Positions 1-64,000 of a DNA stretch of 64,000 bases are shown here, piece after piece. Within the stretch, counting starts at the first letter, position 1, and every line of letters starts with the position of its first letter. The DNA comes from Vicinamibacterales bacterium. GTDB lineage: Bacteria > Acidobacteriota > Vicinamibacteria > Vicinamibacterales > UBA8438. The notes beneath the pieces were generated by a model. The model ran no database searches, was not told the DNA's origin, and was given only the letters and a program-made list of their open reading frames with translations. The stretch is taken from positions 24,723 through 88,722 of the forward strand of contig CATQHX010000033.1 of the NCBI GenBank assembly GCA_958296065.1, in the 5' to 3' direction. Position numbers and translations under genes: made by a program.

Positions 1-369
1 GGCGAGAGCGCCGGAACCAACGAGGAGGCGTACGAAGCCGTGCAGCTCGCCTGGGAGCTGGGTGACCACGACGTCGACCGGGCCGACGACCGGGGCTACA
101 CGGCGCTTCACGGTGCCGCGTTGCGTGGTGCGAATCCGATCGTGGAGTTTCTGGTCGAACGAGGCGCCGGCCTGCTCGCGGAGAGCAACGAGGGCTGGAC
201 GCCGCTGCGCATCGCCGACGGCGTGCACTATACGGGAACCGTCAAGCGTGCCGACCATACGGCCGAGCTCTTGCGACGGATCATGAGGGACCGCGGGGTC
301 TACGATGCCGTCAGACACGCAAGGGACGTCAACAGCGTGGCGGTGGTGAAGCCCGCGGACCAACCCTAG
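1..369 (+). CDS. Ankyrin repeat protein, C-terminal part (5' end outside window)
   Basis: The reading frame is open from base 1 and ends at TAG 367-369, giving the last 122 residues. Two ankyrin units are visible (GYTALHGAALRGANPIVEFL, then NEGWTPLRIADG). Before them is the segment GESAGTNEEAYEAVQLAWEL, which also occurs almost unchanged in the ankyrin proteins at 13448-14914 and 22755-24248. It is therefore a paralogue of those cassette ankyrin proteins and was probably secreted like them, although its N-terminus cannot be seen. It lies on the opposite strand to the next gene and converges with it. Confidence 0.85.
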   Translation, partial: GESAGTNEEAYEAVQLAWELGDHDVDRADDRGYTALHGAALRGANPIVEFLVERGAGLLAESNEGWTPLRIADGVHYTGTVKRADHTAELLRRIMRDRGVYDAVRHARDVNSVAVVKPADQP

Positions 370-384
370 CGCGCGGACGAGCGG

Positions 385-1170
385 CTACCTGCCGCAAGCG
401 TCAGCCACCATGCCCAGGGAGCTGACGTTGATTCGATCGCCGGACGGGTCCCGGATCAGAAAGCCCTTGACGGCCATCCGATGCCCGGCGTGCTCGCCCG
501 GATTGGGGTAGACGTTCATCAACTCGAAGGTCCGCGTGCCGGTCGGACGCGAGCCGAGAGCGCTCAACTCGTCCTCGGTCGAGGCGGACGGGTCGCGTGT
601 GCGAACGGCCCGGGTGCTGTTCGTCAGCAGCCAGCTCCCACCGTCCCCGGTCAGGCAGCCGACCACCTGCACCAGGGCGAAGCTCGGCACGTCGGCCGGC
701 CCGTCCCGGCCCTCGATCCGGATGTCCGCGAGCCCGTTCGGGGTGAGCTCCCGATCGCCGGGTGGGAAACCGTTGAACTCCAGAATGTAGGCGACGCTGT
801 CGAGGTAGGCCTCCTCGCTCAGCGTCGCCGGCTCGTCGAACGGCATCAGGTTCCGGATGCGCACGAACAGCGTGTGCAACGTGTCCTCGCGCCAGTCCTG
901 CATGAACCGCTCGCCGGCCAGTGGACGCGCCTCGTCGGAGCCGCTCATGTCGGGCAGATGGCACGCGCCGCAACTGGTGTCGTAGACGACCTTGCCGCGC
1001 GCCGCCTGCTCGGCGGTGTAGACGCCGTCCCACACCGTCGTGCGATCCTCCTGCGCCGCCCACGCCTCCGTCGCGGCGGCAGGGCCGACCGCCATCATCA
1101 GGACCGCGTACGCCGCCAGTCGAGCGCGCCGGGGAAACGTCTGCCACACGGTCTTGGATCCTGTCTGCAT
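385..1170 (-). CDS. Secreted c-type cytochrome, single haem
   Basis: 261 residues. I chose ATG 1170 because the next residues form a signal peptide (basic start, then LAAYAVLMMAVGPAAA, then an Ala-rich cleavage region). The longer ORF-track start adds an Arg/His-rich shadow. One haem-binding motif, CGACH, follows the signal, and a plausible distal Met lies in IRNLMPF, as in class I cytochromes c. The last ~110 residues (from about VQVVGCLTGDGGSW) form a second domain I do not recognise; it has two Cys. It is the last gene of a leftward set with 1191-2036 (20-base gap) and 2104-3417, so it probably carries electrons for the monooxygenase-like protein in the periplasm. Confidence 0.8.
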   Translation of the reverse strand: MQTGSKTVWQTFPRRARLAAYAVLMMAVGPAAATEAWAAQEDRTTVWDGVYTAEQAARGKVVYDTSCGACHLPDMSGSDEARPLAGERFMQDWREDTLHTLFVRIRNLMPFDEPATLSEEAYLDSVAYILEFNGFPPGDRELTPNGLADIRIEGRDGPADVPSFALVQVVGCLTGDGGSWLLTNSTRAVRTRDPSASTEDELSALGSRPTGTRTFELMNVYPNPGEHAGHRMAVKGFLIRDPSGDRINVSSLGMVADACGR

Positions 1171-1190
1171 GGTCGAAACGGCTCCGGAAA

Positions 1191-2036
1191 TCAGGGCGTA
1201 GCGGTGACGGTGACGTCGGCCGCCGAGTACAGGTACCCGTCGTCCGCCATCCCGCGAATGACGTAGGTCCCCGGCGTGCTGAACACCGCCGTCGTGACGA
1301 TGCGTCCGTCCTCGGGCAGCGGCGGCGGCGTCCAGCCGGGCGTGTGATCTTCCATCGGGGCGCTCCACGGCTCGAAGTCAACGGTCCCGGGGCCCCGGTA
1401 CTGAATCCAGGCGAGGCGCAGACCCAGCGCGTTGCGGCGTCCCGGAGGGCGGCTGTTGCGGGCGGGCCGCATCTGCGGAATGCCGTCGTCGCGGATGATC
1501 GCGGTCAGGGTCAGCGGCTCGCCCGCCTTCACCGTCCGCTCGGTGCCCTCGACCAGCACGATGGCGGGCGCCGCATTCACGATGTCCGGCGCCCCGCCGC
1601 CGGCCCGGTTCATCGCAATCACCTGATCATCGATGATCTGCTCCGGCACGAGCCACCCCACCGCCCGGTCGGTGCGGCCGTGCGCGGTGACCGTCCAGAC
1701 CAGCTCCTTGTCCCCCCAGTCGGCCGGCACACGGACTCGAAAGATGATGCGCTGCCGGCGCGGGTAGAAGAACGTCGGTTGCCCCTGGTCGGCCGCGCCC
1801 GGCTCGAAGTAGTTGTTCGGCCCGACCGGAATATCGAGGTGCTCCTCGTAGTTCCGGTTCAGGTACCCGAACACGAAGTTGAAGCTGCCGTCGTCGTTCT
1901 GCTCCCAACCCTCGAAGACCGGCTGCAGGTTCTGGCCGCTATGGTAGGTCTGGGCGGTCGCCGCCGGCGCGCCGCCGAGCAGCACCGCACCGACAAGCAC
2001 CGCGACGTTGCGGAATGCGCATCGCCTCGACGTCAT
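1191..2036 (-). CDS. Conserved secreted protein of unknown function
   Basis: 281 residues from ATG 2036, which directly precedes a typical signal peptide (VAVLVGAVLLGGAPAATAQ). The mature part reads as a beta-rich soluble domain with many aromatic residues (FGYLNRNYEEHLDIPVG, FFYPRRQRIIFRVRVP) and ends in an Ig-like stretch (FSTPGTYVIRGMADDGYLYS). I recognise the style as a secreted protein often seen in Acidobacteria but cannot name a family. It sits between the copper-monooxygenase-like gene and the cytochrome c gene on the same strand, which suggests a structural or binding partner of those redox proteins. Confidence 0.7.
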   Translation of the reverse strand: MTSRRCAFRNVAVLVGAVLLGGAPAATAQTYHSGQNLQPVFEGWEQNDDGSFNFVFGYLNRNYEEHLDIPVGPNNYFEPGAADQGQPTFFYPRRQRIIFRVRVPADWGDKELVWTVTAHGRTDRAVGWLVPEQIIDDQVIAMNRAGGGAPDIVNAAPAIVLVEGTERTVKAGEPLTLTAIIRDDGIPQMRPARNSRPPGRRNALGLRLAWIQYRGPGTVDFEPWSAPMEDHTPGWTPPPLPEDGRIVTTAVFSTPGTYVIRGMADDGYLYSAADVTVTATP

Positions 2037-2103
2037 CGCTCTCAACCCTTGAGTCCGCGTTGTCCGTTGTCCCGCCGGCGCGAGTTCCGGCACCGCATTC
2101 CCG

Positions 2104-3417
2104 TCAGTCGTTGGTCGACCGCGCGCGCTCCTCCAGCTTGCGCTCGTACTCGTCCTGCGGCATGTGGTAGAAGCTCATCCACGCGAAGCTCATGTCGTCT
2201 ATCGAGCGGTTCCCGAAGCCCACCCAGTTTTTCGGATCGGGGTTGTAGCGGTTCGTCGCCGTGTTGTCGTGCCAGCCGATCACGTGCAGGATGGTGCCGG
2301 CCGGCAGCAGCGGCGCCTCGTGGTCGGCGTAGTTGTAGACGATGTGCCACCCGAAGTTGTGCCCCGTGCAGCTCAGCGTCTCGATCCGGCCGCTCGGGTA
2401 GATCGCCTCGACGCACATCCGGTTGCCGCGAATGTGCATGTGCGGCTGGAAGCCGGTGACCTGCGTCGGCTCGGGCAGAACGTAGTAACCGTCGCTGCGC
2501 GCGTTGTCCTCGCCGGCCCGGATGTCGAGGGTATCGAAGCTGTCCCCGACGTGGCGCGAGATCAGCACGCGCTCCGGCACATGGCCGGCCGGATAGAACT
2601 GGAAACCCACGCGTGTGCGGTCCTTGATCTCCTCGCCGACCGAGCTGTAATGCATGTTGAAGCGGATCCGGGTGCCCGCCTTGATCAACCGGCCGGTGCC
2701 TTCGGGGAAGATGTCGCCGTTCTTGCCCATGGCGTACTCGTTGAGGAAGCCGCCGCCCTCCTCGCCGTTCTCGTCCTCCCAGAGCATCGAGGTCGCCACG
2801 TGGTGCACGACCGGATAGGCGCCGGGCGATGGCTTCGTCTCCACCGCCTTGATGTAGCGGTCCTCGGTCAGCGCCGAGTCCGCCCAGATATTGAGCCAGC
2901 GGTCGGCATCCACCGCCCCGATGGTCTGCTCCTCCGGCAGCTCGACGATCCATTCAGGCGTGCCGATGCGCCAGTCGTCCAGCGCCGCGAGCTCGAGCGG
3001 CGGCGGCGCATCCGCCGGGTTGCCCCGCGGCGCCCCCGCTTCGACCCAGCGCCCGATGGCGGCGATCTCCTCGTCCGACAGCGACGGATCCTCCTTGAAC
3101 GCGCGGACTCCGACGTTGCGCTCGATGTACCAGGGCGGCATCTCGCGCTGCGCGGTCTTGTCGCGGATGGCGCGGGCCCATGGGCGAACTTCCGCGTAGG
3201 TCAACAGCGACATCGGCGCGACAGAGCCGGGGCGATGGCATTGCTGGCAGGCGCGCTGCAGGATTGGCAGCACGTCCTTCGTGAACGTCGGCTCCGCGCC
3301 CGCGGTCTGCGCTCCGGCCAGGCTGACCGCGGCGAACAGCAACAACCCCACGACGGCGGCGACGACTCCGGCGCGAATTGCGACTCGCATGTAGCTGCAG
3401 CAGTACATCCCGTCCAT
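2104..3417 (-). CDS. Cytochrome c / copper type II monooxygenase-like secreted protein
   Basis: 437 residues. ATG 3417 is chosen because GGGAGGAC lies about 6 bases upstream; Met 3390 is a weaker alternative. After a membrane or signal segment (VVAAVVGLLLFAAVSLAGA) comes a haem motif, CQQCHRPGSVAPM, in a PSCyt-like N-terminal domain. The C-terminal two thirds contain HHVATSMLW and HMHIRGNRM, the His pairs expected of the ascorbate-dependent copper type II monooxygenase fold. Proteins with this cytochrome plus monooxygenase-like layout are common in Acidobacteria and Planctomycetes; the substrate is unknown. It is the first gene of a leftward three-gene set. Confidence 0.75.
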   Translation of the reverse strand: MDGMYCCSYMRVAIRAGVVAAVVGLLLFAAVSLAGAQTAGAEPTFTKDVLPILQRACQQCHRPGSVAPMSLLTYAEVRPWARAIRDKTAQREMPPWYIERNVGVRAFKEDPSLSDEEIAAIGRWVEAGAPRGNPADAPPPLELAALDDWRIGTPEWIVELPEEQTIGAVDADRWLNIWADSALTEDRYIKAVETKPSPGAYPVVHHVATSMLWEDENGEEGGGFLNEYAMGKNGDIFPEGTGRLIKAGTRIRFNMHYSSVGEEIKDRTRVGFQFYPAGHVPERVLISRHVGDSFDTLDIRAGEDNARSDGYYVLPEPTQVTGFQPHMHIRGNRMCVEAIYPSGRIETLSCTGHNFGWHIVYNYADHEAPLLPAGTILHVIGWHDNTATNRYNPDPKNWVGFGNRSIDDMSFAWMSFYHMPQDEYERKLEERARSTND

Positions 3418-3771
3418 CGTCCGTCCTCCCTGCTCCTCGCTTCCGGATGGCAGCGCAACCCTCGGCGACCGCGATGCCCGGGTCAACGTTATACCACGGT
3501 AAGGGTGGTGACCGCGGCCTCACGGGCGTCGCGAGACGTGCAGCGGTTGTCCGAGCGGCCGTGGCGCGGCGGTCGGAACCGCGGTGCGCGAGACACGGCC
3601 CACATCCGGCGCCCGACTCGGCAGTGTTAGCATTGACTCTTGTCTCCGTCTGCGGCCGTTTCAGCCGAACGACGGGGGGCGCCGGCCAGCCTGTCGGCGA
3701 AGGCGTTGCAACCACGACGGCAAGAAGGCCCTGCACGGATTTCCCGGCCGTCACGAAAGGCAACCAGGCAG
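3418..3771. other. 354-base intergenic region between divergent genes
   Basis: This separates the leftward redox set from the rightward STAS gene. ORFs crossing it are Arg-rich shadows. A TTGACT hexamer occurs at about 3634, but no convincing -10 box lies 16-18 bases beyond it. GGGAGGAC at the left end is the ribosome binding site of the 3417 gene. I see no RNA gene here. Confidence 0.5.
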
Positions 3772-4395
3772 ATGGACGTCAAGTGGGAACGGAAGAACAA
3801 GACCGCACTTGCCAGAGTGGAGGGTCGTATCGACGGCGCCAACTTCTGGGAGTTTCAGAGCGTCCTGGAGTCCGGGGTCGAGCCGGACGTACAGACCGTG
3901 GTCGTAGACTTCGAGCAGGTCGCGTTCATCAGCAGCGCTGGGCTGCGGGTCGTGCTGATGCTCGGCAAGCAGTTGAGGAAACGAGGCGCACAACTTAGCG
4001 TCTGCTCGCTCAACAGTTCGATTCGCCGAATCTTCGAGGTCAGCGGATTCGACAGAATCGTGCCGATTCACGGTTCCGATACGCAGGCCATCGACGCGCT
4101 GGCTACTGCTGCGGAACCCGCCGAAGCAGAACCGGGAACGCTCAGGAACGAGATCGATTTCGATATCGTCGGGGACAACCTGAAGGATATAGCGGGATTC
4201 ACGCTCGACAAGTACGAGTACATCAACGACTGCACCCTGTCGCGGGAGACGCGCCAGGAAGCACTGGCGCGAATCAACGACGCCCTGTGGCAGTGCGTCG
4301 AGCAATCGAAGCGCGAGCGGCTGTTGCTCCTCCAGAAGATGTTCGTTGCCGCCTCCGAAGCTCTCGAGAAGACGGTCGGTTCCACCGACGGCTGA
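3772..4395 (+). CDS. STAS-domain protein, anti-sigma factor antagonist type
   Basis: 207 residues. ATG 3772 is used because the STAS fold starts at once (VKWERKNKTALARVEGRI). Residues 3-105 match the STAS domain. ISSAGLR (Ser54/Ser55) sits where SpoIIAA-type antagonists are phosphorylated by their anti-sigma kinase. The remaining ~95 residues are a helical, acidic extension with no family I can name, so this is not a minimal antagonist. The family acts in partner-switching control of sigma factors or signalling proteins. No kinase or phosphatase gene is adjacent. The long ORF starting at 3640 reads through non-coding sequence. Confidence 0.85.
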   Translation: MDVKWERKNKTALARVEGRIDGANFWEFQSVLESGVEPDVQTVVVDFEQVAFISSAGLRVVLMLGKQLRKRGAQLSVCSLNSSIRRIFEVSGFDRIVPIHGSDTQAIDALATAAEPAEAEPGTLRNEIDFDIVGDNLKDIAGFTLDKYEYINDCTLSRETRQEALARINDALWQCVEQSKRERLLLLQKMFVAASEALEKTVGSTDG

Positions 4396-4483
4396 CGTGG
4401 GAGGCGACCCTCCCCGGTCCGCACACCTCGACCCGGCCGCACGAAGCCACGGCCGGTGCAAGTCCTTGCCACGGTGACGCCGG

Positions 4484-5385
4484 CTACCGGTCGGCGGTGA
4501 CCTCGTCGTAGAACGCCTGCAGTGCAGCGGGCCGGAACGGCCAGTCCAGGTCGTCCGTCCGTACGCGCTCCGGCACGTCGTCGCGACTGACCCCCGCCTC
4601 GATCGCCGCGCGCATCCGGTCCTGCAGGGTCTGCATCCGGTCGCGGAAGGTACGGACCTCGTCCCTCCCCAGAATGGGACCGTGGCCCGGGATCACCGTA
4701 TCGAAATCCAGGCCCAGCACGCCGTCCAGCGTCGCCGTCCACGCCAGCCCGCTTCCGCCGTTGCCGTAGTCCATGAAGGGCGACAGCGTGCTCCCGTCCG
4801 ATCGCTGGCCCCAGATGAAGAGATCGCCGGTATGAATCGTCCGCAGGTCGGGGAAATAAATGACCGCGTCGCCGTTCGTGTGTCCACGCCCGAAGTGATG
4901 CGCCCGCGCCTCGACGCCGCCCAGGAACAACGATGTCTCATCTCCGAAGACGATGCGCGGCGCGCCGGGCTGGTTGTTGCGGAGCATGTTGCCGCGCGCG
5001 TTCTTGTGCGAGATCACCTCGCCGACCGCCATGAAGTCGGCGTTGCTGCCGGCGTGATCGCCGTGGTGATGGGTGTCCAGCACGTACTTGATCGGCAGCG
5101 ACGTCACCTTGCCCACCTCGGACGTGATCATGCGAAAGCTGTGCGGGAACTTGTTGTCGACGATGATCACGCCGTCGTTGGTGACCCGGACGGCCACGTT
5201 CCCCCCGGTCACGCCGCCGTCGTAGCCGGGAATGACGTACAGTCCGTTCTTGCCCGGCACGGGCCGGATCGCCGTCAGATCCGCGAGCTCCTCGGGCGTG
5301 AGCGCGCGGGCTGCGCCGCCGCCAGCAGTCCAGCCGCCGCCAGCACGACCGCCGACATCATCGCAATCATCTTCAGTTCACGCAT
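4484..5385 (-). pseudogene. MBL-fold metallohydrolase, secreted, split by a frameshift
   Basis: The main frame (4484 to about 5300) encodes a metallo-beta-lactamase fold: THHHGDHAGSN is the HxHxDH zinc motif, HTGD supplies the Asp ligand and IPGHGP the last His. The family includes secreted zinc hydrolases. Upstream, a perfect signal peptide starts at ATG 5385 (GGAGG 7 bases before it; MRELKMIAMMSAVVLAAAGL) but is in another frame and runs to a stop after QPARSRPRSSRI. In the main frame the missing joint reads ALTPEELADLTAIRPVPGK. Inserting one base near 5298-5315 joins the two into one normal secreted enzyme. The ORF-track start at GTG 5260 is an artefact of the shift. It may be an assembly error in a GC run. 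Confidence 0.75.
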
Positions 5386-5429
5386 CGTCATCCTCCGCGC
5401 GCAATCTTAGACGATGGAGGCGCCGACCA

Positions 5430-5699
5430 TCAGCGCAGGAACCAGGGCAGCACACGGACTCCCTTGAAGTCGAAGGTGTCGGTTCCCCCATGGACCAGGA
5501 CGCCGCCCCGATTCGGATTGCCCGGGATCGACGTCCGCCAGACGAGGGCGTCCACCGCATCGGCCGCAACCGTCCGGCCGGTTACGTCTTCATGGCCCTC
5601 AGCCAATGAACGCTTCGCCAAGGCTACAAGGCTCCCGAACACCTCTCCGGAGATCGTGAGGTCCACATTGAAGACGTAACCGCCCTCGAAATTCTCCAT
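5430..5699 (-). CDS. Small protein of unknown function downstream of the ParA-like gene
   Basis: 89 residues (start MENFEGGYVFNVDLTISG). Composition is normal rather than Arg/Pro-rich, so it looks coding and not a shadow. No Shine-Dalgarno precedes ATG 5699, and the frame stays open about 35 bases further upstream without another start. It may therefore be a fragment, or be translated by coupling to the gene that ends 45 bases upstream. I recognise no family or motif. It shares the strand with 5745-7924 and could be a third member of that set. Confidence 0.45.
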   Translation of the reverse strand: MENFEGGYVFNVDLTISGEVFGSLVALAKRSLAEGHEDVTGRTVAADAVDALVWRTSIPGNPNRGGVLVHGGTDTFDFKGVRVLPWFLR

Positions 5700-5744
5700 G
5701 GCGCTGCGAAAGATGCCCTGCAGCTTTCCATCTTGCGGCCTAAC

Positions 5745-6743
5745 TCAGTCCAACGGCTCGCGGACTCCACACTTGTCAGCTATCGTGCGCGCCAGCTTCT
5801 CGAAATCCCGGTAGCAGTCCTGTACCGCGTAGATGTGTCCACCGAGCGCGCCGTCCGCTGCCTTGAGATGGAACATCGGCTTGCGGGCTTCATGAGCCAT
5901 GGCCATCAGGCTGCGATAGTGCTTCAGCGTGGCCAGACATTCGGAGTCGTCGTCCGTCGAGGATACCTTGCCGCCCACCGGTTCAAGAACCTCCTGGCGA
6001 TAGACGTGCGGAATCCTCTTGATCCATTTCTGGTATGCCTGAACGGGACGACCCGCACGAACCGCATGCTGCATCACGATGTAGCCGGACGGCACGATAT
6101 CGGCCGACGGCAGCTCCAGATCCTGCACGGCGGGACGGCGTTCCAGGCGATCCTGCCAATCGCTGCGCCACTCGCGGAGCGTCGGTCCAACATTGCGGAG
6201 GGCCTGCAGGGAGAACAGATCGGGAGCAAGCGGAAAGGCGACGAAGTTCGCCGCAATAATCGCCGCCCGATTGATGGCGCCCAGATTCGGACCGACGTCG
6301 ATCAACGCCAAGTCGGCTTTTTGCTTGTCGGCGGCGTTGAGAATCGTTCTATGAAACGCCGACTCTGTGCGAAACGCCGACTCGTCACGGCCCAAACATT
6401 CCGGCCACGCCGAAGACAACTTCGCCTCGAAGCTGGACAGCCCCAAATCGCCGACGACCAAGCCGAGGTTGGCCGCAATCTGCTCGACGTGTGGCTCCCG
6501 GATGTCGCCGAGCCCTCTCAGGATGGGTGACACGGCACCGAGAATGCTGTCGGGGTGCCCGCCGTCAGGCCACAGCTCCTCCAGCCGGTCCTCGCGAAGA
6601 AAAACGGTGCTCAGGTTCGCCTGCGGATCGAGGTCCGCGGCCACCACCGAGTACCCGAGTTCCGCGTACATCCAGGCCAAGTGGTAGACCAGCGTCGTCT
6701 TGCCGACGCCTCCCTTGTTGTTGAAGAAGGCAATCGTCTTCAC
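5745..6743 (-). CDS. ParA/MinD-family ATPase paired with an AlbA_2 protein
   Basis: 332 residues from GTG 6743, with GGAGG 7 bases upstream. Translation begins MKTIAFFNNKGGVGKTTL, a deviant Walker A motif with the signature Lys10 and the P-loop Lys15 of ParA proteins. VAADLDPQANLS and LALIDVGPNLGAIN are the other nucleotide-site motifs. The ORF-track start at 6992 is a shadow. Its start codon overlaps the stop of 6740-7924 (GTGA), so the two are translationally coupled. ParA proteins bind ATP and dimerise to position DNA or protein cargo. No parB or partition site is visible here, so chromosome partition is unlikely and a role with the AlbA_2 partner is inferred. Confidence 0.85.
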   Translation of the reverse strand: MKTIAFFNNKGGVGKTTLVYHLAWMYAELGYSVVAADLDPQANLSTVFLREDRLEELWPDGGHPDSILGAVSPILRGLGDIREPHVEQIAANLGLVVGDLGLSSFEAKLSSAWPECLGRDESAFRTESAFHRTILNAADKQKADLALIDVGPNLGAINRAAIIAANFVAFPLAPDLFSLQALRNVGPTLREWRSDWQDRLERRPAVQDLELPSADIVPSGYIVMQHAVRAGRPVQAYQKWIKRIPHVYRQEVLEPVGGKVSSTDDDSECLATLKHYRSLMAMAHEARKPMFHLKAADGALGGHIYAVQDCYRDFEKLARTIADKCGVREPLD

Positions 6744-7924
6744 GACCGCCTCCGGATGGTCGCCAAGACATGGGACGTCTCGAACGTGAACTCCGCCTCC
6801 GGGTTCCCGTTCTTCCGCAAGGCGTCCTGCGCGCGGATGACCCCGCGCCCGAAAGCGTTCACGTAGCCGAGGGTCGCCAAGGCCTCGGAAAGAACCGGAT
6901 TGCGATAGTCCGTTTGTCGCGGGAAGTTCTCCGGTGACGCCATGCCGTACAACCCGCCGGGGTTCTGGATTTCTATCCGGTCGTCGTACCAAGAGAACCG
7001 GACGGGTGCATTCGACTCATAGGACCGGTGCATGATTGCGTTCAGCAGCAGCTCGCGAATCGCCACCGGCGGGTAGTCAAGTGCTGTTCGCTCGCGAAGG
7101 GCCGACTCCGCCACGGGACGCGGCTGTGCGGGAAGAGAGACGAACGCCTCGACTTCCCTCAGTACCGTGATCAGGTCGCCGCTGAATCGTCTCTCCGCGA
7201 TCGGGTCGTCCGCCATCGTCGTCCCCGCCCAGCGGACGAATTGAATCCAGGCGCCGGGCATCCAGCGCAGGGGGTCCCTGCTGAACAGCAGTGCCCCCGC
7301 ATTGGTCGGACCGTCGGCGGTTAGATCATAGAACCGGAGCGATGCCATCTGCTCCTCGTCCGCTCGGTTGTTCTCGTCGATGACGGAACGCTCCACGGCC
7401 GCCGGCAGATAGGTGACCAGAAACAAATCGAGAGTCAGGTCGGTCATCGTGCAGCCCATGCACGGGCGGACATCGAAGGTCCGCTGCAAAGCGGCCCGCT
7501 TCTCGATCAGGATCCGTTCTTCCTGCTGATTCGCCCCGCGCCGTGACGGCCCCACGCGAATCCAGACACGGCCCTTGTAGCGCACGGGCGGCAGGTCCGA
7601 GGGCAGCACCTCAACCACCGCCACCTCACCCTCCGGCAGTGTGTACTTCTGCACGGTCATGGCCGGGAGCGGTTCGATGTTGACATTGGAACGCAAGGCT
7701 CCGAGATTCTTCAGCAGCTCGTCGCCGACGGTCAGGCCGCTGAACCCTCCCTTGTCATTCACGCCGATGACGAGGTACCCGGGCTGCCTGTGGTTGGGAA
7801 AATCGTTGGCGAAGGCGCAGACCGCCTCCCCGAACTTGTCCGTCTTAGTCGTCGAGATCGTGAGCTCGACGCGGTCCGACTCGTGGTCCGCAATCAGCGC
7901 GCGCAATTCTTCCGTCGTCAGCAT
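6740..7924 (-). CDS. AlbA_2 (Schlafen-like) and GHKL ATPase domain protein, COG2865 type
   Basis: 394 residues. Residues ~10-150 are an AlbA_2 domain (ESDRVELTIS, GYLVIGVNDKGGFSGL, VWIRVGPSRRGANQQE). The C-terminal part is a HATPase_c_4 domain (AIRELLLNAIMHRSY, DDRIEIQNPGGLYG, GRGVIRAQ). Such proteins are usually annotated as RecG-like transcription regulators or putative DNA-binding proteins; a biochemical role is not settled. The final winged-helix domain present in many members appears short or absent. ATG 7924 opens the ORF. Overlap with the ParA gene indicates a two-gene unit. Confidence 0.85.
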   Translation of the reverse strand: MLTTEELRALIADHESDRVELTISTTKTDKFGEAVCAFANDFPNHRQPGYLVIGVNDKGGFSGLTVGDELLKNLGALRSNVNIEPLPAMTVQKYTLPEGEVAVVEVLPSDLPPVRYKGRVWIRVGPSRRGANQQEERILIEKRAALQRTFDVRPCMGCTMTDLTLDLFLVTYLPAAVERSVIDENNRADEEQMASLRFYDLTADGPTNAGALLFSRDPLRWMPGAWIQFVRWAGTTMADDPIAERRFSGDLITVLREVEAFVSLPAQPRPVAESALRERTALDYPPVAIRELLLNAIMHRSYESNAPVRFSWYDDRIEIQNPGGLYGMASPENFPRQTDYRNPVLSEALATLGYVNAFGRGVIRAQDALRKNGNPEAEFTFETSHVLATIRRRS

Positions 7925-8038
7925 GACCCTGTGCGGGTCCAGCGTACAACAGGAGATTTCCGGCGAACGATGGCCGCCGCAGGCACCTTTCCATCGGACG
8001 CTCGCGACGAGTCCGGAGCCACAGGTGACGCCCGCGGT

Positions 8039-8335
8039 TCAGGGGCCGGCTTCGATCAACTCCAGGCCATCCCGTCGAGGTCCTCGATCAGCACGGCGCG
8101 GGATCTCGCCGAAGGGATACGGGCCTTCCAGGATCGGAACACCCCGCGACTCCAGGTGGGCCAGCACGGGATCCGGATCGACGGAGTTGACGTGGATGTG
8201 GTGGAAGCCGGGTGCGGGAAGCGCGACCGCCGCCGATGGGCCGCCGTCTCCAACCTCGGAGGGCGGTTCGGAGCCGGTCGGGCCGCCGGAGCAGGCACCG
8301 GCGGCCGCCAGCGCCAGCGTCCACGTCATTCTCAT
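8039..8335 (-). pseudogene. VOC-family (glyoxalase/dioxygenase fold) lipoprotein remnant
   Basis: The N-terminus looks like a lipoprotein signal (LALAAAGACSGG). It is followed by FHHIHVNSVDPDPVLAHLESRG and GPYPFGEI, which match the start and the far C-terminal half of VOC domains. The middle beta-alpha unit is missing. Around 8100 and 8065 the frame shifts: the other frame reads RAVLIEDLDGMA, the expected VOC ending, and the original frame then resumes with LELIEAGP. The reading therefore needs an internal deletion and two compensating one-base shifts. It starts 28 bases after the ybdK stop on the same strand if Met 8335 is used. Met 8371 is an alternative start overlapping ybdK. Confidence 0.6.
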
Positions 8336-8363
8336 GAGACCGCTGCGACTCGGTGGCAGGAAG

Positions 8364-9518
8364 TCATGCATTGGCTTCGATTCCCTCGCGCGTTTCGGCA
8401 ATCACCAGATCGACCACGGCGCGCAGCGCCTCGTCCTCGGTGTCGCCCTCCAGCCGGCGGAGACGGAAGAGGTCGAGCTGCCGGTCGGCCCCGCTGCCTT
8501 CCTGGATGATGGCGAGCACGTGACGCAGCTCCTCCTCGCACCCGAGCGCATCAGCGTCCTCCGCCAGGTCCTCGACGAGCCGCGCGGCATGGTCCTCGAT
8601 ATCCACGCGTCCGCCGTCGCCGCCCACGTCGCCCAGGAACGCAAGCACGCCGTAACGCTGGGCGAGCCAGCGGTTCTCGGCGATGATCTCAGTCGGCGGA
8701 TCGGGCGGCAGCCGCCCCTGGCTGTCGAGGCGCAGCAGCCGCCGGACCAGCGAGGCATAGAGCGCGACGATGCCCGTCACGTCGTCGAGGCGCGGACAGA
8801 CATCGCAGATTCGCATCTCCACCGTCGGGAAGCGGTGGGACGGGCGTATGTCCCACCACAGCTCGCTGCCGTTCTGGATGAAGTTCATGCGCTGGTAGGC
8901 CGCGACGAGCCGATCGTAGTCCGCCCAGGAGGCCAGGGGTCCCGGCAGATTCGTGCGCGGCAACGCCCCCATGATGGTCAGCCGGTAGGACTTGAAACCG
9001 GTCTCACGCCCGGCGCGGAACGGCGACGACGCCGAGAGCGCGTGGAAGAGCGGCAGGTACCGCCGCATCGCCGTCATCACCCGGATCCGCGAGTCGGGGT
9101 CCCCGAAGCCGGCATGAATGTGCATGCCGCCGACCAAAAGCTGCCGCACGCTGTCCTGGAACGTGACCGCGAACCGCTCGTAACGCTCCTTCGGCGTGAT
9201 CAACTGGGACCGCCACTCGGCGAACGGATGGCACGACGCCGCCAGCACCGAGACCCCGTGCTTCCCGGCCGACTCGACGACCACCCGCCGGGCTTCCCGG
9301 ACCGCCTGGCGCGCCTCCGCCACCGAGGCGCAGACCTTCGTGCTGGTCTCGATCTGCGTCCGCAGGACCTCGTGCGCGATGGTGTGCGGCCCGCGGCCCC
9401 GTTCGCACGCCTCGAAGATGCCGGGGTCCGGATCCGACTCCAGGTCGCGGGTCTCGGGGTCGACGAGGAAGAACTCCTCCTCGACGCCAAGCTTGATGGT
9501 GAGATCCGGTTCGCTCAT
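8364..9518 (-). CDS. ybdK: YbdK-type carboxylate-amine ligase (glutamate-cysteine ligase family 2)
   Basis: 384 residues, normal for the family (about 370-390), from ATG 9518. The N-terminus carries the conserved GVEEEFFLVDPET. GGMHIHAGF, NGSELWWDIRPSHRFPTVE and MRICDVCPR are further GCS2 motifs lining the ATP/glutamate site. The enzyme type is cytoplasmic and joins an amino acid amine to glutamate with ATP; the physiological substrate in YbdK proteins is uncertain and in vitro gamma-glutamylcysteine formation is weak. Met 9533, five residues upstream, is an alternative start. An 8-bp hairpin lies upstream of the start. Confidence 0.9.
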   Translation of the reverse strand: MSEPDLTIKLGVEEEFFLVDPETRDLESDPDPGIFEACERGRGPHTIAHEVLRTQIETSTKVCASVAEARQAVREARRVVVESAGKHGVSVLAASCHPFAEWRSQLITPKERYERFAVTFQDSVRQLLVGGMHIHAGFGDPDSRIRVMTAMRRYLPLFHALSASSPFRAGRETGFKSYRLTIMGALPRTNLPGPLASWADYDRLVAAYQRMNFIQNGSELWWDIRPSHRFPTVEMRICDVCPRLDDVTGIVALYASLVRRLLRLDSQGRLPPDPPTEIIAENRWLAQRYGVLAFLGDVGGDGGRVDIEDHAARLVEDLAEDADALGCEEELRHVLAIIQEGSGADRQLDLFRLRRLEGDTEDEALRAVVDLVIAETREGIEANA

Positions 9519-9551
9519 TGCGGCAAGAAACAACCCCGCCGGGGCCGTGGG

Positions 9552-9570
9552 CCAGATTCACGGAATCTGG
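9552..9570. promoter_or_regulatory. 8-bp perfect inverted repeat upstream of ybdK
   Basis: CCAGATTC, a 3-base spacer and GAATCTGG form a perfect palindrome 34 bases before ATG 9518. It could be an operator or an RNA hairpin in the ybdK leader. No protein can be assigned to it. Confidence 0.35.
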
Positions 9571-9663
9571 AATCACGGCAAGTCCGACGGGGGGAAATGC
9601 TGCAAGCTATCGACCGCCCGGCGCGGCCGAGTCAAGTACTCCGGTCGAGCCGACGCAGGCCGG

Positions 9664-10872
9664 TCACTCCGCGGGGACGATGGCGATGCCCCACGGCCGT
9701 TCGCCGGCCGGTATCCTGGCGACCACTTCCAGCGTCTCGGTGTCGACGACGCTGACGTCGTGCGACGGGCCGTTGGCCGTGTAGAGATATCGACCGTCGG
9801 GGGTGATACCGATACCCCAGGGCCGGTCGCCCACCTCGACTTCCGCCACCGCCTCGTTGGTGGCCGCGTCGATAACCACCACGTCGCGCCCGCGGCCGTT
9901 CGTCACGTAGACGCGCGACCCGTCGGGCGACGTGACGACGCCCATCGGCCGCATCAGCTCGCCGGTGAGCTGGATAGTCTCGAGAACTTCGTGGGTCGAC
10001 GTGTCGACGACATGGACCGTGCCGCTGTTCTCTGCAGTCACGTAGGCACGGCTCCCGTCCGGCGAGAACCCCGTCGCGCGCGGGCGGGCGCCCACCTCGA
10101 ACACCGCGACGACCTCGTTGGTAGCGGTATCGATGACCGAAACCTGGTTGTCCTCCTCCGAGGTGACGTAGACCACGCTGCCGTCGGGACTGATCCGGAC
10201 GCCCTCGGGCTCGCCGCCGACCGGGAGCCGGGCCAGGATCTCGCCGCTGGCGATGTCGACCACGCTCGCCTCGCCGGCGTCCTCGTTGGCGACGTAGAGC
10301 CGCGTGCCGTCCGTGCTGAGCGCGAGCTGCTCGGGGTCGGTGCCGGCGTTGATGACGTTCACCACCTCGCCGGCCGCGATGTCGACCACGCCGATGCCGT
10401 CCGCCGAGCGGTCGGGCGGCGGCAGGGTGCTCTCGTCGATGCCGGGCGGCGCGGGCGGCGACCCGCTCAACGCCACGAACAACTGGGTGCGGTCCGGCGA
10501 TACCTTGATGCCGCGCGGCCGCTTGCCGAGCGGAACGGTGGCGACGACTTCGTTCCTGCCGCCGGCGATGACCGTCAGGTCGCCGGAGTACTCGTTCGTG
10601 ACGAAGACGTGATACGGAGGTGGCGGGGGCGGCGGCACCGCATCGGCGAGGGTCGCCAGGGACGCCCCCTGAGTGCTCAACTCGCCTTCGAGGCCCGACA
10701 GGCGCTCGGCGAACTCGCCTTCGAGGCCCGACAGGCGCTCCTCGAAGCCGTCCATCCGCATCGTCATGACGTTTCTCAGGTCTGCGATGCTGGCGTTCGT
10801 CGCGCAGGATCCACCCACGACGGTGACCGCGATCGCTGTGGCGCCGAGCAGGATCGCCGTGTTCTGACTCAT
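9664..10872 (-). CDS. YVTN beta-propeller protein with N-terminal coiled coil, secreted
   Basis: 402 residues from ATG 10872 (AAGGAG 7 bases upstream). A signal or lipoprotein segment (AILLGATAIAVTVVGGSCA) is followed by a short coiled coil with two near-identical 11-residue units (ERLSGLEGEFA), a Pro linker (VPPPPPPPYH) and seven or so 40-residue YVTN blades with repeated SPDG-like turns and VSVIDTATNEVV strands. Such propellers are extracytoplasmic binding or surface proteins, with no enzyme activity implied. A terminator at 11005-11047 separates it from the upstream gene, so it probably has its own promoter. Confidence 0.85.
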   Translation of the reverse strand: MSQNTAILLGATAIAVTVVGGSCATNASIADLRNVMTMRMDGFEERLSGLEGEFAERLSGLEGELSTQGASLATLADAVPPPPPPPYHVFVTNEYSGDLTVIAGGRNEVVATVPLGKRPRGIKVSPDRTQLFVALSGSPPAPPGIDESTLPPPDRSADGIGVVDIAAGEVVNVINAGTDPEQLALSTDGTRLYVANEDAGEASVVDIASGEILARLPVGGEPEGVRISPDGSVVYVTSEEDNQVSVIDTATNEVVAVFEVGARPRATGFSPDGSRAYVTAENSGTVHVVDTSTHEVLETIQLTGELMRPMGVVTSPDGSRVYVTNGRGRDVVVIDAATNEAVAEVEVGDRPWGIGITPDGRYLYTANGPSHDVSVVDTETLEVVARIPAGERPWGIAIVPAE

Positions 10873-11004
10873 GCCGTTCGCTCCTTTCCGGATGGCTGCC
10901 GAAAGGTCGCCGATGGTCTTCTCGAACGTCCCGAGCCCGTCTCCCCCATGGCTACACGGCAATCCGCCCCTTGCCGGTGCTAGAGGCGAAATGTCGAACG
11001 CCGG

Positions 11005-11047
11005 AGACAAAAACGAAGGGGACAGGCGCCAACGGCCTGCCCCCTTC
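11005..11047 (-). terminator. Rho-independent terminator of the 11074-13305 gene
   Basis: Read leftward, a 13-bp stem with one mismatch (GAAGGGGGCAGGC against GCCTGTCCCCTTC) encloses a 7-base loop and is followed by CGTTTTTGTCT, a proper U-tract. It lies 27 bases after the stop codon. Confidence 0.8.
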
Positions 11048-11073
11048 GAACCGAAGCTGCGATTACGTCCGAC

Positions 11074-13305
11074 CTACTTCGCGAGCGGATCGGGCCGGAG
11101 CTGGAAGTGCACCATCTTGCTCTTGGTGCCCTTGCCGCCCTCGGTGTGCCACACGTAGTTGGAGCCGTAGTTGGCCCACAGGCCACGGCCCTTCCACCCG
11201 GCCGTCGGATCGTCGATCCGGCCGTCGAGCCCGCGCGAGTAGAACGCCATCGGATAGGGCACCCGCAGCGTGGTCCACTCACCGGTCTCCGGATCGAGAG
11301 CCAACAGCGAATCCGAGCCCGAGCCGTTGGCGATCGGGATGTTCTCGCCCAGGCCGAGGGTGTTGTACTGGTCGACCCAACTGTAGTAGTGGAAGTCGGC
11401 GCTGCCCGGCGTCTCCACGCCCTGCATCTGCGGGCCGGGGACGTCGTACAGCGTCCACCCCTCGGGGCAGTGCTGGCCGGTCGCCTCGGGGCCGCCGGTG
11501 ATGGCGCACTTCGAACGGTCGAAGCTGGCCATCTGGCTGCTGCCCGACAGGGCGGTCCAGACGACGCCGTCGCGGTCGATGTCGATGCCGCGCGGCGCGA
11601 AGCCGGTGTTCATCGGATCCACGTTCGGGTTCTCGATGGACGGCGGCTCGTAGACCTCGGCGATGCAGGTCTCGGGCGGATTGTCCCCGCGGTCGAGACG
11701 CACCAGCCGGCCCGGGAACGGACCCGTGCGGCTGATCCAGACCGACTCGTCGATCGAGCTGGCGATGATGCCGTACCCGAAACCGACGGTGCGCGTGTCG
11801 AGCGCGGGATCGATCTCGACCTCGCCGCGGCGGTTCGGCTCGTTCCACGGCTTGGTGATCACGCCGTCGCCGTTGGTGTCGATCACGGTCGGGCACCAGC
11901 CCTGCGACGCGATCTCGTCGCCGCTCAGGTCGTAGGCCTTCGTGTCGATCCAGCCGATTGATTGGCTGTCGCCGCTGAACCAGAGGGTGTCGTTCTTGTC
12001 CTCACCGAACTGGAGGTGGTGCGTCCCGAAGCAGGTGTCGATCAGGACGAACTCTTCGCTCTCCGGGTCGTAGTAGGACGCCTGCCGGCCGCTCGCGGAC
12101 AGGGGCAGGTACTGGGCGAACTTGTTGTCGGAACCTTCCCGGCACCAGTCGGGGTTCGGGCGGGCGCGGATGGTCGACGTCATCCAGACGCGGCCGTCCT
12201 GGTCCATCATCGGGTTGTGCGGATCGGACGAGTTCTCACGCCCGTCGGGACCGCCGCGGCCCCACAGCAACTGGTCGCCCCAGTAGTAGGACGGCTGAAG
12301 CTGCATCTGCGGGAAGCGCGAAGGCACCGAGTCGGGATCCTCCGGCCGCACCGGAATCTTCAGCTCGACGGCGGTGTTGGCGACCGGGTCGACCACCGTC
12401 AGCGTGCCGTGGCCCGCCGACACGCCGTAGACCGGCCCGCCGCCGTTGACGCTCGGGTTCCGCTTGTCGGTGGTGATCTCGTCGTGGATGAAGGAGCTGT
12501 CCACACCCCAGTCCCACAGGGTGACCACGAGGTTCCGCTCGGTCCCGGACGGGCGCGCCGGGCGCGGCGGGGTCTCGCCGTTGGCGATGCGGTCGGTCCA
12601 GTCGGCGAACATCTCCAGCGCGCGCTCCCGCCCGAAGCGGCTCATCGCGGCGCTCATCTGGTTGCCGCGCTGGCCGGTCTGGACGCGGTGGTCCCAGGCC
12701 GCCACGGTCGAGTCGAAGTCGTCGCGGTTCTGCACGATGCGCGTCGCCGTGTTGCCGAGCTGGTGACAGAGCTGGCAGCCCTGCTTCATGATGTCGAGCC
12801 ACGCGGCCTGGCTATGCAGGTTCGGCGAGATGCCGTTCCCGTCCGGACCGGTGCCGGGGAACTCGCTCGCGGCCGGCGGCTCGATCAGCGAGTACCAGTA
12901 GTTGCCGGGGTAGTACTCCGCTGCGGCCTGCTCGTCCGGCGCGATGACGGCGGTCAGGCTGACGTCCTCCCGCGTCGGCGCGAGCCGCACCTTCTCGGAG
13001 TCGACCAGGCCGTAGCCGCGGACCCACACGTCGTAGGTCGCGTCCGGCATCTGCGGCAGCACGAAGTGGCCTTCGCTGTCGGTCACGACGATCTTGGCGA
13101 ACTTGGTCTCGAGCTCCTCGGTCTCGGCAATGACCCACACGCCCGCCTCGGGGCCGTGGGCGCTCTCGACCACGCCGCTGATGTAGCCCTCGGCCATCTC
13201 CTGGGCGTTCGACACTGCCCCGAAGGCCGCGATTACGGCGCCGATAGCCGCGCTCACGACGGCGAGACGCGCCATGCGCCATGACGTTCTTGTCCGCGCG
13301 CTCAT
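11074..13305 (-). CDS. Secreted carboxypeptidase-regulatory-like / cytochrome / beta-propeller protein
   Basis: 743 residues from ATG 13305, preceded by GGAGGAG; the ORF-track start at 13515 runs into a repeat region. Residues 1-35 are a signal peptide. Residues ~40-115 are a CarboxypepD_reg-like beta sandwich (ISGVVESAHGPEAGVWV). A single haem-type motif CQLCH is at 177-181. The rest (~300-740) looks like a large propeller resembling virginiamycin B lyase-type proteins (GRVWMTST, DTLWFSGD, DRDGVVWTALSGS). This layout is typical of Acidobacteria secreted proteins, and the function is unknown. It lies just downstream of the cassette A ankyrin gene, with an operator-like repeat block between them. 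Confidence 0.8.
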   Translation of the reverse strand: MSARTRTSWRMARLAVVSAAIGAVIAAFGAVSNAQEMAEGYISGVVESAHGPEAGVWVIAETEELETKFAKIVVTDSEGHFVLPQMPDATYDVWVRGYGLVDSEKVRLAPTREDVSLTAVIAPDEQAAAEYYPGNYWYSLIEPPAASEFPGTGPDGNGISPNLHSQAAWLDIMKQGCQLCHQLGNTATRIVQNRDDFDSTVAAWDHRVQTGQRGNQMSAAMSRFGRERALEMFADWTDRIANGETPPRPARPSGTERNLVVTLWDWGVDSSFIHDEITTDKRNPSVNGGGPVYGVSAGHGTLTVVDPVANTAVELKIPVRPEDPDSVPSRFPQMQLQPSYYWGDQLLWGRGGPDGRENSSDPHNPMMDQDGRVWMTSTIRARPNPDWCREGSDNKFAQYLPLSASGRQASYYDPESEEFVLIDTCFGTHHLQFGEDKNDTLWFSGDSQSIGWIDTKAYDLSGDEIASQGWCPTVIDTNGDGVITKPWNEPNRRGEVEIDPALDTRTVGFGYGIIASSIDESVWISRTGPFPGRLVRLDRGDNPPETCIAEVYEPPSIENPNVDPMNTGFAPRGIDIDRDGVVWTALSGSSQMASFDRSKCAITGGPEATGQHCPEGWTLYDVPGPQMQGVETPGSADFHYYSWVDQYNTLGLGENIPIANGSGSDSLLALDPETGEWTTLRVPYPMAFYSRGLDGRIDDPTAGWKGRGLWANYGSNYVWHTEGGKGTKSKMVHFQLRPDPLAK

Positions 13306-13338
13306 GTTGTCTCCTCCTGGATCCTCGTCATCCATGTA

Positions 13339-13410
13339 CGTATCGACGATACGTCGCTCGGTCATTTCACGGTACGTCGCTCGGTCGTTGCCACGATACG
13401 TCGCTCGGTC
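13339..13410. repeat. Three 14-bp direct repeats and a palindrome before the 743-residue gene
   Basis: TACGTCGCTCGGTC occurs exactly at 13350-13363, 13373-13386 and 13397-13410, spaced 23 and 24 bases apart, about two helical turns. The first copy overlaps the palindrome CGTATCG-A-CGATACG (13339-13353). The block lies 34 bases upstream of ATG 13305, where an operator would be expected. It may also be a short tandem duplication without function. Confidence 0.6.
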
Positions 13411-13447
13411 ACCCACCTGTGTTCGTTGCCCGCCGAGCGTCGGGCCG

Positions 13448-14914
13448 TCACTGCTGCTGCGCCAGCGCCAGGCGCTCCGCCGGGGACAGGTCCTCCGGCC
13501 GGCGCGAGCCGGCATCGGGATCCGCCCCGAGGTCGAGCAGCAGCGTCACCAGCTCCGGATGCCGGTTGAACGTGTTCGGATAGAACACGCCCTGGGCCAC
13601 CGACAGCGCCGACCAGCCCTTCTCGTTCACGGCGTCGATGTCGGCGCCCTTCTCCACCAGGAACCGGACGATGTCGCCCGCGCCGCGGTGAATCGCCCCG
13701 TGGAGCGCCGTGTCGCCATTGGTATCGGCCGCATTGACGTCGTTGCCCAGCTTCCACGCCAGCTCGACTGCCTGCAGCGCCTCGTCGTTGGTCCCGGGGT
13801 TCTCGCCGATCTTCCAGATACCGACGCCGGCCGCGGCCATCAGCGGCGTTACGCCTTCCTCGGTAGTGGTCGAAGGATCGGCCCCGAGGTCCACCAGGAG
13901 CTGCATCATCTCCGCGTTGGCCACCTTGGCCGCCTGCAGGAACGGCGTCGACCCTATGCGATTGAGCATGTTGCGGTTGCCGTCGCGCGGCTCTCCGGAC
14001 TGACGGGCATCGAGGTCGGCGCCGGCCGCGGCCAGGGTGCGCACCAGATCGAACGCGTCGAGCTCGCCGAGCGGTACGGGGAACGGGGGGTTCCGGCCGA
14101 GGTTGGGCCGATTCGTCCAGACCGCCTGGTGCAGCGCCGTCCAGCCGTTGCCGGCCGCGTCGGGGTCGGCCCCCAGATCCAGCAGCGCCTTCGCGAAGTC
14201 GTACTGCGCGTTGTAGACGGCCAGGACGAGCGCGCTCATGCCGTTCGACGGCAGCACGTCGTCGACGTCGGCACCGGCGCGAACGAGCGCTTCGAGCACG
14301 TCCGCGTGCCCCTCGCGCGCCGCGAACAGCACCGGCGTGAAGCCCCGCCCCGAGCGGGCGTTCGGGTCGGCACCGGCCGCGAGAAGCACCTCCGCCGCGG
14401 TCACCTGGTTCTGCGCGGTCGCCCACATCAGCGCCGTCTGCCCGCGCCACGCCTCCACAGCATCCACTTCGGCGCCATGCTCCAGCAGCGTCTCGATCGA
14501 TTCGGCGTTGCCGGTGCGGGCTGCCGTCATCAGCGGCGTCTCGCCCTCCGGATTCGGCAGGTTGGGGTCGGCCCCGGCTTCGAGCAGAAGCGCGATCATC
14601 GGCGTGCTGCCGTTGACCGAGGCGAGCGCGAGCGGGGTCACGCCGTAGCGGTTGGTCGAATCGACCTCGGCTCCGGCGTCCAGCAGCAGGTCCGCGAGCT
14701 CCAGACGGTCGTGGTGCGCCGCCCAGTGCAGGGCCGTGGTCCCGTCCACCTCGGCGGTCCGCACGCTGACGCCGTCCGCCAGCAGCGTCCGCACCACGGC
14801 GGCATCTCCCGCCTTCACCGCGTCAACCAGCGGTACGTCGGCAGCCCCGGCGGCCGCGACACCAGCAAGCAGGACCGCCGACACGCCAGCCATGATGCGC
14901 CACATGCTCTTCAT
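13448..14914 (-). CDS. Secreted ankyrin repeat protein, cassette A
   Basis: 488 residues from ATG 14914. The start is followed by a signal peptide (MAGVSAVLLAGVAAAGAA); the ORF-track start at 15061 is a shadow. The mature protein is almost entirely ankyrin units (about 11-12), such as GTTALHWAAHHDRLELADLLLDAGA. It contains the family signature GENPGTNDEALQAVELAWKL shared with 1-369 and 22755-24248. Ankyrin repeats are protein-binding scaffolds; a signal peptide places this one in the periplasm or outside. It follows the cassette A DUF1552 gene by 151 bases on the same strand. Confidence 0.85.
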   Translation of the reverse strand: MKSMWRIMAGVSAVLLAGVAAAGAADVPLVDAVKAGDAAVVRTLLADGVSVRTAEVDGTTALHWAAHHDRLELADLLLDAGAEVDSTNRYGVTPLALASVNGSTPMIALLLEAGADPNLPNPEGETPLMTAARTGNAESIETLLEHGAEVDAVEAWRGQTALMWATAQNQVTAAEVLLAAGADPNARSGRGFTPVLFAAREGHADVLEALVRAGADVDDVLPSNGMSALVLAVYNAQYDFAKALLDLGADPDAAGNGWTALHQAVWTNRPNLGRNPPFPVPLGELDAFDLVRTLAAAGADLDARQSGEPRDGNRNMLNRIGSTPFLQAAKVANAEMMQLLVDLGADPSTTTEEGVTPLMAAAGVGIWKIGENPGTNDEALQAVELAWKLGNDVNAADTNGDTALHGAIHRGAGDIVRFLVEKGADIDAVNEKGWSALSVAQGVFYPNTFNRHPELVTLLLDLGADPDAGSRRPEDLSPAERLALAQQQ

Positions 14915-15021
14915 CTCGCCTGGTTCCTCGTGCGCTGGCGACCGGTTGAGGGTCGCCTGCCCTAGCGCCCCGAAACACCTCGCCGGCTCGGCGTTTCGGC
15001 CCATCCCCCGCGCTCCATGAC

Positions 15022-15060
15022 CTGCGCCGCAGCACTCGCTTCGCTGCGTTCTGCGGCGCA
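15022..15060. other. Intergenic hairpin between cassette A DUF1552 and ankyrin genes
   Basis: TGCGCCGCAG and CTGCGGCGCA form a perfect 10-bp stem around a 19-base loop, starting about 5 bases after the DUF1552 stop. It has no U-tract, so it may stabilise the mRNA end or attenuate rather than terminate. Confidence 0.4.
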
Positions 15061-15065
15061 AGCTC

Positions 15066-16421
15066 CTAGACGCCGCTCAGCGTCTCCATCGGCAACCGCC
15101 CGGTGCTGTCGCCAAGCTCGTCGATCGGCACGCCCGCCTTGTCGAGCATGCTGACGAGCAGGTTGGTCATCGGTATCTCGCCCTCGTACTTCAGGTGGCG
15201 CCCGCCCTTCAGCGAGCCGGCGCCGCCGCCGGCCAGAATGAGCGGCAGGTCCAGATGCGAGTGCTGGTCGCCGTCGCTGATGCCGCCGCCGTAGAGGATC
15301 ATGGACTGATCGAGCAGCGTGCCGTCCCCGTCCGGCGTCGCCTGCAACTTCTCGAGGAAGCCCGCGAGCAGGCTCACCTCGTAGGTGTTGATCATCGCGT
15401 ACTTCTCGAGCCGCTCCGCGTCCAACTGGTGGTGCGACATGGCGTGGTGCGGGTCGGGAACACCGATCTCGGGGAAGCTCTGCGCGGTCTGCTCACGGCC
15501 GACGAGGAAGGTGAAGACGCGGGTGATGTCGGCCTGGAAGGCGAGCGCCTGCAGATCGAACATCAGCCTCGCGTGCTCGTCGAACGACTCGGGGATGCCG
15601 ACCGGCCGCTCCAGCACCTCCGGGAGCGCCGCGTCGGACTGCGCCTCCGAGCGCCGGATGCGCCGCTCGATCTCGCGGACCGCGTCCAGGTACTGCTTCA
15701 CGCGCGAACGGTCCGAGGCGCCGAGAGTCCGGTCCAGCCGCGCCATGTCCTCGCGCACCGCGTCGAGGATGCTGCGATCGTCCTGCAGCCGGGCGACCCG
15801 TTGCTCCTCGGTGCCACCCTCGCCGAACAACCGTTCGAAGACGACGCGCGGGTTATGCTCCATCGGCAGCGGCGTCGTCGGCGTGCGCCACGAGAACGTG
15901 TTGGTGTAGACGCAGCTATAGCCGTTGTCGCAGTTGCCGACGACGAAGCTGTTCTCCAGGGCCAGCTCCAGCGAGGGCAGCGGCGTATCCTGGCCGAGCG
16001 CGGCGGCGGCAATCTGGTCGGCGGTGGTACCGGCCTGCACGTCGGCCCCCTCGGTCCGCTTCGGGTGCACGCCATTCAGCCAGACGGCGCTCGCCCGCGA
16101 ATGCTCGCCGTTGCCGTCGCCCCACGCCTCGGCCTGCCGGTGATCGAGTCCGGTCGGGATCACCACGTGGCTGCGCACCTTCTCCAGCGGCTTCAGGCTG
16201 CGCGACAGCGCCAGCGGCCCACCGTCGCCGGCCGGGGTCCATTGCGCCATGTTCGCGCCGTTCGGGATGTAGATGAAGCCGAGCCGGGGCGAGGGCTTCG
16301 CGGCGGTCTTCGCCAGCGCGGTCGCCGCCGGAACCATCGCATCGAGCAGCGGCAAAGCCAGCGTGGCGCCCATCCCGCGCAGGAAGGTCCGCCGGGGCAG
16401 TGACGTTCTGGTGATGATCAT
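15066..16421 (-). CDS. DUF1552 protein, Tat-exported, cassette A
   Basis: 451 residues. A twin-arginine signal (LPRRTFLRGMGATLALPLL) begins at residue 8. The DUF1552 body follows, with LGFIYIPNGANMAQW, SRASAVWLNGVHPKRTEGADV, CDNGYSCVYTNTFSW, DITRVFTFLVGREQT and MILYGGGISDGDQHSHLDLP; the last resembles sulfatase/DUF1501-type active regions. DUF1552 genes regularly follow DUF1592 cytochrome genes in Planctomycetes, Verrucomicrobia and Acidobacteria; no activity is established. ATG 16421 overlaps the DUF1592 stop by four bases (ATGA), so translation is coupled. Confidence 0.9.
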   Translation of the reverse strand: MIITRTSLPRRTFLRGMGATLALPLLDAMVPAATALAKTAAKPSPRLGFIYIPNGANMAQWTPAGDGGPLALSRSLKPLEKVRSHVVIPTGLDHRQAEAWGDGNGEHSRASAVWLNGVHPKRTEGADVQAGTTADQIAAAALGQDTPLPSLELALENSFVVGNCDNGYSCVYTNTFSWRTPTTPLPMEHNPRVVFERLFGEGGTEEQRVARLQDDRSILDAVREDMARLDRTLGASDRSRVKQYLDAVREIERRIRRSEAQSDAALPEVLERPVGIPESFDEHARLMFDLQALAFQADITRVFTFLVGREQTAQSFPEIGVPDPHHAMSHHQLDAERLEKYAMINTYEVSLLAGFLEKLQATPDGDGTLLDQSMILYGGGISDGDQHSHLDLPLILAGGGAGSLKGGRHLKYEGEIPMTNLLVSMLDKAGVPIDELGDSTGRLPMETLSGV

Positions 16422-18799
16422 GACGGCGATCTCCTCATCTGAAACGGTGCGCTCCGGACGACGCCCTTGACGAGCGACGACAGCCGGTACCCGTCGCCGG
16501 CCGCGTCGCGGACGATGGCGCGCACCGCCGGTGCATCGTAGTACTCGATGCCCCGACCGAGCGCGTAGGTCAGCAGCTTTTCGGTCACGGTGGTGACGAA
16601 CCGATCAGGGTGGCGGAGCAGGGCCGCCGTCAGGCCGCCCGGCCCGTCGAACGGCGTCCCGTCGGGCAACTCGCCGGTCGCATCGATGCTTCCACGAGTC
16701 TCGCTCCGGTCGCGCCAGCGGCCGATCGCATCGAAGTTCTCCAGCGACAGACCGAGCGGGTCCATCAGGCGGTGGCAGCTCGCGCAGACCGGGTTGGCGC
16801 GATGCTGCTCCATCGCCTCGCGCATCGACAGCGCCTCCCCGCCCGCGGCCGTCTCCAGGTCCGGCACGTCCGGCGGCGGGGGCGGCGGGGGCGTCCCGAG
16901 GATGTTCTCCAGGACCCACTTGCCGCGGTTCACCGGCGACGTCCGATTGGCGTACGACGTCACGGTCAGGATGCTGCCGTGGCCGAGCAGGCCGCCGCGC
17001 GCTTCATCGTCCAGCGCCACGCGGCGGAAGTGGCTGCCGCGCACGTTGGGGATGCCGTAGTGCTGCGCCAGCCGCTCGTTGACGAACGTGTAGTCGGCGT
17101 CCAGCAGGTCGAGGGTGCTGCGGTCCTCGCGCAGCACGCTTCCGAACAGCAGCTCCGTCTCCCGCCGGAAAGCCTGCCGGAGCCCCTCGCCGAAGTCGGG
17201 GAACTCGTCCTCGTCCGGCTGCACCGCCGCGGCGTTGCGCAGCGTGAGCCACTGGCCGGCGAAGTTGCCGACCAGGGCCTCCGACCGCGGGTCGGCAAGC
17301 ATGCGCTCGACCTGCGCCTCGAAGACCTCTGCAACGCTCAGCTCCCGGCGCTCGGCCACGTCGAGCAACTCGGCGTCCGGAACGCTGCTCCAGAGGAAGA
17401 ACGACAGGCGGGACGCCAGCTCCAGATCGCTGACCCGGTAGCTCTCCCCGGCCTTGACTCCTGCCGGATCGCGTTCGACGCGGAACAGGAACTCCGGGCT
17501 GACGAGCAGCCGCCGGAGCGCCATCTCGATACCGGTGTCGAAGCTGCCCCCGGAGCGGCCCCGGTCGTAGAAGGTCAGGAGCCGCTCGACATCGTCGCCG
17601 GTCACCGGCCGGCGGTAGGCCCGCCGTGCGATGGCCGACAGAATTTCTCCCGCGCACGCGGTCTCTTCGTCAGCGGTCGCGCCGGACGCCGGACGACAGA
17701 GGAAGATGCGTTCCCGGCTCGGCGTCCCTTCGACCGGCCGGGCGCCGCTCGACTCGTACGGGCCGGAAATGGTCAGACTCTCGACATAGGGCTGGTAGCG
17801 CGAATCGCCTCCCGAACCCTCACCGGTGAACGGCCGGAGGTAGAGCTTGCGGATCCCCTCCGGCTCGGCCGAGGTCTTGCGCAGGAAGGCAACGCCCACC
17901 TCATGGGGACCCGCGGTGACCGGGGTCCGCACTTCGAGGGTCTCGATCTGCGGCGTGTAGAGCCCGCGCGGATCGTCCGGGTCGGGCGCCTTGCCGACCG
18001 TCAGCAGTGCGATCCGCTCGCCGTCGATGGTGACCTCCAGGTCGTGCGGCTCGATGCGCAACGGACCGTCGGGCAGGATCTCGAAGACGTACTCCGCGTC
18101 CTCGGGGAAGATGTAGTCGACGACCGTGCCGCCGCGGGTGCCGAAAGGCAGCCGCTCCATCCTGCTGTCCTGCCCGAGATCGGAGGCGATCCGGAACGTC
18201 TCCGCCGTCGGCGACGGGACGGGCGAGGCGACCGCGAGACGGCTGATCTTGCGCGCGGCCGACAGATACCGCTCCATCAGGGTCGGCGACACGCCGAGCA
18301 CCCCGGCGATGTTGTCGAATCCGTAGCTCGTATCGTCCGCCGGAAGCAGGTCGTCGACGCTGACGTCCAGTGCGAGCAGATCGCGGACCGCGTTGCGGTA
18401 CTCGGTGCGGCTCAGACGGTGGAATGTCTCGGTACGGCCGGGATTCACGTCGGCCGCGGCGGCGTCGAGCTCCCCTTCGAGCCAGGCACGGAAGTCGTCG
18501 TAGGTCTCCTGGTCCGGGCGGGGGCGCGGACGGGGCGGCATGGCCCCGGCGCGCAGCTTGCGCACCACCTTCTCCCAAGCTTCGGGATGGGCCGCCACTG
18601 CGGCGACGTCGAGCGGCTCGAACGAGAAGCCCCCGGTCTCGAGACGGTCGTTGTGGCAGGTGACGCAGTAGCGGTCGATGAGCGCCTGTCCATCGACCCC
18701 GGCCTCGGCCGCCGACTGTCCGGCCGCGGGGGCGGCGGCAACCGTAGCGACGACGCCGACGACCAGCAAAGCGAGCGCGAAAAGCGGAACTCTCGGCAT
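16418..18799 (-). CDS. DUF1592-family PSCyt cytochrome protein, cassette A
   Basis: 793 residues. ATG 18799 is chosen since a signal peptide follows directly (LFALALLVVGVVATVAA). Domain order: PSCyt1 haem motif CVTCH (45-49), DUF1587 (FHRLSRTEYRNAVRDLL), DUF1595 (ARRAYRRPVT), DUF1592 (ASRLSFFLWSSVPD, DADYTFVNERLAQHYG), DUF1588 with a second haem motif CASCH near 672, and DUF1585 (EKLLTYALGRGIEYYD). It is a periplasmic or surface di-haem protein with no known substrate. A TTGACA hexamer lies at 18899-18904, but no good -10 box matches it. Confidence 0.9.
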   Translation of the reverse strand: MPRVPLFALALLVVGVVATVAAAPAAGQSAAEAGVDGQALIDRYCVTCHNDRLETGGFSFEPLDVAAVAAHPEAWEKVVRKLRAGAMPPRPRPRPDQETYDDFRAWLEGELDAAAADVNPGRTETFHRLSRTEYRNAVRDLLALDVSVDDLLPADDTSYGFDNIAGVLGVSPTLMERYLSAARKISRLAVASPVPSPTAETFRIASDLGQDSRMERLPFGTRGGTVVDYIFPEDAEYVFEILPDGPLRIEPHDLEVTIDGERIALLTVGKAPDPDDPRGLYTPQIETLEVRTPVTAGPHEVGVAFLRKTSAEPEGIRKLYLRPFTGEGSGGDSRYQPYVESLTISGPYESSGARPVEGTPSRERIFLCRPASGATADEETACAGEILSAIARRAYRRPVTGDDVERLLTFYDRGRSGGSFDTGIEMALRRLLVSPEFLFRVERDPAGVKAGESYRVSDLELASRLSFFLWSSVPDAELLDVAERRELSVAEVFEAQVERMLADPRSEALVGNFAGQWLTLRNAAAVQPDEDEFPDFGEGLRQAFRRETELLFGSVLREDRSTLDLLDADYTFVNERLAQHYGIPNVRGSHFRRVALDDEARGGLLGHGSILTVTSYANRTSPVNRGKWVLENILGTPPPPPPPDVPDLETAAGGEALSMREAMEQHRANPVCASCHRLMDPLGLSLENFDAIGRWRDRSETRGSIDATGELPDGTPFDGPGGLTAALLRHPDRFVTTVTEKLLTYALGRGIEYYDAPAVRAIVRDAAGDGYRLSSLVKGVVRSAPFQMRRSPS

Positions 18800-19048
18800 C
18801 TGTGGCCTCGGGCGGGGTCCGGCGACGCTGGCCGCCGGGAGACGGGCACCCCGCAATCGGTGAGAAAGCAGCCTAGTTTGAACGAACGAAACGCAGCGTG
18901 TCAATCGGCATGCGGCTGCGGTAGCATTGACGGTCTCCGGTTTCCCGGGCATCGCGCCGCAGGTGGATGGCGCCGGCGCGGGCGACGCCGGAGCCTGTCG
19001 CCGACCGGCGGGCGATACCGGCCGAGGCGCAAGAAAGGACGGCAGCAG

Positions 19049-20149
19049 ATGGGCTCTTCAAGACGACGGTTTCTGACGACGATCGGCGCGGCGGCGGCCG
19101 GCGCGGGAGTCTCGAGCGCCGCGCGCGGGGCGACCTCGAGCGGAGCGCACCTCGGCAACGCGGCGCCTCGCGACACCTTCTCGCCGGCGGAACTCCTCGA
19201 GCGTCACGCACGGCAGTCGGCCGCGGCAGCGACGCCGGCCGCCCGGACGGCACCGGCCGCCGGGCAGGCGGACCCGCCGATGCCGTCGCAGGCCGAAGTG
19301 GAGTCGTGGTACACCGACCTCCGCAACTGGGGACGCTGGGGCGACGACGACCAGAAAGGCGCCGTCAACCTCATCACGCCGGAGAAGAGCGCCGCGGCGG
19401 CCCGCCTGGTCCGCAACGGCCGCAAGGTCTCGATGAGCCGGGTGTTCGAGCCCGAGCAGCACTTCATCCGCAAGAGCCCGCGTCCGAACGGCGCCGGCGC
19501 CTGCGTCGACTACCTCGGCTTCATCTACCACGGCCAGACCGTCACGCACATCGACGCGCTCTGTCACATGTGGGACGTCGACGGGATGTGGCAGGGCCGC
19601 GACCCGGACGCCGGCGTGACCACGCAGGGAGCCGCCTGGGGCGCCATCGACGCCTGGAGCGACGGCATCGTCACGAAGGGGGTGCTGCTGGACGTGCCGC
19701 GCCACCGGGGCGAGCCGCATGTCACGCCGAACCGGCCCGTGCACGGCTGGGAGCTGGAAGCGATCGCGGAAGCGCAGGGAGTGAACGTCGAGCCCGGCGA
19801 CGCGCTGCTGGTCTACAGCGGCAAGGATCCCTACGTGCGCGCCGGCGGGGAGTACGGCGGCGGCGACCGCCCCGGGCTCAGCGCCACCTGCGCGAAGTTC
19901 GTTCGCGACCACGACGTCTCGCTCCTCGGTTGGGACATGATGGACGCGCGTCCCGATCCCTACAACCTGGCGTTCCCCATGCACGGCGTGCTGTTCAACT
20001 TCGGCGTCGCCCTGCTCGATAACGCGCTGCTCGAGCCGCTCGCCGGCGCCTGCGCCGAGGAGGGCCGATACGAGTTCATGTTCATGGGGCTGCCGCTCAA
20101 CGTCGCGCGCGGCACCGGGAGCCCCGCGAACCCGATTGCGATGTTCTAG
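19049..20149 (+). CDS. Cyclase/kynurenine formamidase-family hydrolase, Tat-exported
   Basis: 366 residues from ATG 19049. The twin-arginine signal SSRRRFLTTIGAAAAGAG is followed by an Ala-rich linker, and the cyclase domain starts near residue 95. HGQTVTHIDALCHMW is the metal-binding HxGxxxxHxD segment of the family, which hydrolyses amide or lactone bonds, with N-formylkynurenine as the best known substrate. Family members without a leader are cytoplasmic; here export is predicted. The 1179-residue ORF from 16610 is an antisense shadow fused to this gene. Tannase follows 75 bases later on the same strand. Confidence 0.85.
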   Translation: MGSSRRRFLTTIGAAAAGAGVSSAARGATSSGAHLGNAAPRDTFSPAELLERHARQSAAAATPAARTAPAAGQADPPMPSQAEVESWYTDLRNWGRWGDDDQKGAVNLITPEKSAAAARLVRNGRKVSMSRVFEPEQHFIRKSPRPNGAGACVDYLGFIYHGQTVTHIDALCHMWDVDGMWQGRDPDAGVTTQGAAWGAIDAWSDGIVTKGVLLDVPRHRGEPHVTPNRPVHGWELEAIAEAQGVNVEPGDALLVYSGKDPYVRAGGEYGGGDRPGLSATCAKFVRDHDVSLLGWDMMDARPDPYNLAFPMHGVLFNFGVALLDNALLEPLAGACAEEGRYEFMFMGLPLNVARGTGSPANPIAMF

Positions 20150-20224
20150 TCGTGTGCTCGGCGAGTCAGATCCGGTCGGCCGTACGTCGGGCCGGACGAT
20201 GAGAAGAGGAAAGGAAGGCAGAAC

Positions 20225-21808
20225 ATGAAGCGCGTGATCGCCGCTACCGTAAGCGTCGGCATCGCCGTCATCGGCATCGTCCTCACCCACGGGGACGGCC
20301 AGGAGGTCGTCGCGGCGCAGGCCGCCGCATCCCAGGGCGCCGCGTGCGACCGCGTGATGGCCCTCTCGCTGCCCAACACCACCATCACCGGCGCGGAGCT
20401 GGTCGCCGCGGGCGGGTTCACCCCGCCGGGCGGCGGGCGTCCCCCGTCCGCCGCGCAGATGCGTGTCTATGCCGATCTGCCGGCTTTCTGCCGCGTGTCG
20501 GCCACGCTGACGCCGTCCGACGACTCCGACATCAAGGTCGAGGTCTGGCTGCCGGCCGAGGGCTGGAACGGGAAATACCAGGCGGTGGGCAACGGCGCGT
20601 TCACCGGCTCGATCCGCCACGGCAACATGGCCGCGGCGGTCTCGCTCGGCTACGCCAGCAGTTCCACCGACACCGGCCACGTCGGCAACACCGCCAGCTT
20701 CGGCCTCGGCCACCCCGAGAAGGTCATCGACTTCGGCTACCGCTCGATCCACGAGATGACCGTCGTCGCCAAGGCCGCCATCGAGGCGCACTACAGCGAG
20801 GCACCGCGCTACTCCTACTGGAACGGCTGCTCGGCCGGCGGCCGGCAGGCGATGAAGGCGGCCCAGCGCTTCCCGGACGTTTTCGACGGCATCATCGCCG
20901 GCGCGCCGGGCCTCGACTGGACCGGCCGGGCGGGAGGCTCGCTGCGCGTGGCGAAGCCGCTCGAGGCCGACGAGTCGATGCGGCTCCTGGCCGCCGACCG
21001 GCAACTGGTGCACGACGCGGTGCTTGCCGCCTGTGACGCCAGCGACGGCGTCGATGACGGTGTGGTGGGCGACCCCGAAAGCTGCGACTTCGATCCGGGC
21101 ACGCTGCTCTGCGAGGGCGCCGACGACGAGTCCTGCCTGAGCGCGGCCCAGGTCAGCACCGTCCGCATGCTCTACTCCTCGCCCGAGAACCCCAGGACCG
21201 GGCGGCCGATCACCGGCCTGCTTCCCGGCAGCGAGCTCGGCTGGACCGACTTCGGCTGGACCAACTCGGCGCGGTCGACCGGGATCGAGCAGTTCCGCTA
21301 CCTGACGTTTGCCGATCCGGAGTGGACCATCGACCAGTTCAACTTCGAGACCGACATCGTGCTGGCCGAGGATCGGGACAACGACACGCTGAATGCGCTC
21401 GACCCGAACCTGAAGCCGTTCTTCGAGAGCGGCGGCAAGCTGCTCTCCTACCACGGCTGGAGCGACCCGCAGATCTCGCCCGCCAACGTGACGCAGTACT
21501 ACAACCGCGTCGTCGATCTGGTCGGCAGCCGCGAGGAGGTCCACGACTCGTTCCGCCTCTTCATGGCGCCGGGCATGGGCCACTGCGGCGGCGGCGCGGG
21601 CCCGAGCCGCTTCGACATGCTGACCGCGCTCGAGCGGTGGGTCGAGGAGGGCGAGGCGCCCGACCACATCACCGCATCGCGCGTGCGTGACGGCGAGGTG
21701 GATCGGACCCGGCCGCTCTGCCCGTATCCCGCGCAGGCGGTCTACACCGGCAGCGGCAGCACGGACGAGGCGGAGAACTTCGCCTGCCGCATGCCGTCGG
21801 GCAACTAG
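20225..21808 (+). CDS. Tannase/feruloyl esterase-family protein, secreted
   Basis: 527 residues; AAGGAAGG precedes ATG 20225. A signal peptide (AATVSVGIAVIGIVL) is followed by the alpha/beta-hydrolase core. YWNGCSAGGRQAMKAAQ carries the nucleophile Ser203, LSYHGWSDPQISP the acid Asp, and APGMGHCGGG the catalytic His. The paired Cys residues typical of the CS-D-HC motif (CSAGG ... GHCGG) are present. The family hydrolyses esters of phenolic acids, and the exact substrate is not predictable. It ends 16 bases before a strong terminator. Confidence 0.88.
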   Translation: MKRVIAATVSVGIAVIGIVLTHGDGQEVVAAQAAASQGAACDRVMALSLPNTTITGAELVAAGGFTPPGGGRPPSAAQMRVYADLPAFCRVSATLTPSDDSDIKVEVWLPAEGWNGKYQAVGNGAFTGSIRHGNMAAAVSLGYASSSTDTGHVGNTASFGLGHPEKVIDFGYRSIHEMTVVAKAAIEAHYSEAPRYSYWNGCSAGGRQAMKAAQRFPDVFDGIIAGAPGLDWTGRAGGSLRVAKPLEADESMRLLAADRQLVHDAVLAACDASDGVDDGVVGDPESCDFDPGTLLCEGADDESCLSAAQVSTVRMLYSSPENPRTGRPITGLLPGSELGWTDFGWTNSARSTGIEQFRYLTFADPEWTIDQFNFETDIVLAEDRDNDTLNALDPNLKPFFESGGKLLSYHGWSDPQISPANVTQYYNRVVDLVGSREEVHDSFRLFMAPGMGHCGGGAGPSRFDMLTALERWVEEGEAPDHITASRVRDGEVDRTRPLCPYPAQAVYTGSGSTDEAENFACRMPSGN

Positions 21809-21824
21809 TCTCCGGAGGATTGGA

Positions 21825-21856
21825 TGCTCCCGCCCCGGGCAACCGGGGCGGGAGCA
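21825..21856 (+). terminator. Terminator-like hairpin after the tannase gene
   Basis: TGCTCCCGCCCCGG, the GNRA-type loop GCAA and CCGGGGCGGGAGCA form a perfect 14-bp stem, 16 bases after the stop. The following sequence (ATTCCGG) lacks a U-tract, so termination efficiency is uncertain. It could serve both this gene and the convergent VapC-like gene. Confidence 0.6.
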
Positions 21857-21930
21857 ATTCCGGCGACGATGCCCAACCGGTCCCGGAAAACGGCCTGCAG
21901 CGCCCAAGTGATCGCGCGCGCATGTGCGAT

Positions 21931-22311
21931 TCAGACCCGGAACCCGAGCGCCGCGGCGACCACGCGTTGCCGCTCGTCGAGCGTGATGAACGAGATATCG
22001 CCCGGAGACGGCGTGACGTAGAGCGCGCAGGCGACGTGCCACAGATCGGCGCCGCGCAAGTAACCCGCGCTCAGGACTGCGGCTAGCTCGGGCCCCAGCG
22101 ATCGGTCGGGGAACACCCACCTGAAATCCGCGAAGAGTTCCTCCGAGAATGTCCCGCGCTCACGGGCGCAGGTCGCACGCAGCTCCGCTTCGAGCAGATT
22201 CGATGCAAGCAGGCGCGTGAAGTCCTTCAGTCGACGCGCCATCGGCGGGCCATCGTGCTCCCCCAGGACGATGGCGACCAACGCTGACGTGTCGACGTAG
22301 GCGACGCTCAT
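21931..22311 (-). CDS. vapC: PIN-domain ribonuclease toxin (VapC type)
   Basis: 126 residues. YVDTSALVAIVLGE gives the first acidic residue, LLEAELRATCAR the Glu, GADLWHVACAL the central Asp and FITLDERQRVVAAALGF the C-terminal Asp region; all four PIN positions appear intact. VapC toxins cleave tRNA or rRNA when their antitoxin is lost. ATG 22311 overlaps the antitoxin stop (ATGA). It sits between the tannase gene and cassette B. Confidence 0.85.
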   Translation of the reverse strand: MSVAYVDTSALVAIVLGEHDGPPMARRLKDFTRLLASNLLEAELRATCARERGTFSEELFADFRWVFPDRSLGPELAAVLSAGYLRGADLWHVACALYVTPSPGDISFITLDERQRVVAAALGFRV

Positions 22312-22583
22312 TCGTTCCGATCGTCCAGAAACCTCTTCAGCGCCCCGGGGCGCCGCGCCAACGTCCGGAGGGATCCCTTCGGCTGGCCGGACGGAACGAT
22401 CACTCCCCGCCGTTCGAGTTCGTCAAGGTGCGCCTCGATCGTCTGCGGCTCGCGCCGGATTGCACGGATCTCAGCCACCGGCTCGCCACGGTAGGACACC
22501 GTAACGACCTTGCCCTCACGGACCTGGCGGATGACCTCGGAAAACCGCGCCTTGGCTTCGTAGGTCGAATAGACGAGGCTCAC
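22308..22583 (-). CDS. vapB: Phd/YefM-family antitoxin
   Basis: 91 residues from GTG 22583 (VYSTYEAKARFSEVIRQVREG, then VSYRGEPVAEIRAI). This is the standard Phd/YefM N-terminal DNA-binding fold, with an acidic toxin-wrapping C-terminal tail ending ALKRFLDDRNE. It binds and neutralises the adjacent PIN toxin and is expected to repress the pair's promoter, which should lie within 22584-22650. Confidence 0.85.
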   Translation of the reverse strand: MSLVYSTYEAKARFSEVIRQVREGKVVTVSYRGEPVAEIRAIRREPQTIEAHLDELERRGVIVPSGQPKGSLRTLARRPGALKRFLDDRNE

Positions 22584-22754
22584 GCAGCAAGTGTGACCAG
22601 TCAGACTAGTGCTGTCAACCGGATGATCGTCCGCATCGGAGCAGCTCGGGTCTACGTCTTCGCACTATCGACGGTCTCCGGAGGGGCGGCGCCCTTGACC
22701 TCTTCGATCAGCACGTCGGAAAGCTGTGCGCCCGGCCCCCGCCGGCTGGCCGTG

Positions 22755-24248
22755 TCAGCGCAGGTCTGGCGGAACCGGATCGTCGATGGTCCAGTCGGAG
22801 ATGGTGTTGTCGGCGCCGGTGGCGGTGGACGGGTCGGCGCCGAGCTCCAGCAGCAGCGTCTCCATCTCCGGCCAGCGCTTGCCGGTGTTGGAGTAGAAGA
22901 CGCCCTTGGCGATGCGGTACGGGGTCCAGCCCTTCTCGTTGGTCGCCTCGATGTCGGCGCCCCGGTCGAGGAGGAAACGGACCAGCGGCTCCGAGCCGCG
23001 GATGATGGCCCCGTGCAGCGCCGTGTCGCCGTTGTCGTCGATGGCGGTGATGTCGCCGCCGAGCTCCAGCGCATACTTGACGGCCTCGAGCGCCTCCGCG
23101 TTGGTGCCGGGGCTCTCGCCCACCGCCCAGATGCCGACCCCGGCCGCGACCATCAGCGGCGTGGTTCCGTCCTCGTTGGGCAGCAGCGGATCGGCGCCGA
23201 GCTCGACGAGCACGCGCATCATCTCGACGTCGGCCGCCTTCGCGGCCAGCAGGAAGGGCGTCGATCCGATGCGGTTGAGGACGTTGCGGTAGCGGTTCTG
23301 CGGCTCCTTCGTCATCCGCGCATCGAGGTCGGCGCCGTGCTCGGCCAGCTTGCGGATGAACTCCAGATCGGACATGGACCCGGTAACGATGGGCGGCGGA
23401 TTGTTGAAGCCCAGGTTCGGGCGGCGCGTCCACTTGACCTCGTGGAGCGCGGTCCAGCCCTGGTCGTCGGCGTTCGGATCGGCGCCGGCGTCCAGCAGGT
23501 ACGCCCCGAGCTCGTAGTGGCCGTTCTTGGCTGCCAGGACGAGCGCACTGGTGCCGTCGAACAGGGTCTCCTCCGGGCTCGCGCCCGCCTCCACGAGTAG
23601 CCGCGTCATGTCGCGGAAGCCGGCCCGCACCGCGAACATCAGCGGGCTGAAGCCGCCGGTGGAGCGTGCATGGACGTTCGCGCCGCCCGTGATCAGCGCC
23701 TCGGCCGCGGCCAGGTTGTTCTCGGCCGACGCCCACATCAGCGCGGTCTGCCCGCGCCAGCCCTCCGCCCGGTTCGGGTCCGCGCCGCGGTCGAGCAGCA
23801 GTCGAATGGCGTCGGCGCGGCCGGTCCGGGACACGGTCATCAGGGCGGTCTCGCCCTCCGGCGTCGCCGCGTCGGGATCCGCCCCGGCGTCCAGCAGCAG
23901 CTCGATGAAGGCGGCACTGCCGTTCTCGGCCGCGATCGCCAGCGGCGTGGCATCGAAGCGATTGGCCAGCGCGACCCGGGCGCCGGCCTCGATGAGTGCC
24001 GTGGCCGTCTCGGCATCGTCGTTGAGGGCGGCCCAGTGCAGCGCCGTCGTGCGGTCCCCGTCGGTCGCATTGACGTCGACGCCGTCAGCGATGAGCGCCC
24101 GGGCGCGCTCGGCGTCGCCGGCCCGCACCGCGTCGATCAGCGGGAGATCGACCGCAGCCGCGACCACGCCCGTCCCGGCAATGAACGCCACCGCGACCGC
24201 ACCCGTGATCGCCACGCTCGCACTACGTCCTACTGCAGCACTCGTCAT
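22755..24248 (-). CDS. Secreted ankyrin repeat protein, cassette B
   Basis: 497 residues from ATG 24248. A signal peptide (ITGAVAVAFIAGTGVVAAA) is followed by ankyrin units through most of the chain (TTALHWAALNDDAETATALI, for example). It shares GESPGTNAEALEAVKYALEL and GVFYSNTGKRWPEMETLLLELGADP with the cassette A protein, so the two are clear paralogues. Its ATG overlaps the stop of the small membrane-protein gene 24245-24583 (ATGA), showing it is cotranslated with cassette B. The last ~20 residues (ADNTISDWTIDDPVPPDLR) are not ankyrin. Confidence 0.85.
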   Translation of the reverse strand: MTSAAVGRSASVAITGAVAVAFIAGTGVVAAAVDLPLIDAVRAGDAERARALIADGVDVNATDGDRTTALHWAALNDDAETATALIEAGARVALANRFDATPLAIAAENGSAAFIELLLDAGADPDAATPEGETALMTVSRTGRADAIRLLLDRGADPNRAEGWRGQTALMWASAENNLAAAEALITGGANVHARSTGGFSPLMFAVRAGFRDMTRLLVEAGASPEETLFDGTSALVLAAKNGHYELGAYLLDAGADPNADDQGWTALHEVKWTRRPNLGFNNPPPIVTGSMSDLEFIRKLAEHGADLDARMTKEPQNRYRNVLNRIGSTPFLLAAKAADVEMMRVLVELGADPLLPNEDGTTPLMVAAGVGIWAVGESPGTNAEALEAVKYALELGGDITAIDDNGDTALHGAIIRGSEPLVRFLLDRGADIEATNEKGWTPYRIAKGVFYSNTGKRWPEMETLLLELGADPSTATGADNTISDWTIDDPVPPDLR

Positions 24249-24583
24249 GACCGCCTCGACTGTGGCACGCGCCGCGCACGATCGACGCACGCCGGAAGCC
24301 TGAAGTTCATCGCATCGTGCGCGCCCGCCGCGTCACCACGCGGAGAGTTGAAACCGATGTGGGCGCCCCATGCCGCAACGAACACCGCAAGCACGCCACA
24401 CCCCAGGAAGGACAGGGTCTTCCACCCGAACGGCAAAATCCACAATCGAAGAAACTCTTCGCGGCTCTCGGCCTGAAAGGCCATCACAAACGCCATCGCG
24501 ACCACCGGCCAGAGTTGGCCGGCTGTACGCTGGACGCAGGCCCAATAGGTCAACGGTCGCCTCTCGTCGGACTCTTCTCGCAC
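24245..24583 (-). CDS. Small two-pass membrane protein of cassette B, not in ORF track
   Basis: 112 residues. The ORF track buries this in a long shadow (24245-25456); the likely start is GTG 24583. The protein has two hydrophobic segments (LWPVVAMAFVMAFQAES, then FLGCGVLAVFVAAWGAHIGF) joined by REEFLRLWILPFGWKT. Its stop overlaps the ankyrin ATG by four bases, and it begins 51 bases after the DUF1552 stop. It could anchor or export the ankyrin protein. I know no family for it, and cassettes A and C lack it. Confidence 0.6.
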   Translation of the reverse strand: MREESDERRPLTYWACVQRTAGQLWPVVAMAFVMAFQAESREEFLRLWILPFGWKTLSFLGCGVLAVFVAAWGAHIGFNSPRGDAAGAHDAMNFRLPACVDRARRVPQSRRS

Positions 24584-24633
24584 GCCGCCAGCCCGCCATT
24601 CCGCGGCCGACCGGCGCCGCGCCGCAACTTCCG

Positions 24634-25986
24634 TTACACGTCCGTCAGCGCCGCCAGCCGCCCGGTGCTGTCGCCGAGCTTCTCCGCCGGCACACCCGCC
24701 TTGTGCAGCATGCTGACCAGCAGGTTGGTCATCGGCGTGTCCTTCGGGTACTGCAGATGCCGTCCGCCCCGCATGCCGGCCGCCTTGCCGCCCGCCGTCA
24801 GCACCGGCAGGTCGTAGTGCAGGTGGTCGTTGCTGTCGCCGAGACCCGCCCCGTAGAGCACCATCGAGCTGTCGAGCAGCGTGTTGTCGCCGTCGGGCGC
24901 ATCCTGCAGCCTGCCAAGCAGGTAGGTGAACAGCTCCACGTGGTGCCGGTTGATCTTCGACAGCTTGGCCAGCTTCTCCGGATCGTTGCGGTGGTGCGAA
25001 AGCCCGTGGTGCGGGTCGGGCACGCCGATCTGCGGGTAGGGCCGCCCGCCGAGCTCGCGGCCCACCATGAACGTGAAGACCCGCGTGATGTCGGCCTGGA
25101 ACGCAAGCGCGATCAGGTCGTACATCAGCTTGACGTGATCCTCGTAGGAGTCCGGAATGCCGGCGGGCCGGTCGAGATCGTCCGGCAGCGCGGCATCGGC
25201 GCCCTGCGCCTCCGACAACTGGATCCGGCGCTCCACCGCGCGCACCGCGTCGAGGTACTGGTCGAGCCGCTGGCGGTCGGCAGTCCCGAGGTCGCGCTCG
25301 AGGTACGCGAGGTCGTCGGTCACCGAATCGAGGATGCTGCGGTCCTTGCGCAGCTCCGCCAGCCGCTCGTCGCGCGTCCCGCCGTCGCCGAAGAGGCGCT
25401 CGAAGACGACGCGCGGGTTGTTCTCCATCGGCAGCGGTGTCGTGGCCGTCCGCCACGCGACGGTGTTCATGTAGACGCAGCTATAGCCGTTCTCGCAGTT
25501 GCCGACCAGGAAGTCGAGGTCGATGGCGAGCTCCAGCGACGGCAGCGGGGTGTCGGCGCCGATGCTGGCCGCGGCCACCTGGTCCGCGGTCACGCCGGCC
25601 CGCACGTCGGCGCCCTCGGTGTGCTTCGGATGCACGCCGTTCAGCCAGACCGAGCTGGCGCGGGAATGCTCGCCGTTGCCGTCGCCGAGCGGCTCGGCCT
25701 GCCCGTGAGCCAGACGCGTGTAGACCAGCGTCTGATCGTGAAACGGCGCCAGCGGGCTCAGCGTCGGCGACAGCTTCAGGTCGCTCCCCGCTCCCTTCGG
25801 CGTCCACGTCTGCAGCACCGCCCCATTGGGCAGGTAGATGAAGCCGAGGCGCTTGACCGGCGCGGCGGCCGTCTTCGAGATCGCCGACAGCGCCGGCACC
25901 ATCGCGTCGAGGAGCGGCAGCGCCACGGTGGCGCCGAGCCCGCGGAGGAACGTGCGGCGCGGCAGCGCCATCTTCGTGATGATCAT
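24634..25986 (-). CDS. DUF1552 protein, Tat-exported, cassette B
   Basis: 450 residues, starting MIITKMALPRRTFLRGLG, a Tat-type signal. The body matches cassette A throughout: LGFIYLPNGAVLQTW, CENGYSCVYMNTVAW, NPRVVFERLFGDGGT, DITRVFTFMVGRELG and MVLYGAGLGDSNDHLHYDLP. ATG 25986 overlaps the DUF1592 stop (ATGA). It is predicted to act outside the cytoplasmic membrane with its cytochrome partner; the function is unknown. Confidence 0.9.
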   Translation of the reverse strand: MIITKMALPRRTFLRGLGATVALPLLDAMVPALSAISKTAAAPVKRLGFIYLPNGAVLQTWTPKGAGSDLKLSPTLSPLAPFHDQTLVYTRLAHGQAEPLGDGNGEHSRASSVWLNGVHPKHTEGADVRAGVTADQVAAASIGADTPLPSLELAIDLDFLVGNCENGYSCVYMNTVAWRTATTPLPMENNPRVVFERLFGDGGTRDERLAELRKDRSILDSVTDDLAYLERDLGTADRQRLDQYLDAVRAVERRIQLSEAQGADAALPDDLDRPAGIPDSYEDHVKLMYDLIALAFQADITRVFTFMVGRELGGRPYPQIGVPDPHHGLSHHRNDPEKLAKLSKINRHHVELFTYLLGRLQDAPDGDNTLLDSSMVLYGAGLGDSNDHLHYDLPVLTAGGKAAGMRGGRHLQYPKDTPMTNLLVSMLHKAGVPAEKLGDSTGRLAALTDV

Positions 25987-28418
25987 GATGCGGATCTCCT
26001 CATCTGGAAGGGCACGCTCTCGACGATGCCCAGAATGATCGACGAGAACCGGGAGCCGTCCCGTTCGGCGTCACGGACGACGGTGCGAATGGCGGGCGCG
26101 TCGTAGTGCTCGACGCCCCGGCCGAGAGCGTAGGTGAGCAGCTTCTCGGTCAGCGTGGTCACGAACAGGTCGGGCCGCTGCAGCAGCGCGTCGCGCAGGC
26201 CGGCCGCGCCCTCGAACACGGTGCCGTCGGGCAGGATCCCGGACGCGTCTATCGGCGCGTTGGCCTCGTTGTGGGTCCGGTGCTTGCCGACCGCGTCGAA
26301 CTGCTCGAGCGCGAAGCCGGGCGGATCCATCAGCCGGTGGCAGCTCGAGCAGACCGGGTTGGCGCGGTGCTGCTCCATCGCCTCGCGCATGGAAAGCGGC
26401 CGCCCTTCGCCGGTCGTCTCCTCGAGCGACGGCACGTCGGGCGGCGGCAGCGGCGGCGGCGTGCCGAGCAGGTTCTCCAGCACCCACTTGCCGCGCAGGA
26501 CCGGCGACGTGCGGGTCGGATAGGCGGTCGCGGCCAGGATGCTGCCGTGGCCGAGCAACCCGCGCCGCGTGGCGTCCGGCAACGTGACGCGCCGGAAGTG
26601 GCTGCCGTAGACGCTGGCGATGCCGTAGTGGCGCGCCAGCCGCTCGTTGACGAAGGTGTAGTCGGCGGTCAGAAGATCGAGGACGCTCCGGTCCTCGCGC
26701 ATCACGCTCTCGAAGAAGAGCTCGGTCTCGCGCTGCATTGCGCGGCGGAGCCCCTCGCCGAAATCGGGAAAGCGGTTCTCGTCCGGGTGCAGCGCCGGAA
26801 TGTTGCGCAGGTAGAGCCACTGGCCGGCGAAGTTCTCGACCAGGCTCGAAGCGCGCTCGTCGGCGAGCATGCGCCGGACCTGCGCCGCCAGCACTTCCGG
26901 CTCGTGCAGCCTGCCTGCCACCGCGACGTCCAGCAACTCGTCGTCGGGGATGCTGCTCCACAGGAAGAACGACAGGCGCGACGCCAGCTCCAGATCGGTC
27001 AGGCGGTAGTTGGAACCGGGCGCGGCGTCCGCCGGGTCGCGCACCACGCGGAACAGGAACTCCGGACTCACCAGCAGCCGGCGCAGCGCCAGCTCGATGC
27101 CCGCCTCGAAGCCGCCCTCGTCGGTCCCCTCGTCGTAGAAGCCGAGGAGCACGTCGAGGTCGCGCGCGGTTACCGGGCGCCGGTAGGCGCGCCGGGCCAG
27201 CGTCGACATGATGTCGCGGGCGCACTCGCGCGCTCCGGCGAAGTCGCCTGTCTCCGGCCGGCAGGTAAAGATGCGGGCGCGGCTCGGGGTCGCCTCGACC
27301 GGCGGCCCGCCGCTCGCCTCGTAGGGCCCGGTGACGACGACGCTGCTCAGATACGGCTGGTAGCGCGTATCCCCGCCGGTGGTGTTCGTGTACGGCCGCA
27401 GGTACGGCTGCCGCAACGTCTCCGGATACGCGGAGGTCTTCTTCCGGAACGCGGCGCGCAGCGTGCGGGGTCCGGCGTGCACGGGCACGCGCAGCACCCA
27501 GTCCGCGTCGGCGTCCCGCTGCCTGTTCCGCCACGCACGGTACTCGTCGCTCGTGCGATCGACGCCCTCGGGCGGCGGCTCGCCGACGTGGAACATTCGC
27601 AGATGCTCGCCGTCCAGGCTCACGTCCAGCTCGTGCGGCACCTCGAACGCCGCCAGGCTGTCCAGGGTGTCCCGGCCCAGACGCAGGCGGATCACGTACT
27701 CGGCGTCGAGCGGGAAGTTGAACGGGATGGCGATGCCGCCGCGGGTGCCGAACGGCAACCCTTCGATCCGGTCGTCCTGCGGATAGTCGGCGGCGAGGTG
27801 ATACGTCATCGCCGTCGGCGGCAGATCGGGACTGGCGACGGCCAGCCGGCTCACCTTCTTCGCGGCGGAGAGGTAGCGCTCGAGCAGCGTCGGCGAGACG
27901 CCGAGCACGCCGGCGATATTGTCGAACCCGTAGCTGCCGTCGTCCGCGGGCAGCAGCTCGGCGACGTCGACATCGAGATCCAGCAGGTCACGAACTACGC
28001 TGCGGTACTCGGCGCGGTTGAGCCGGTGGAACGCTTCCGTGCGCCCGGGGTTCGGGTCGGCCGCCGCAGCCGCGTCGAGCTCCGTCTCGAGCCGGGCGAT
28101 GAACCGCGCGTACGTCGCCTCGTCCGGACGCGGCCGCGGGGCTGGCGGCATCGCGCCGGCGCGCAACTTGCGGGCCACCCTCTCCCACAGGGCCGGGTCG
28201 GCCGCGACGCTGGCGACATCGGCGGTGTCGAGCTCGAGTCCCGCCGTCTGCAGGCGCTCGTTGTGGCAGGCGACACAGTACCGGTCGAGGAGCGCGCGCT
28301 CCGGCGCGGCTGTCGTCTCCGCCGACGCCGCCTGCTCCGCGCGGGCGAGCCCCCCGGTGGCCGCGAGCACCACGAGCAGGACCGCGGACGACAAGAGAAA
28401 GCCTCTGCGCTTCGTCAT
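25983..28418 (-). CDS. DUF1592-family PSCyt cytochrome protein, cassette B
   Basis: 811 residues from ATG 28418, which opens a signal peptide (GFLLSSAVLLVVLAATGGLARA). The first haem motif is CVACH (48-52) and the second CSSCH is in the DUF1588 part (NPVCSSCHRLMDPPG). DUF1587 (FHRLNRAEYRSVVRDLLDL), DUF1595, DUF1592 (TADYTFVNERLARHYG) and DUF1585 are in the usual order. A predicted beta region between DUF1587 and DUF1595 is longer than in cassette A. A good promoter candidate lies at 28476-28504. Confidence 0.9.
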   Translation of the reverse strand: MTKRRGFLLSSAVLLVVLAATGGLARAEQAASAETTAAPERALLDRYCVACHNERLQTAGLELDTADVASVAADPALWERVARKLRAGAMPPAPRPRPDEATYARFIARLETELDAAAAADPNPGRTEAFHRLNRAEYRSVVRDLLDLDVDVAELLPADDGSYGFDNIAGVLGVSPTLLERYLSAAKKVSRLAVASPDLPPTAMTYHLAADYPQDDRIEGLPFGTRGGIAIPFNFPLDAEYVIRLRLGRDTLDSLAAFEVPHELDVSLDGEHLRMFHVGEPPPEGVDRTSDEYRAWRNRQRDADADWVLRVPVHAGPRTLRAAFRKKTSAYPETLRQPYLRPYTNTTGGDTRYQPYLSSVVVTGPYEASGGPPVEATPSRARIFTCRPETGDFAGARECARDIMSTLARRAYRRPVTARDLDVLLGFYDEGTDEGGFEAGIELALRRLLVSPEFLFRVVRDPADAAPGSNYRLTDLELASRLSFFLWSSIPDDELLDVAVAGRLHEPEVLAAQVRRMLADERASSLVENFAGQWLYLRNIPALHPDENRFPDFGEGLRRAMQRETELFFESVMREDRSVLDLLTADYTFVNERLARHYGIASVYGSHFRRVTLPDATRRGLLGHGSILAATAYPTRTSPVLRGKWVLENLLGTPPPLPPPDVPSLEETTGEGRPLSMREAMEQHRANPVCSSCHRLMDPPGFALEQFDAVGKHRTHNEANAPIDASGILPDGTVFEGAAGLRDALLQRPDLFVTTLTEKLLTYALGRGVEHYDAPAIRTVVRDAERDGSRFSSIILGIVESVPFQMRRSAS

Positions 28419-28475
28419 GAACGGCACCCTCGTCCGTCGACGCGTTAGGGACACTGCACCCGATCGTAAACGCAC

Positions 28476-28504
28476 ATTATTGACCGGCCGCGCGGATAGC
28501 ACAA
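28476..28504 (-). promoter_or_regulatory. Candidate sigma-70 promoter for cassette B
   Basis: Read leftward: TTGTGC, a 17-base spacer, then AATAAT (five of six -10 matches). Transcription would start near 28469, giving a leader of about 50 bases before ATG 28418. Confidence 0.5.
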
Positions 28505-28615
28505 TACCGAATGCCGTCAGCCGCGCGAACGAGCGCCCGACCGCACCAACCGCTCACGCTGCAGACACGCGGGCAGGAACTCTCCCGATGTCGAGGCCCC
28601 GCAAGCGCAACGCCA

Positions 28616-28644
28616 TTGTCCAGCCGGGAGCCGCGCACTATGAT
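28616..28644 (+). promoter_or_regulatory. Candidate sigma-70 promoter for the 28720 gene
   Basis: TTGTCC, a 17-base spacer, then TATGAT (five of six -10 matches), about 75 bases upstream of ATG 28720. It is divergent from the cassette B promoter; the 28419-28719 region holds nothing else I can identify. Confidence 0.5.
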
Positions 28645-28719
28645 GGTCGGGTCAACTTTCCCGCATGGCCCGCGGCGAGTGCGCGGGCCGCCCAGCGGCC
28701 GTTTCGAGGAGGTCGGGAG

Positions 28720-29859
28720 ATGAAGCGACGACTGCTCGATTCATTCGGTGTCGCGATGGCGCTGGCCGCCGTCGTGGTGGTCTTCCCCCTCGCCGCGACC
28801 CCCGCGCTGGGCCAGGCGACAGGCACGACCGCATGGGGGCATCCGGATCTCGACGGGATCTGGCTCGACGTCTGGGACACTCCCTTCGAACGGGCGCCCG
28901 AGCTGGGCGATCGGGAATTCGCGACCGCCGAAGAGCGTGCTGCCCGCGATGACGCACGCAGGTTCGACCCGGGGCGCAACATCCGCGGCCCGCGCGGAAG
29001 CGCGCAGGACGTGTCCGGGGCCTACAACGCCGTCTTCAGCTCGGCGAGGCCGGCGGGTCCGCGTACGTCGCTCGTCGTCGATCCACCGAACGGGCGCATC
29101 CCCGCCCTGACCCCGGAGGCGCAGCGGGAAGAGGACATCAAGCGCGACTGGCGGAGGATGCTGATGCGCAACACCCCCACCTGCGAGCAGCAGGCGCCCG
29201 GCTGCGAGGGCGGCGAGTACGGGCCGGTTTCGCCGCGCCGGTTCGACATCCCGCCGTTCTACAACACGCTGCGGATGAATCGCCACGACGGACCTGAAGA
29301 CCAGAGCCTGGGCGATCGGTGCATGCTGGGCGCGACGCCCGACTTCAACGGGCACCGGCGAATCGTCCAGGGCGAGGACGCCGTCGCCATCGCCTACGAC
29401 ACGGGGCAGGGCCAGGGCTACCAGCGCGTCGTCAATCTGGGCGGCGACCACCCGCCGAGCCAGGTCCGTCTTCGCCACGGCGATTCGCGGGGGCACTGGG
29501 AGGGCGACACGCTGGTCATCGAGACCACCAACTTCTCCCCGAAGTTCCCGTATCGCGCCTCGTCCGTGAACCGGAGGCTCGTCGAACGGTACACCGTGGT
29601 CGACGCCGACACGCTCAGCTATGAGGTGACTATCGACGATCCGACCGTCTGGACGGCGCCGTGGACCGTCCGGCAGGAGCTGAGGCGCCAGAGCGACGTG
29701 CAGAACCGGATCTACTACGAGCCGCGGTGCCACGAGGGGAACTACGGGTTGCCCGCGATGTTCATCGGCCACCGGATTCTCGAGCAGGAGTTCGCCGCAG
29801 GGCGCGCCCCCGATCCATTCTCGCTGGATACCACCACGGGCGGCGGCGGCGCCCGGTAG
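28720..29859 (+). CDS. Conserved secreted protein, Acidobacteria type, unknown function
   Basis: 379 residues from ATG 28720, preceded by AGGAGGTCGGGAG. The signal peptide is MKRRLLDSFGVAMALAAVVVV with cleavage after PALGQ. The mature protein starts WGHPDLDGIWLDVWDTP and contains GHWEGDTLVIETTNF, which I associate with a large family of secreted proteins in Acidobacteria and Proteobacteria with no known activity. The Cys pair CEQQAPGCEGG could form a disulfide. It stands alone between cassettes B and C. Confidence 0.8.
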   Translation: MKRRLLDSFGVAMALAAVVVVFPLAATPALGQATGTTAWGHPDLDGIWLDVWDTPFERAPELGDREFATAEERAARDDARRFDPGRNIRGPRGSAQDVSGAYNAVFSSARPAGPRTSLVVDPPNGRIPALTPEAQREEDIKRDWRRMLMRNTPTCEQQAPGCEGGEYGPVSPRRFDIPPFYNTLRMNRHDGPEDQSLGDRCMLGATPDFNGHRRIVQGEDAVAIAYDTGQGQGYQRVVNLGGDHPPSQVRLRHGDSRGHWEGDTLVIETTNFSPKFPYRASSVNRRLVERYTVVDADTLSYEVTIDDPTVWTAPWTVRQELRRQSDVQNRIYYEPRCHEGNYGLPAMFIGHRILEQEFAAGRAPDPFSLDTTTGGGGAR

Positions 29860-29971
29860 GACGCGCGCCTGCCCGAGTGCCGACCGGCGGGGCAACGTCC
29901 CGGCCGAGCGGTCCGCATCCCCGTTATCGCCGGAGAATCAACGGTCGGGGTACAAGCCCGGGCCCGCGAGA

Positions 29972-30256
29972 TCAGAGTCGTTCGGGCCAGCGTTGCCGGC
30001 CATGAAAGACCGCGATAACTTCGAGGCGGCTGCCGCGGACGCGATACGGCACCAGATACGGGGTTCCCGGAATCACGAGCTCGCGGGTACCCGGCAACCG
30101 CCCGGGCCGGCCGAGGGAGGGCTGTTCGGCGAGGAGTTCCACGCTGGAAAGGATCGTGACCGCTATCTCCTGAGCTGCGGATGGTCCGTCCCGGGCAATG
30201 AAGTCGCGAAGTCTGGACAGATGACGCAGAGCCCGCACGGACCAGACGATGGTCAC
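29972..30256 (-). CDS. RelE/ParE-superfamily toxin
   Basis: 94 residues from GTG 30256. VWSVRALRHLSRLRDFIARD, SSVELLAEQPSLGRPGRLPGTRELVI, YLVPYRVRGSRLEVIAVFHGRQ are the three ParE/RelE signatures. ParE members inhibit gyrase and RelE members cleave mRNA; the short form with a basic C-terminus cannot be assigned to either. GTGA overlap with the antitoxin gene shows coupling. Confidence 0.88.
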   Translation of the reverse strand: MTIVWSVRALRHLSRLRDFIARDGPSAAQEIAVTILSSVELLAEQPSLGRPGRLPGTRELVIPGTPYLVPYRVRGSRLEVIAVFHGRQRWPERL

Positions 30257-30513
30257 CGGCCGGGCATCTTCCGCTCATCCGGACCACCCCACGACCGCAG
30301 CCAACCCGCCACGGCCTCATGCCCGATGGTGCGCCCTTGCTCGAGGTCATCCAGCCCGGCGGCGATCTCGTCGAGCTGCCAGCTCTCTGCCTCCACGTAG
30401 GAGGCGATGGCCTCCGCGGCGAGGAACGACTTGGATCTTCGCGATCGCTTCGCGAGGGCCTCCAACCGCTCCTTGGTTGCTTCGTCGATACGCAGCGAGA
30501 GAGTCGTGCTCAT
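30253..30513 (-). CDS. Ribbon-helix-helix antitoxin (CopG/ParD type)
   Basis: 86 residues. SLRIDEATKERLEALAKRSRRSKSFLAAEAI is a ribbon-helix-helix DNA-binding domain. The C-terminal part (EIAAGLDDLEQG, HEAVAGWLRSWG) is the toxin-binding region seen in many ParD-like antitoxins. It is the first gene of the pair with 29972-30256, as is usual for antitoxins, and is expected to autoregulate. Confidence 0.88.
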   Translation of the reverse strand: MSTTLSLRIDEATKERLEALAKRSRRSKSFLAAEAIASYVEAESWQLDEIAAGLDDLEQGRTIGHEAVAGWLRSWGGPDERKMPGR

Positions 30514-30553
30514 GCAGCCGTCCTACATTGTACACAGCGTAACGCAGACAGGA

Positions 30554-30580
30554 CCGGCGGGCCCTCTCAAGGCCCGCCGG
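30554..30580 (-). terminator. Hairpin after the cassette C ankyrin gene
   Basis: CCGGCGGGCC, a 7-base loop and GGCCCGCCGG form a perfect 10-bp stem 35 bases beyond the ankyrin stop. No U-tract follows in the leftward direction (TCCTGTC), so it is an imperfect terminator. It separates the cassette from the toxin-antitoxin pair. Confidence 0.5.
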
Positions 30581-30614
30581 GAATGAATCCGCACTGAGCT
30601 GGTCGCCGTCCGGC

Positions 30615-32069
30615 TCAACCCGAACACGAGCCGCGGCGGCCCTGGCCGCGAACCAGCCTGCCGTCCGCGTCGAAGCACATCAGGTCCTGCGGGGACTGGT
30701 CGTCGTCGTTCCTGGCGTCCAGCCTGGCCCCGTGCTCGATCAGGAGATCGACGACCGACGGATACGCAAGCTGCACGGCGGTGTGCAGCGCGGTGTTGCC
30801 GTCGGGATCCGTCGCGTGCACGTCGGCGCCCAGCTCGAGCGCGATCCGGGTCGCCTCGAATGTCGAGTGCTCGCCGGACGCCACCAGCAGCGCCGCGGCG
30901 TCGACGCCGATGCCCTGGCCGCGGCGGTTGCTCGCTCTCGTCGCCCACCCTTCGCCGGCGGCCGCCATCAGCGGGGTGATCCCGTTGTCCGGCATCAGCA
31001 GGGGATCGGCGCCGCAGTCGGCCAGCGCGCGCATGATCTCGACCTCCGCGTACTTGGCCGCCAGCCAGAACGGCGTCGCCCCGGCCAACTGCGCGGACAG
31101 GCTGTAGAAGTTGAGGTTGCGCTGCTGGAGGCTGCCGTTCGTGAGGCGGGCGTTCGGATCCGCGCCGTGCGCGCACAATGCCTTTACCAACTCCGCATCG
31201 CCCCGCGACACGGCCGTGTGCAGGGCGGTGTAGCCGGCGTCGGCGGCCATCGGGTCGGCACCGCGCTCCAGCAGCAACGCCGCCAGCTTGCCCTGGTCGC
31301 TGAAGCTGGCCAGCACGAGCGCGGATTCACCGTTGGGCGCCTTCACGTCCACGTCCGCCCCGGCGTCGAGCAGAAGCCGCGCGTTCTCGAGGCGGCCGTT
31401 GCGGGCCGCGAACATCAGCGGCGTGGACCCGCGCTGCGGTTGCAGCACATAGTCCTCGAAGGGGTTGCCGTTGCCCAGGTTGACCGGCAACAGGTGGGTG
31501 TCCGAGCGCGCGCCGATGTCGGCGCCGTGCTCCAGCAGCACCCTTACCGCGTCCGGGTTCTCCTGGGTCGCCGCCCACATCAGCGCCGTCTGGCCGTGCG
31601 ATGCTTCTCTGGCATTCACCTTGGCGCCATGCTCGAGCAGCGCCTCCAGCGCGTCCGAGGTGCCGGTCTTCGCGCACGTCATGAGCGCCGTCTCGCCCAT
31701 CTCGGTCGCCGCGTTCGGATCGGCGCCCGCCTCCAGTAGCTTGCCCACCACCGCGGCGTTGCGGTTGGTGCAGGCCAACTGAAGAGACGTCACGCCGTAG
31801 TCGTTGGCGGCGTTCGCCTCGGCCCCGGCGCCGAGCAGCGCCTCCACCACCGCGATGTCGTCCCGCACGACCGCCCAGTGCAGCGCCGTCGCGCCGTCCC
31901 CCTCCGCGGCGTTGACATCGACCCTGTCCGCCAGCAAGGCACGCACCGCCTCGTGGTTCTGGTCCTGAATCGCCTCGATCAGTCGGAGATCGTCATTCCC
32001 CGCGCCTACGACCGCGACCCCGAGCCACGCAAACGCCGCCACGGCCATCCACTTGCTGATCAGGCGCAT
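30615..32069 (-). CDS. Secreted ankyrin repeat protein, cassette C
   Basis: 484 residues starting MRLISKWMAVAAFAWLGVAVVG, a signal peptide. It has about a dozen ankyrin units (GATALHWAVVRDDIAVVEALL, GETALMTCAKTGTSDALEALL). It differs more from the A and B proteins: the GTNEEA signature is replaced by NRRGQGIGVDAAALLVAS at the equivalent place, and the C-terminus (GRLVRGQGRRGSCSG) is new. It follows the cassette C DUF1552 gene by 173 bases. Confidence 0.85.
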   Translation of the reverse strand: MRLISKWMAVAAFAWLGVAVVGAGNDDLRLIEAIQDQNHEAVRALLADRVDVNAAEGDGATALHWAVVRDDIAVVEALLGAGAEANAANDYGVTSLQLACTNRNAAVVGKLLEAGADPNAATEMGETALMTCAKTGTSDALEALLEHGAKVNAREASHGQTALMWAATQENPDAVRVLLEHGADIGARSDTHLLPVNLGNGNPFEDYVLQPQRGSTPLMFAARNGRLENARLLLDAGADVDVKAPNGESALVLASFSDQGKLAALLLERGADPMAADAGYTALHTAVSRGDAELVKALCAHGADPNARLTNGSLQQRNLNFYSLSAQLAGATPFWLAAKYAEVEIMRALADCGADPLLMPDNGITPLMAAAGEGWATRASNRRGQGIGVDAAALLVASGEHSTFEATRIALELGADVHATDPDGNTALHTAVQLAYPSVVDLLIEHGARLDARNDDDQSPQDLMCFDADGRLVRGQGRRGSCSG

Positions 32070-32204
32070 GCCGAACCTCCCTCCGTCCCGTCTTCCCGAC
32101 GCGCGCGACCCCCGGCCTGCGACAGGGGCCCGCTAAACGAGGGGCGCCGCCATGCGGACGGCGCCCCCGGCGACAGAGCGCGCGCGACCCCCCGGGTCGC
32201 GTTG

Positions 32205-32228
32205 GGAGTTTCGCTGGCGCGAAACTCC
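32205..32228 (-). terminator. Hairpin just after the cassette C DUF1552 stop
   Basis: GGAGTTTCG, a 6-base loop and CGAAACTCC form a perfect 9-bp stem 14 bases after the stop. There is no U-tract. A second GC hairpin (GGGGCGCCG/CGGCGCCCC) lies near 32141-32168. Together they may attenuate transcription into the ankyrin gene. Confidence 0.4.
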
Positions 32229-32242
32229 TGCGCCACCAGCTC

Positions 32243-33604
32243 CTAGGTGAGCCCCGAGAGCTCGTGGATCTGGTCCATGCTCCCGCCGAACTCCTCCGCG
32301 GGTACGCCCAGCTTTCGCAGCATCGTGTACTGCAGATCCGTCAGCGGCGTGTGCTCGGGACAGACCACGTGGCGCCCGCCCTTGATCTCCCCGCAGCCGC
32401 CCCCGGTGACCAGGATCGGCAGGTTCTCGGTAGTGTGCCGGTTCGAGTTCCGGATCGCGCCGCCGTACATGATCATGGCGTGATCCAGCAACGACCCGTC
32501 GCCGTCCGGCGTGGACTGCATCTTGACCAGGAAGTCGCTGAACAACTGCATGTGATACGCGTTGATCTTCCCCAGCTTCGCGATCTTCTCCGGGATGTCC
32601 CGGTGGTGGCTGAGCGGGTGGTGCGGCTCGGTGACCCCGATCTGCGGGTACGTCGCGCCGCTCTCCTCGCGGGCCATCATCATCGTGATCACGCGCGTCA
32701 TGTCGGTCTGATAGGCCAGCACCATCAGGTCGAACATCAGCTTCACGTGCTCTTCGTAGGACACCGGAATGCCGGCCGGGGACGACACCTCCGGCAACTG
32801 CCGGTCGGCCTGCTGCTCGGCGAGCTGAATGCGCCGCTCGATGCCGCGGACCGCCTCCAGGTACTCGTCGAGCTTTTGCACGTCGTACGGCGCCAGACCC
32901 ACCTTGAGGTCGGCGGCCTTGTCCATCACCCGGTCGAGAATGCTCTTCTGCCGCTTCACGTTCGCCAGGCGCGCGTCGACGCTCGTGTTCCCCACGTCCC
33001 CGAACAGGCGCTCGAAGACGATGCGCGGGTTCGTCTCGCGCGGCATCGGCGTCGTGCGATTGGCCCACGAGTTGTTCAGGTAGGCGCAACTGAAGCCGCC
33101 GTCGCAGGTGGCCACGCCGTAGACGGTGTCGCCGCCCTCTATCGACAACTCCAGCGAGGGAAGCTGCGTCTCGCGCCCGATGCCCGGCGCATTGGCCGCG
33201 ACCTGGTCCATCGAGATGCCCAGCTCGAGCTGCGCCCCGGTCGTGCGCTTCGGACGCGCGCCGGTCAGCAACGCGGACGCGGCCTGCGAGTGGGTCGTGC
33301 CGCGGCCCCGCTCCGCCCCGACGCTGTCGAGGTTCGTCATCACCAGCACGTGCTCGCGAACCGGCGCGAGCGGCTTCAGGGTCGGGGTCCACTCGAAGCC
33401 GGCCCCCGCCGTCTCCGGCTGCCAGTACTCCACGGGACAGCCGTTCGGCACGGTGACGATGCCCAGGCGTCTGGCCGGGGCCGCCGCCGTCTTCGCCAGC
33501 GCCGTCAACGCCGGCACCATTCCGTCGAGAAGCGGCAACGCCAGCGCCGCTCCAACGCCACGCAGCACCGTACGACGCGGGATCACCGTCTTGGTCACGA
33601 TCAT
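32243..33604 (-). CDS. DUF1552 protein, Tat-exported, cassette C
   Basis: 453 residues. The signal VIPRRTVLRGVGAALALPLL is Tat-like, with Val at the usual Phe position. DUF1552 motifs: LGIVTVPNGCPVEYWQP, SQAASALLTGARPKRTTG, CDGGFSCAYLNNSWANR, NPRIVFERLFGDVGN, DMTRVITMMMAREES and MIMYGGAIRNSNRHTTENLP. It is the most diverged of the three copies. ATG 33604 shares one base with the DUF1592 stop (TGATG). Confidence 0.9.
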   Translation of the reverse strand: MIVTKTVIPRRTVLRGVGAALALPLLDGMVPALTALAKTAAAPARRLGIVTVPNGCPVEYWQPETAGAGFEWTPTLKPLAPVREHVLVMTNLDSVGAERGRGTTHSQAASALLTGARPKRTTGAQLELGISMDQVAANAPGIGRETQLPSLELSIEGGDTVYGVATCDGGFSCAYLNNSWANRTTPMPRETNPRIVFERLFGDVGNTSVDARLANVKRQKSILDRVMDKAADLKVGLAPYDVQKLDEYLEAVRGIERRIQLAEQQADRQLPEVSSPAGIPVSYEEHVKLMFDLMVLAYQTDMTRVITMMMAREESGATYPQIGVTEPHHPLSHHRDIPEKIAKLGKINAYHMQLFSDFLVKMQSTPDGDGSLLDHAMIMYGGAIRNSNRHTTENLPILVTGGGCGEIKGGRHVVCPEHTPLTDLQYTMLRKLGVPAEEFGGSMDQIHELSGLT

Positions 33605-36066
33605 CAGCCTATCCTCCTCGTCTGAAATGGTGCGCTCTTCACGATTGCGAGAACCAGAGCCGACCAGCGGGACTCGTCCGCCGCGGCCTCCCGCAGGATC
33701 CGCCGGACCGCAGGCATGTCGGCCGCTTCCAGCCGGCGCCCCACAGCAAAGGTCAGCAGTCTCTCGGTCGCCGTCGCGATGAACTCGCCCTGGCTCGCCA
33801 GGATGTGCCGGAAGCCGCTCGCACCCTGGAAGGCGCTGCCGTCCGGCGCCACGCCCGACGGATCGATGGGCGGTCCGACCTCACCCGGCACCCCCGTGTC
33901 CTCGGTGGTGCGCCAGCGCCCGATCGCGTCGAAGTTCTCCAGCGAGAACCCCAGCGGATCCATGTTGCGGTGGCACGTAGCGCAGGCCGGGTTCCGTCGG
34001 TGGACCTCCATCAGCTCGCGCACCGATGTCGGCGGCGCCCCCTCCTCGCGGGTCGCCAGGTCCGGCACGTCGGCCGGCGGCTCTGCTGGCGGCGCCCCGA
34101 GCAGGTTCTCGAGCACCCACTTGCCGCGCGACACCGGGGACGTGCGGTTCGCGTACGAGGTCAGCGTCAGGATGCCCGCCTGCCCCAGGATGCCCGCGCG
34201 CCGGTCGTCGGCCCACGTCACCCGCCGGAAGTGGTTCCCGTGAACGTCGGGGATCCCGTAGTGCTCGGCCAGTCGCTCGTTCACGAAGGTGTAGTCGGCC
34301 GTCACCAGCTCCGTCAGCGGGCGATCCTCGCGCAATTGCGACTCCAGGAACAGTTGCGTCTCCCGCTGCATCGCGACCCGCAGGTTCTCGTCGAACTCCG
34401 GGAACGCGGTCGGGTCCGGCAACGCGTTGCGCAGCCTGTTGAGCCCGAGCCACTGGCCGGCGAAGCTCTCGGCCAGCGTGTTCCGCGCGCGGGGCTGGGC
34501 CAGCATCCGGCGCACCTGCCGCTCCAGCACGTCCGGCTCCGACAGCCTCCCCTCGACGGCCAGGTCGAGCAGCTCGTCGTCCGGGATGCTCCCCCAGAGG
34601 AAGAACGACAGCCGCGAGGCGAGCTCCAGGTCGCCGATCGGATAGGCGATCCCCGGCTCGGCGTCCACCGGCGCGCGCTCGGTACGGAAAACGAACTCGG
34701 GGTCCGTCAGCAGGAACTCGAGCGCCGCCTGGATGCCGGTCTCGAACCCACCCTCACGACTTCCCGCTTCGTAGAAGCTCAGCAGCGCCGTCACGTCCCG
34801 CGATGTCACCGGACGCCGGTAGGCGCGCCGCGCCAGGTCGCCGAGGATCTCCTCCGCGCACGCCGCCTCCGCGCCGGGGTTCTCGGGCCGGCAGGAAAAG
34901 ACCTTCTCGCGGCTCGCGGTTTCCAGCGGCTTCTTGCCGTTGAACGGCCCGGTGACGGTCAGCCTGGCCACGTCGGGATTGCCGTCCTGCCGATCGTTGG
35001 TGCTGAAGCCGAAGGTCGCCGGGCTCGGCCGCGGCTGCAGGACGCCTTCGTCCAGCGCCGGCCGCCGCAGGAACGACACGCCGACCAGCCGCATGCCGGC
35101 CTTCACCGGCATCCGGAACCGCAGGTACTCGTCCTCGTGGACGGAGTACGTGCCCCACTCCGGAAATCCGCCGCTGCCGGAGCCGCAGTAACTCGTCGCG
35201 CACCGCTCGCCCTCGAACGCGCCGCCGACCAGGAACGTCTTGGCCAGGGCCTTGTCGATCCGCAGATCGAGCCGGTGGCGCGCGTTCCCGAGGCCGCGGA
35301 TGTAGTTGTAGAAGTTGCGGTGCAGGTCGACCTTGAACTCGTACTCGCCGTCGAGCGGGAAATAGTGCTCCGCCGCGACGCCGCCGCGCGACCCGAAGGG
35401 CAGGTCCTCGCTGGTGCGGTCGTCCTGCACCTCGAGCTGCGGCACGGGATAGGACGCCGACCGCGAGCTCAGCGCCGGGTCGCCGACCGCGAGCTGGCTG
35501 ATCCGCCGGGCCGCGGTCAGGTAGCGCTCCATCAGCGTGGTCGAGACCGTCAGGACCTCGGCGTTGTTGTCGAAGCCCTCGGCGTCGGCGTCGTCCGGCG
35601 GCAGCAACTCCTCGACGTCCACGTCGAGCCCGATCAGATCGCGCACGGCGTTGCGGTACTCGGACCGGTTGAGGCGGTGCACCGTCATCGGCCGCCCGAG
35701 CGGCGGGTCGGCGGCCGCCGTGCGGTCGAGCTCGGTCTCCAGCCAGTGGACCAGGCTGCCCATCGCGGCTTCGTCCGGCCGCCGCGCCGTCGGCGGCGGC
35801 ATCATCCCGCTGCGCACCTTTCGCAGCACCCGTTCCCATTCGTCGGCGTGGGCGCCGAGATCGTCCGTGTCGAGCCCCTGCAGCGAGATCGGCACCGTGC
35901 CGCGCTCGAAGCCGCGGTCGCTGTGGCAGGCCAGGCAGTACTGATTGACGAAGGCGCGCGCCGATGCCCCGTCGGACACGGCCTGGGCATGGCTCGCGGG
36001 GGGTGCGAGGGCGCCCAGCGCCACCACGACCGCCGCTGCGGTCGCCACCTTGAACAGCCACGACAT
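33604..36066 (-). CDS. DUF1592-family PSCyt cytochrome protein, cassette C
   Basis: 820 residues from ATG 36066, with GGGAGG about 9 bases upstream; GTG 36075 is an alternative. After a signal peptide (VATAAAVVVALGALAPPASHA) the first haem motif CLACH is at 44-48, with the second (CATCH in NPACATCHRNMDPLG) in DUF1588. Other domains follow the usual order (HRLNRSEYRNAVRDLIGL, ASRLSFFLWGSIPDDEL, TADYTFVNERLAEHYG). An insertion around CATSYCGSGSGGFPEW, absent from A and B, lies in the carbohydrate-binding-like middle part. Confidence 0.9.
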   Translation of the reverse strand: MSWLFKVATAAAVVVALGALAPPASHAQAVSDGASARAFVNQYCLACHSDRGFERGTVPISLQGLDTDDLGAHADEWERVLRKVRSGMMPPPTARRPDEAAMGSLVHWLETELDRTAAADPPLGRPMTVHRLNRSEYRNAVRDLIGLDVDVEELLPPDDADAEGFDNNAEVLTVSTTLMERYLTAARRISQLAVGDPALSSRSASYPVPQLEVQDDRTSEDLPFGSRGGVAAEHYFPLDGEYEFKVDLHRNFYNYIRGLGNARHRLDLRIDKALAKTFLVGGAFEGERCATSYCGSGSGGFPEWGTYSVHEDEYLRFRMPVKAGMRLVGVSFLRRPALDEGVLQPRPSPATFGFSTNDRQDGNPDVARLTVTGPFNGKKPLETASREKVFSCRPENPGAEAACAEEILGDLARRAYRRPVTSRDVTALLSFYEAGSREGGFETGIQAALEFLLTDPEFVFRTERAPVDAEPGIAYPIGDLELASRLSFFLWGSIPDDELLDLAVEGRLSEPDVLERQVRRMLAQPRARNTLAESFAGQWLGLNRLRNALPDPTAFPEFDENLRVAMQRETQLFLESQLREDRPLTELVTADYTFVNERLAEHYGIPDVHGNHFRRVTWADDRRAGILGQAGILTLTSYANRTSPVSRGKWVLENLLGAPPAEPPADVPDLATREEGAPPTSVRELMEVHRRNPACATCHRNMDPLGFSLENFDAIGRWRTTEDTGVPGEVGPPIDPSGVAPDGSAFQGASGFRHILASQGEFIATATERLLTFAVGRRLEAADMPAVRRILREAAADESRWSALVLAIVKSAPFQTRRIG

Positions 36067-36551
36067 GGTCACCACCCTCCCGTTCTCAAGAGCGTGCCGG
36101 ACGAACGAGGCCCGTGACGGGCGACTGTGAGCGAAGCTCCGACGCGAACGGACGGAGATGCAGGCCGGCGCGATCGCGGACGCCGTGTTTTCCGACCCGC
36201 CTCGCGACGCAACGTGGGCGAAGGAAACACGATCTATGCGTGACTCGCGTGTAAGTTCGCACCGTACGCCGATGCGCGGCGATTGTCAACTGCGGTCGAC
36301 ACACCCGCAGGGTCGGCAGGGAACCCGGCCGTCAACCGGACCGCTCGCAACGCAGCGCTTCCAGCTCGGCCGCCCGGGCCTCAGCGGCCGCAGCTCGCGT
36401 TTCGGCGTCCACACGGGCGGCGGCTTCTGCCAGACGGCCCTCGGATTCCTCGTCGTGGCTTCCCGGATCGCGACCGGTCGCGGTGCGCCGGGGCGTCCGT
36501 GCGGAAGCTGAAGCAGAAGCAAGTGTGTCGCGCCGACCGCGGGGCTGGCGT
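36067..36551. other. 485-base region upstream of cassette C, with a possible coding remnant
   Basis: Its right part, on the minus strand, contains a frame ending at 36332 that reads as a charged coiled coil (EGRLAEAAARVDAETRAAAA) and has no ATG, GTG or TTG start outside the coil. It may be a gene fossil or an extension of an overlapping frame of the exporter gene. The left part holds the cassette C promoter candidate. ORFs 36283-37095 and 36286-37947 are shadows of the exporter gene. Confidence 0.35.
36261..36289 (-). promoter_or_regulatory. Candidate sigma-70 promoter for cassette C
   Basis: Read leftward: perfect TTGACA, a 17-base spacer, then TACGGT. It lies about 195 bases before ATG 36066, so the mRNA would have a long leader. 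The -10 box is weak. Confidence 0.45.
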
Positions 36552-38108
36552 TCACGCCCCCGCTTCCTCGACGCCGGCCGCGGGCGAGCCGACGGTCTCG
36601 CGCAGCGGGATCTCCTGCAGAAACCAGGAGAGGGCGAAGCCGAGCACCAGGATGGGCACGGCCGAGAGGAACACCGCCTGGAGGGCGACCTCCACCGATC
36701 CGGTCACCGCCGCCGCGGTCTCCACGGGCAGGGCGCGAATGGCGGCGGGGCTGTTCAGCAGATCGGTGACCTGGCCGCCGACCGCGGCGAACGCCTCCGG
36801 GGACAGCCGCGCCGGCAGCTCGGAGCCGATGCGCGCGTTCATGACCGCCCCGAAGACGGCCACGCCGAACGACCCGCCCATCGATCGGAAGAACTGCGCC
36901 GACGCGGTAGCGATACCGAGGTCTCGGTGCTCGACCGCGTTCTGCACGGCGAGCAGCGACACCTGCATGACCATGCCGATCCCGAAACCCAGCAGCACCA
37001 TGAACGCGGAGATCACCAGATGGGGACTCCCGGCGTGCAGGCGGCTCAGGAGGAACATGCCCCCGACCGCGCAGGCGCTGCCGACGATCGGGTAGATGCG
37101 GTATCGCCCGGTCTGAACGGTCAGCCGGCCCGACCCCACGGAGCCGACGAGGACGCCGGCCGTCAACGGCAGCAGCAGCAGGCCGGAGTTGGTCGCCGAC
37201 AGCCCGGCGACCACCTGCAGATACAGAGGCAGAAAGATGACGGCCCCGAACAGCGCGCAGCCGATGAGTAGTCCAAGACCCGACCCGATGGAAAAGATGC
37301 GGTTGCGAAACAGCCGCAACGGCAGCAGCGGATGCTCGACGTACGCCTCCCAGCGGATGAACAGACCAACCAGGAGCACGCCGGCGGCGGCCAGCCCGGC
37401 GGCCGCCGGGTCCCGCGCCTGCGCCACGCCTTCCTGAACGCGCACGAGGGCAAGCAGCAGCAGGCTCACCCCGGCCGTTAACAGCGCCGCGCCCGCAAAG
37501 TCGATGCGGGCCGGACGATGCACGGGGGGCAACCGCAGCACGACCCAGATGACGGCGAGCGCCGCGCCACCCACCGGCAGGTTGATGAGGAACACCCAGC
37601 GCCAGGTCGTGTGGTCGACGATGAAGCCGCCCAGCAGCGGTCCGATGACGCTGGCGAACATCCACACGCCGGCCAGGTAGCCGATGTAGCGGCCGCGTTG
37701 CCGGGGCGAGACGATGTCGCCGATCACGGCGAACGTCAGGCCCATCACCCCGCCGGCGCCGACGCCCTGCACGCCGCGCGCCAGCACCAGCGTCAGCATG
37801 TCGGGCGCAAGCCCCGCGAAAACCGATCCGAGCAGGAAGATCAGGATGGCGGCCTGGAACGTGACGCGCCGCCCGTAGATGTCGCTGAGCTTGCCGTAGA
37901 GCGGGGTGCAGACCATCGTGCACAGCAGGTAGGCGGTCACCACCCACGAGTAGTAGTCGAGCCCGCCGAGCTCGCCGACAATCGTCGGGAGCGCCGTGGC
38001 GACGATGGTCTGGTCGAGCGCCGCGAGAAAGAGCCCGGCCATCAGGCCGGAGAGGATGATGACGATCTCCCGGTGCGTGAACGGTTCGGGCGCAGGTGCC
38101 GGCGTCAC
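36552..38108 (-). CDS. DHA2-family multidrug/proton MFS exporter, 14 TM
   Basis: 518 residues from GTG 38108; no in-frame ATG lies upstream. LDQTIVATALPTIVGELGG is the DHA2 motif D1 in TM1, GKLSDIYGRR is motif A, and ARGVQGVGAGGVMGL with GPLLGGFIVDHTTWRWVFLIN is motif C. Length and spacing fit 14 membrane helices as in EmrB/QacA proteins, which export hydrophobic compounds with proton antiport. No EmrA-type adaptor or TetR gene is adjacent. No clear Shine-Dalgarno is seen. Confidence 0.9.
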   Translation of the reverse strand: MTPAPAPEPFTHREIVIILSGLMAGLFLAALDQTIVATALPTIVGELGGLDYYSWVVTAYLLCTMVCTPLYGKLSDIYGRRVTFQAAILIFLLGSVFAGLAPDMLTLVLARGVQGVGAGGVMGLTFAVIGDIVSPRQRGRYIGYLAGVWMFASVIGPLLGGFIVDHTTWRWVFLINLPVGGAALAVIWVVLRLPPVHRPARIDFAGAALLTAGVSLLLLALVRVQEGVAQARDPAAAGLAAAGVLLVGLFIRWEAYVEHPLLPLRLFRNRIFSIGSGLGLLIGCALFGAVIFLPLYLQVVAGLSATNSGLLLLPLTAGVLVGSVGSGRLTVQTGRYRIYPIVGSACAVGGMFLLSRLHAGSPHLVISAFMVLLGFGIGMVMQVSLLAVQNAVEHRDLGIATASAQFFRSMGGSFGVAVFGAVMNARIGSELPARLSPEAFAAVGGQVTDLLNSPAAIRALPVETAAAVTGSVEVALQAVFLSAVPILVLGFALSWFLQEIPLRETVGSPAAGVEEAGA

Positions 38109-38309
38109 CGGAAACGGTCCATGGTCATCGAGAGGGAGGCCGCCGGGAAGGCTGGAAGGTGAAGACCGGGGACCGAAGCCTCAGCTCCGGCGCCCGGCCT
38201 GGTGTTCAACGAGTCGCCGAGACGTCGTGGTGGGCATCTGCGCCGCTTCCGCCGCGCGGACTCCTTGTCGACGTCGTCCACGCCAGCGTGCGCCGCGCAG
38301 CGCGGACCA

Positions 38310-38945
38310 CTAGTTCGCCAGCTCGACCGGAACGGTCGCCAACTGGTTGTCCCAGAGGAAGTACATCGCGCCGCCCTGCGAGGTCATGTCGACGAAGCCG
38401 ACCTGCAACTGATCCATCGAGTAGCCGACGCTCTCCACCGACATGGTCGTCCGCACGACGTCCTTGCTGTCGTCGTAGCCGTAGGCGCCCCACAGGGCGT
38501 TCGGGTTGTCTTCCGTGAAGGTCTGCTTGACGCCCCAGGTGGAGAAGATCAGCGTCCACGCCGTCGGGTCCGCGAGGTCGGCGAACATGGTGTACTCGCC
38601 GGCGTTCAGCCGCTGCCCGCCGATGAGCAGATCCGCCTCGGTGGTGAAGGTGGTCGTCTGGTCCGCCCCGACGCGCCACAGCGGCGCCCCGGCGTAGATG
38701 CGCTGACCGAATTCCTCGCCCTCGCCGAAGATGCCCTGCCGGCCGCGCAGGATTGGACGACCGTAGTGGATGTCGATCCAGGAGCCGCCCTCGTAGCGGC
38801 CCTCTTCGTTGTAGCTCCCGCCGATCTGCGTCGCCGTGTGCCCGCGGGTGCTGAGCGGCCGGCCCTGCGCCACAGCCTCGCTCACGATGATACCTGCCGC
38901 CGCGACCACCGCGGCGATGCCCACAATCTTCACTAGCAAACGCAT
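38310..38945 (-). CDS. DUF2911 secreted protein
   Basis: 211 residues from ATG 38945, preceded by AAGGAGGACAGGC. It has a signal peptide (LVKIVGIAAVVAAAGIIVSEAVAQG). The body is a DUF2911 domain: SWIDIHYGRPILRGRQGIFG, APLWRVGADQTTTFTTEADLLIGG, AGEYTMFADLADPTAWTLIFS. The domain is found in secreted proteins of Bacteroidetes and Acidobacteria, and no biochemical role is known. It stands alone between the exporter and fumarase genes, all leftward. Confidence 0.85.
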   Translation of the reverse strand: MRLLVKIVGIAAVVAAAGIIVSEAVAQGRPLSTRGHTATQIGGSYNEEGRYEGGSWIDIHYGRPILRGRQGIFGEGEEFGQRIYAGAPLWRVGADQTTTFTTEADLLIGGQRLNAGEYTMFADLADPTAWTLIFSTWGVKQTFTEDNPNALWGAYGYDDSKDVVRTTMSVESVGYSMDQLQVGFVDMTSQGGAMYFLWDNQLATVPVELAN

Positions 38946-39141
38946 GCCTGTCCTCCTTGAGTGATTCGAACCGCCGTCCGTCCGTTGCCGAGGTTGTTCG
39001 GGTGCGCCGGGACCTCCGGCTGCCGTTGATGGCGAAGCAGGCAACCGTCCGACCTTCCAGCATGGATCGAACCGCGGGGGCCCGGCAAGTCGCCGCGGTT
39101 CCGGTTGCCGCCCACCGACCTCTCCAGAGGCCTGCACCGCG

Positions 39142-40797
39142 CTACGGCGCAGTCTCCCGGCGGACCAACGTGGCCGGCTTCGCGGCCAGCAACTGGGCAA
39201 AGAAGTCGTTCCCCTTGTCGTCGACGACGATGAACGCCGGGAAATCCTCGACCTCGATCTTCCAGATCGCCTCCATCCCGAGCTCGGGGTACTCCAGCAC
39301 GTCGACCTTCCGGATGCTGTGGTCGGCGAGCCGGGCAGCCGGGCCGCCTATGGATCCCAGGTAGAAGCCGCCGTGCCGCTTGCACGCCTCGGTCACCTGC
39401 GCCGAGCGGTTCCCCTTGGCCAGCATCACCATGCTGCCGCCGTGCGACTGGAAGAGATCGACGTAGGAGTCCATCCGGCCGGCCGTGGTCGGACCGAACG
39501 AGCCGGACGCGCGCCCCTCCGGCCGCTTGGCCGGACCGGCGTAGTAGACCATGTGGTTCCGCGCGTAGGCCGGCAGCTCCTCGCCGGCGTCGAGCCGCTC
39601 CTTGAGCTTCGCGTGCGCGATGTCGCGCGCCACGATCATCGGCCCCGACAGCGACAGCCGGGTCGCGACCGGGTACTGCGTCAGCTCGCCGAGGATCTCC
39701 GGCATCGGCCGGTTGAGGTCGACTCGGACCACGTCGCCCGGCAACTCGCCTTCGGTGACGTCCGGAAGGAACCGGGCCGGGTTCTCCTCGAGCTGCTCCA
39801 GGAAGACCCCCTCGCGGGTGATCCGCGCCAAAGCCTGCCGATCCGCCGAGCACGAGACGCCTAGGCCGACGGGGCACGATGCGCCGTGCCGCGGCAGCCG
39901 GATGACGCGGACATCGTGCGCGAAGTACTTCCCGCCGAACTGCGCGCCCACCCCGATCTGCCGGGCGAGCTCGAAGATCTCCGCCTCCAGGTCGTGATCG
40001 CGGAACGCGCGGCCGTGCGCGTTGCCGCTCGCCGGGAGCCGGTCGAGGTACTTCGTGGTCGCCAGCTTCAGCGTCTTGAGCGTGAACTCGGCCGAGGTGC
40101 CGCCCACGACGAGCGCCAGGTGGTAGGGCGGACACGCCGCGGTCCCGATGGTCTTCAGCTTCGCCTCGACGAAGCCGAGCAGGGAGGCCGGATTCAGCAG
40201 CGCCTTCGTCTCCTGGTAGAGGAAGCTCTTGTTTGCCGACCCGCCTCCCTTGGCCACGAACAGCAGCTCGTACTCGTCGCCCGGCTCGGCGTAGATCTCG
40301 ATCTGCGCGGGCAGGTTCGAGCCGGTGTTCTTCTCCGTGTACATGTCCAGCGGCGCCATCTGGGAATAGCGCAGGTTGCGCTGCTCGTAGGCGTCGAAGA
40401 CCCCGCGCGACAGCGGCACGTGGTCGTCGCCGAAGGTCAGGACGCGCTCGCCCTTGTGGCCCATGACGATCGCGGTGCCGGTATCCTGGCAGCCGGGCAG
40501 CACGCGGCCGGCGGCGATGCAGGCGTTGCGCAGCAGTTCCAGGGCCACGAAACGGTCGTTCTGCGACGACTCGGGGTCGTCGATGACCTTCCGGAGCTGG
40601 GCTAGGTGGCCGGGCCGCAGCAGATGGGCCACGTCGTCGAAGGCGACGCGCGCGACTTCGCGCAGCACCTCCGGCTCGACCCTCAGCATCTCGGCTCCGT
40701 CGACGCGGATCGTCGAGACGCCGTCCGAGGTCAGCTTCCGGTAGGGGGTCTCGTCGGGTCCGAACTCGAAAATCGGTTGATAATGGAAGTCAGCCAT
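39142..40797 (-). CDS. fumA: Fumarate hydratase class I, iron-sulfur type
   Basis: 551 residues, a single-chain class I fumarase (FumA/FumB type, about 550 residues). The N-terminal alpha region has [20 protein letters not shown], with one cluster Cys in GCQDTG. CPPYH and [12 protein letters not shown] supply the other cluster Cys candidates. The C-terminal beta domain has [15 protein letters not shown] and GSIGGPAA. It hydrates fumarate to malate in the TCA cycle through a [4Fe-4S] cluster in the cytoplasm. ATG 40797 opens the ORF; the protease gene starts divergently 55 bases away. Confidence 0.93.
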
Positions 40798-40852
40798 CGC
40801 GGGGCGATCTTACCCGGAACCAAGGCCTCGAATCGGAGCTTCAAGGACGACC

Positions 40853-42094
40853 ATGAACACGTTCGCCATCATCATTCTCGTTGCACTCGTCGGGGAGTAC
40901 CTGCTCCAGCTCGTATCCGGTGCGCTCAACGTGCGCGCGTTCAGTCCGGCCCTGCCCGCGGAGTTCGCCGGCGTCTTCGATGACGAGAAGTACTCCCGCG
41001 CGCAGCGCTACACGGCGACGCGCACCCGCTTCGGGCTGATCCGGGGCGCGTTCGACCTGGCCGTCGTCCTCGCCTTCTGGTTCGCGGGAGGCTTCGCGTG
41101 GCTCGACACGCTGCTGAGCGGGCTCGGCCACGGTCCCGTCGTCACCGGCCTGCTCTACATCGGCGCGCTCGGGCTCGCCTCGATCCTGCTCGGCCTGCCG
41201 TTTCGCGTGTACTCGACCTTCGTCATCGAGGCACGCTACGGGTTCAACCGGACGACCGCCACGACCTTCATCGCCGACACCCTGAAGAGCCTGGCGCTGG
41301 GCGCGCTGCTCGGCGGCCTGCTGCTGGCCGTCATCCTCGCGTTCTTCGAGTGGGCCGGACCGCTGGCGTGGCTCTGGTGCTGGATCGCGGCCACGGTGTT
41401 CTCGCTCGCCGTCCAGTTCATCGCGCCGACCTGGATCATGCCGCTCTTCAACAAGTTCACGCCGCTCGACAGCGGCGACCTGCACGACGCCATCCTGGAG
41501 TACGCCCGCAAGGCGCGCTTTCCGCTGCGCGGCCTCTTCGTCGTCGACGGCTCGCGCCGCTCGTCGAAGGCCAACGCCTTCTTCACCGGCTTCGGCAAGA
41601 ACAAGCGCATCGGGCTGTTCGACACGCTGGTCGACGAGTACACCGTGCCGGAACTCGTGGCGGTGGTGGCCCACGAGGTCGGCCATTACAAGAAGCGGCA
41701 CATCTGGCAACGGATGGCGCTCTCCATCGGCCACCTGGGGGCCATGCTCTGGATCCTGTCGCTGTTCCTCGGGCAGGAGGGACTGTTCGCGGCCTTCTAT
41801 GTCAGCGAGCCGTCGGTCTACGCCGGGCTGGTCTTCTTCGGCCTGCTGTTCACGCCGGTGGAGCTGGTCCTGTCGATTCTCGTCAACCTCTTCTCCCGGC
41901 AGAACGAGTTCGAGGCCGACCGCTTCGCGGCCGAGACCACCGGCAGCGGCGAGCCGCTGATCGCAGCGCTCAAGAAGCTGTCCGCCGACAACCTGTCGAA
42001 CCTGACGCCGCACCCACTGGCGGTGTTCCTCGACTACTCGCACCCGCCGGTGCTGCAGCGGATCGCGGCGCTACGGCAAGCGGCGGCGGGGTGA
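40853..42094 (+). CDS. M48 (Ste24/CaaX-protease family) integral membrane metallopeptidase
   Basis: 413 residues with about seven membrane helices starting at residue 3. HEVGHYKKRH, with His274, carries the HExxH zinc motif, and NEFEADRFA about 80 residues later gives the third zinc ligand Glu. FNRTTATTFIAD and SSKANAFFTGFGKNKRI are Ste24 landmarks. Eukaryotic homologues cut prenylated CaaX proteins; bacterial members are thought to act in membrane protein quality control. Confidence 0.92.
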   Translation: MNTFAIIILVALVGEYLLQLVSGALNVRAFSPALPAEFAGVFDDEKYSRAQRYTATRTRFGLIRGAFDLAVVLAFWFAGGFAWLDTLLSGLGHGPVVTGLLYIGALGLASILLGLPFRVYSTFVIEARYGFNRTTATTFIADTLKSLALGALLGGLLLAVILAFFEWAGPLAWLWCWIAATVFSLAVQFIAPTWIMPLFNKFTPLDSGDLHDAILEYARKARFPLRGLFVVDGSRRSSKANAFFTGFGKNKRIGLFDTLVDEYTVPELVAVVAHEVGHYKKRHIWQRMALSIGHLGAMLWILSLFLGQEGLFAAFYVSEPSVYAGLVFFGLLFTPVELVLSILVNLFSRQNEFEADRFAAETTGSGEPLIAALKKLSADNLSNLTPHPLAVFLDYSHPPVLQRIAALRQAAAG

Positions 42095-42161
42095 CCGCCG
42101 CGAGCCACCGAATCCACGCTTGGCGGCCACACTACCTACTACGCACTGGTGTCCGGCCAAG

Positions 42162-42578
42162 CTACATTTGCGGGGGTGCGACTACCCACTCGGCCTGGCG
42201 GGCGAACCACCTCCGCGTGGATCTCGGCTTCGGCCCACAAACCTTGGCGTGCGACGGTTCCGCTGGAAGCGGATCCGCGTGGACCGTCTGGTCTCGGGAA
42301 CGCACTTGGCCGGCCGACATCGCCACCAATCCGAACCCCTCGTGATTCGCCAGCACCCGGCCCGGCTCCTCGCCCTCTTCCTCGATCACCTCCTGGCGGT
42401 AGACGGACATGGGATCGCCGTCCTCGTCATCCTCGAACGCCGCCGATGAAGGCCGGAAACAACCGCCGTTCTCGTCAAGAACGAAATGCCACGGGGGAAT
42501 TCTCCTCAGAAGACGAACCTCATCGACAATCTGCGGATCGTCGGGGAACTGTCTCCTGCACTCCTCCGGGGACGTCAC
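42162..42578 (-). CDS. TIGR04255-operon protein 3, unknown function
   Basis: 138 residues from GTG 42578, four bases after the stop of the preceding gene. Recognisable stretches are RIPPWHFVLDENGGCFRPSS, EDDEDGDPMSVYRQEV and HAKVCGPKPRSTRRWFAR. I recall similar small proteins (HALVVGKKT-like endings) of unknown function beside other accessory genes, but I cannot name the family. Tight spacing makes it the last gene of a three-gene operon. There are no membrane segments, so it should be cytoplasmic. Confidence 0.65.
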   Translation of the reverse strand: MTSPEECRRQFPDDPQIVDEVRLLRRIPPWHFVLDENGGCFRPSSAAFEDDEDGDPMSVYRQEVIEEEGEEPGRVLANHEGFGLVAMSAGQVRSRDQTVHADPLPAEPSHAKVCGPKPRSTRRWFARQAEWVVAPPQM

Positions 42579-42582
42579 GAGC

Positions 42583-43125
42583 TCAGTCCGAGGCCCTTCT
42601 GAGCCACGCTCGGACCGTTTCTTCGTGACCGATCAGGACCGCTTCGTCCTCCTGACCTGACCGCCGGTCTTCCGCACACCACGACACGGATCCGTCAGGA
42701 CTGACTTCGACCTCGATGTCCACTCCCCGCCGGTGCCATTCGAGCTGCAGCCCCCCCCGCACCGTGGGCACGAGCACGGGGCCGGCAATGCCCCGAACCA
42801 CGTATGCCGTCAGAAACTCGATCGTCTGCCTGAAGGCAGAATCCGAGACGGGCTCGGCGCCGTACGAATTCCAACCCCTCGGGAGCTGCTGCAGTTCGCA
42901 GGCCCGCTCGAGAGCATGCAGGAGCTCTTGAGGCAGATCACGCCTGGGCGCTCGAATCGCGATCCTTCGGGCCGGCGGCCAAGGCGATTCCTGTGGGATG
43001 GTTCGGACGAGCGGATCCGCCAAGGCGTAGGTAGCCGCGACTGTCTCCGCCGACAACCGAACCAGCACCGAGCTCTCGGCCAGCACCCCCGGACCCGCGT
43101 CAACCGCTTCAACCAGAGCAGCCAT
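42583..43125 (-). CDS. TIGR04255-operon protein 2, unknown function
   Basis: 180 residues from ATG 43125, which overlaps the TIGR04255 gene by 17 bases. The central part LQQLPRGWNSYGAEPVSDSA and the C-terminal LQLEWHRRGVDIEVEVSPDG are typical of small proteins found in accessory operons; the GWNSYGA-like segment recurs in several uncharacterised families. No catalytic motif stands out. It is soluble and acidic overall. Confidence 0.65.
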   Translation of the reverse strand: MAALVEAVDAGPGVLAESSVLVRLSAETVAATYALADPLVRTIPQESPWPPARRIAIRAPRRDLPQELLHALERACELQQLPRGWNSYGAEPVSDSAFRQTIEFLTAYVVRGIAGPVLVPTVRGGLQLEWHRRGVDIEVEVSPDGSVSWCAEDRRSGQEDEAVLIGHEETVRAWLRRASD

Positions 43126-43969
43126 CCGTTCTCTCCCAGCAGCGTTGCATGGAGTCGGTGGTCAGATCCGCGAATCCTCGCACCACCCACTCCCGCCCCA
43201 GATCGAAGAACTCGAACGCCCCGTCGATTCCAGTTCCGATCGGGGCTCCCCGCGCCATCAGATTCATGACCCAGACCGGGCTCCCATCGGCCGTCGTCCA
43301 CGAGGGCTGGGCCGTCACGTGCAATCTGCCGATCGGTCCCTCAGTGCCCGGGATGCGATACCGCCACCGCAGCACGGCATCCTCCGGGGCAGGCAGGAAT
43401 GCAATGACTGGCAACGGCGCCCAGTTCCTCAGCAGCTTCTCGACCTCTCCATGGTGCTCCCATCTTCCAGCGCGCTCGATGTGATTGACGTACGTCACCT
43501 CGCACTGCTTGACCGCCAGCTCACCAAGACCCTCGTCGTGCAGGAACTCCTCGAACTCCGACACTTCATCCCGGAATCGCTCCCGGATCCGTTCGTAACG
43601 CGGATAGGCATCGCCCCGGCCGACCTTGCGCCAATTGTGAATGAGACGATCCTGCTGCACCTGCACGAGTTCGGTCTTCGCCTCGTTCACAAACCAGACG
43701 CGCGGAGCTGGCGGCTTGTCCTCGAAGGCGACCTCCACCCGCGGCGGTGACGGCGGATCGAAGCTCTCCAAGGCTGGCGTCAGCGGCGGGTGCTCCTCGA
43801 TCAGCGGCAACCGATCGCGGTACCTCTGCCAGAGCAAGCCGACGTGAGCGGTCGTCAGGCTGGGCAGTGCTCCAAACTGGAGGGACAAGACAACTTCCGC
43901 TAGGGGTGGCTTCGCGAAATCGGGCAGATCCAGAGGCCGGCTTGAAATCACAGAGTCGTCTTGATTCAT
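43109..43969 (-). CDS. TIGR04255 family protein
   Basis: 286 residues from ATG 43969 (MNQDDSVISSRPLDLPDF); GTG 43990 is an alternative. PPLAEVVLSLQFGALP at the N-terminus, with WFVNEAKTELVQVQQDRLIHNWRK and VKQCEVTYVNHI in the middle, is the characteristic signature of the TIGR04255 family. The name only records a sporadic phylogenetic distribution, which suggests horizontal transfer; the function is unknown. It is the first gene of the operon ending at 42162. Confidence 0.8.
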   Translation of the reverse strand: MNQDDSVISSRPLDLPDFAKPPLAEVVLSLQFGALPSLTTAHVGLLWQRYRDRLPLIEEHPPLTPALESFDPPSPPRVEVAFEDKPPAPRVWFVNEAKTELVQVQQDRLIHNWRKVGRGDAYPRYERIRERFRDEVSEFEEFLHDEGLGELAVKQCEVTYVNHIERAGRWEHHGEVEKLLRNWAPLPVIAFLPAPEDAVLRWRYRIPGTEGPIGRLHVTAQPSWTTADGSPVWVMNLMARGAPIGTGIDGAFEFFDLGREWVVRGFADLTTDSMQRCWERTDGCSG

Positions 43970-44070
43970 CAGTGTACCGACAATCTTCACGAAGATCCAT
44001 CTTCGTCCGCGACCCGCAGGACAGGTGCCCGCAGTGCGAGTGCTGGCCCGCCCGCTCGACGGCTGACGTC

Positions 44071-44463
44071 TCACCAGGTACAGCGCACCGGATACTGTGT
44101 GATCAACCGATCCGGGGTGACCAGCGTCAGACCGTGCTCGATGCCCTGACACATCAGGATGCGATCGAACGGGTCGCCGTGCAACGGCGGCAGCCGACCC
44201 AGGTGCAGCGTGCTGGCTTCATCCACCGGCAGGCTGGCAAACCGATGGCGCTCGCGCTCGCGCTCGCGCGGAACGAATCGCTCGGGCGAGTCCGGCAGCG
44301 GCATCCGGCCAAGAGCGTGCTTCACCGCGATCTCCCAGGACGAGACCGCGCTCAGCCACACCTGGTTCGCCGGGTCCGCGATCAGGGTCCGCACCCGCTC
44401 CGGCACCTGCCCGGAACCCTGCGCCCACCAGAGGAACGTACAGGTGTCGAGCAGCAGTCTCAC
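44071..44463 (-). CDS. vapC: PIN-domain toxin, VapC type 2
   Basis: 130 residues from GTG 44463. LLLDTCTFLWWAQGSG contains the first Asp, SAVSSWEIAVKHALGR the Glu, GDPFDRILMCQGIEHGLTLVTPD the remaining acidic residues; all PIN positions are present. The subtype (DTHTFLWW-like start) usually pairs with Phd antitoxins, as here. A 6-base tandem run in the middle encodes RERERER, an odd basic/acidic insert that could reflect slippage. GTGA overlap with the antitoxin. Confidence 0.9.
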   Translation of the reverse strand: MRLLLDTCTFLWWAQGSGQVPERVRTLIADPANQVWLSAVSSWEIAVKHALGRMPLPDSPERFVPRERERERHRFASLPVDEASTLHLGRLPPLHGDPFDRILMCQGIEHGLTLVTPDRLITQYPVRCTW

Positions 44464-44705
44464 CGCGGACCGCCCTCGAATCCCTCGATGACGTCGTCAG
44501 GCAGCGGTTCGAAGAACGAGTCCGGCACGGAGAACGTTCCGCGGGCCAACCCGAATGGGCGCGGGGCAGTTGCGGTACGCGGCAGCGGCCGAATCTCGGC
44601 GATCGGTTCGTTGCGGCGGCACAGCACGATGGTCTCGCCGGCCTCCAGCCGGGCGAGGTAGCGGGAAAGGTGCGTCTTGGCCTCGTGAATGTTCAGGCGA
44701 ATCAT
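44460..44705 (-). CDS. Phd/YefM-family antitoxin
   Basis: 81 residues. MIRLNIHEAKTHLSRYLARLEAGETIVLCRRNEPIAEIRPL is the Phd fold that binds operator DNA; the tail (LARGTFSVPDSFFEPLPDDV) wraps the PIN toxin. It is the upstream gene of the pair with 44071-44463. The promoter should lie in 44706-44760. Confidence 0.9.
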   Translation of the reverse strand: MIRLNIHEAKTHLSRYLARLEAGETIVLCRRNEPIAEIRPLPRTATAPRPFGLARGTFSVPDSFFEPLPDDVIEGFEGGPR

Positions 44706-44952
44706 GCACTCGATCGTGACTCACAAGTGAACCAGGTTTCAACTCTATCTTGGAATCCAGTGGTGGGTCAGCCGTTTGCGCCGCCGGTGCTCGACTGGCG
44801 AATGGGCCGGGCGCCGGGGCCTTCCTGCACCTGCCTGTTGCCCCCAAGCTCCGTGACCGGCGGGGCCTGCACCGGGACTGCACCCGCACCGCGAGGTTTT
44901 TCTTGCACAGCACGGGCGGGAGTCATACCATGCTTTTTTTGAGGATATGCCC

Positions 44953-47900
44953 ATGAGGAACACACGATTCGGCGTTCTGATTCCGCTCGCCGTGCTCGCG
45001 GTAGGGCTCGGCGGGTACCTCTCCATCGGCGTCGCGGCCGCGTCGGCGCAGGAGCCGTCCGAGTTGGAGTTCCACCGCGACGTCCGGCCGATTCTCGCCG
45101 AGTCGTGCCTGCTCTGCCACGGGCCCAACGACGCCATCCGGCAGGCCGATCTGCGGTTCGACACCGACGAGTTCCTCGAACGGCTGGTCGTACCGGGCGA
45201 CGCGGAAGCGAGCCCGCTGTACGAGCGGCTGACCACCGAGGACCCCATCAGGAAGATGCCGCCGGCCGGTGAGCCGCTGAGCGACGAGCAGATCGACCTC
45301 GTCCGCCGGTGGATCGACGGCGGCGCGGCAATGGGAACCGCGCTGGCCGACGCCGACGTACCGACCATCCTGCAGCGGACCGTGGACTTCGCCCGCGAGG
45401 TCCGGCCGATCCTCTCCGAGAACTGCTTCACCTGCCACGGACCGGACGCGGAGGCGCGCCAGCGCGGCCTGCGGCTGGACGTGGCGGAAGGGCCCTTCTC
45501 CGATCGCGGCGAGTTCGGCGGTCCGGTCATCACGCCCGGCAACGCCGAAGAGAGCCTGCTGATCCACCGGGTCAGCGCCACCGACGCCCGCGTCCGGATG
45601 CCCTACCGGCTGGGCCTGAACACCCCGGTCATGCCGGGCACCGACGAGGACGCCCTCGACCCCGGCGAGATCGAGACCCTGCGGCTGTGGATCGATCAGG
45701 GGGCCGAATGGGAGTCGCACTGGGCCTTCATCCCGCCCGAGCGGCAGTCGGTACCGCCGGTGGCCGGCGCCGAATGGGTCCGCAACCCGATCGACAACTT
45801 CGTCAAGGCCCGGCTCGAGCAGGAAGGCAGGGAACCCTCTCCCGAGGCCGACATCCTCACGCTGCTCCGCCGCGTCACGTTCGATCTGACCGGGTTGCCG
45901 CCGACGGACGGCGATATCGCTACCGTCCTCAGCGACGACTCGCCCGACGCCTTCGAGCGGCACGTCGACCGCATGCTCGAGTCGGAGGGATACGGCGAGC
46001 GGATGGCCGCCGAGTGGCTGGACGGGGCCCGCTACGCCGACTCCAGCGGGTACCAGACCGACGCCCCGCGACAGATGTGGCGCTACCGCGACTGGGTGAT
46101 CAACGCCTACAACGACAACATGCCGTTCGATCAGTTCACCATCGAGCAGATCGCCGGCGACATGCTTCCCGACGCCACGCTCGAACAGCAGATCGCCACC
46201 GCGTTCAATCGCAACCACGGCCAGAACGGCGAGGGCGGCATCGTCCCCGAGGAGTTCCTGGTCGAGAACGTGGTCGACCGCGTGTCGACGACGGGCACCG
46301 TGTGGATGGGGTTGACCCTGGGGTGCGCGCGCTGCCACGACCACAAGTTCGACCCGATCTCGCAGAAGGAGTTCTACGAGATCTACGCCTACTTCAACAA
46401 CGTCCCCGAGCGCGGCAACCTGCGCGGCCTCGGCGCGAAGGCGTTCAAGTACTTCAACTCGCCGCCGCTCGTGACCGCGCCAACCGACAACGACTTCGCC
46501 AAGCTGGCCGAGCTCGACGAGAAGCTCGAGAAGGCCCGCGAGGAATTCGCGAGCCTCGAGGCCGAGTCGGCCGACGCGCGGGCCGAGTGGGAGAACGCGC
46601 TGCAGAACGCCTGGCCGGTCGATTGGGTCCTGCGCGACAAGATCCTGGTCCATCACCCGCTCGACGGCGACATCGGCGGCACCTACAGCGGCGAGCCGGT
46701 GTTTCCCCACCAGGGGGTGACCTCCCACCTGCGGACGCCCCGGGAACCCGTCACCTACAAGTTCCCGGTCAACGTGACCCTGGAGGACGGCCTGCCGCGC
46801 TTCGCCCCCGGCCGGGTGGGCGAGGCGATGAGCTTCGACGGCAAGCGGTTCATCAACGCCGGCGACATCGCCAACTTCACCTACGCCGAGCCGTTCACGC
46901 TGGCGGCATGGATCTATCCCACCGCGTCCGACGGCGTGATCGTGTCGCGCGCGCTGGCCGGCGACCAGGGCGAGCAGGGCTGGGGCCTGTATCTGCTGGA
47001 AGGCAAGCTGCAGGTCAACCTGTCGCAGCGTTACGCGGACGACGGGCTGCGGATCGAATCCGTGGACACCCTGCCGCTCAACGAATGGCAGCACGTGCTG
47101 GTGACCTACGACGGGAACCTGGTGCCGGAGAGCTTCCGGATCTACGTCAACGGCGAGTCGCGGGAGATCAACCCGCTGCTCGACGGGATCAACAACCCGA
47201 TGCGGACGCGCGAACCGCTGCGCATCGGAGCCAGCGGATCCGCCCCGGAGAACTCCGGAAGCACTGATTCGAGGCCTCGGTTCCAGGGGATGATCGATGA
47301 CGTACGCATCTACATGGAGGCCCTGACGCCGGAGCAGGCGGCCGTCGTGGCGACCGGGGAGACGTTGACCGAGATCGCCCGGATCGCGCCGGCCAGCCGG
47401 ACGGCCGGACAGGCCGAGAAGCTGCGGCTCGCCTTCCTCGACCAGTACGCCGTGCCGGAAGTGCGGGAGGCGTGGCAGAACGTCAAGGACATGGAGCGCG
47501 AGCGCGCGACGCTGTGGGACAGCTTCCCCACCGTCATGGTGATGGACGAGATGGAGCCTCGGCGCGACACGTTCCGGCTGATTCGCGGCGCCTACGACGT
47601 GCCGGGCGAGAAGGTGAATCCCGGCGTGCCGGCGATACTACCGCCGATGCCGGACGATGTGTCGAACGACCGTCTGGGGTTCGCCCGCTGGCTCGTGCAG
47701 CCCGACCATCCGCTCACCGCCCGCGTGGCCGTGAACCGTTTCTGGCAGATGTACTTCGGGACCGGTCTGGTCAAGACGTCGGAGAACTTCGGGCTGCAGG
47801 GAGAGTACCCCAGCCATCCCGAGCTGCTGGACTGGCTGGCGACGACGTTCATCGATTCCGGCTGGGACGTCAAGGCGCTGCAGCGGGCCATCGTGACCAG

Positions 47901-48603
47901 CTCGACCTACCGCCAGGCGTCGAATCTGACGCCGGAGGTGATCGAGGAGGACCCGGAGAACCGGCTCCTGGCGCGCGGACCGCGCCAGCGCATGACGGCG
48001 CAGATGGTCCGCGACCAGGCGCTCTCGATCGCCGATCTGCTCGCGCCCAGGCTGGGCGGGCCGTCGGTCAGGCCGTACCAGCCCGAGGGCCTGTGGGAGG
48101 AGCAGAGCAGCCAGGAGTACAGGCAGTCCACGGGCGACGACCTGTACCGCCGCAGCCTGTACACCTTCTGGAAGCGGACGCTCGCCCCGCCGTCGATGCT
48201 GGCGTTCGACTCGTCGACGCGCGAGACCTGCGTCGTCCGCCTCAGCCGGACCAACACGCCGCTGCAGGCCCTGAACCTGATGAACGACGTCACCTACGTG
48301 GAGGCGGCGCGCAGGCTGGGCGAGCGGATGATCGCCGAGGGCGGCACGACGCCGGACGACCGAATCGCCTACGGCTACCGCTTGGCGACGGGGCATCGGC
48401 CCTCGGCGGACGCCGGGGCGGTCCTGCGGGAGACCTTCGACGACTTCCTGGACGAATACCAGGCCGATCGGTCGGCGGCGCTCGAGTTCGTCGACGTGGG
48501 GGAGACCCCCCGCGACGAGACGATGGACGTTGCGGAGCTGGCCTCCTACCAGATGGTGGCCAGCATGATCCTGAACCTCGACCGGACGATCACAAAGGAC
48601 TAG
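44953..48603 (+). CDS. PSCyt1-DUF1549-LamG-DUF1553 giant secreted cytochrome
   Basis: 1216 residues. ATG 44953 is preferred over 44947 because GAGG lies at proper spacing. After a signal peptide, two Planctomycete cytochrome units carry CLLCH (52-56) and CFTCH (~157-161). DUF1549 follows (VRNPIDNFVKARLEQEG, LRRVTFDLTGLPPT, GCARCHDHKFDPIS with a third CxxCH). A LamG/concanavalin-like domain (TLAAWIYPTASDGVIVSR, RIYVNGESR, IDDVRIY) interrupts before DUF1553 (RLGFARWLVQPDHPLTARVAVNRFWQ, FDSSTRETC). The function is unknown, with electron transfer or polysaccharide binding the likely roles. It is cotranscribed with the DUF1501 gene. Confidence 0.92.
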   Translation: MRNTRFGVLIPLAVLAVGLGGYLSIGVAAASAQEPSELEFHRDVRPILAESCLLCHGPNDAIRQADLRFDTDEFLERLVVPGDAEASPLYERLTTEDPIRKMPPAGEPLSDEQIDLVRRWIDGGAAMGTALADADVPTILQRTVDFAREVRPILSENCFTCHGPDAEARQRGLRLDVAEGPFSDRGEFGGPVITPGNAEESLLIHRVSATDARVRMPYRLGLNTPVMPGTDEDALDPGEIETLRLWIDQGAEWESHWAFIPPERQSVPPVAGAEWVRNPIDNFVKARLEQEGREPSPEADILTLLRRVTFDLTGLPPTDGDIATVLSDDSPDAFERHVDRMLESEGYGERMAAEWLDGARYADSSGYQTDAPRQMWRYRDWVINAYNDNMPFDQFTIEQIAGDMLPDATLEQQIATAFNRNHGQNGEGGIVPEEFLVENVVDRVSTTGTVWMGLTLGCARCHDHKFDPISQKEFYEIYAYFNNVPERGNLRGLGAKAFKYFNSPPLVTAPTDNDFAKLAELDEKLEKAREEFASLEAESADARAEWENALQNAWPVDWVLRDKILVHHPLDGDIGGTYSGEPVFPHQGVTSHLRTPREPVTYKFPVNVTLEDGLPRFAPGRVGEAMSFDGKRFINAGDIANFTYAEPFTLAAWIYPTASDGVIVSRALAGDQGEQGWGLYLLEGKLQVNLSQRYADDGLRIESVDTLPLNEWQHVLVTYDGNLVPESFRIYVNGESREINPLLDGINNPMRTREPLRIGASGSAPENSGSTDSRPRFQGMIDDVRIYMEALTPEQAAVVATGETLTEIARIAPASRTAGQAEKLRLAFLDQYAVPEVREAWQNVKDMERERATLWDSFPTVMVMDEMEPRRDTFRLIRGAYDVPGEKVNPGVPAILPPMPDDVSNDRLGFARWLVQPDHPLTARVAVNRFWQMYFGTGLVKTSENFGLQGEYPSHPELLDWLATTFIDSGWDVKALQRAIVTSSTYRQASNLTPEVIEEDPENRLLARGPRQRMTAQMVRDQALSIADLLAPRLGGPSVRPYQPEGLWEEQSSQEYRQSTGDDLYRRSLYTFWKRTLAPPSMLAFDSSTRETCVVRLSRTNTPLQALNLMNDVTYVEAARRLGERMIAEGGTTPDDRIAYGYRLATGHRPSADAGAVLRETFDDFLDEYQADRSAALEFVDVGETPRDETMDVAELASYQMVASMILNLDRTITKD

Positions 48604-48607
48604 ACCC

Positions 48608-50062
48608 ATGAAACCGCAAACCGACATGCAGACGCTGCTCTCTCGCCGGCGGTTTCTCCAGCGCTCGAGCACCGGGCTCGGTGCGGCCGCCGTGGCGACG
48701 CTGTTCCGCGACGACCTGCTGGCCATGGGGGCTGGCGCCGGCGCCGAGGCCATCGGCGGGCTGCCGGGGCTGCCCCACTTCGCTCCCAAGGCCAAGCGGG
48801 TCATCTACCTGTTCCAGGGCGGCGCCCCGTCGCAGCACGAGCTGTGGGACTACAAGCCGAAGCTGGCGGAGCTGTACGGCACCGACCTGCCCCCTTCGGT
48901 CCGCCAGGGACAGCGCCTGACGCCGATGACCGCGTCGCAGGCTGGCTTCCCCATCGTCCCGTCCAAGTTCGAGTTCGCCCGGCACGGCGAGTCGGGGGCG
49001 TGGATCAGCGAGCTGATGCCGCATACCGCCAAGGTGGCCGATGAGCTCTGCTTCATCAAGACGATGCACACCGAGGCGATCAACCACGACCCGGGCATGA
49101 CGTTCCTGCAGACCGGCAACCAGTTGGCGGGCCGGCCCAGCGTCGGCGCCTGGCTGTCGTACGGCCTCGGCAGCATGAACGCCGACCTGCCCACCTTCGT
49201 CGTCATGGTCTCGAGCCGCGGCGGCAACCAAGTGTACGACCGGCTGTGGGGCAACGGGTTCCTGCCCTCCGAGTACCAGGGCGTCAAGTTCCTCTCCACC
49301 GGCGATCCGGTCCTGTACCTGTCGAATCCCAAGGGCGTCGACCGCAGCGCGCGGCGCCGCTTCCTCGACGCGCTGGGCAAGCTCAACCGGCAGGACCAGG
49401 AGGAGTTCGGCGATCCGGAGACGGCCACGCGCATCGCCCAGTACGAGATGGCCTACCGCATGCAAGCCTCCGTGCCGGAGCTCACCGACCTGTCGGACGA
49501 GCCGGAGTCGACTTTCGAGCGCTACGGGCCCGATTCGAGGACGCCCGGGACGTTCGCGGCGAACTGCCTGCTCGCCCGGCGGCTGGCGGAGCGCGACGTG
49601 CGCTTCATCGAGCTCTTCCACCGGGGTTGGGACATGCACACCCAGCTCCCGCGGCGGATCCAGACCCAGGCCAAGGACGTCGACCAGCCGCAGGCGGCGC
49701 TGGTCCAGGACCTGAAGGAACGCGGGATGCTGGACGACACGCTCGTCGTCTGGGGCGGCGAGTTCGGCCGCACCGTGTTCTGCCAGGGCCGGCTCACCGA
49801 GGAGACCTACGGACGCGACCACCATCCGCGGGCGTTCACCATCTGGATGGCAGGCGGCGGGTCCAAGGCCGGCACGACCTACGGCGAGACCGACGACTTC
49901 GGGTTCAACATCGTGAAGGACCCGGTGCACATCCACGACCTGCACGCCACGATGCTGCACCTGCTCGGCGTCGACCACACGCGGCTGACCTACCCGTACC
50001 AGGGCCGGAACTTCCGGCTGACGGACGTCCACGGGGAGATCGTCGACGGCGTCGTGGCGTAG
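48608..50062 (+). CDS. DUF1501 protein, Tat-exported
   Basis: 484 residues from ATG 48608, four bases after the previous stop. SRRRFLQRSSTGLGAAAVATLF is a twin-arginine signal. The body is DUF1501, of sulfatase/alkaline phosphatase-like fold: VIYLFQGGAPSQHELWDYKP, FIKTMHTEAINHDPGMTF, ELFHRGWDMHT, LVVWGGEFGRTVF and HHPRAFTIWMAGGG hold the likely metal ligands. DUF1549/DUF1553 plus DUF1501 pairs are a standing gene pair in Planctomycetes and Acidobacteria, but no substrate has been shown. Confidence 0.92.
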   Translation: MKPQTDMQTLLSRRRFLQRSSTGLGAAAVATLFRDDLLAMGAGAGAEAIGGLPGLPHFAPKAKRVIYLFQGGAPSQHELWDYKPKLAELYGTDLPPSVRQGQRLTPMTASQAGFPIVPSKFEFARHGESGAWISELMPHTAKVADELCFIKTMHTEAINHDPGMTFLQTGNQLAGRPSVGAWLSYGLGSMNADLPTFVVMVSSRGGNQVYDRLWGNGFLPSEYQGVKFLSTGDPVLYLSNPKGVDRSARRRFLDALGKLNRQDQEEFGDPETATRIAQYEMAYRMQASVPELTDLSDEPESTFERYGPDSRTPGTFAANCLLARRLAERDVRFIELFHRGWDMHTQLPRRIQTQAKDVDQPQAALVQDLKERGMLDDTLVVWGGEFGRTVFCQGRLTEETYGRDHHPRAFTIWMAGGGSKAGTTYGETDDFGFNIVKDPVHIHDLHATMLHLLGVDHTRLTYPYQGRNFRLTDVHGEIVDGVVA

Positions 50063-50087
50063 GCGAGACGCGACGACTCCTTCAAGG

Positions 50088-50126
50088 ACGGCGGCATCGG
50101 GGCTACCCCGGTGCCGCCGTTCGTTT
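50088..50126 (+). terminator. Rho-independent terminator after DUF1501 gene
   Basis: ACGGCGGCATCGGGG, the loop CTA and CCCCGGTGCCGCCGT form a 15-bp stem with one G-U pair, followed by TCGTTTCT. It lies 25 bases after the stop and closes the two-gene operon. Confidence 0.75.
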
Positions 50127-50265
50127 CTCCCCCCGCCCTGCCCAACTGGTTGCCCGCATGCGCTGACCGGCCGCGTCAACGGTTCTCTCGCACGGTGTTC
50201 CCTCCCCCGTTCCACCTTGAACGGCGCGCGTGGGACCGTTGATAATTCAGCGTGCGGAGCAACCC

Positions 50266-51660
50266 ATGAAGCCGCTCGGCATCTTCATCAGCAGCGTCCA
50301 ACGTGAGTTCGCCGCGGAGCGCATCGCGCTGCGCGACTACCTGCGGGGCGATCCGCTGATGCGGCGGTTCTTCGACCCGTTCCTGTTCGAGGATGTGCCG
50401 GCGACGGTCCGGCGCCCTGATGCGCTCTACCTGGACGAGGTCGAGCGGTGCGACCTCTACGTAGGTTTGTTCGGGAGCGACTACGGAACCGAGGACGACG
50501 AAGGAATCTCTCCTACCGAGCGGGAATTCGACCACGCGACGGCACTGGGCAAGCAGCGTCTGCTCTTCCTGAAGACGATGGACGGCGCCAGCCGCCATCC
50601 GAAGATGCAGGCCCTGACCGGGAAGGCGCAAGCGGAACTGATTCGCGCGCGTTTCAGGGGGAAGGAAGACCTGCTGGCGGAGCTGTACGCGTCACTCGTG
50701 GAGTACCTGGGCACGCACGAGCTGCTCCGCTGGCCCTTCGACGCTGCCGCGTGCCCGAACGCCGGATTCGATGATCTGGATCCCGAGCACATGACCCGGT
50801 TCGTCGGCATTGCGCGCCGGGCGCGCCAGTTCCCGCTAGCCGAAGATGCACCGGGCGAAGCGTTGCTGGACCACCTGAACCTGCTGAACAAGGAGCGGCC
50901 GACGAACGCGGCGATCCTTCTGTTCGGGAAAGCTCCACAACGCTTTCTCATCTCCTCCGGGATCAAGTGCGCCCACTTTCACGGGACTCAGGTGGCCAAG
51001 CCGATCCCGTCCCATCAGGTGTACACGGGCACCGTGTTCGAGCTGGTGGATCATGCCGTGGACTTCGTGCTCAGCAAGATCGCATTGTCGGTGGGCACCC
51101 GAGCGGAAAGCACTCATGCGCCGGTGGCTTATGAGATACCGAAGGAGGTCATCGCCGAAGCCATCGTCAATGCCGTGGCGCATCGCGACTATACGAGCGG
51201 CGGCAGCGTTCAGGTCATGCTGTTCGCGGACCGGCTGGAGGTCTGGAACCCCGGCCGTTTGCCCCTGCCTCTCACTATCGAGAAGTTGCGCCAGCCGCAC
51301 GAATCGATTCCGGGCAACCCGCTGCTGGCGCGTGCCATGTATCTGGTCAAGTACATCGAGCAGATGGGAACGGGTACGCTGGACATGATGCAACGTTGCC
51401 GGAACGCCGGCCTGCAGGACCCGGAGTTCGAGGCCACGGGCCAATTCGTGACGAGAATCCGCCGGGCGGCGCCAGCCGGAAAGCCGGTCGTGTTCACGGA
51501 CCGGAAAGAAGTACGCGCCGTTTCGCGGAATACCAACCCGGCAGGCGGGCGCCCTGCCCAGGAAACCGGTACCAGCGAGTACCAGCGCCAACCCCGGCGT
51601 CGGCCCAATAAACACCTGCAGTGCGCAAACGACCCCATCGGCAACCCTCGACGTCGATGA
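50266..51660 (+). CDS. DUF4062 and GHKL ATPase protein, defence-like
   Basis: 464 residues from ATG 50266 (GGAG 7 bases upstream); GTG 50230 is a weaker start. Residues 4-~110 are DUF4062 (GIFISSVQREFAAERIALRD, CDLYVGLFGSDYG), a TIR/SEFIR-related Rossmann domain common in immune-like STAND proteins. Residues ~195-400 resemble the COG2865 core, ending in HATPase_c_4 (KEVIAEAIVNAVAHRDY, DRLEVWNPGRLP, GTGTLDMMQRC). The expected C-terminal winged helix is missing; a Pro/Arg/Asn-rich tail replaces it. The nuclease-like gene follows after 4 bases. A role in phage defence is inferred. Confidence 0.82.
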   Translation: MKPLGIFISSVQREFAAERIALRDYLRGDPLMRRFFDPFLFEDVPATVRRPDALYLDEVERCDLYVGLFGSDYGTEDDEGISPTEREFDHATALGKQRLLFLKTMDGASRHPKMQALTGKAQAELIRARFRGKEDLLAELYASLVEYLGTHELLRWPFDAAACPNAGFDDLDPEHMTRFVGIARRARQFPLAEDAPGEALLDHLNLLNKERPTNAAILLFGKAPQRFLISSGIKCAHFHGTQVAKPIPSHQVYTGTVFELVDHAVDFVLSKIALSVGTRAESTHAPVAYEIPKEVIAEAIVNAVAHRDYTSGGSVQVMLFADRLEVWNPGRLPLPLTIEKLRQPHESIPGNPLLARAMYLVKYIEQMGTGTLDMMQRCRNAGLQDPEFEATGQFVTRIRRAAPAGKPVVFTDRKEVRAVSRNTNPAGGRPAQETGTSEYQRQPRRRPNKHLQCANDPIGNPRRR

Positions 51661-51664
51661 CGTT

Positions 51665-52312
51665 ATGCGAAGCCTGGCCGCGACTCGTCCTTTATTTCAC
51701 TCTGAAGCAGACTTTCAATTCGCGTTGGCCTGGCGTATTCGGGAACTGATACCGAACTGCAAGGTCCGCCTGGAGTACAGGGTTCACCTGGAGGACAAGC
51801 CTCTTCGTTTGGACGTCTGGCTGCCGACTCTGGGGACGGCACTCGAGCTGAAGTACAAGACACGACAGCTATTGGCGCCAATAGGTGATGAATCGTTCTC
51901 GCTGGAAGACCAGTCCGCGCGAAATCTCTCGCGCTATGACTTCCTGGACGATGTCCGAAGGCTCGAACGGCTCGTAGAGGCGCGTCGAGCCGAACGCGGA
52001 TTCGCGGTCATCCTTACCAACGACCGTGGCTATTGGGACGCACCGACCACCGATAGTAGGACTGATGACGCCGCGTTTCGTCTCCACGAAGGCAGGGAGC
52101 TGTGCGGGACGCTGGCATGGTCACACGCCGACAAATTGCAGGCGAAGAAAACCAGAAAACAGTCCATTGCCCTTTCGGGCTCGTATCGTCTGTTCTGGCG
52201 CGACTATTCCGACAACACAGCAGCCGCGGCGCAATCGTTTCAGGCGTTCGGAACGAACCGCTACACCAGATATTGCCGATTTCGCTACCTCGCTATACCG
52301 GTGGGTGACTAG
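51665..52312 (+). CDS. PD-(D/E)XK-like nuclease, partner of the DUF4062 protein
   Basis: 215 residues. HSEADFQFALAWRIRE is followed by LRLDVWLPTLGTALELKYKT, in which Asp50, Glu61 and Lys63 form a D-x(10)-ExK core as in PD-(D/E)XK nucleases and related restriction folds. The rest is a mixed alpha/beta domain ending RFRYLAIPVGD. A family name is not certain and activity is inferred from the motif. It starts four bases after the stop of 50266-51660, so both come from one transcript. Confidence 0.7.
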   Translation: MRSLAATRPLFHSEADFQFALAWRIRELIPNCKVRLEYRVHLEDKPLRLDVWLPTLGTALELKYKTRQLLAPIGDESFSLEDQSARNLSRYDFLDDVRRLERLVEARRAERGFAVILTNDRGYWDAPTTDSRTDDAAFRLHEGRELCGTLAWSHADKLQAKKTRKQSIALSGSYRLFWRDYSDNTAAAAQSFQAFGTNRYTRYCRFRYLAIPVGD

Positions 52313-52341
52313 TGCGCGAGCCGTCGTCCTCGCGCGGCAAG

Positions 52342-52438
52342 TGTAAAGACATTTCTGGGACATACCAGCGGCGATCGTGGGCGGAAGTGCCGCAACGCCA
52401 CGGAAGTTGAACTGTAAACTTGTTCTAGGGACACACCA
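52342..52438. repeat. Pair of imperfect direct repeats (mobile-element-end-like)
   Basis: TGTAAAGACATTTCTGGGAC (52342 onward) and TGTAAACTTGTTCTAGGGAC (52413 onward) each continue into an ACCA ending and are 71 bases apart in the same orientation. Repeated terminal blocks of this kind occur at the ends of some insertion sequences such as the IS21 family, but no transposase is in the window. The stretch 52313-52521 holds no gene. Confidence 0.45.
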
Positions 52439-52521
52439 CTAGAATCCTTGAACAAGGCCCATCTTCACAGTTGAGTCAAGTTTGGGATCGGGCTGTCCGT
52501 CGGCAGCTCTGTTCTCCCTGA

Positions 52522-54123
52522 TCACGCGGCCAGCGCGTGCCCTTCCCAGAGGTGGCCGACCTCGCGATCGTACGCGGCGACGGCTGCCTGCAGACGGGTG
52601 GACGACTCCCCGTCGAGCGTGGCGGACAAGACCGGGCCCAGCACGCGCGCCTGGGTGCGGTGGTAGGCCAGGGCGATGCACAGCCCCTCGGCGGTGAGCC
52701 GATACCGCTGGCTGCGCGGAATCCGCTCGATCAGCCCGCGCAGCCGCAGTCGGCGCAGGTCGTAGGTCATCTGTCCGGCGTTGTAGTCGTCGAACGACAT
52801 CCCACGCAGCGGGGCGACCGCCTCGCGGAGCTCGCGGTTACGGAATCCCGCGGGCAGCAGGTCGAAGCGCAACAGCGCGGCCAGCAGCGCCTGCACCCGA
52901 GGGTCCCCGAAACGCAAGGCCGCCGCGCGTTGGCCGTCGATGTGCGCCGGACGGTGCAATGCAGCGAGCGTTTCGGCTCCGATGGTGGCGTCGTGGCTGA
53001 GGCGTTCGACGCCGAGCAGGCGTCGGTTGGCAGCAAAGCCGATCTGTTTCAGATCATCGAGGTTCCTCAGCCGGCGGCCCACATCGAAGTCGTACGTGTC
53101 GTTGATGACCGTCTCGGTGCGCAACGCGCGCCCCTCCTTGTGGTACTGCTTGATCCGCGAGTGCTTGTAGTCCACATGCAGCGACGGGATGACCCCGTCG
53201 GTTATGACGCGGGTGCGATACCGCGTGGGGGTGCGTCGGCTGACGCGCCGGTCGAAGATCAACTGCACGTGGTCGGGTCGTCCCAGGTCGAGGTTCTCGC
53301 GCATCACCTCCTCGAAGAAGACCCGTCCGGCCAGCGGCCGGTCGAAGACCTCGGTGCGCGCGAATTCGGCTTGCAGGATCGAGATGTCGTAGCGGATGCC
53401 CTTCTCACGGTCGTTGGACGAAAACGGGTGCGGCAGCCGAGCCAGCCACTTGCGCAGCAACGCGTCGATCCGCTCTGCCGTCAGGCCGTCGGCCAGTCGC
53501 TGCATCGCTTTGGGGTCGGCGCAGCGCAGGATTCCGTTGTCGAGCGCCTCGAACCCGATGCCGCGCTTGGCCAACTGACGCTTCAGATACTCGTGCCCAT
53601 TGATGCAGAGCTTCGCGTTATAGGGGAAGTACGAACAGAACTTCAGGAAGAACGGCCCGAAGTCGTCGTCGACCACGTAGAAGTAGAAGTGGTTCACCAT
53701 CGCCGTCGAGTCGACCAGCCACGCGTAGGTGGCTCCGGTCGACGGGCGCCGGCGGTGCTCGGTGCGCAGCACGCGCGCCTTCTCCTGGGCCTTGCCGATG
53801 TAGAGCACGCCCTCGCCCCCAGGCCACTGCCGCAGGTACTCCTGCGTACGGTCGTCCTTGCGCTCGCCCCGACGGAACGACACGATGTCGATGCCGTTGC
53901 ATTCGGCGTAGCTCTTGATCGCGTTGACGAAGCGCTGCGTGATCGGCGCCATCAGCACCGAGGACGGCACTGCGGCGCCCCGGATCGTGCGGAAGAAATA
54001 CGCCGCGCCCGCCGCCCGCTGCAGCACCGGAACGTAGACGTTCAGGTACAGCCGGTCGATGCACTCGAGGGCTAGCGTCGTGTGCTCGGACAGGATCTCG
54101 GCGACGGATCGTGCTACCTTCAT
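52522..54123 (-). CDS. Large conserved protein of unknown function
   Basis: 533 residues from ATG 54123 (MKVARSVAEILSEHTTLALE). I recall close relatives in many bacteria, annotated hypothetical, from stretches such as MVNHFYFYVVDDDFGPFFLK, LCINGHEYLKRQLAKRGIGF, RPDHVQLIFDRRVSRRTP, HVDYKHSRIKQYHKEGRALR and FGDPRVQALLAALLRF. The C-terminus (MTYDLRRLRLRGLIERIPRSQRYRLTAEG) is a clear winged helix-turn-helix. The many conserved His, Asp and Arg residues suggest an enzyme on nucleic acid, but I cannot assign a reaction. It is convergent with the nuclease pair. Confidence 0.75.
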   Translation of the reverse strand: MKVARSVAEILSEHTTLALECIDRLYLNVYVPVLQRAAGAAYFFRTIRGAAVPSSVLMAPITQRFVNAIKSYAECNGIDIVSFRRGERKDDRTQEYLRQWPGGEGVLYIGKAQEKARVLRTEHRRRPSTGATYAWLVDSTAMVNHFYFYVVDDDFGPFFLKFCSYFPYNAKLCINGHEYLKRQLAKRGIGFEALDNGILRCADPKAMQRLADGLTAERIDALLRKWLARLPHPFSSNDREKGIRYDISILQAEFARTEVFDRPLAGRVFFEEVMRENLDLGRPDHVQLIFDRRVSRRTPTRYRTRVITDGVIPSLHVDYKHSRIKQYHKEGRALRTETVINDTYDFDVGRRLRNLDDLKQIGFAANRRLLGVERLSHDATIGAETLAALHRPAHIDGQRAAALRFGDPRVQALLAALLRFDLLPAGFRNRELREAVAPLRGMSFDDYNAGQMTYDLRRLRLRGLIERIPRSQRYRLTAEGLCIALAYHRTQARVLGPVLSATLDGESSTRLQAAVAAYDREVGHLWEGHALAA

Positions 54124-54302
54124 GGCTCGGGCTCCGGTCGATGGGCTCCCCATCGGCCAGTCTATGGCCACCGCCGCCATTGTGCGACTAATGAACGCGG
54201 CTCACGCCGCAGAGGGAGCAGCGGCCGGAGTCCGACCTGCCGCCAGCAGTTACCGAGACCTACACGCTCGTCGGTCTGAGGCGCAGCCTCGCTAGTGCTG
54301 AT

Positions 54303-54816
54303 CTAGATGGAAGGGACGACTTTCTCGACCTTCAGGAAGGCTGCCAACGGAACGGATGGGATGCCGAGGATGCCCGCGGCCGTGTTCATCGACATCTTGC
54401 TGTTCGTATCCCTTCGTTCCTCGGTGACGACACGGGCGTCGGTTCCTTCCTGGCGAAGCCGCTGCGCGACCGCGAGTACGTAGGGATCCGCCTCGTCCGC
54501 ACCGGCGTCCTTGTTTGGGTCGAGAACCTGGGGAACTTCAGCCAAGATCTCCTTCACGTCATCCAGCGAAGCAGCTACCGTTGCCGTGTGCTGCCGAAGC
54601 GTTCTGCTTCGCCCACACAAGCTGAGGATCCGGCGGCTTCGACTGAGCGGAACGTTCCAACTCCGCGACGACCTGGGGCGGATACGCGAGTCGGCCTTCT
54701 GTGACCAGCCGCGTCAACTTCCGGAAGATCCGCTCCCGGTGGCGCTTCTGGGTCGAGCGTCTCACCTCGATGATCGACGAGGTGTCGATCACCCAGACTA
54801 CTTGACTGGTGGCCAT
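54303..54816 (-). pseudogene. DUF4411 PIN-like toxin, disrupted by a frameshift
   Basis: The first frame (ATG 54816) reads WVIDTSSIIEVRRS and YPPQVVAELER, then runs WAKQNASAAHGNG to a stop. The second frame (54303-54620) continues RQHTATVAASLDDVKEIL, PNKDAGADEADPYVLAVAQRL, ARVVTEERRDTNSKMSMNTA and GILGIPSVPLAAFL. Joined near 54595-54603 by a one-base shift, they give a complete DUF4411 protein of about 170 residues, with all expected PIN acidic motifs in frame. DUF4411 proteins accompany XRE-ImmA/IrrE antitoxins, exactly as here. The break may be real inactivation of a toxin or a sequencing error. Confidence 0.75.
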
Positions 54817-55964
54817 CAGCGCGACGATGACAACGAGCTGGCGAGATCGTCGAATGCCGCGTCGGGGATGTCCAAGTACTCGACCGCTTGAGAGCGGCTA
54901 AGGAGATCATTGCGTACGGCGTCCACGAAGAAACGCGCAGCTTTAGAGCCGAATTCATCCTCCTTGATGACGAGGCGGTTTCGCCCGCCGCCTCCGCCTC
55001 CCCCTTCAGGCTTCCGGTCGGTGACGGGCGGGATGTCGTCGTAGAGATCCCAACCGGCGCGGCCGAGTTCTATGAGGCGTAGCGTTGCTGCCCGTAGGCT
55101 GATGCGCGCCCTCCTGGCGACTGTGCGCGCGACGCCAAGTTCGCGGACGCGGCCGACCGACCCGATCCTCTGCAGGATTTCGTCGATAGCCCCGGCGGGC
55201 AGGAGCACTGCGGCAGAGAACTGCTCGCACCAGCGCTCGGTCGGGTCGTTCCTCAGTCGTCCAACGCGTTCCAGGCACGCTGAACTGCCCCGGAGGAGGA
55301 GGTGGCCCAGCTCGTGGAACAACGTGAAAATGCGCGCCTCTTCACGCCATGCAGAGCTGACGACGATGACTGGCGCGCGCTCGTGCCAGAGGGAGAAGCC
55401 GTTGCAGGAGTCTCGCCCCAGCGAGTAGACGAATACCGTGACTCCGATGCCTCCGACGGCCTCACGCCAGTGATCGAATGCCCGAGATGGTGACGTCCAG
55501 TTCGTCTGTTGGCTGAACTCGATATTCAGTCGGTCCCGTATGACGGCCCCAGCCTTGGTCGGAGAGTCAGACGGTGAATGGCGGGGAAGGTGCGGCGCCG
55601 GCTCGTTGAGTTCCTGGGACAGCCAGCCGATGATTTCCTGCTGGCGACGCGCCCGCCGGAGGAACCTTCGCTCCATCGGCGACAGCCCTCGCGGGGGTTG
55701 TGACCCGATCGATCTGAACTGAACCCGAAGTGCCCCTTGCTTCGGAGGAGCAGGCAGGAGAAACGTCGCGAACTGGCGATGCAACTTCGTCGCGAGCTTC
55801 TTCAACGGAGTCAGCGTCGGCTTGGTATCGCCGCGCTTCCAGCTCGCCAGGTCGTCCAACGACACGCCGATGTAAGCCGCGAGCTGCTCGTCGGTGTAGC
55901 CCGACTCCTCAACGGCCCAGCTCAGCACTCCCGGCGTGATCGGGACTTCCGTTCCTCTCGGCAT
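54816..55964 (-). CDS. XRE-ImmA/IrrE family antitoxin/regulator
   Basis: 382 residues. The N-terminal HTH (YTDEQLAAYIGVSLDDLASWKRGD) is an XRE DNA-binding domain. Residues ~165-270 are the ImmA/IrrE metallopeptidase with FHELGHLLL (His217, Glu218, His221) and the downstream ERWCEQFSAAVLLPAGAI. A glycine run of about seven residues near 322 precedes a C-terminal domain. COG2856-type proteins are regulators or antitoxins of DUF4411 PIN toxins. The stop shares one base with the toxin ATG. Confidence 0.9.
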   Translation of the reverse strand: MPRGTEVPITPGVLSWAVEESGYTDEQLAAYIGVSLDDLASWKRGDTKPTLTPLKKLATKLHRQFATFLLPAPPKQGALRVQFRSIGSQPPRGLSPMERRFLRRARRQQEIIGWLSQELNEPAPHLPRHSPSDSPTKAGAVIRDRLNIEFSQQTNWTSPSRAFDHWREAVGGIGVTVFVYSLGRDSCNGFSLWHERAPVIVVSSAWREEARIFTLFHELGHLLLRGSSACLERVGRLRNDPTERWCEQFSAAVLLPAGAIDEILQRIGSVGRVRELGVARTVARRARISLRAATLRLIELGRAGWDLYDDIPPVTDRKPEGGGGGGGRNRLVIKEDEFGSKAARFFVDAVRNDLLSRSQAVEYLDIPDAAFDDLASSLSSSR

Positions 55965-56099
55965 CGGTCTTCGCGGAAGACTACTACACGCGTCGGACAG
56001 AGCAGGTCACGACAGGAGTGGGCGCTGTCCGCGCGCACTTGGCGTACGTACTCGTGGGAACGGCCGCCACACCGATTGGTCTCTTCGTGAACCCTTGGT

Positions 56100-57296
56100 C
56101 TACGGCATCGGCAGCAGCGGCTCCACCCCCGCCGGCAGGTGCTGGTCGAACGCAATCAGCAGAACGGCGTCGGAGACGTGCTGCGCCATCAGGTCCACCA
56201 GGTCCACCAGGTTGGTCGAGCCGCCGACCGCCGCGAGGGCGCTCGCGTAGGTCTCCGGGGTCACGGTGTGGGGACCGAAGAGCTGGCGGCCGAACTCGAT
56301 AAGTGCCGCCTCCTTCTCGCCCAGTCCCGCGACCGAGCCGCCGCTGCGCACGACATCGATGACCGCCTGATCCAGGCCGTTGTCGACCGCGACGGGCTCG
56401 GTGAGGCTCCACGTGTACTGATCGTCGTAGGCGCGCGCCGTGACGAGAACCGCCAGGTCGAGGAGCGGCCGCGCCACGTTGGCCTCCAGCGACTCGCGTC
56501 CGGCGCCATGGCCGCGGATCTGCCCCGGTCCCGTCCCCTGGGGAGAGAGCGTCCGGCCGTAGAGACTGGGGGTGGACCGAAGTTGCTCGGCCGGGGCGGG
56601 CAGCGGCGAGAGACGGCTGCGCGATTGCGGGTCCACGTCGTCCGGCTGCGTGAACGGCAACGGCAGGAACTGCGGCCAGCCGGGCGGCATGTGCTGGTTG
56701 AACGCGGCCAGCCGCCCCGCGGTGCCGGCATAGCGCGCCATCAGGTCTACGACGTCGACGAAGTTGGCTTCGCCGAACAGATCCACGGCGCGCCGGTAGG
56801 TCTCCGGGCTCAGATGGTGCTCGCCGTACATCTCGCGGCCGGCCTGGATGATGACCGACTCCCGTTCGCCGAGTCCGGACAGCGCCTCGCGGTTGCGCAC
56901 GACGTCGATGACGTCCGGGTCGAGGCCGACCGCCACCGCTTCCATCTCGTGCAGCGACCACTCGAAGGGCGCGTCGTGCTCGCGCGCGGTGATCAGGATG
57001 GCGAGCTCCAGCAGCGGGCGCCCGACCGGAGACTCCCAGCGCGCGTTCAGACCCGTGCCGGCGCCGCGTATCGCGGCAGCCGCGGCGGCGGGTCCGCCGG
57101 CCGGGTCGGGCGCGGAGGTGGAAAGCCGGTTGCGCGATTCCGAGTTGACGTCCGGCGGGAGCGAGATCTCGGCCTGTGCGCTCGCCGCGCCGGACGCGGT
57201 TGGAGAAGGCGTCGCGCCCGCGGCAACGTACATCACCGCGACACAGAGGGCGGCACCTGGAATCAGGACGAACGGCGGTCTGGTGAACTTGCGCAT
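56100..57296 (-). CDS. Secreted double carboxymuconolactone decarboxylase-like protein
   Basis: 398 residues from ATG 57296, preceded by GGGGAG at good spacing. A signal peptide (FVLIPGAALCVAVMYVAAG) is followed by two repeats of a CMD-like domain: RPLLELAILITAREHDAPFEW and RPLLDLAVLVTARAYDDQYTW, each continuing with a LGERE/LGEKE segment and a helix ending in DLMA. The active CxxC of AhpD-type CMDs is absent from both, so peroxidase activity is unlikely. Secreted double-CMD proteins occur in Acidobacteria; the function is unknown. The NHL gene (57420-58550) lies 123 bases upstream on the same strand. Confidence 0.8.
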   Translation of the reverse strand: MRKFTRPPFVLIPGAALCVAVMYVAAGATPSPTASGAASAQAEISLPPDVNSESRNRLSTSAPDPAGGPAAAAAAIRGAGTGLNARWESPVGRPLLELAILITAREHDAPFEWSLHEMEAVAVGLDPDVIDVVRNREALSGLGERESVIIQAGREMYGEHHLSPETYRRAVDLFGEANFVDVVDLMARYAGTAGRLAAFNQHMPPGWPQFLPLPFTQPDDVDPQSRSRLSPLPAPAEQLRSTPSLYGRTLSPQGTGPGQIRGHGAGRESLEANVARPLLDLAVLVTARAYDDQYTWSLTEPVAVDNGLDQAVIDVVRSGGSVAGLGEKEAALIEFGRQLFGPHTVTPETYASALAAVGGSTNLVDLVDLMAQHVSDAVLLIAFDQHLPAGVEPLLPMP

Positions 57297-57360
57297 CGGT
57301 CGCTCCCCCATGGTTGGCCGGACGGCCGTCGCGCCCGATGCGGCGGCCGTTCCGGTCTAC

Positions 57361-57384
57361 GGACCTGCGGACCTGCGGACCTGC
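57361..57384. repeat. 8-base tandem repeat, three copies
   Basis: GGACCTGC is repeated three times without interruption in the 123-base gap between the CMD and NHL genes. It is probably a slippage product. Confidence 0.7.
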
Positions 57385-57419
57385 TCCAGTCTTCGGGCCT
57401 GCTGCCTGTCCACCCGCCG

Positions 57420-58550
57420 TCACATTCCCGCCGGCATGAACTTCTGCACCCGCCGCCCGTTGAGAGTCTCGCCGACGTACACATTGCCGTCGGAATCGAC
57501 CGCCACCGAGTGCGTCGCCTCGAACTGGCCCGCCATCCGGCCGCGGCGCCCGGTGGTCCCGAGCGTCTCGAGCGACTCGTGGCGCACGGTCCAGAGCAGG
57601 TGGTTGCCTCCGTCGGCATTGTAGATGTACGTCTGGTCCGGGTCGGTCGAGAAGGCGATGTCCCACGCCGAGGCGCCCGCAGTCTCCTTGCCGACGAACC
57701 CCTCGCGGACGAACGTGCCGTCCTTCTCGAAGATCTGCAAGCGGTGGTTCATCCGGTCGCAGACGTAGACGAGTCCCTCGTTCGAGAGCTGCACGCAGTG
57801 GACGGTGTCGCCGAAGATCGGCGAGGCGTCCGCCTGCTGGTCGTACGGCGCGAGCTCGCCGTCGACGGGAGGCCGGCCGTACGCGCCCCAGTGCCGCTTG
57901 TACTCGCCGGTATCGGCATCGAACACGATGACGCGCCGATTGCCGTAACCGTCGGCCACGTAGACCTCGTTGGCCTCGGGGTCGACGCCGATGTCGGCCG
58001 CACGCCCCAGCCGCGTCGTGTCGTGGCTGCCGCTGAGCGGGCCGGCGCTGCCGATCTGCAGCAGGAACGTGCCGTCGCGCGAGAACTTCAGCACCTGGCC
58101 GTCGCCCTGCCCGTTGCCGCCGATCCAGACGTTGTCCAGGTGGTCGACGAAGATGCCGTGCTCCTCGTTGGGCCACTCGTAGCCGTCCCCGGGCCCGCCC
58201 CACGCCTGAACGACGTTGCCCTCCTGGTCGAACTCGATCACCGCCGGGGCCGGCACGCAGCACTCGGAGGTCGGCGGGTCGACCGCTGCGCCGCGCTCGC
58301 TGTCGGTCAGCGACCGGGGCCGGTGCAGCACCCAGACGTGGTCGCGCGAGTCGACCGCGACGCCGATGACGTGGCCCAGCAGCCACTTGTTCGGCAGCGG
58401 CTGCGGCCAGAACGGATCCACTTCGAGCACGGCTCCCGGCACGTCGCCCTGCGCCGCGCCGGCTCCGTCGAGCGCGCTCTGCCCGAGGCCGAACGCCACG
58501 CCCAGGGCGATTGCGGCCGCTCCAATCCACGCCGGGTGTTTCCGCTGCAT
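57420..58550 (-). CDS. NHL-repeat beta-propeller protein, secreted
   Basis: 376 residues from ATG 58550 (GGAGG 6 bases upstream). A signal peptide (AWIGAAAIALGVAFGLG) is followed by NHL blades: IGVAVDSRDHVWVLHRP, IFVDHLDNVWIGGNGQGDG, DIGVDPEANEVYVADGYGNR, VYVCDRMNHRLQIFEKDG and SVAVDSDGNVYVGETLNGRRV. It resembles the lyase-like half of peptidyl-alpha-hydroxyglycine alpha-amidating proteins, although catalysis cannot be inferred. ECCVPAPAV contains a vicinal Cys pair. It is the upstream gene of a leftward pair with the CMD gene. Confidence 0.85.
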   Translation of the reverse strand: MQRKHPAWIGAAAIALGVAFGLGQSALDGAGAAQGDVPGAVLEVDPFWPQPLPNKWLLGHVIGVAVDSRDHVWVLHRPRSLTDSERGAAVDPPTSECCVPAPAVIEFDQEGNVVQAWGGPGDGYEWPNEEHGIFVDHLDNVWIGGNGQGDGQVLKFSRDGTFLLQIGSAGPLSGSHDTTRLGRAADIGVDPEANEVYVADGYGNRRVIVFDADTGEYKRHWGAYGRPPVDGELAPYDQQADASPIFGDTVHCVQLSNEGLVYVCDRMNHRLQIFEKDGTFVREGFVGKETAGASAWDIAFSTDPDQTYIYNADGGNHLLWTVRHESLETLGTTGRRGRMAGQFEATHSVAVDSDGNVYVGETLNGRRVQKFMPAGM

Positions 58551-58815
58551 CGATACCTCCCCCGCTCGAATCCGAGACCCGGGCCGGCCGGCGCGGGCAC
58601 TCGCGCACCGCTCGCCAATGGCAGCACATCGGGCGTCCGGATGCAACAGATGATCCCGTTGAACGCCCCGCGGCAAGGTGATAGTGGGTCGGCCGACCGC
58701 AGCACCTACATGCAGGCTGCTGCGCTGGCGAGTGCGGTGGGGCTCTTCTGACAGCGCCTCTCCACGCGCGGGCGGCGCGGCGGCTGCGGGGAGTCCGGAT
58801 TCGGCCGATCCTCTA

Positions 58816-59385
58816 CTAGTCCCGCGGCTCGCCCAGGCAGGCCGCGCACTCCTCCGCGGACATCTCCCCGGTGCAGAGCACACGTAACGACTCCATCGGC
58901 ACCCCCGGCCGGCTGCCGAGGAAGCGCTCGCAGGCGGGGCTCCGCTCCTCGGCCGGAGGCTCTGCCGGGGCGTAGGCCGCGAGCGGGTACTGGCAGCTCA
59001 ACTCGACCGCCTGAACCGCCGCCGCCAGCGCACGGAAGAGCGTCCCCGCTCGCTCCACCTCCGAGGCAAGCCGCCGCTCGGTCGTCCGGTACGTCTGTGC
59101 CTGCTGGTTGCAGCCGTCCCGCTGCACGGCTTCGCGGAGCGGGCTCGTATCGCGATCGATCCGGAAGACGTCGAGATCCTGCATGCAGCGCGTGTGGGCG
59201 TCCCTGGTCTCGAGCAATGACGCTTCGAGCGACGCGACGGTGCTGCTCGCTTCGTGGACCTCTTCGGCCGCCGCACGCAACGCGTCGAGCCCGGAAGCGC
59301 ATCGTTCCCACTGCGCTTCCAATGGGATGGCCGGAAGCCAGACGCAAACGGCGACAGCGGCGACGGTGCGCAAGCGGAACGCCAT
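58816..59385 (-). CDS. Secreted coiled-coil protein with Cys-rich tail, unknown function
   Basis: 189 residues from ATG 59385, preceded by GGAGGGG. Signal peptide (TVAAVAVCVWLPAIPLEAQ). Residues ~27-65 and ~100-130 are helical coils (LRAAAEEVHEASSTVASLEA). Six or more Cys lie in the mature part, and the C-terminus CTGEMSAEECAACLGEPRD is probably disulfide-rich. No family is recognised. It stands alone; the 58551-58815 stretch between it and the NHL gene holds no gene I can see. Confidence 0.65.
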   Translation of the reverse strand: MAFRLRTVAAVAVCVWLPAIPLEAQWERCASGLDALRAAAEEVHEASSTVASLEASLLETRDAHTRCMQDLDVFRIDRDTSPLREAVQRDGCNQQAQTYRTTERRLASEVERAGTLFRALAAAVQAVELSCQYPLAAYAPAEPPAEERSPACERFLGSRPGVPMESLRVLCTGEMSAEECAACLGEPRD

Positions 59386-59643
59386 GAGCCCCCTCCAATC
59401 GAGTCGTCTTCGCGTCTTCGACCAGCGCCCAAGCGGGTATCCGATAGTTCCGCCGCCGGTCGCCGTGTCCCGCGCGACCGGATCGTTGCGTCTTCCCCAT
59501 CGCCCGGCTGCGGCGGGGCGGCGCTCAGTCCCTTGGTGGTCCAGTTACGCTCCAACCGATGGATCATGTCAAGAGCGATCCGGCAATCCGGGGAATCGAG
59601 CCCCGACGGATCGGCGCCTTGCGGTATAGTTGTAAACGTTACC

Positions 59644-60066
59644 ATGGGCGTCACCCACGTTGACGCAACGATTCGCAATCCGGCCGACCCGACCCGCAGT
59701 TGGGAAGGCCGCTTTCTGGTCGACACGGGCGCCATCGACTCGCTCGTGCCGCGATCCCGATTGGAAGCGATCGGCATCCGACCGGAGGGACAGCGCGTCT
59801 ACGAGCTGGCTGACGGCAGCGAGGTCAGGATGGACGTCGCTGGCGCGCGGATCGAGTTCATGGGCGAGCTCACCGCGGGCCTCATCATCTTCGGCGCCGC
59901 CGACGCCGAACCGCTGCTCGGCGTGACGGCGCTGGAGTCCGTCGGCGTTGAAGTCGACCCGCAGGATCAGCGCCTGAAGAAGCTGCCTGCCGTACGGCTG
60001 AAGCGCGTGCGGCGCCCCGCGACATCATGGACCTGCCCGTGGCCCATCGGTACACTACGCCGATGA
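59644..60066 (+). CDS. Retropepsin-like clan AA aspartic protease family protein
   Basis: 140 residues from ATG 59644. GRFLVDTGAIDSLVPRSRLE is the DTG active-site segment, and PLLGVTALESVGVEVDPQDQRLKKLP is the usual second half of the small single-domain clan AA family. It should act as a homodimer in the cytoplasm, since no signal is present; a substrate is unknown. TATAGT lies 13 bases before the ATG, so a leaderless or nearly leaderless transcript is possible. The stop overlaps the next gene's ATG (ATGA). Confidence 0.8.
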   Translation: MGVTHVDATIRNPADPTRSWEGRFLVDTGAIDSLVPRSRLEAIGIRPEGQRVYELADGSEVRMDVAGARIEFMGELTAGLIIFGAADAEPLLGVTALESVGVEVDPQDQRLKKLPAVRLKRVRRPATSWTCPWPIGTLRR

Positions 60067-61592
60067 AGACAACGCACGTCCGGCTCCGGCCAGCGTCCCG
60101 TCTCCGCGCCGCCGCCGCGGCGCTTGCGCTCTTCCTGCTCGCTGCGCTTCCGCTGCACGCGCAGCAATCGCTCGCCGATGATCCCGGCGTCGCCGAGGCC
60201 CTGCATCTGCTCGACGTCTGGATGGATGCGGCGCAGGCCTACGGGGGCATCCCCGGCGCCTCCCTCTCGGTGGTGCACGACCAGGAGCTCGTGTGGTCGA
60301 AGGGCTACGGGTACGCGCACGTGGCACGGGAAGAGCCCGCGACCCCGTCGACGATGTACTCCATCTGCTCCATCTCCAAGCTCTTCACCGCGGTCGGCGT
60401 GCTGCAGTTGCGCGACCAGGGCAAGGTCGCGCTGGACGATCCGGTGGCGAAGCACCTGGACTGGTTCCGGATTCAGGACGACCACCCCGAGGCCGGTCCG
60501 GTCACCGTCGAAGGGCTGCTCACCCATACCTCGGGGCTGCCGCGCGAAGCGGGCGCGCCGTACTGGACCGGCCCCGACTATTTCTTCCCGACCCACGAGG
60601 CGATCGTCGGCACGCTGCCCACCCAGTCGATGCTGTATCCCCCGCGCACCTACTACCAGTACTCGAATCTGGGGCTCACCCTGGCCGGCGAGATCGTGGC
60701 GGCGACGTCGGGGCAGGCCTACGACGACTACATCCGCGCCAACGTCCTCGACCCGCTGGAGATGACGAGCACCTTCACCGACCACGAGGACCGCTTCCGG
60801 GGCAACCGGCTCGCGAGCGGCTACACCGCGCGGGGGCGCGACGGCGAGCGCAAGCTGGTGCCCGACTACCGGGTGCGCGGCATCAGCCCCGCGGCCGGGT
60901 TCATCTCGACGGTGGAAGATCTGGGACGCTTCGCCTCGTGGCAGTTCCGCGTGCTCGGCGGAGACGACGCGCTGCTCGACCGCAACACGCTGCGCGAGAT
61001 GCACCGGGTGCACTGGCTCGAACCCGACGGCGACACCACCTACGGGCTGGGCTTCTCGGTGTGGACGTCGGACGGCGACACCTTCGTGGGCCACGGCGGC
61101 TCCTGCCCGGGATATCGCAGCCACCTTCTGCTGCGCCCGCAGGACAAGGTCGCCACGGCGTTCATGACCAACGGTCAGGGCGTCAATTCCCGCCGGTTCG
61201 CGCAGACCGCCTACGACATCGTCGCGCCCGCCCTGCGCAAGGCCGCCGGGAAGACGGACGGCGATACGCCCGGCGTCGACGTCCCCGCCGGCTCCGAGGG
61301 CGGCGCCACGCCGGATCGGGAGACCCTCCTGCGCTTCACCGGCACCTACCAGCGGCCGCTCGGGGGAGAAAGCGCGGTGCTGGTACGGGAAGGCGACCTG
61401 CATGTGCTGTCGCTGCCCACCGACGATCCGCTGGACGCGCTGACCCGGCTGCGCCACATCGAGGACGGCACCTTCCGGCGGGTGCGCGACAACGGCGCCC
61501 TGGGCGAGGAGTTCAGCTTCGAGGAGATGCCCGACGGACGAATGCTGATGTGGCGAAACGACAACTACAGCATCCGCGCGGCGGGAAGGTGA
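60063..61592 (+). CDS. Serine beta-lactamase/class C penicillin-binding-family hydrolase, secreted
   Basis: 509 residues from ATG 60063, coupled to the aspartic protease gene by a four-base overlap. Signal peptide (LALFLLAALPLHAQQ). ICSISKLFTA carries the SxxK motif (Ser103, Lys106), TYYQYSNLGLTL the YxN motif and FVGHGGSCPG the HxG third motif. These define family S12 esterases, DD-peptidases or beta-lactamases. A C-terminal lipocalin-like domain (FTGTYQRPLGGESAVLVREG) is typical of secreted S12 proteins without antibiotic resistance function. Start 60027 in the track precedes the signal and is less likely. Confidence 0.88.
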   Translation: MKTTHVRLRPASRLRAAAAALALFLLAALPLHAQQSLADDPGVAEALHLLDVWMDAAQAYGGIPGASLSVVHDQELVWSKGYGYAHVAREEPATPSTMYSICSISKLFTAVGVLQLRDQGKVALDDPVAKHLDWFRIQDDHPEAGPVTVEGLLTHTSGLPREAGAPYWTGPDYFFPTHEAIVGTLPTQSMLYPPRTYYQYSNLGLTLAGEIVAATSGQAYDDYIRANVLDPLEMTSTFTDHEDRFRGNRLASGYTARGRDGERKLVPDYRVRGISPAAGFISTVEDLGRFASWQFRVLGGDDALLDRNTLREMHRVHWLEPDGDTTYGLGFSVWTSDGDTFVGHGGSCPGYRSHLLLRPQDKVATAFMTNGQGVNSRRFAQTAYDIVAPALRKAAGKTDGDTPGVDVPAGSEGGATPDRETLLRFTGTYQRPLGGESAVLVREGDLHVLSLPTDDPLDALTRLRHIEDGTFRRVRDNGALGEEFSFEEMPDGRMLMWRNDNYSIRAAGR

Positions 61593-61619
61593 CGCGACCG
61601 TAGCCCGCAGTCGTCATCG

Positions 61620-62249
61620 ATGCGTGTCGCCGAAGCCGTCATCGGGGCCTCCGACCACTACGCCCGGGCCGAGCTGGTCACCCTCGGGGTGGAAGACGCC
61701 GCTCCCGTCTTTCTCGATCGGCGGCGCGCCGAGCTGCTCGACAAGGACCTCCCGGCCGCGCCCTATCACCACGAGGCCCTGGAGCTGGACATCGGGACGG
61801 CAGTCGACCTCGTGAATCGGGTGCGACGATCGGTGGCCGAACATGCGCGCGCGGCGGTCGCGGCGCTCCTGACGGCCTGCAGCGCCCGGGTGCTGGCGCT
61901 GCCCGCGAGTCCGTACGAGCGTCTGCCCGACTCGCTGGAGGAAGTGCTGCGCTCGCGCCCCTTGACCTACGCCGCCGACGGCATGCTCTACCGCGAGTCC
62001 CTGGCCGCGGCGGCCGCCGAGCTCGGTCTGGAGGTTCGCAGGTACCCGCGCAAGACCGACCCGGCGGTGCTGGCCGCGGAGGCTATGGGGGCCGACGTGG
62101 CCGAGGTCAACGCGCTCATCGCCCGGTTCGGCCGAGAGGCGGGCAGGCCGTGGCGAAAGGATCACAAGCTCGCTGCCGCGGCCGGGCTCTGGGTGCTCGG
62201 GCCCAGGATTTCATCGTGGAAACTTGCCGTGGGATCCGGTGGCAGATGA
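61620..62249 (+). CDS. Conserved hypothetical protein
   Basis: 209 residues. The protein is largely helical. The C-terminal ADVAEVNALIARFGREAGRPWRKDHKLAAAAGLW is a conserved ending I recall from uncharacterised bacterial proteins. The N-terminal part (LLDKDLPAAPYHHEALELD) has several His and acidic residues. No signal peptide, so it is probably cytoplasmic. It starts 27 bases after the beta-lactamase-family gene on the same strand and may be cotranscribed. No Shine-Dalgarno is evident before ATG 61620. Confidence 0.7.
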   Translation: MRVAEAVIGASDHYARAELVTLGVEDAAPVFLDRRRAELLDKDLPAAPYHHEALELDIGTAVDLVNRVRRSVAEHARAAVAALLTACSARVLALPASPYERLPDSLEEVLRSRPLTYAADGMLYRESLAAAAAELGLEVRRYPRKTDPAVLAAEAMGADVAEVNALIARFGREAGRPWRKDHKLAAAAGLWVLGPRISSWKLAVGSGGR

Positions 62250-62378
62250 GGTCGCCCCGGACCCCGACGCCGCGATGCACGGCGGATTCCGTGGACGCCG
62301 GCCCGGTCATGAACCGTTCCACGTACAATTGGGGCTCCGGACTCGGCCGGCCCGCATCCGCGCCTGGAGGCACCGCCC

Positions 62379-64000
62379 ATAGAGGTCTTCGGTGATACGC
62401 ACGGCCTCAAGGCCAGTCAGACCCGCCAGCTCGAGCGCCTCTTCCGGCGCAGGGTGCCGGCCGATCGGCTGATCACCCAGGAGCTCGCCCGGCAACTGAC
62501 CGAAGTCAGCCACGAGATCCGGCGTCAGGTGGGCGTGCTGCTCGATCGCCGCGGGCGGGTCCAACACGTGATGGTGGGCGATGCCCACTCGATTGCCTTG
62601 CCCGACTGGGGCCGCCTGCGGGCCGGCCGCGGGCGTCTGCGCGGCTTGCGCTGCCTGCACACCCATCTCGGGAACGAGGGGCTGACACGCGACGACCGGG
62701 CCGACCTGCTGCTGCTGCGTCTCGACGCCATGGTGACGGTGGGCATGGACCATGACGGCCTGCCCGCGCTCGCCCATGTCGCAGCCCTCACCCCCACCGA
62801 CGACCGCACCCCGGGCGACCGCAACGCCGGCATCGAATGCCTCGACCCGCAGCCGCCGGCCCGCATCGCTTTCGATTTCCAGGAGTGGATACGCGACCGC
62901 GAGGCCGCGCTCGGGCGCCGTACCGGCACCGAGCGCATCGGCGACCGGGAGCGCGCGATCCTGGTCTCGGTTACCGCCGGACGCAGCGCCCGGGAGCTGG
63001 AGGTCCATATCGCGGAGCTGCGGGAGCTCGCCCATTCGGCGGGGGTCGTCATCGTCGACGTCGTCACGCAGAATCGACCCCGGGTCGACCCCAAGACCGT
63101 GCTCGGCTCCGGCAAGCTGGACGATCTGGTCATCCGCGCCTTCCAGAGCGACGTCGATCTGGTGATCGTCGACCAGGATCTGACCGCGACGCAGGCGCGC
63201 AACCTGGGCGAGCGCATGGAGCTGCGGGTCATAGACCGCACGCAGCTCATCCTCGACATCTTCGCGCAACATGCGACCACGCGCGACGGCAAGCTGCAGG
63301 TGGAGCTGGCGCAGCTCAAGTACCTGCTCCCGCGGCTGGCGCAGCGCGCCGAGGTCTCGCTGTCGCGGCTCGCCGGCGGCATCGGCGGGCGGGGACCGGG
63401 CGAGACGCAGCTCGAGGTCGACCGCCGGCGCACCCGGGATCGGGTGACGCGGCTCGAACGCGAGTTGAAGAAGCTGGCCGCGCAACGCGAGAACCGGCGG
63501 CAGCGGCGGGGGCGCCGCGCCGTCCCGGTCCTGTCCATCGTCGGCTACACGAACGCGGGCAAGAGCACGCTGCTGCGGACCCTGACGCGCACCGAGGTGC
63601 ACGTCGCCGACCAGATGTTCGCGACCCTCGACCCCACGTCGCGGCGCCTGCGGTTCCCGCGCGAGCGCGAGGTCATCATCACCGACACGGTGGGGTTCAT
63701 CCGCGACCTGCCCGCCGATCTCGTCGCCGCCTTTCGCGCCACTCTCGAGGAGCTGGCCGACGCTTCGCTCCTGCTCCACGTCGTCGACGCCGCGACGCCC
63801 GACTGCGAGCGGCGCATCGAGGCCGTCCGCCGCGTGCTGCAGGACATCGGCATCGACGCGCCGGAGCTGCTCGTCTTCAACCAGATCGACCGGATGGCGG
63901 ACGGCGAGGGCGGTGCGCTGGCGCGCCGGCACGGCGGCGTCGCGGTGTCCGCGCTCCGCCGCACCGGCCTGCGCACGCTGCTGGCGCGGGCCGAAGGGAT
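62379..64000 (+). CDS. hflX: HflX GTPase, 3' end outside window, non-standard start
   Basis: About 540 residues are visible and the ORF track omits them. The N-terminal HflX domain (THGLKASQTRQLERLFRRR, RQVGVLLDRRGRV) is followed by the glycine-rich linker LAGGIGGRGPGETQLEVDRRR. The GTPase domain has the P-loop GYTNAGKST (G1), DTVGFIRDLP (G3) and FNQIDRM (G4). HflX splits stalled or hibernating ribosomes. The frame is open after a TGA near 62312 but has no ATG, GTG or TTG. GGAGG at 62366-62370 stands 8 bases before ATA 62379, which I use as the probable start (IEVFGDTHG). The gene runs past base 64000. Confidence 0.88.
   Translation, partial: MEVFGDTHGLKASQTRQLERLFRRRVPADRLITQELARQLTEVSHEIRRQVGVLLDRRGRVQHVMVGDAHSIALPDWGRLRAGRGRLRGLRCLHTHLGNEGLTRDDRADLLLLRLDAMVTVGMDHDGLPALAHVAALTPTDDRTPGDRNAGIECLDPQPPARIAFDFQEWIRDREAALGRRTGTERIGDRERAILVSVTAGRSARELEVHIAELRELAHSAGVVIVDVVTQNRPRVDPKTVLGSGKLDDLVIRAFQSDVDLVIVDQDLTATQARNLGERMELRVIDRTQLILDIFAQHATTRDGKLQVELAQLKYLLPRLAQRAEVSLSRLAGGIGGRGPGETQLEVDRRRTRDRVTRLERELKKLAAQRENRRQRRGRRAVPVLSIVGYTNAGKSTLLRTLTRTEVHVADQMFATLDPTSRRLRFPREREVIITDTVGFIRDLPADLVAAFRATLEELADASLLLHVVDAATPDCERRIEAVRRVLQDIGIDAPELLVFNQIDRMADGEGGALARRHGGVAVSALRRTGLRTLLARAEG

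Follow-up and report, generated by a model that had tools for sequence, protein, structure and literature searches.

In the window analysed here, a stretch of 64,000 nucleotides of contig CATQHX010000033.1 from a Vicinamibacterales bacterium, the gene for a DUF4062-GHKL protein and an ORF for a PD-(D/E)XK-like nuclease lie on the same strand with four bases between them, and this adjacency is an insertion junction. The best explanation for the arrangement is that two unrelated genes came to stand side by side by accident. We consider it likely that the first is a one-protein NADase-ATPase immune gene of a kind often found in type I R-M operons, and that the window copy is an orphan beside an accidental, solitary nuclease. 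The coordinates of the locus are given in Table 1.

Table 1. Features in and around the DUF4062-GHKL and nuclease genes of the window.
Feature	Position	Strand	Basis or remark
DUF4062-GHKL gene, 464 aa	50266..51660	+	Pfam, homologues, synteny; C-terminal winged helix of relatives missing
DUF4062 domain (TIR-like, predicted NADase), aa 6-91	50281..50538	+	Pfam, alignment to KpSwz PDB 10wc, PMC13174449
Codon of putative catalytic Glu87 of DUF4062 domain	50524-50526	+	10wc alignment, invariance in homologues
HATPase_c_4 (GHKL) domain, aa 312-396	51199..51453	+	Pfam; N-box E298/N302 just before domain; GTGT 368-371 conserved
Degraded tail of DUF4062-GHKL gene	51511..51660	+	linker frame-shifted vs G001, no wHTH left, abuts the inserted block at a junction
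Lineage-specific 4.6-kb block	51511..56100		not in syntenic locus of same-genus genome (0.65 kb there)
Solitary PD-(D/E)XK nuclease, 215 aa	51665..52312	+	77-sequence alignment, AF2 model, Foldseek
Nuclease residues D50, E61, K63	51812, 51845, 51851	+	77-sequence alignment
IS-like multicopy element, 1.86 kb	52438..54300		other copies in own and same-genus genome
552-aa protein of IS-like element	52522..54180	-	no match in Pfam, NCBIfam, PADLOC
DUF4411 gene (PIN-like toxin) in two reading frames, probably broken	54303..54816	-	Pfam
HTH + ImmA/IrrE peptidase (M78), putative antitoxin/regulator	54816..55964	-	profile searches

Domains and catalytic residues of the DUF4062-GHKL protein

A Pfam scan of the 464-aa ORF identified DUF4062 (PF13271, E 2.7e-19) and HATPase_c_4 (PF13749, E 3.1e-20) and returned no match to AlbA_2, the place of which is occupied by DUF4062. 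The earlier note had described a TIR-related, immune-associated DUF4062 that replaces AlbA_2 on a COG2865-type ATPase core; the Pfam result bears out the architecture, and the character of the domain is supported by a 2026 preprint in which DUF4062 is a TIR-like NADase family (PMC13174449). With COG2865-type AlbA_2/Schlafen-GHKL proteins the window protein shares the HATPase_c_4 core and, in its relatives, a C-terminal winged helix (wHTH), and this core is about 30-35% identical to that of an AlbA_2-type neighbour at locus L107, the difference being the substitution of DUF4062 for AlbA_2. The GHKL region is also matched by the pAgo/SIR2 profiles of PADLOC. A second, divergent GHKL (COG2865-like) protein is encoded at about 6620-7840 of the window, on the minus strand.

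Among known systems, Swarozyc (KpSwz; PDB 10wc, 11cq, 11cv; PMC13174449) resembles the window protein in its N-terminal DUF4062 and in its layout of an effector with an auxiliary domain. The KpSwz chain of 10wc aligned to the profile of the DUF4062-GHKL family with an E value of 1.6e-6, the match being confined to aa 5-162, while the C-terminal part of the window protein is HATPase_c_4. In this alignment E87 of the window protein lies opposite the alanine of the KpSwz E97A construct (chain residue 84, which is residue 97 provided that one leftover residue precedes residue 15), and by alignment thus corresponds to the catalytic E97. Further, nine homologues, with identities as low as 50%, all retain E87, the N-box residues E298 and N302 and the GTGT motif (G368-T371) unchanged. 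KpSwz brings about abortive infection through E97-dependent depletion of NAD+, and it works alone, with the phage portal as the trigger (PMC13174449). By analogy, the DUF4062 of the window protein would hydrolyse NAD+, and with an effector and a probable sensor in one chain no separate nuclease would be needed. The two proteins differ in that KpSwz carries a portal-binding HTH/winged domain instead of the GHKL core (with a wHTH in relatives) found here, and in that relatives of the window protein occur in type I R-M operons. An AF2 model of the DUF4062-GHKL core from single-sequence input reached a pLDDT of 35 and was discarded. At loci L124 and L130 the fusion is split, the DUF4062 and GHKL parts being encoded by separate ORFs that overlap or adjoin one another.

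The inserted block and the state of the window copy

In a genome of the same genus, G001, the corresponding locus (L104) and the window are collinear, with 89.5% identity over positions 46000-51510 and 86-90% over the right flank at 56101-58565, and between these flanks lie 4.59 kb in the window as opposed to 0.65 kb in G001. Because a block of 4.6 kb thus replaces 0.65 kb, the four-base spacing is a junction. The block carries the nuclease, an IS-like element, a frame-broken DUF4411 gene and an ImmA/HTH gene, and no convincing terminal repeats were found at its ends. In G001 the DUF4062-GHKL gene continues into an intact winged helix, and since this winged helix is also present in another genus (L102), the state of the window, in which the linker is frame-shifted relative to G001, is the derived one. 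The best reading of these data is that the window copy is an orphan which lost its winged helix on insertion of the block. This loss need not have inactivated it, because the C-terminal wHTH is also missing at loci L105 and L106. On the other side of the junction, the ancestral start of the nuclease may likewise have been lost, as suggested by in-frame codons upstream of its ORF (LDVDDV) that are similar to the N-terminus of longer relatives.

The protein of the IS-like element is 93% identical to a copy elsewhere in the host genome (G000:C10) and 91% identical to one in G001; relatives of the element are repeated on Rhodococcus plasmids. The toxin-antitoxin locus and mobile-element-like repeats noticed earlier in this island are present, the repeats as the IS-like element and the toxin-antitoxin-like locus as the ImmA/HTH gene with the frame-broken DUF4411 gene, the halves of whose profile fall in separate ORFs (54562-54816 and 54306-54620; Pfam). 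Together with the neighbouring HTH-ImmA/IrrE gene the DUF4411 gene makes up a decayed toxin-antitoxin-like pair (54303-55964, minus strand). A VapBC-like pair of a PIN-domain toxin and a Phd/YefM antitoxin lies outside the inserted block, at 44071-44705 on the minus strand (Pfam).

A locus in this condition may be decaying, with neither gene now serving the host, a reading that we take seriously without favouring it. The lost wHTH and the frame-shifted linker agree with it, as do the IS-like element and the broken DUF4411 gene alongside and the lack of hsd genes near the DUF4062-GHKL copy, which also distinguishes this copy from guards embedded in R-M operons. However, the reading frames of DUF4062, GHKL and nuclease are intact with all motifs conserved, the dN/dS of the core between the window copy and G001 is 0.22, and some relatives do likewise without the wHTH.

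Type I R-M operons and a possible mode of action

Among the relatives, the DUF4062-GHKL gene has its conserved partner in a type I R-M operon, not in the nuclease. At six loci (L103, L106, L120, L136, L143 and L145), all retrieved by the DUF4062-GHKL query and not by context, the genes are arranged on one strand in the order hsdM-hsdS-DUF4062/GHKL-hsdR-YgjP, with a YhcG-like gene between hsdM and hsdS in several of these operons; HsdM, HsdS and HsdR were confirmed by Pfam in L103, L106 and L120. The DUF4062-GHKL gene overlaps its neighbours by 4 bp on both the hsdS and hsdR sides in L120, on the hsdR side in L136 and on the hsdS side in L103. This repeated placement in two phyla, together with the 4-bp overlaps, suggests that the gene may be co-expressed with the hsd genes. 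Remnants of R-M operons were seen at L109, L127 and L147. Intact hsd genes occur, however, at no more than 6 of the roughly 19 DUF4062-GHKL loci that are largely complete, and stand-alone copies were found on Legionella plasmids and in several other genomes, so that the R-M operon may often house the gene without being required by it. The search of viral contigs yielded no DUF4062-GHKL gene, and samples of Pseudomonadota and Chloroflexota gave no strong match, although so few candidates were scored per genome that absence is not implied. At L122 the gene is followed by one for a predicted GIY-YIG-like protein, as judged by eye. The host has a type I HsdR elsewhere (G000:C26:57777-60896), 51% identical to the HsdR of L103; the contig carrying it, C26, holds no DUF4062-GHKL match.

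Guard cargo is also embedded in other type I R-M operons, namely prrC in EcoprrI and, in the hsdS-hsdR slot of the RRDM island, DarTG2 (PMC12707154, PMC12255303), PrrC being the classical guard inside a type I R-M operon (PMC12707154). The RRDM island additionally contains an M48 peptidase gene (PMC12255303), of which the YgjP-like metallopeptidase gene after hsdR in our relatives is reminiscent. The cargo itself is unlike either, a TIR-like NADase-ATPase as opposed to an anticodon nuclease or a DNA ADP-ribosyltransferase. We found no report of DUF4062 in the hsdS-hsdR slot in a literature search that subscription papers and most preprints lay outside.

We propose that the protein would serve as a back-up to restriction that stays inactive until a phage trigger appears. 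The GHKL ATP-binding core would most likely be the sensor or switch, presumably in an ATP-dependent manner, and together with the winged helix would hold the effector off. This GHKL/wHTH part would sense the trigger, either an anti-restriction protein or some other component of the phage; in R-M operons the trigger may be the loss of restriction. The TIR-like domains would then assemble and the DUF4062 N-terminus, as the executioner, would hydrolyse NAD+ until its depletion leaves the infected cell dead or arrested. A more specific form of this proposal, to which we hold only tentatively, is that DUF4062-GHKL proteins constitute a class of NAD-depleting guards, co-transcribed with hsdMSR, that kill when a phage disables restriction and would be TIR-based counterparts of PrrC. 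Counting against a role as a back-up to restriction, KpSwz senses the phage portal and not the failure of restriction, and its auxiliary domain is of another kind.

Somewhat doubtful, yet worth weighing, is the alternative that the DUF4062-GHKL protein is an NADase of the Swarozyc type which acts on its own in response to a structural protein of the phage, and for which the R-M operon is only a slot for hitch-hiking. The self-sufficiency and portal trigger of KpSwz speak for it, as do the solitary copies on Legionella plasmids and in other genomes and the fact that differing defence cargo is known to occupy the gap between hsdS and hsdR (PMC12255303). However, the same-strand, same-order placement with its 4-bp overlaps points to co-expression, and the auxiliary domain is unlike the one with which KpSwz binds the portal. 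Under the preferred reading, of a one-protein immune gene often housed in R-M operons, a predicted DUF4062 NADase with an ATPase sensor has repeatedly been built into type I R-M operons, which links the new DUF4062 NADases to restriction. Intact operons, for example that of the complete Latescibacteria chromosome OY282377, are available for testing NAD depletion as a back-up to restriction.

The nuclease family and its neighbours

The 215-aa protein contains D50-x10-E61-x-K63, and in an alignment of 77 homologues E14, D50, E61 and K63 are invariant, as are R8, the segment FHSEADFQ (residues 11-18), E37 and W178. The AF2 model built from this alignment (pLDDT 94.3, pTM 0.91) comprises a helix at 14-28 bearing E14, strands at 35-42, 45-53 (D50) and 58-65 (E61, K63), a helix at 86-105 and a strand at 111-118. 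As modelled, this order is that of the alpha-beta-beta-beta-alpha-beta core of PD-(D/E)XK enzymes. The helix-strand core, the D-x10-E-x-K motif and the N-terminal Glu are features of such nucleases as Cas4 SSO0001, PvuRts1I, AbaSI, EcoRI, Shedu and Card1. Foldseek neighbours were mostly PD-(D/E)XK proteins, but with weak scores (best E 3.6e-3 in PDB, with TM <0.4, and 1.4e-3 in BFVD), and the assignment of the fold therefore rests mainly on residues and topology. Searches of Pfam, NCBIfam, PADLOC and PHROGs with the sequence, and of PDB sequences with its profile, gave no hit, and we therefore regard these proteins as an unnamed PD-(D/E)XK family with the signature FHSEADFQ, widespread in bacteria and archaea.

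Relatives of the nuclease were found at at least 208 genome loci, of which the best 80 were examined; these are spread over many phyla of bacteria, and further relatives on plasmid records come from haloarchaea. Five relatives are among viral contigs; none was found in phage records. A close DUF4062-GHKL gene was present at 0 of the best 80 loci. Conversely, among 100 host relatives (host included) the DUF4062-GHKL gene is largely full-length in seven, the other six being about 67-76% identical, and the nuclease is restricted to the host itself, so that six carriers do without it. The nuclease loci have housekeeping or scattered genes as neighbours: clustering of 685 neighbours revealed no conserved partner beyond vertical synteny, and a PADLOC/Pfam scan of the 142 nearest gave no family with more than three members and only scattered defence genes. 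The nuclease is solitary and most likely acts by itself, a DNA endonuclease of the restriction type being one possibility.

From the same two genes the earlier note had correctly described a D-x(10)-ExK nuclease-like ORF four bases downstream and called for the structure prediction that, as a confident model, now supports a PD-(D/E)XK fold, but the defence unit of sensor/ATPase and nuclease that it built on them falls with the degraded 3' end of the DUF4062-GHKL gene at an insertion junction and with the lack of a conserved association, which it had itself named as refutation. That the DUF4062-GHKL protein senses infection and the adjoining nuclease is the effector of a two-gene abortive or restriction-type system is, notwithstanding the shared strand, the four-base gap, the intact catalytic residues and the plausibility of both as defence proteins, highly improbable and ruled out by co-occurrence, absent in either direction among the 100 host relatives, apart from the host itself, and the best 80 nuclease loci, and by synteny with G001, where the block bearing the nuclease is missing and the 3' end is intact; moreover, DUF4062 is already an effector (PMC13174449). 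The claimed system can be dropped, and an accidental pair needs no infection assays.

Within the nuclease family, the actinobacterial members at L080, L084 and L086 are extended at the C-terminus by an additional domain of about 100 aa, and at L132, a prophage on a Peptoclostridium plasmid, a member is located between the genes for the terminase large subunit and the portal.
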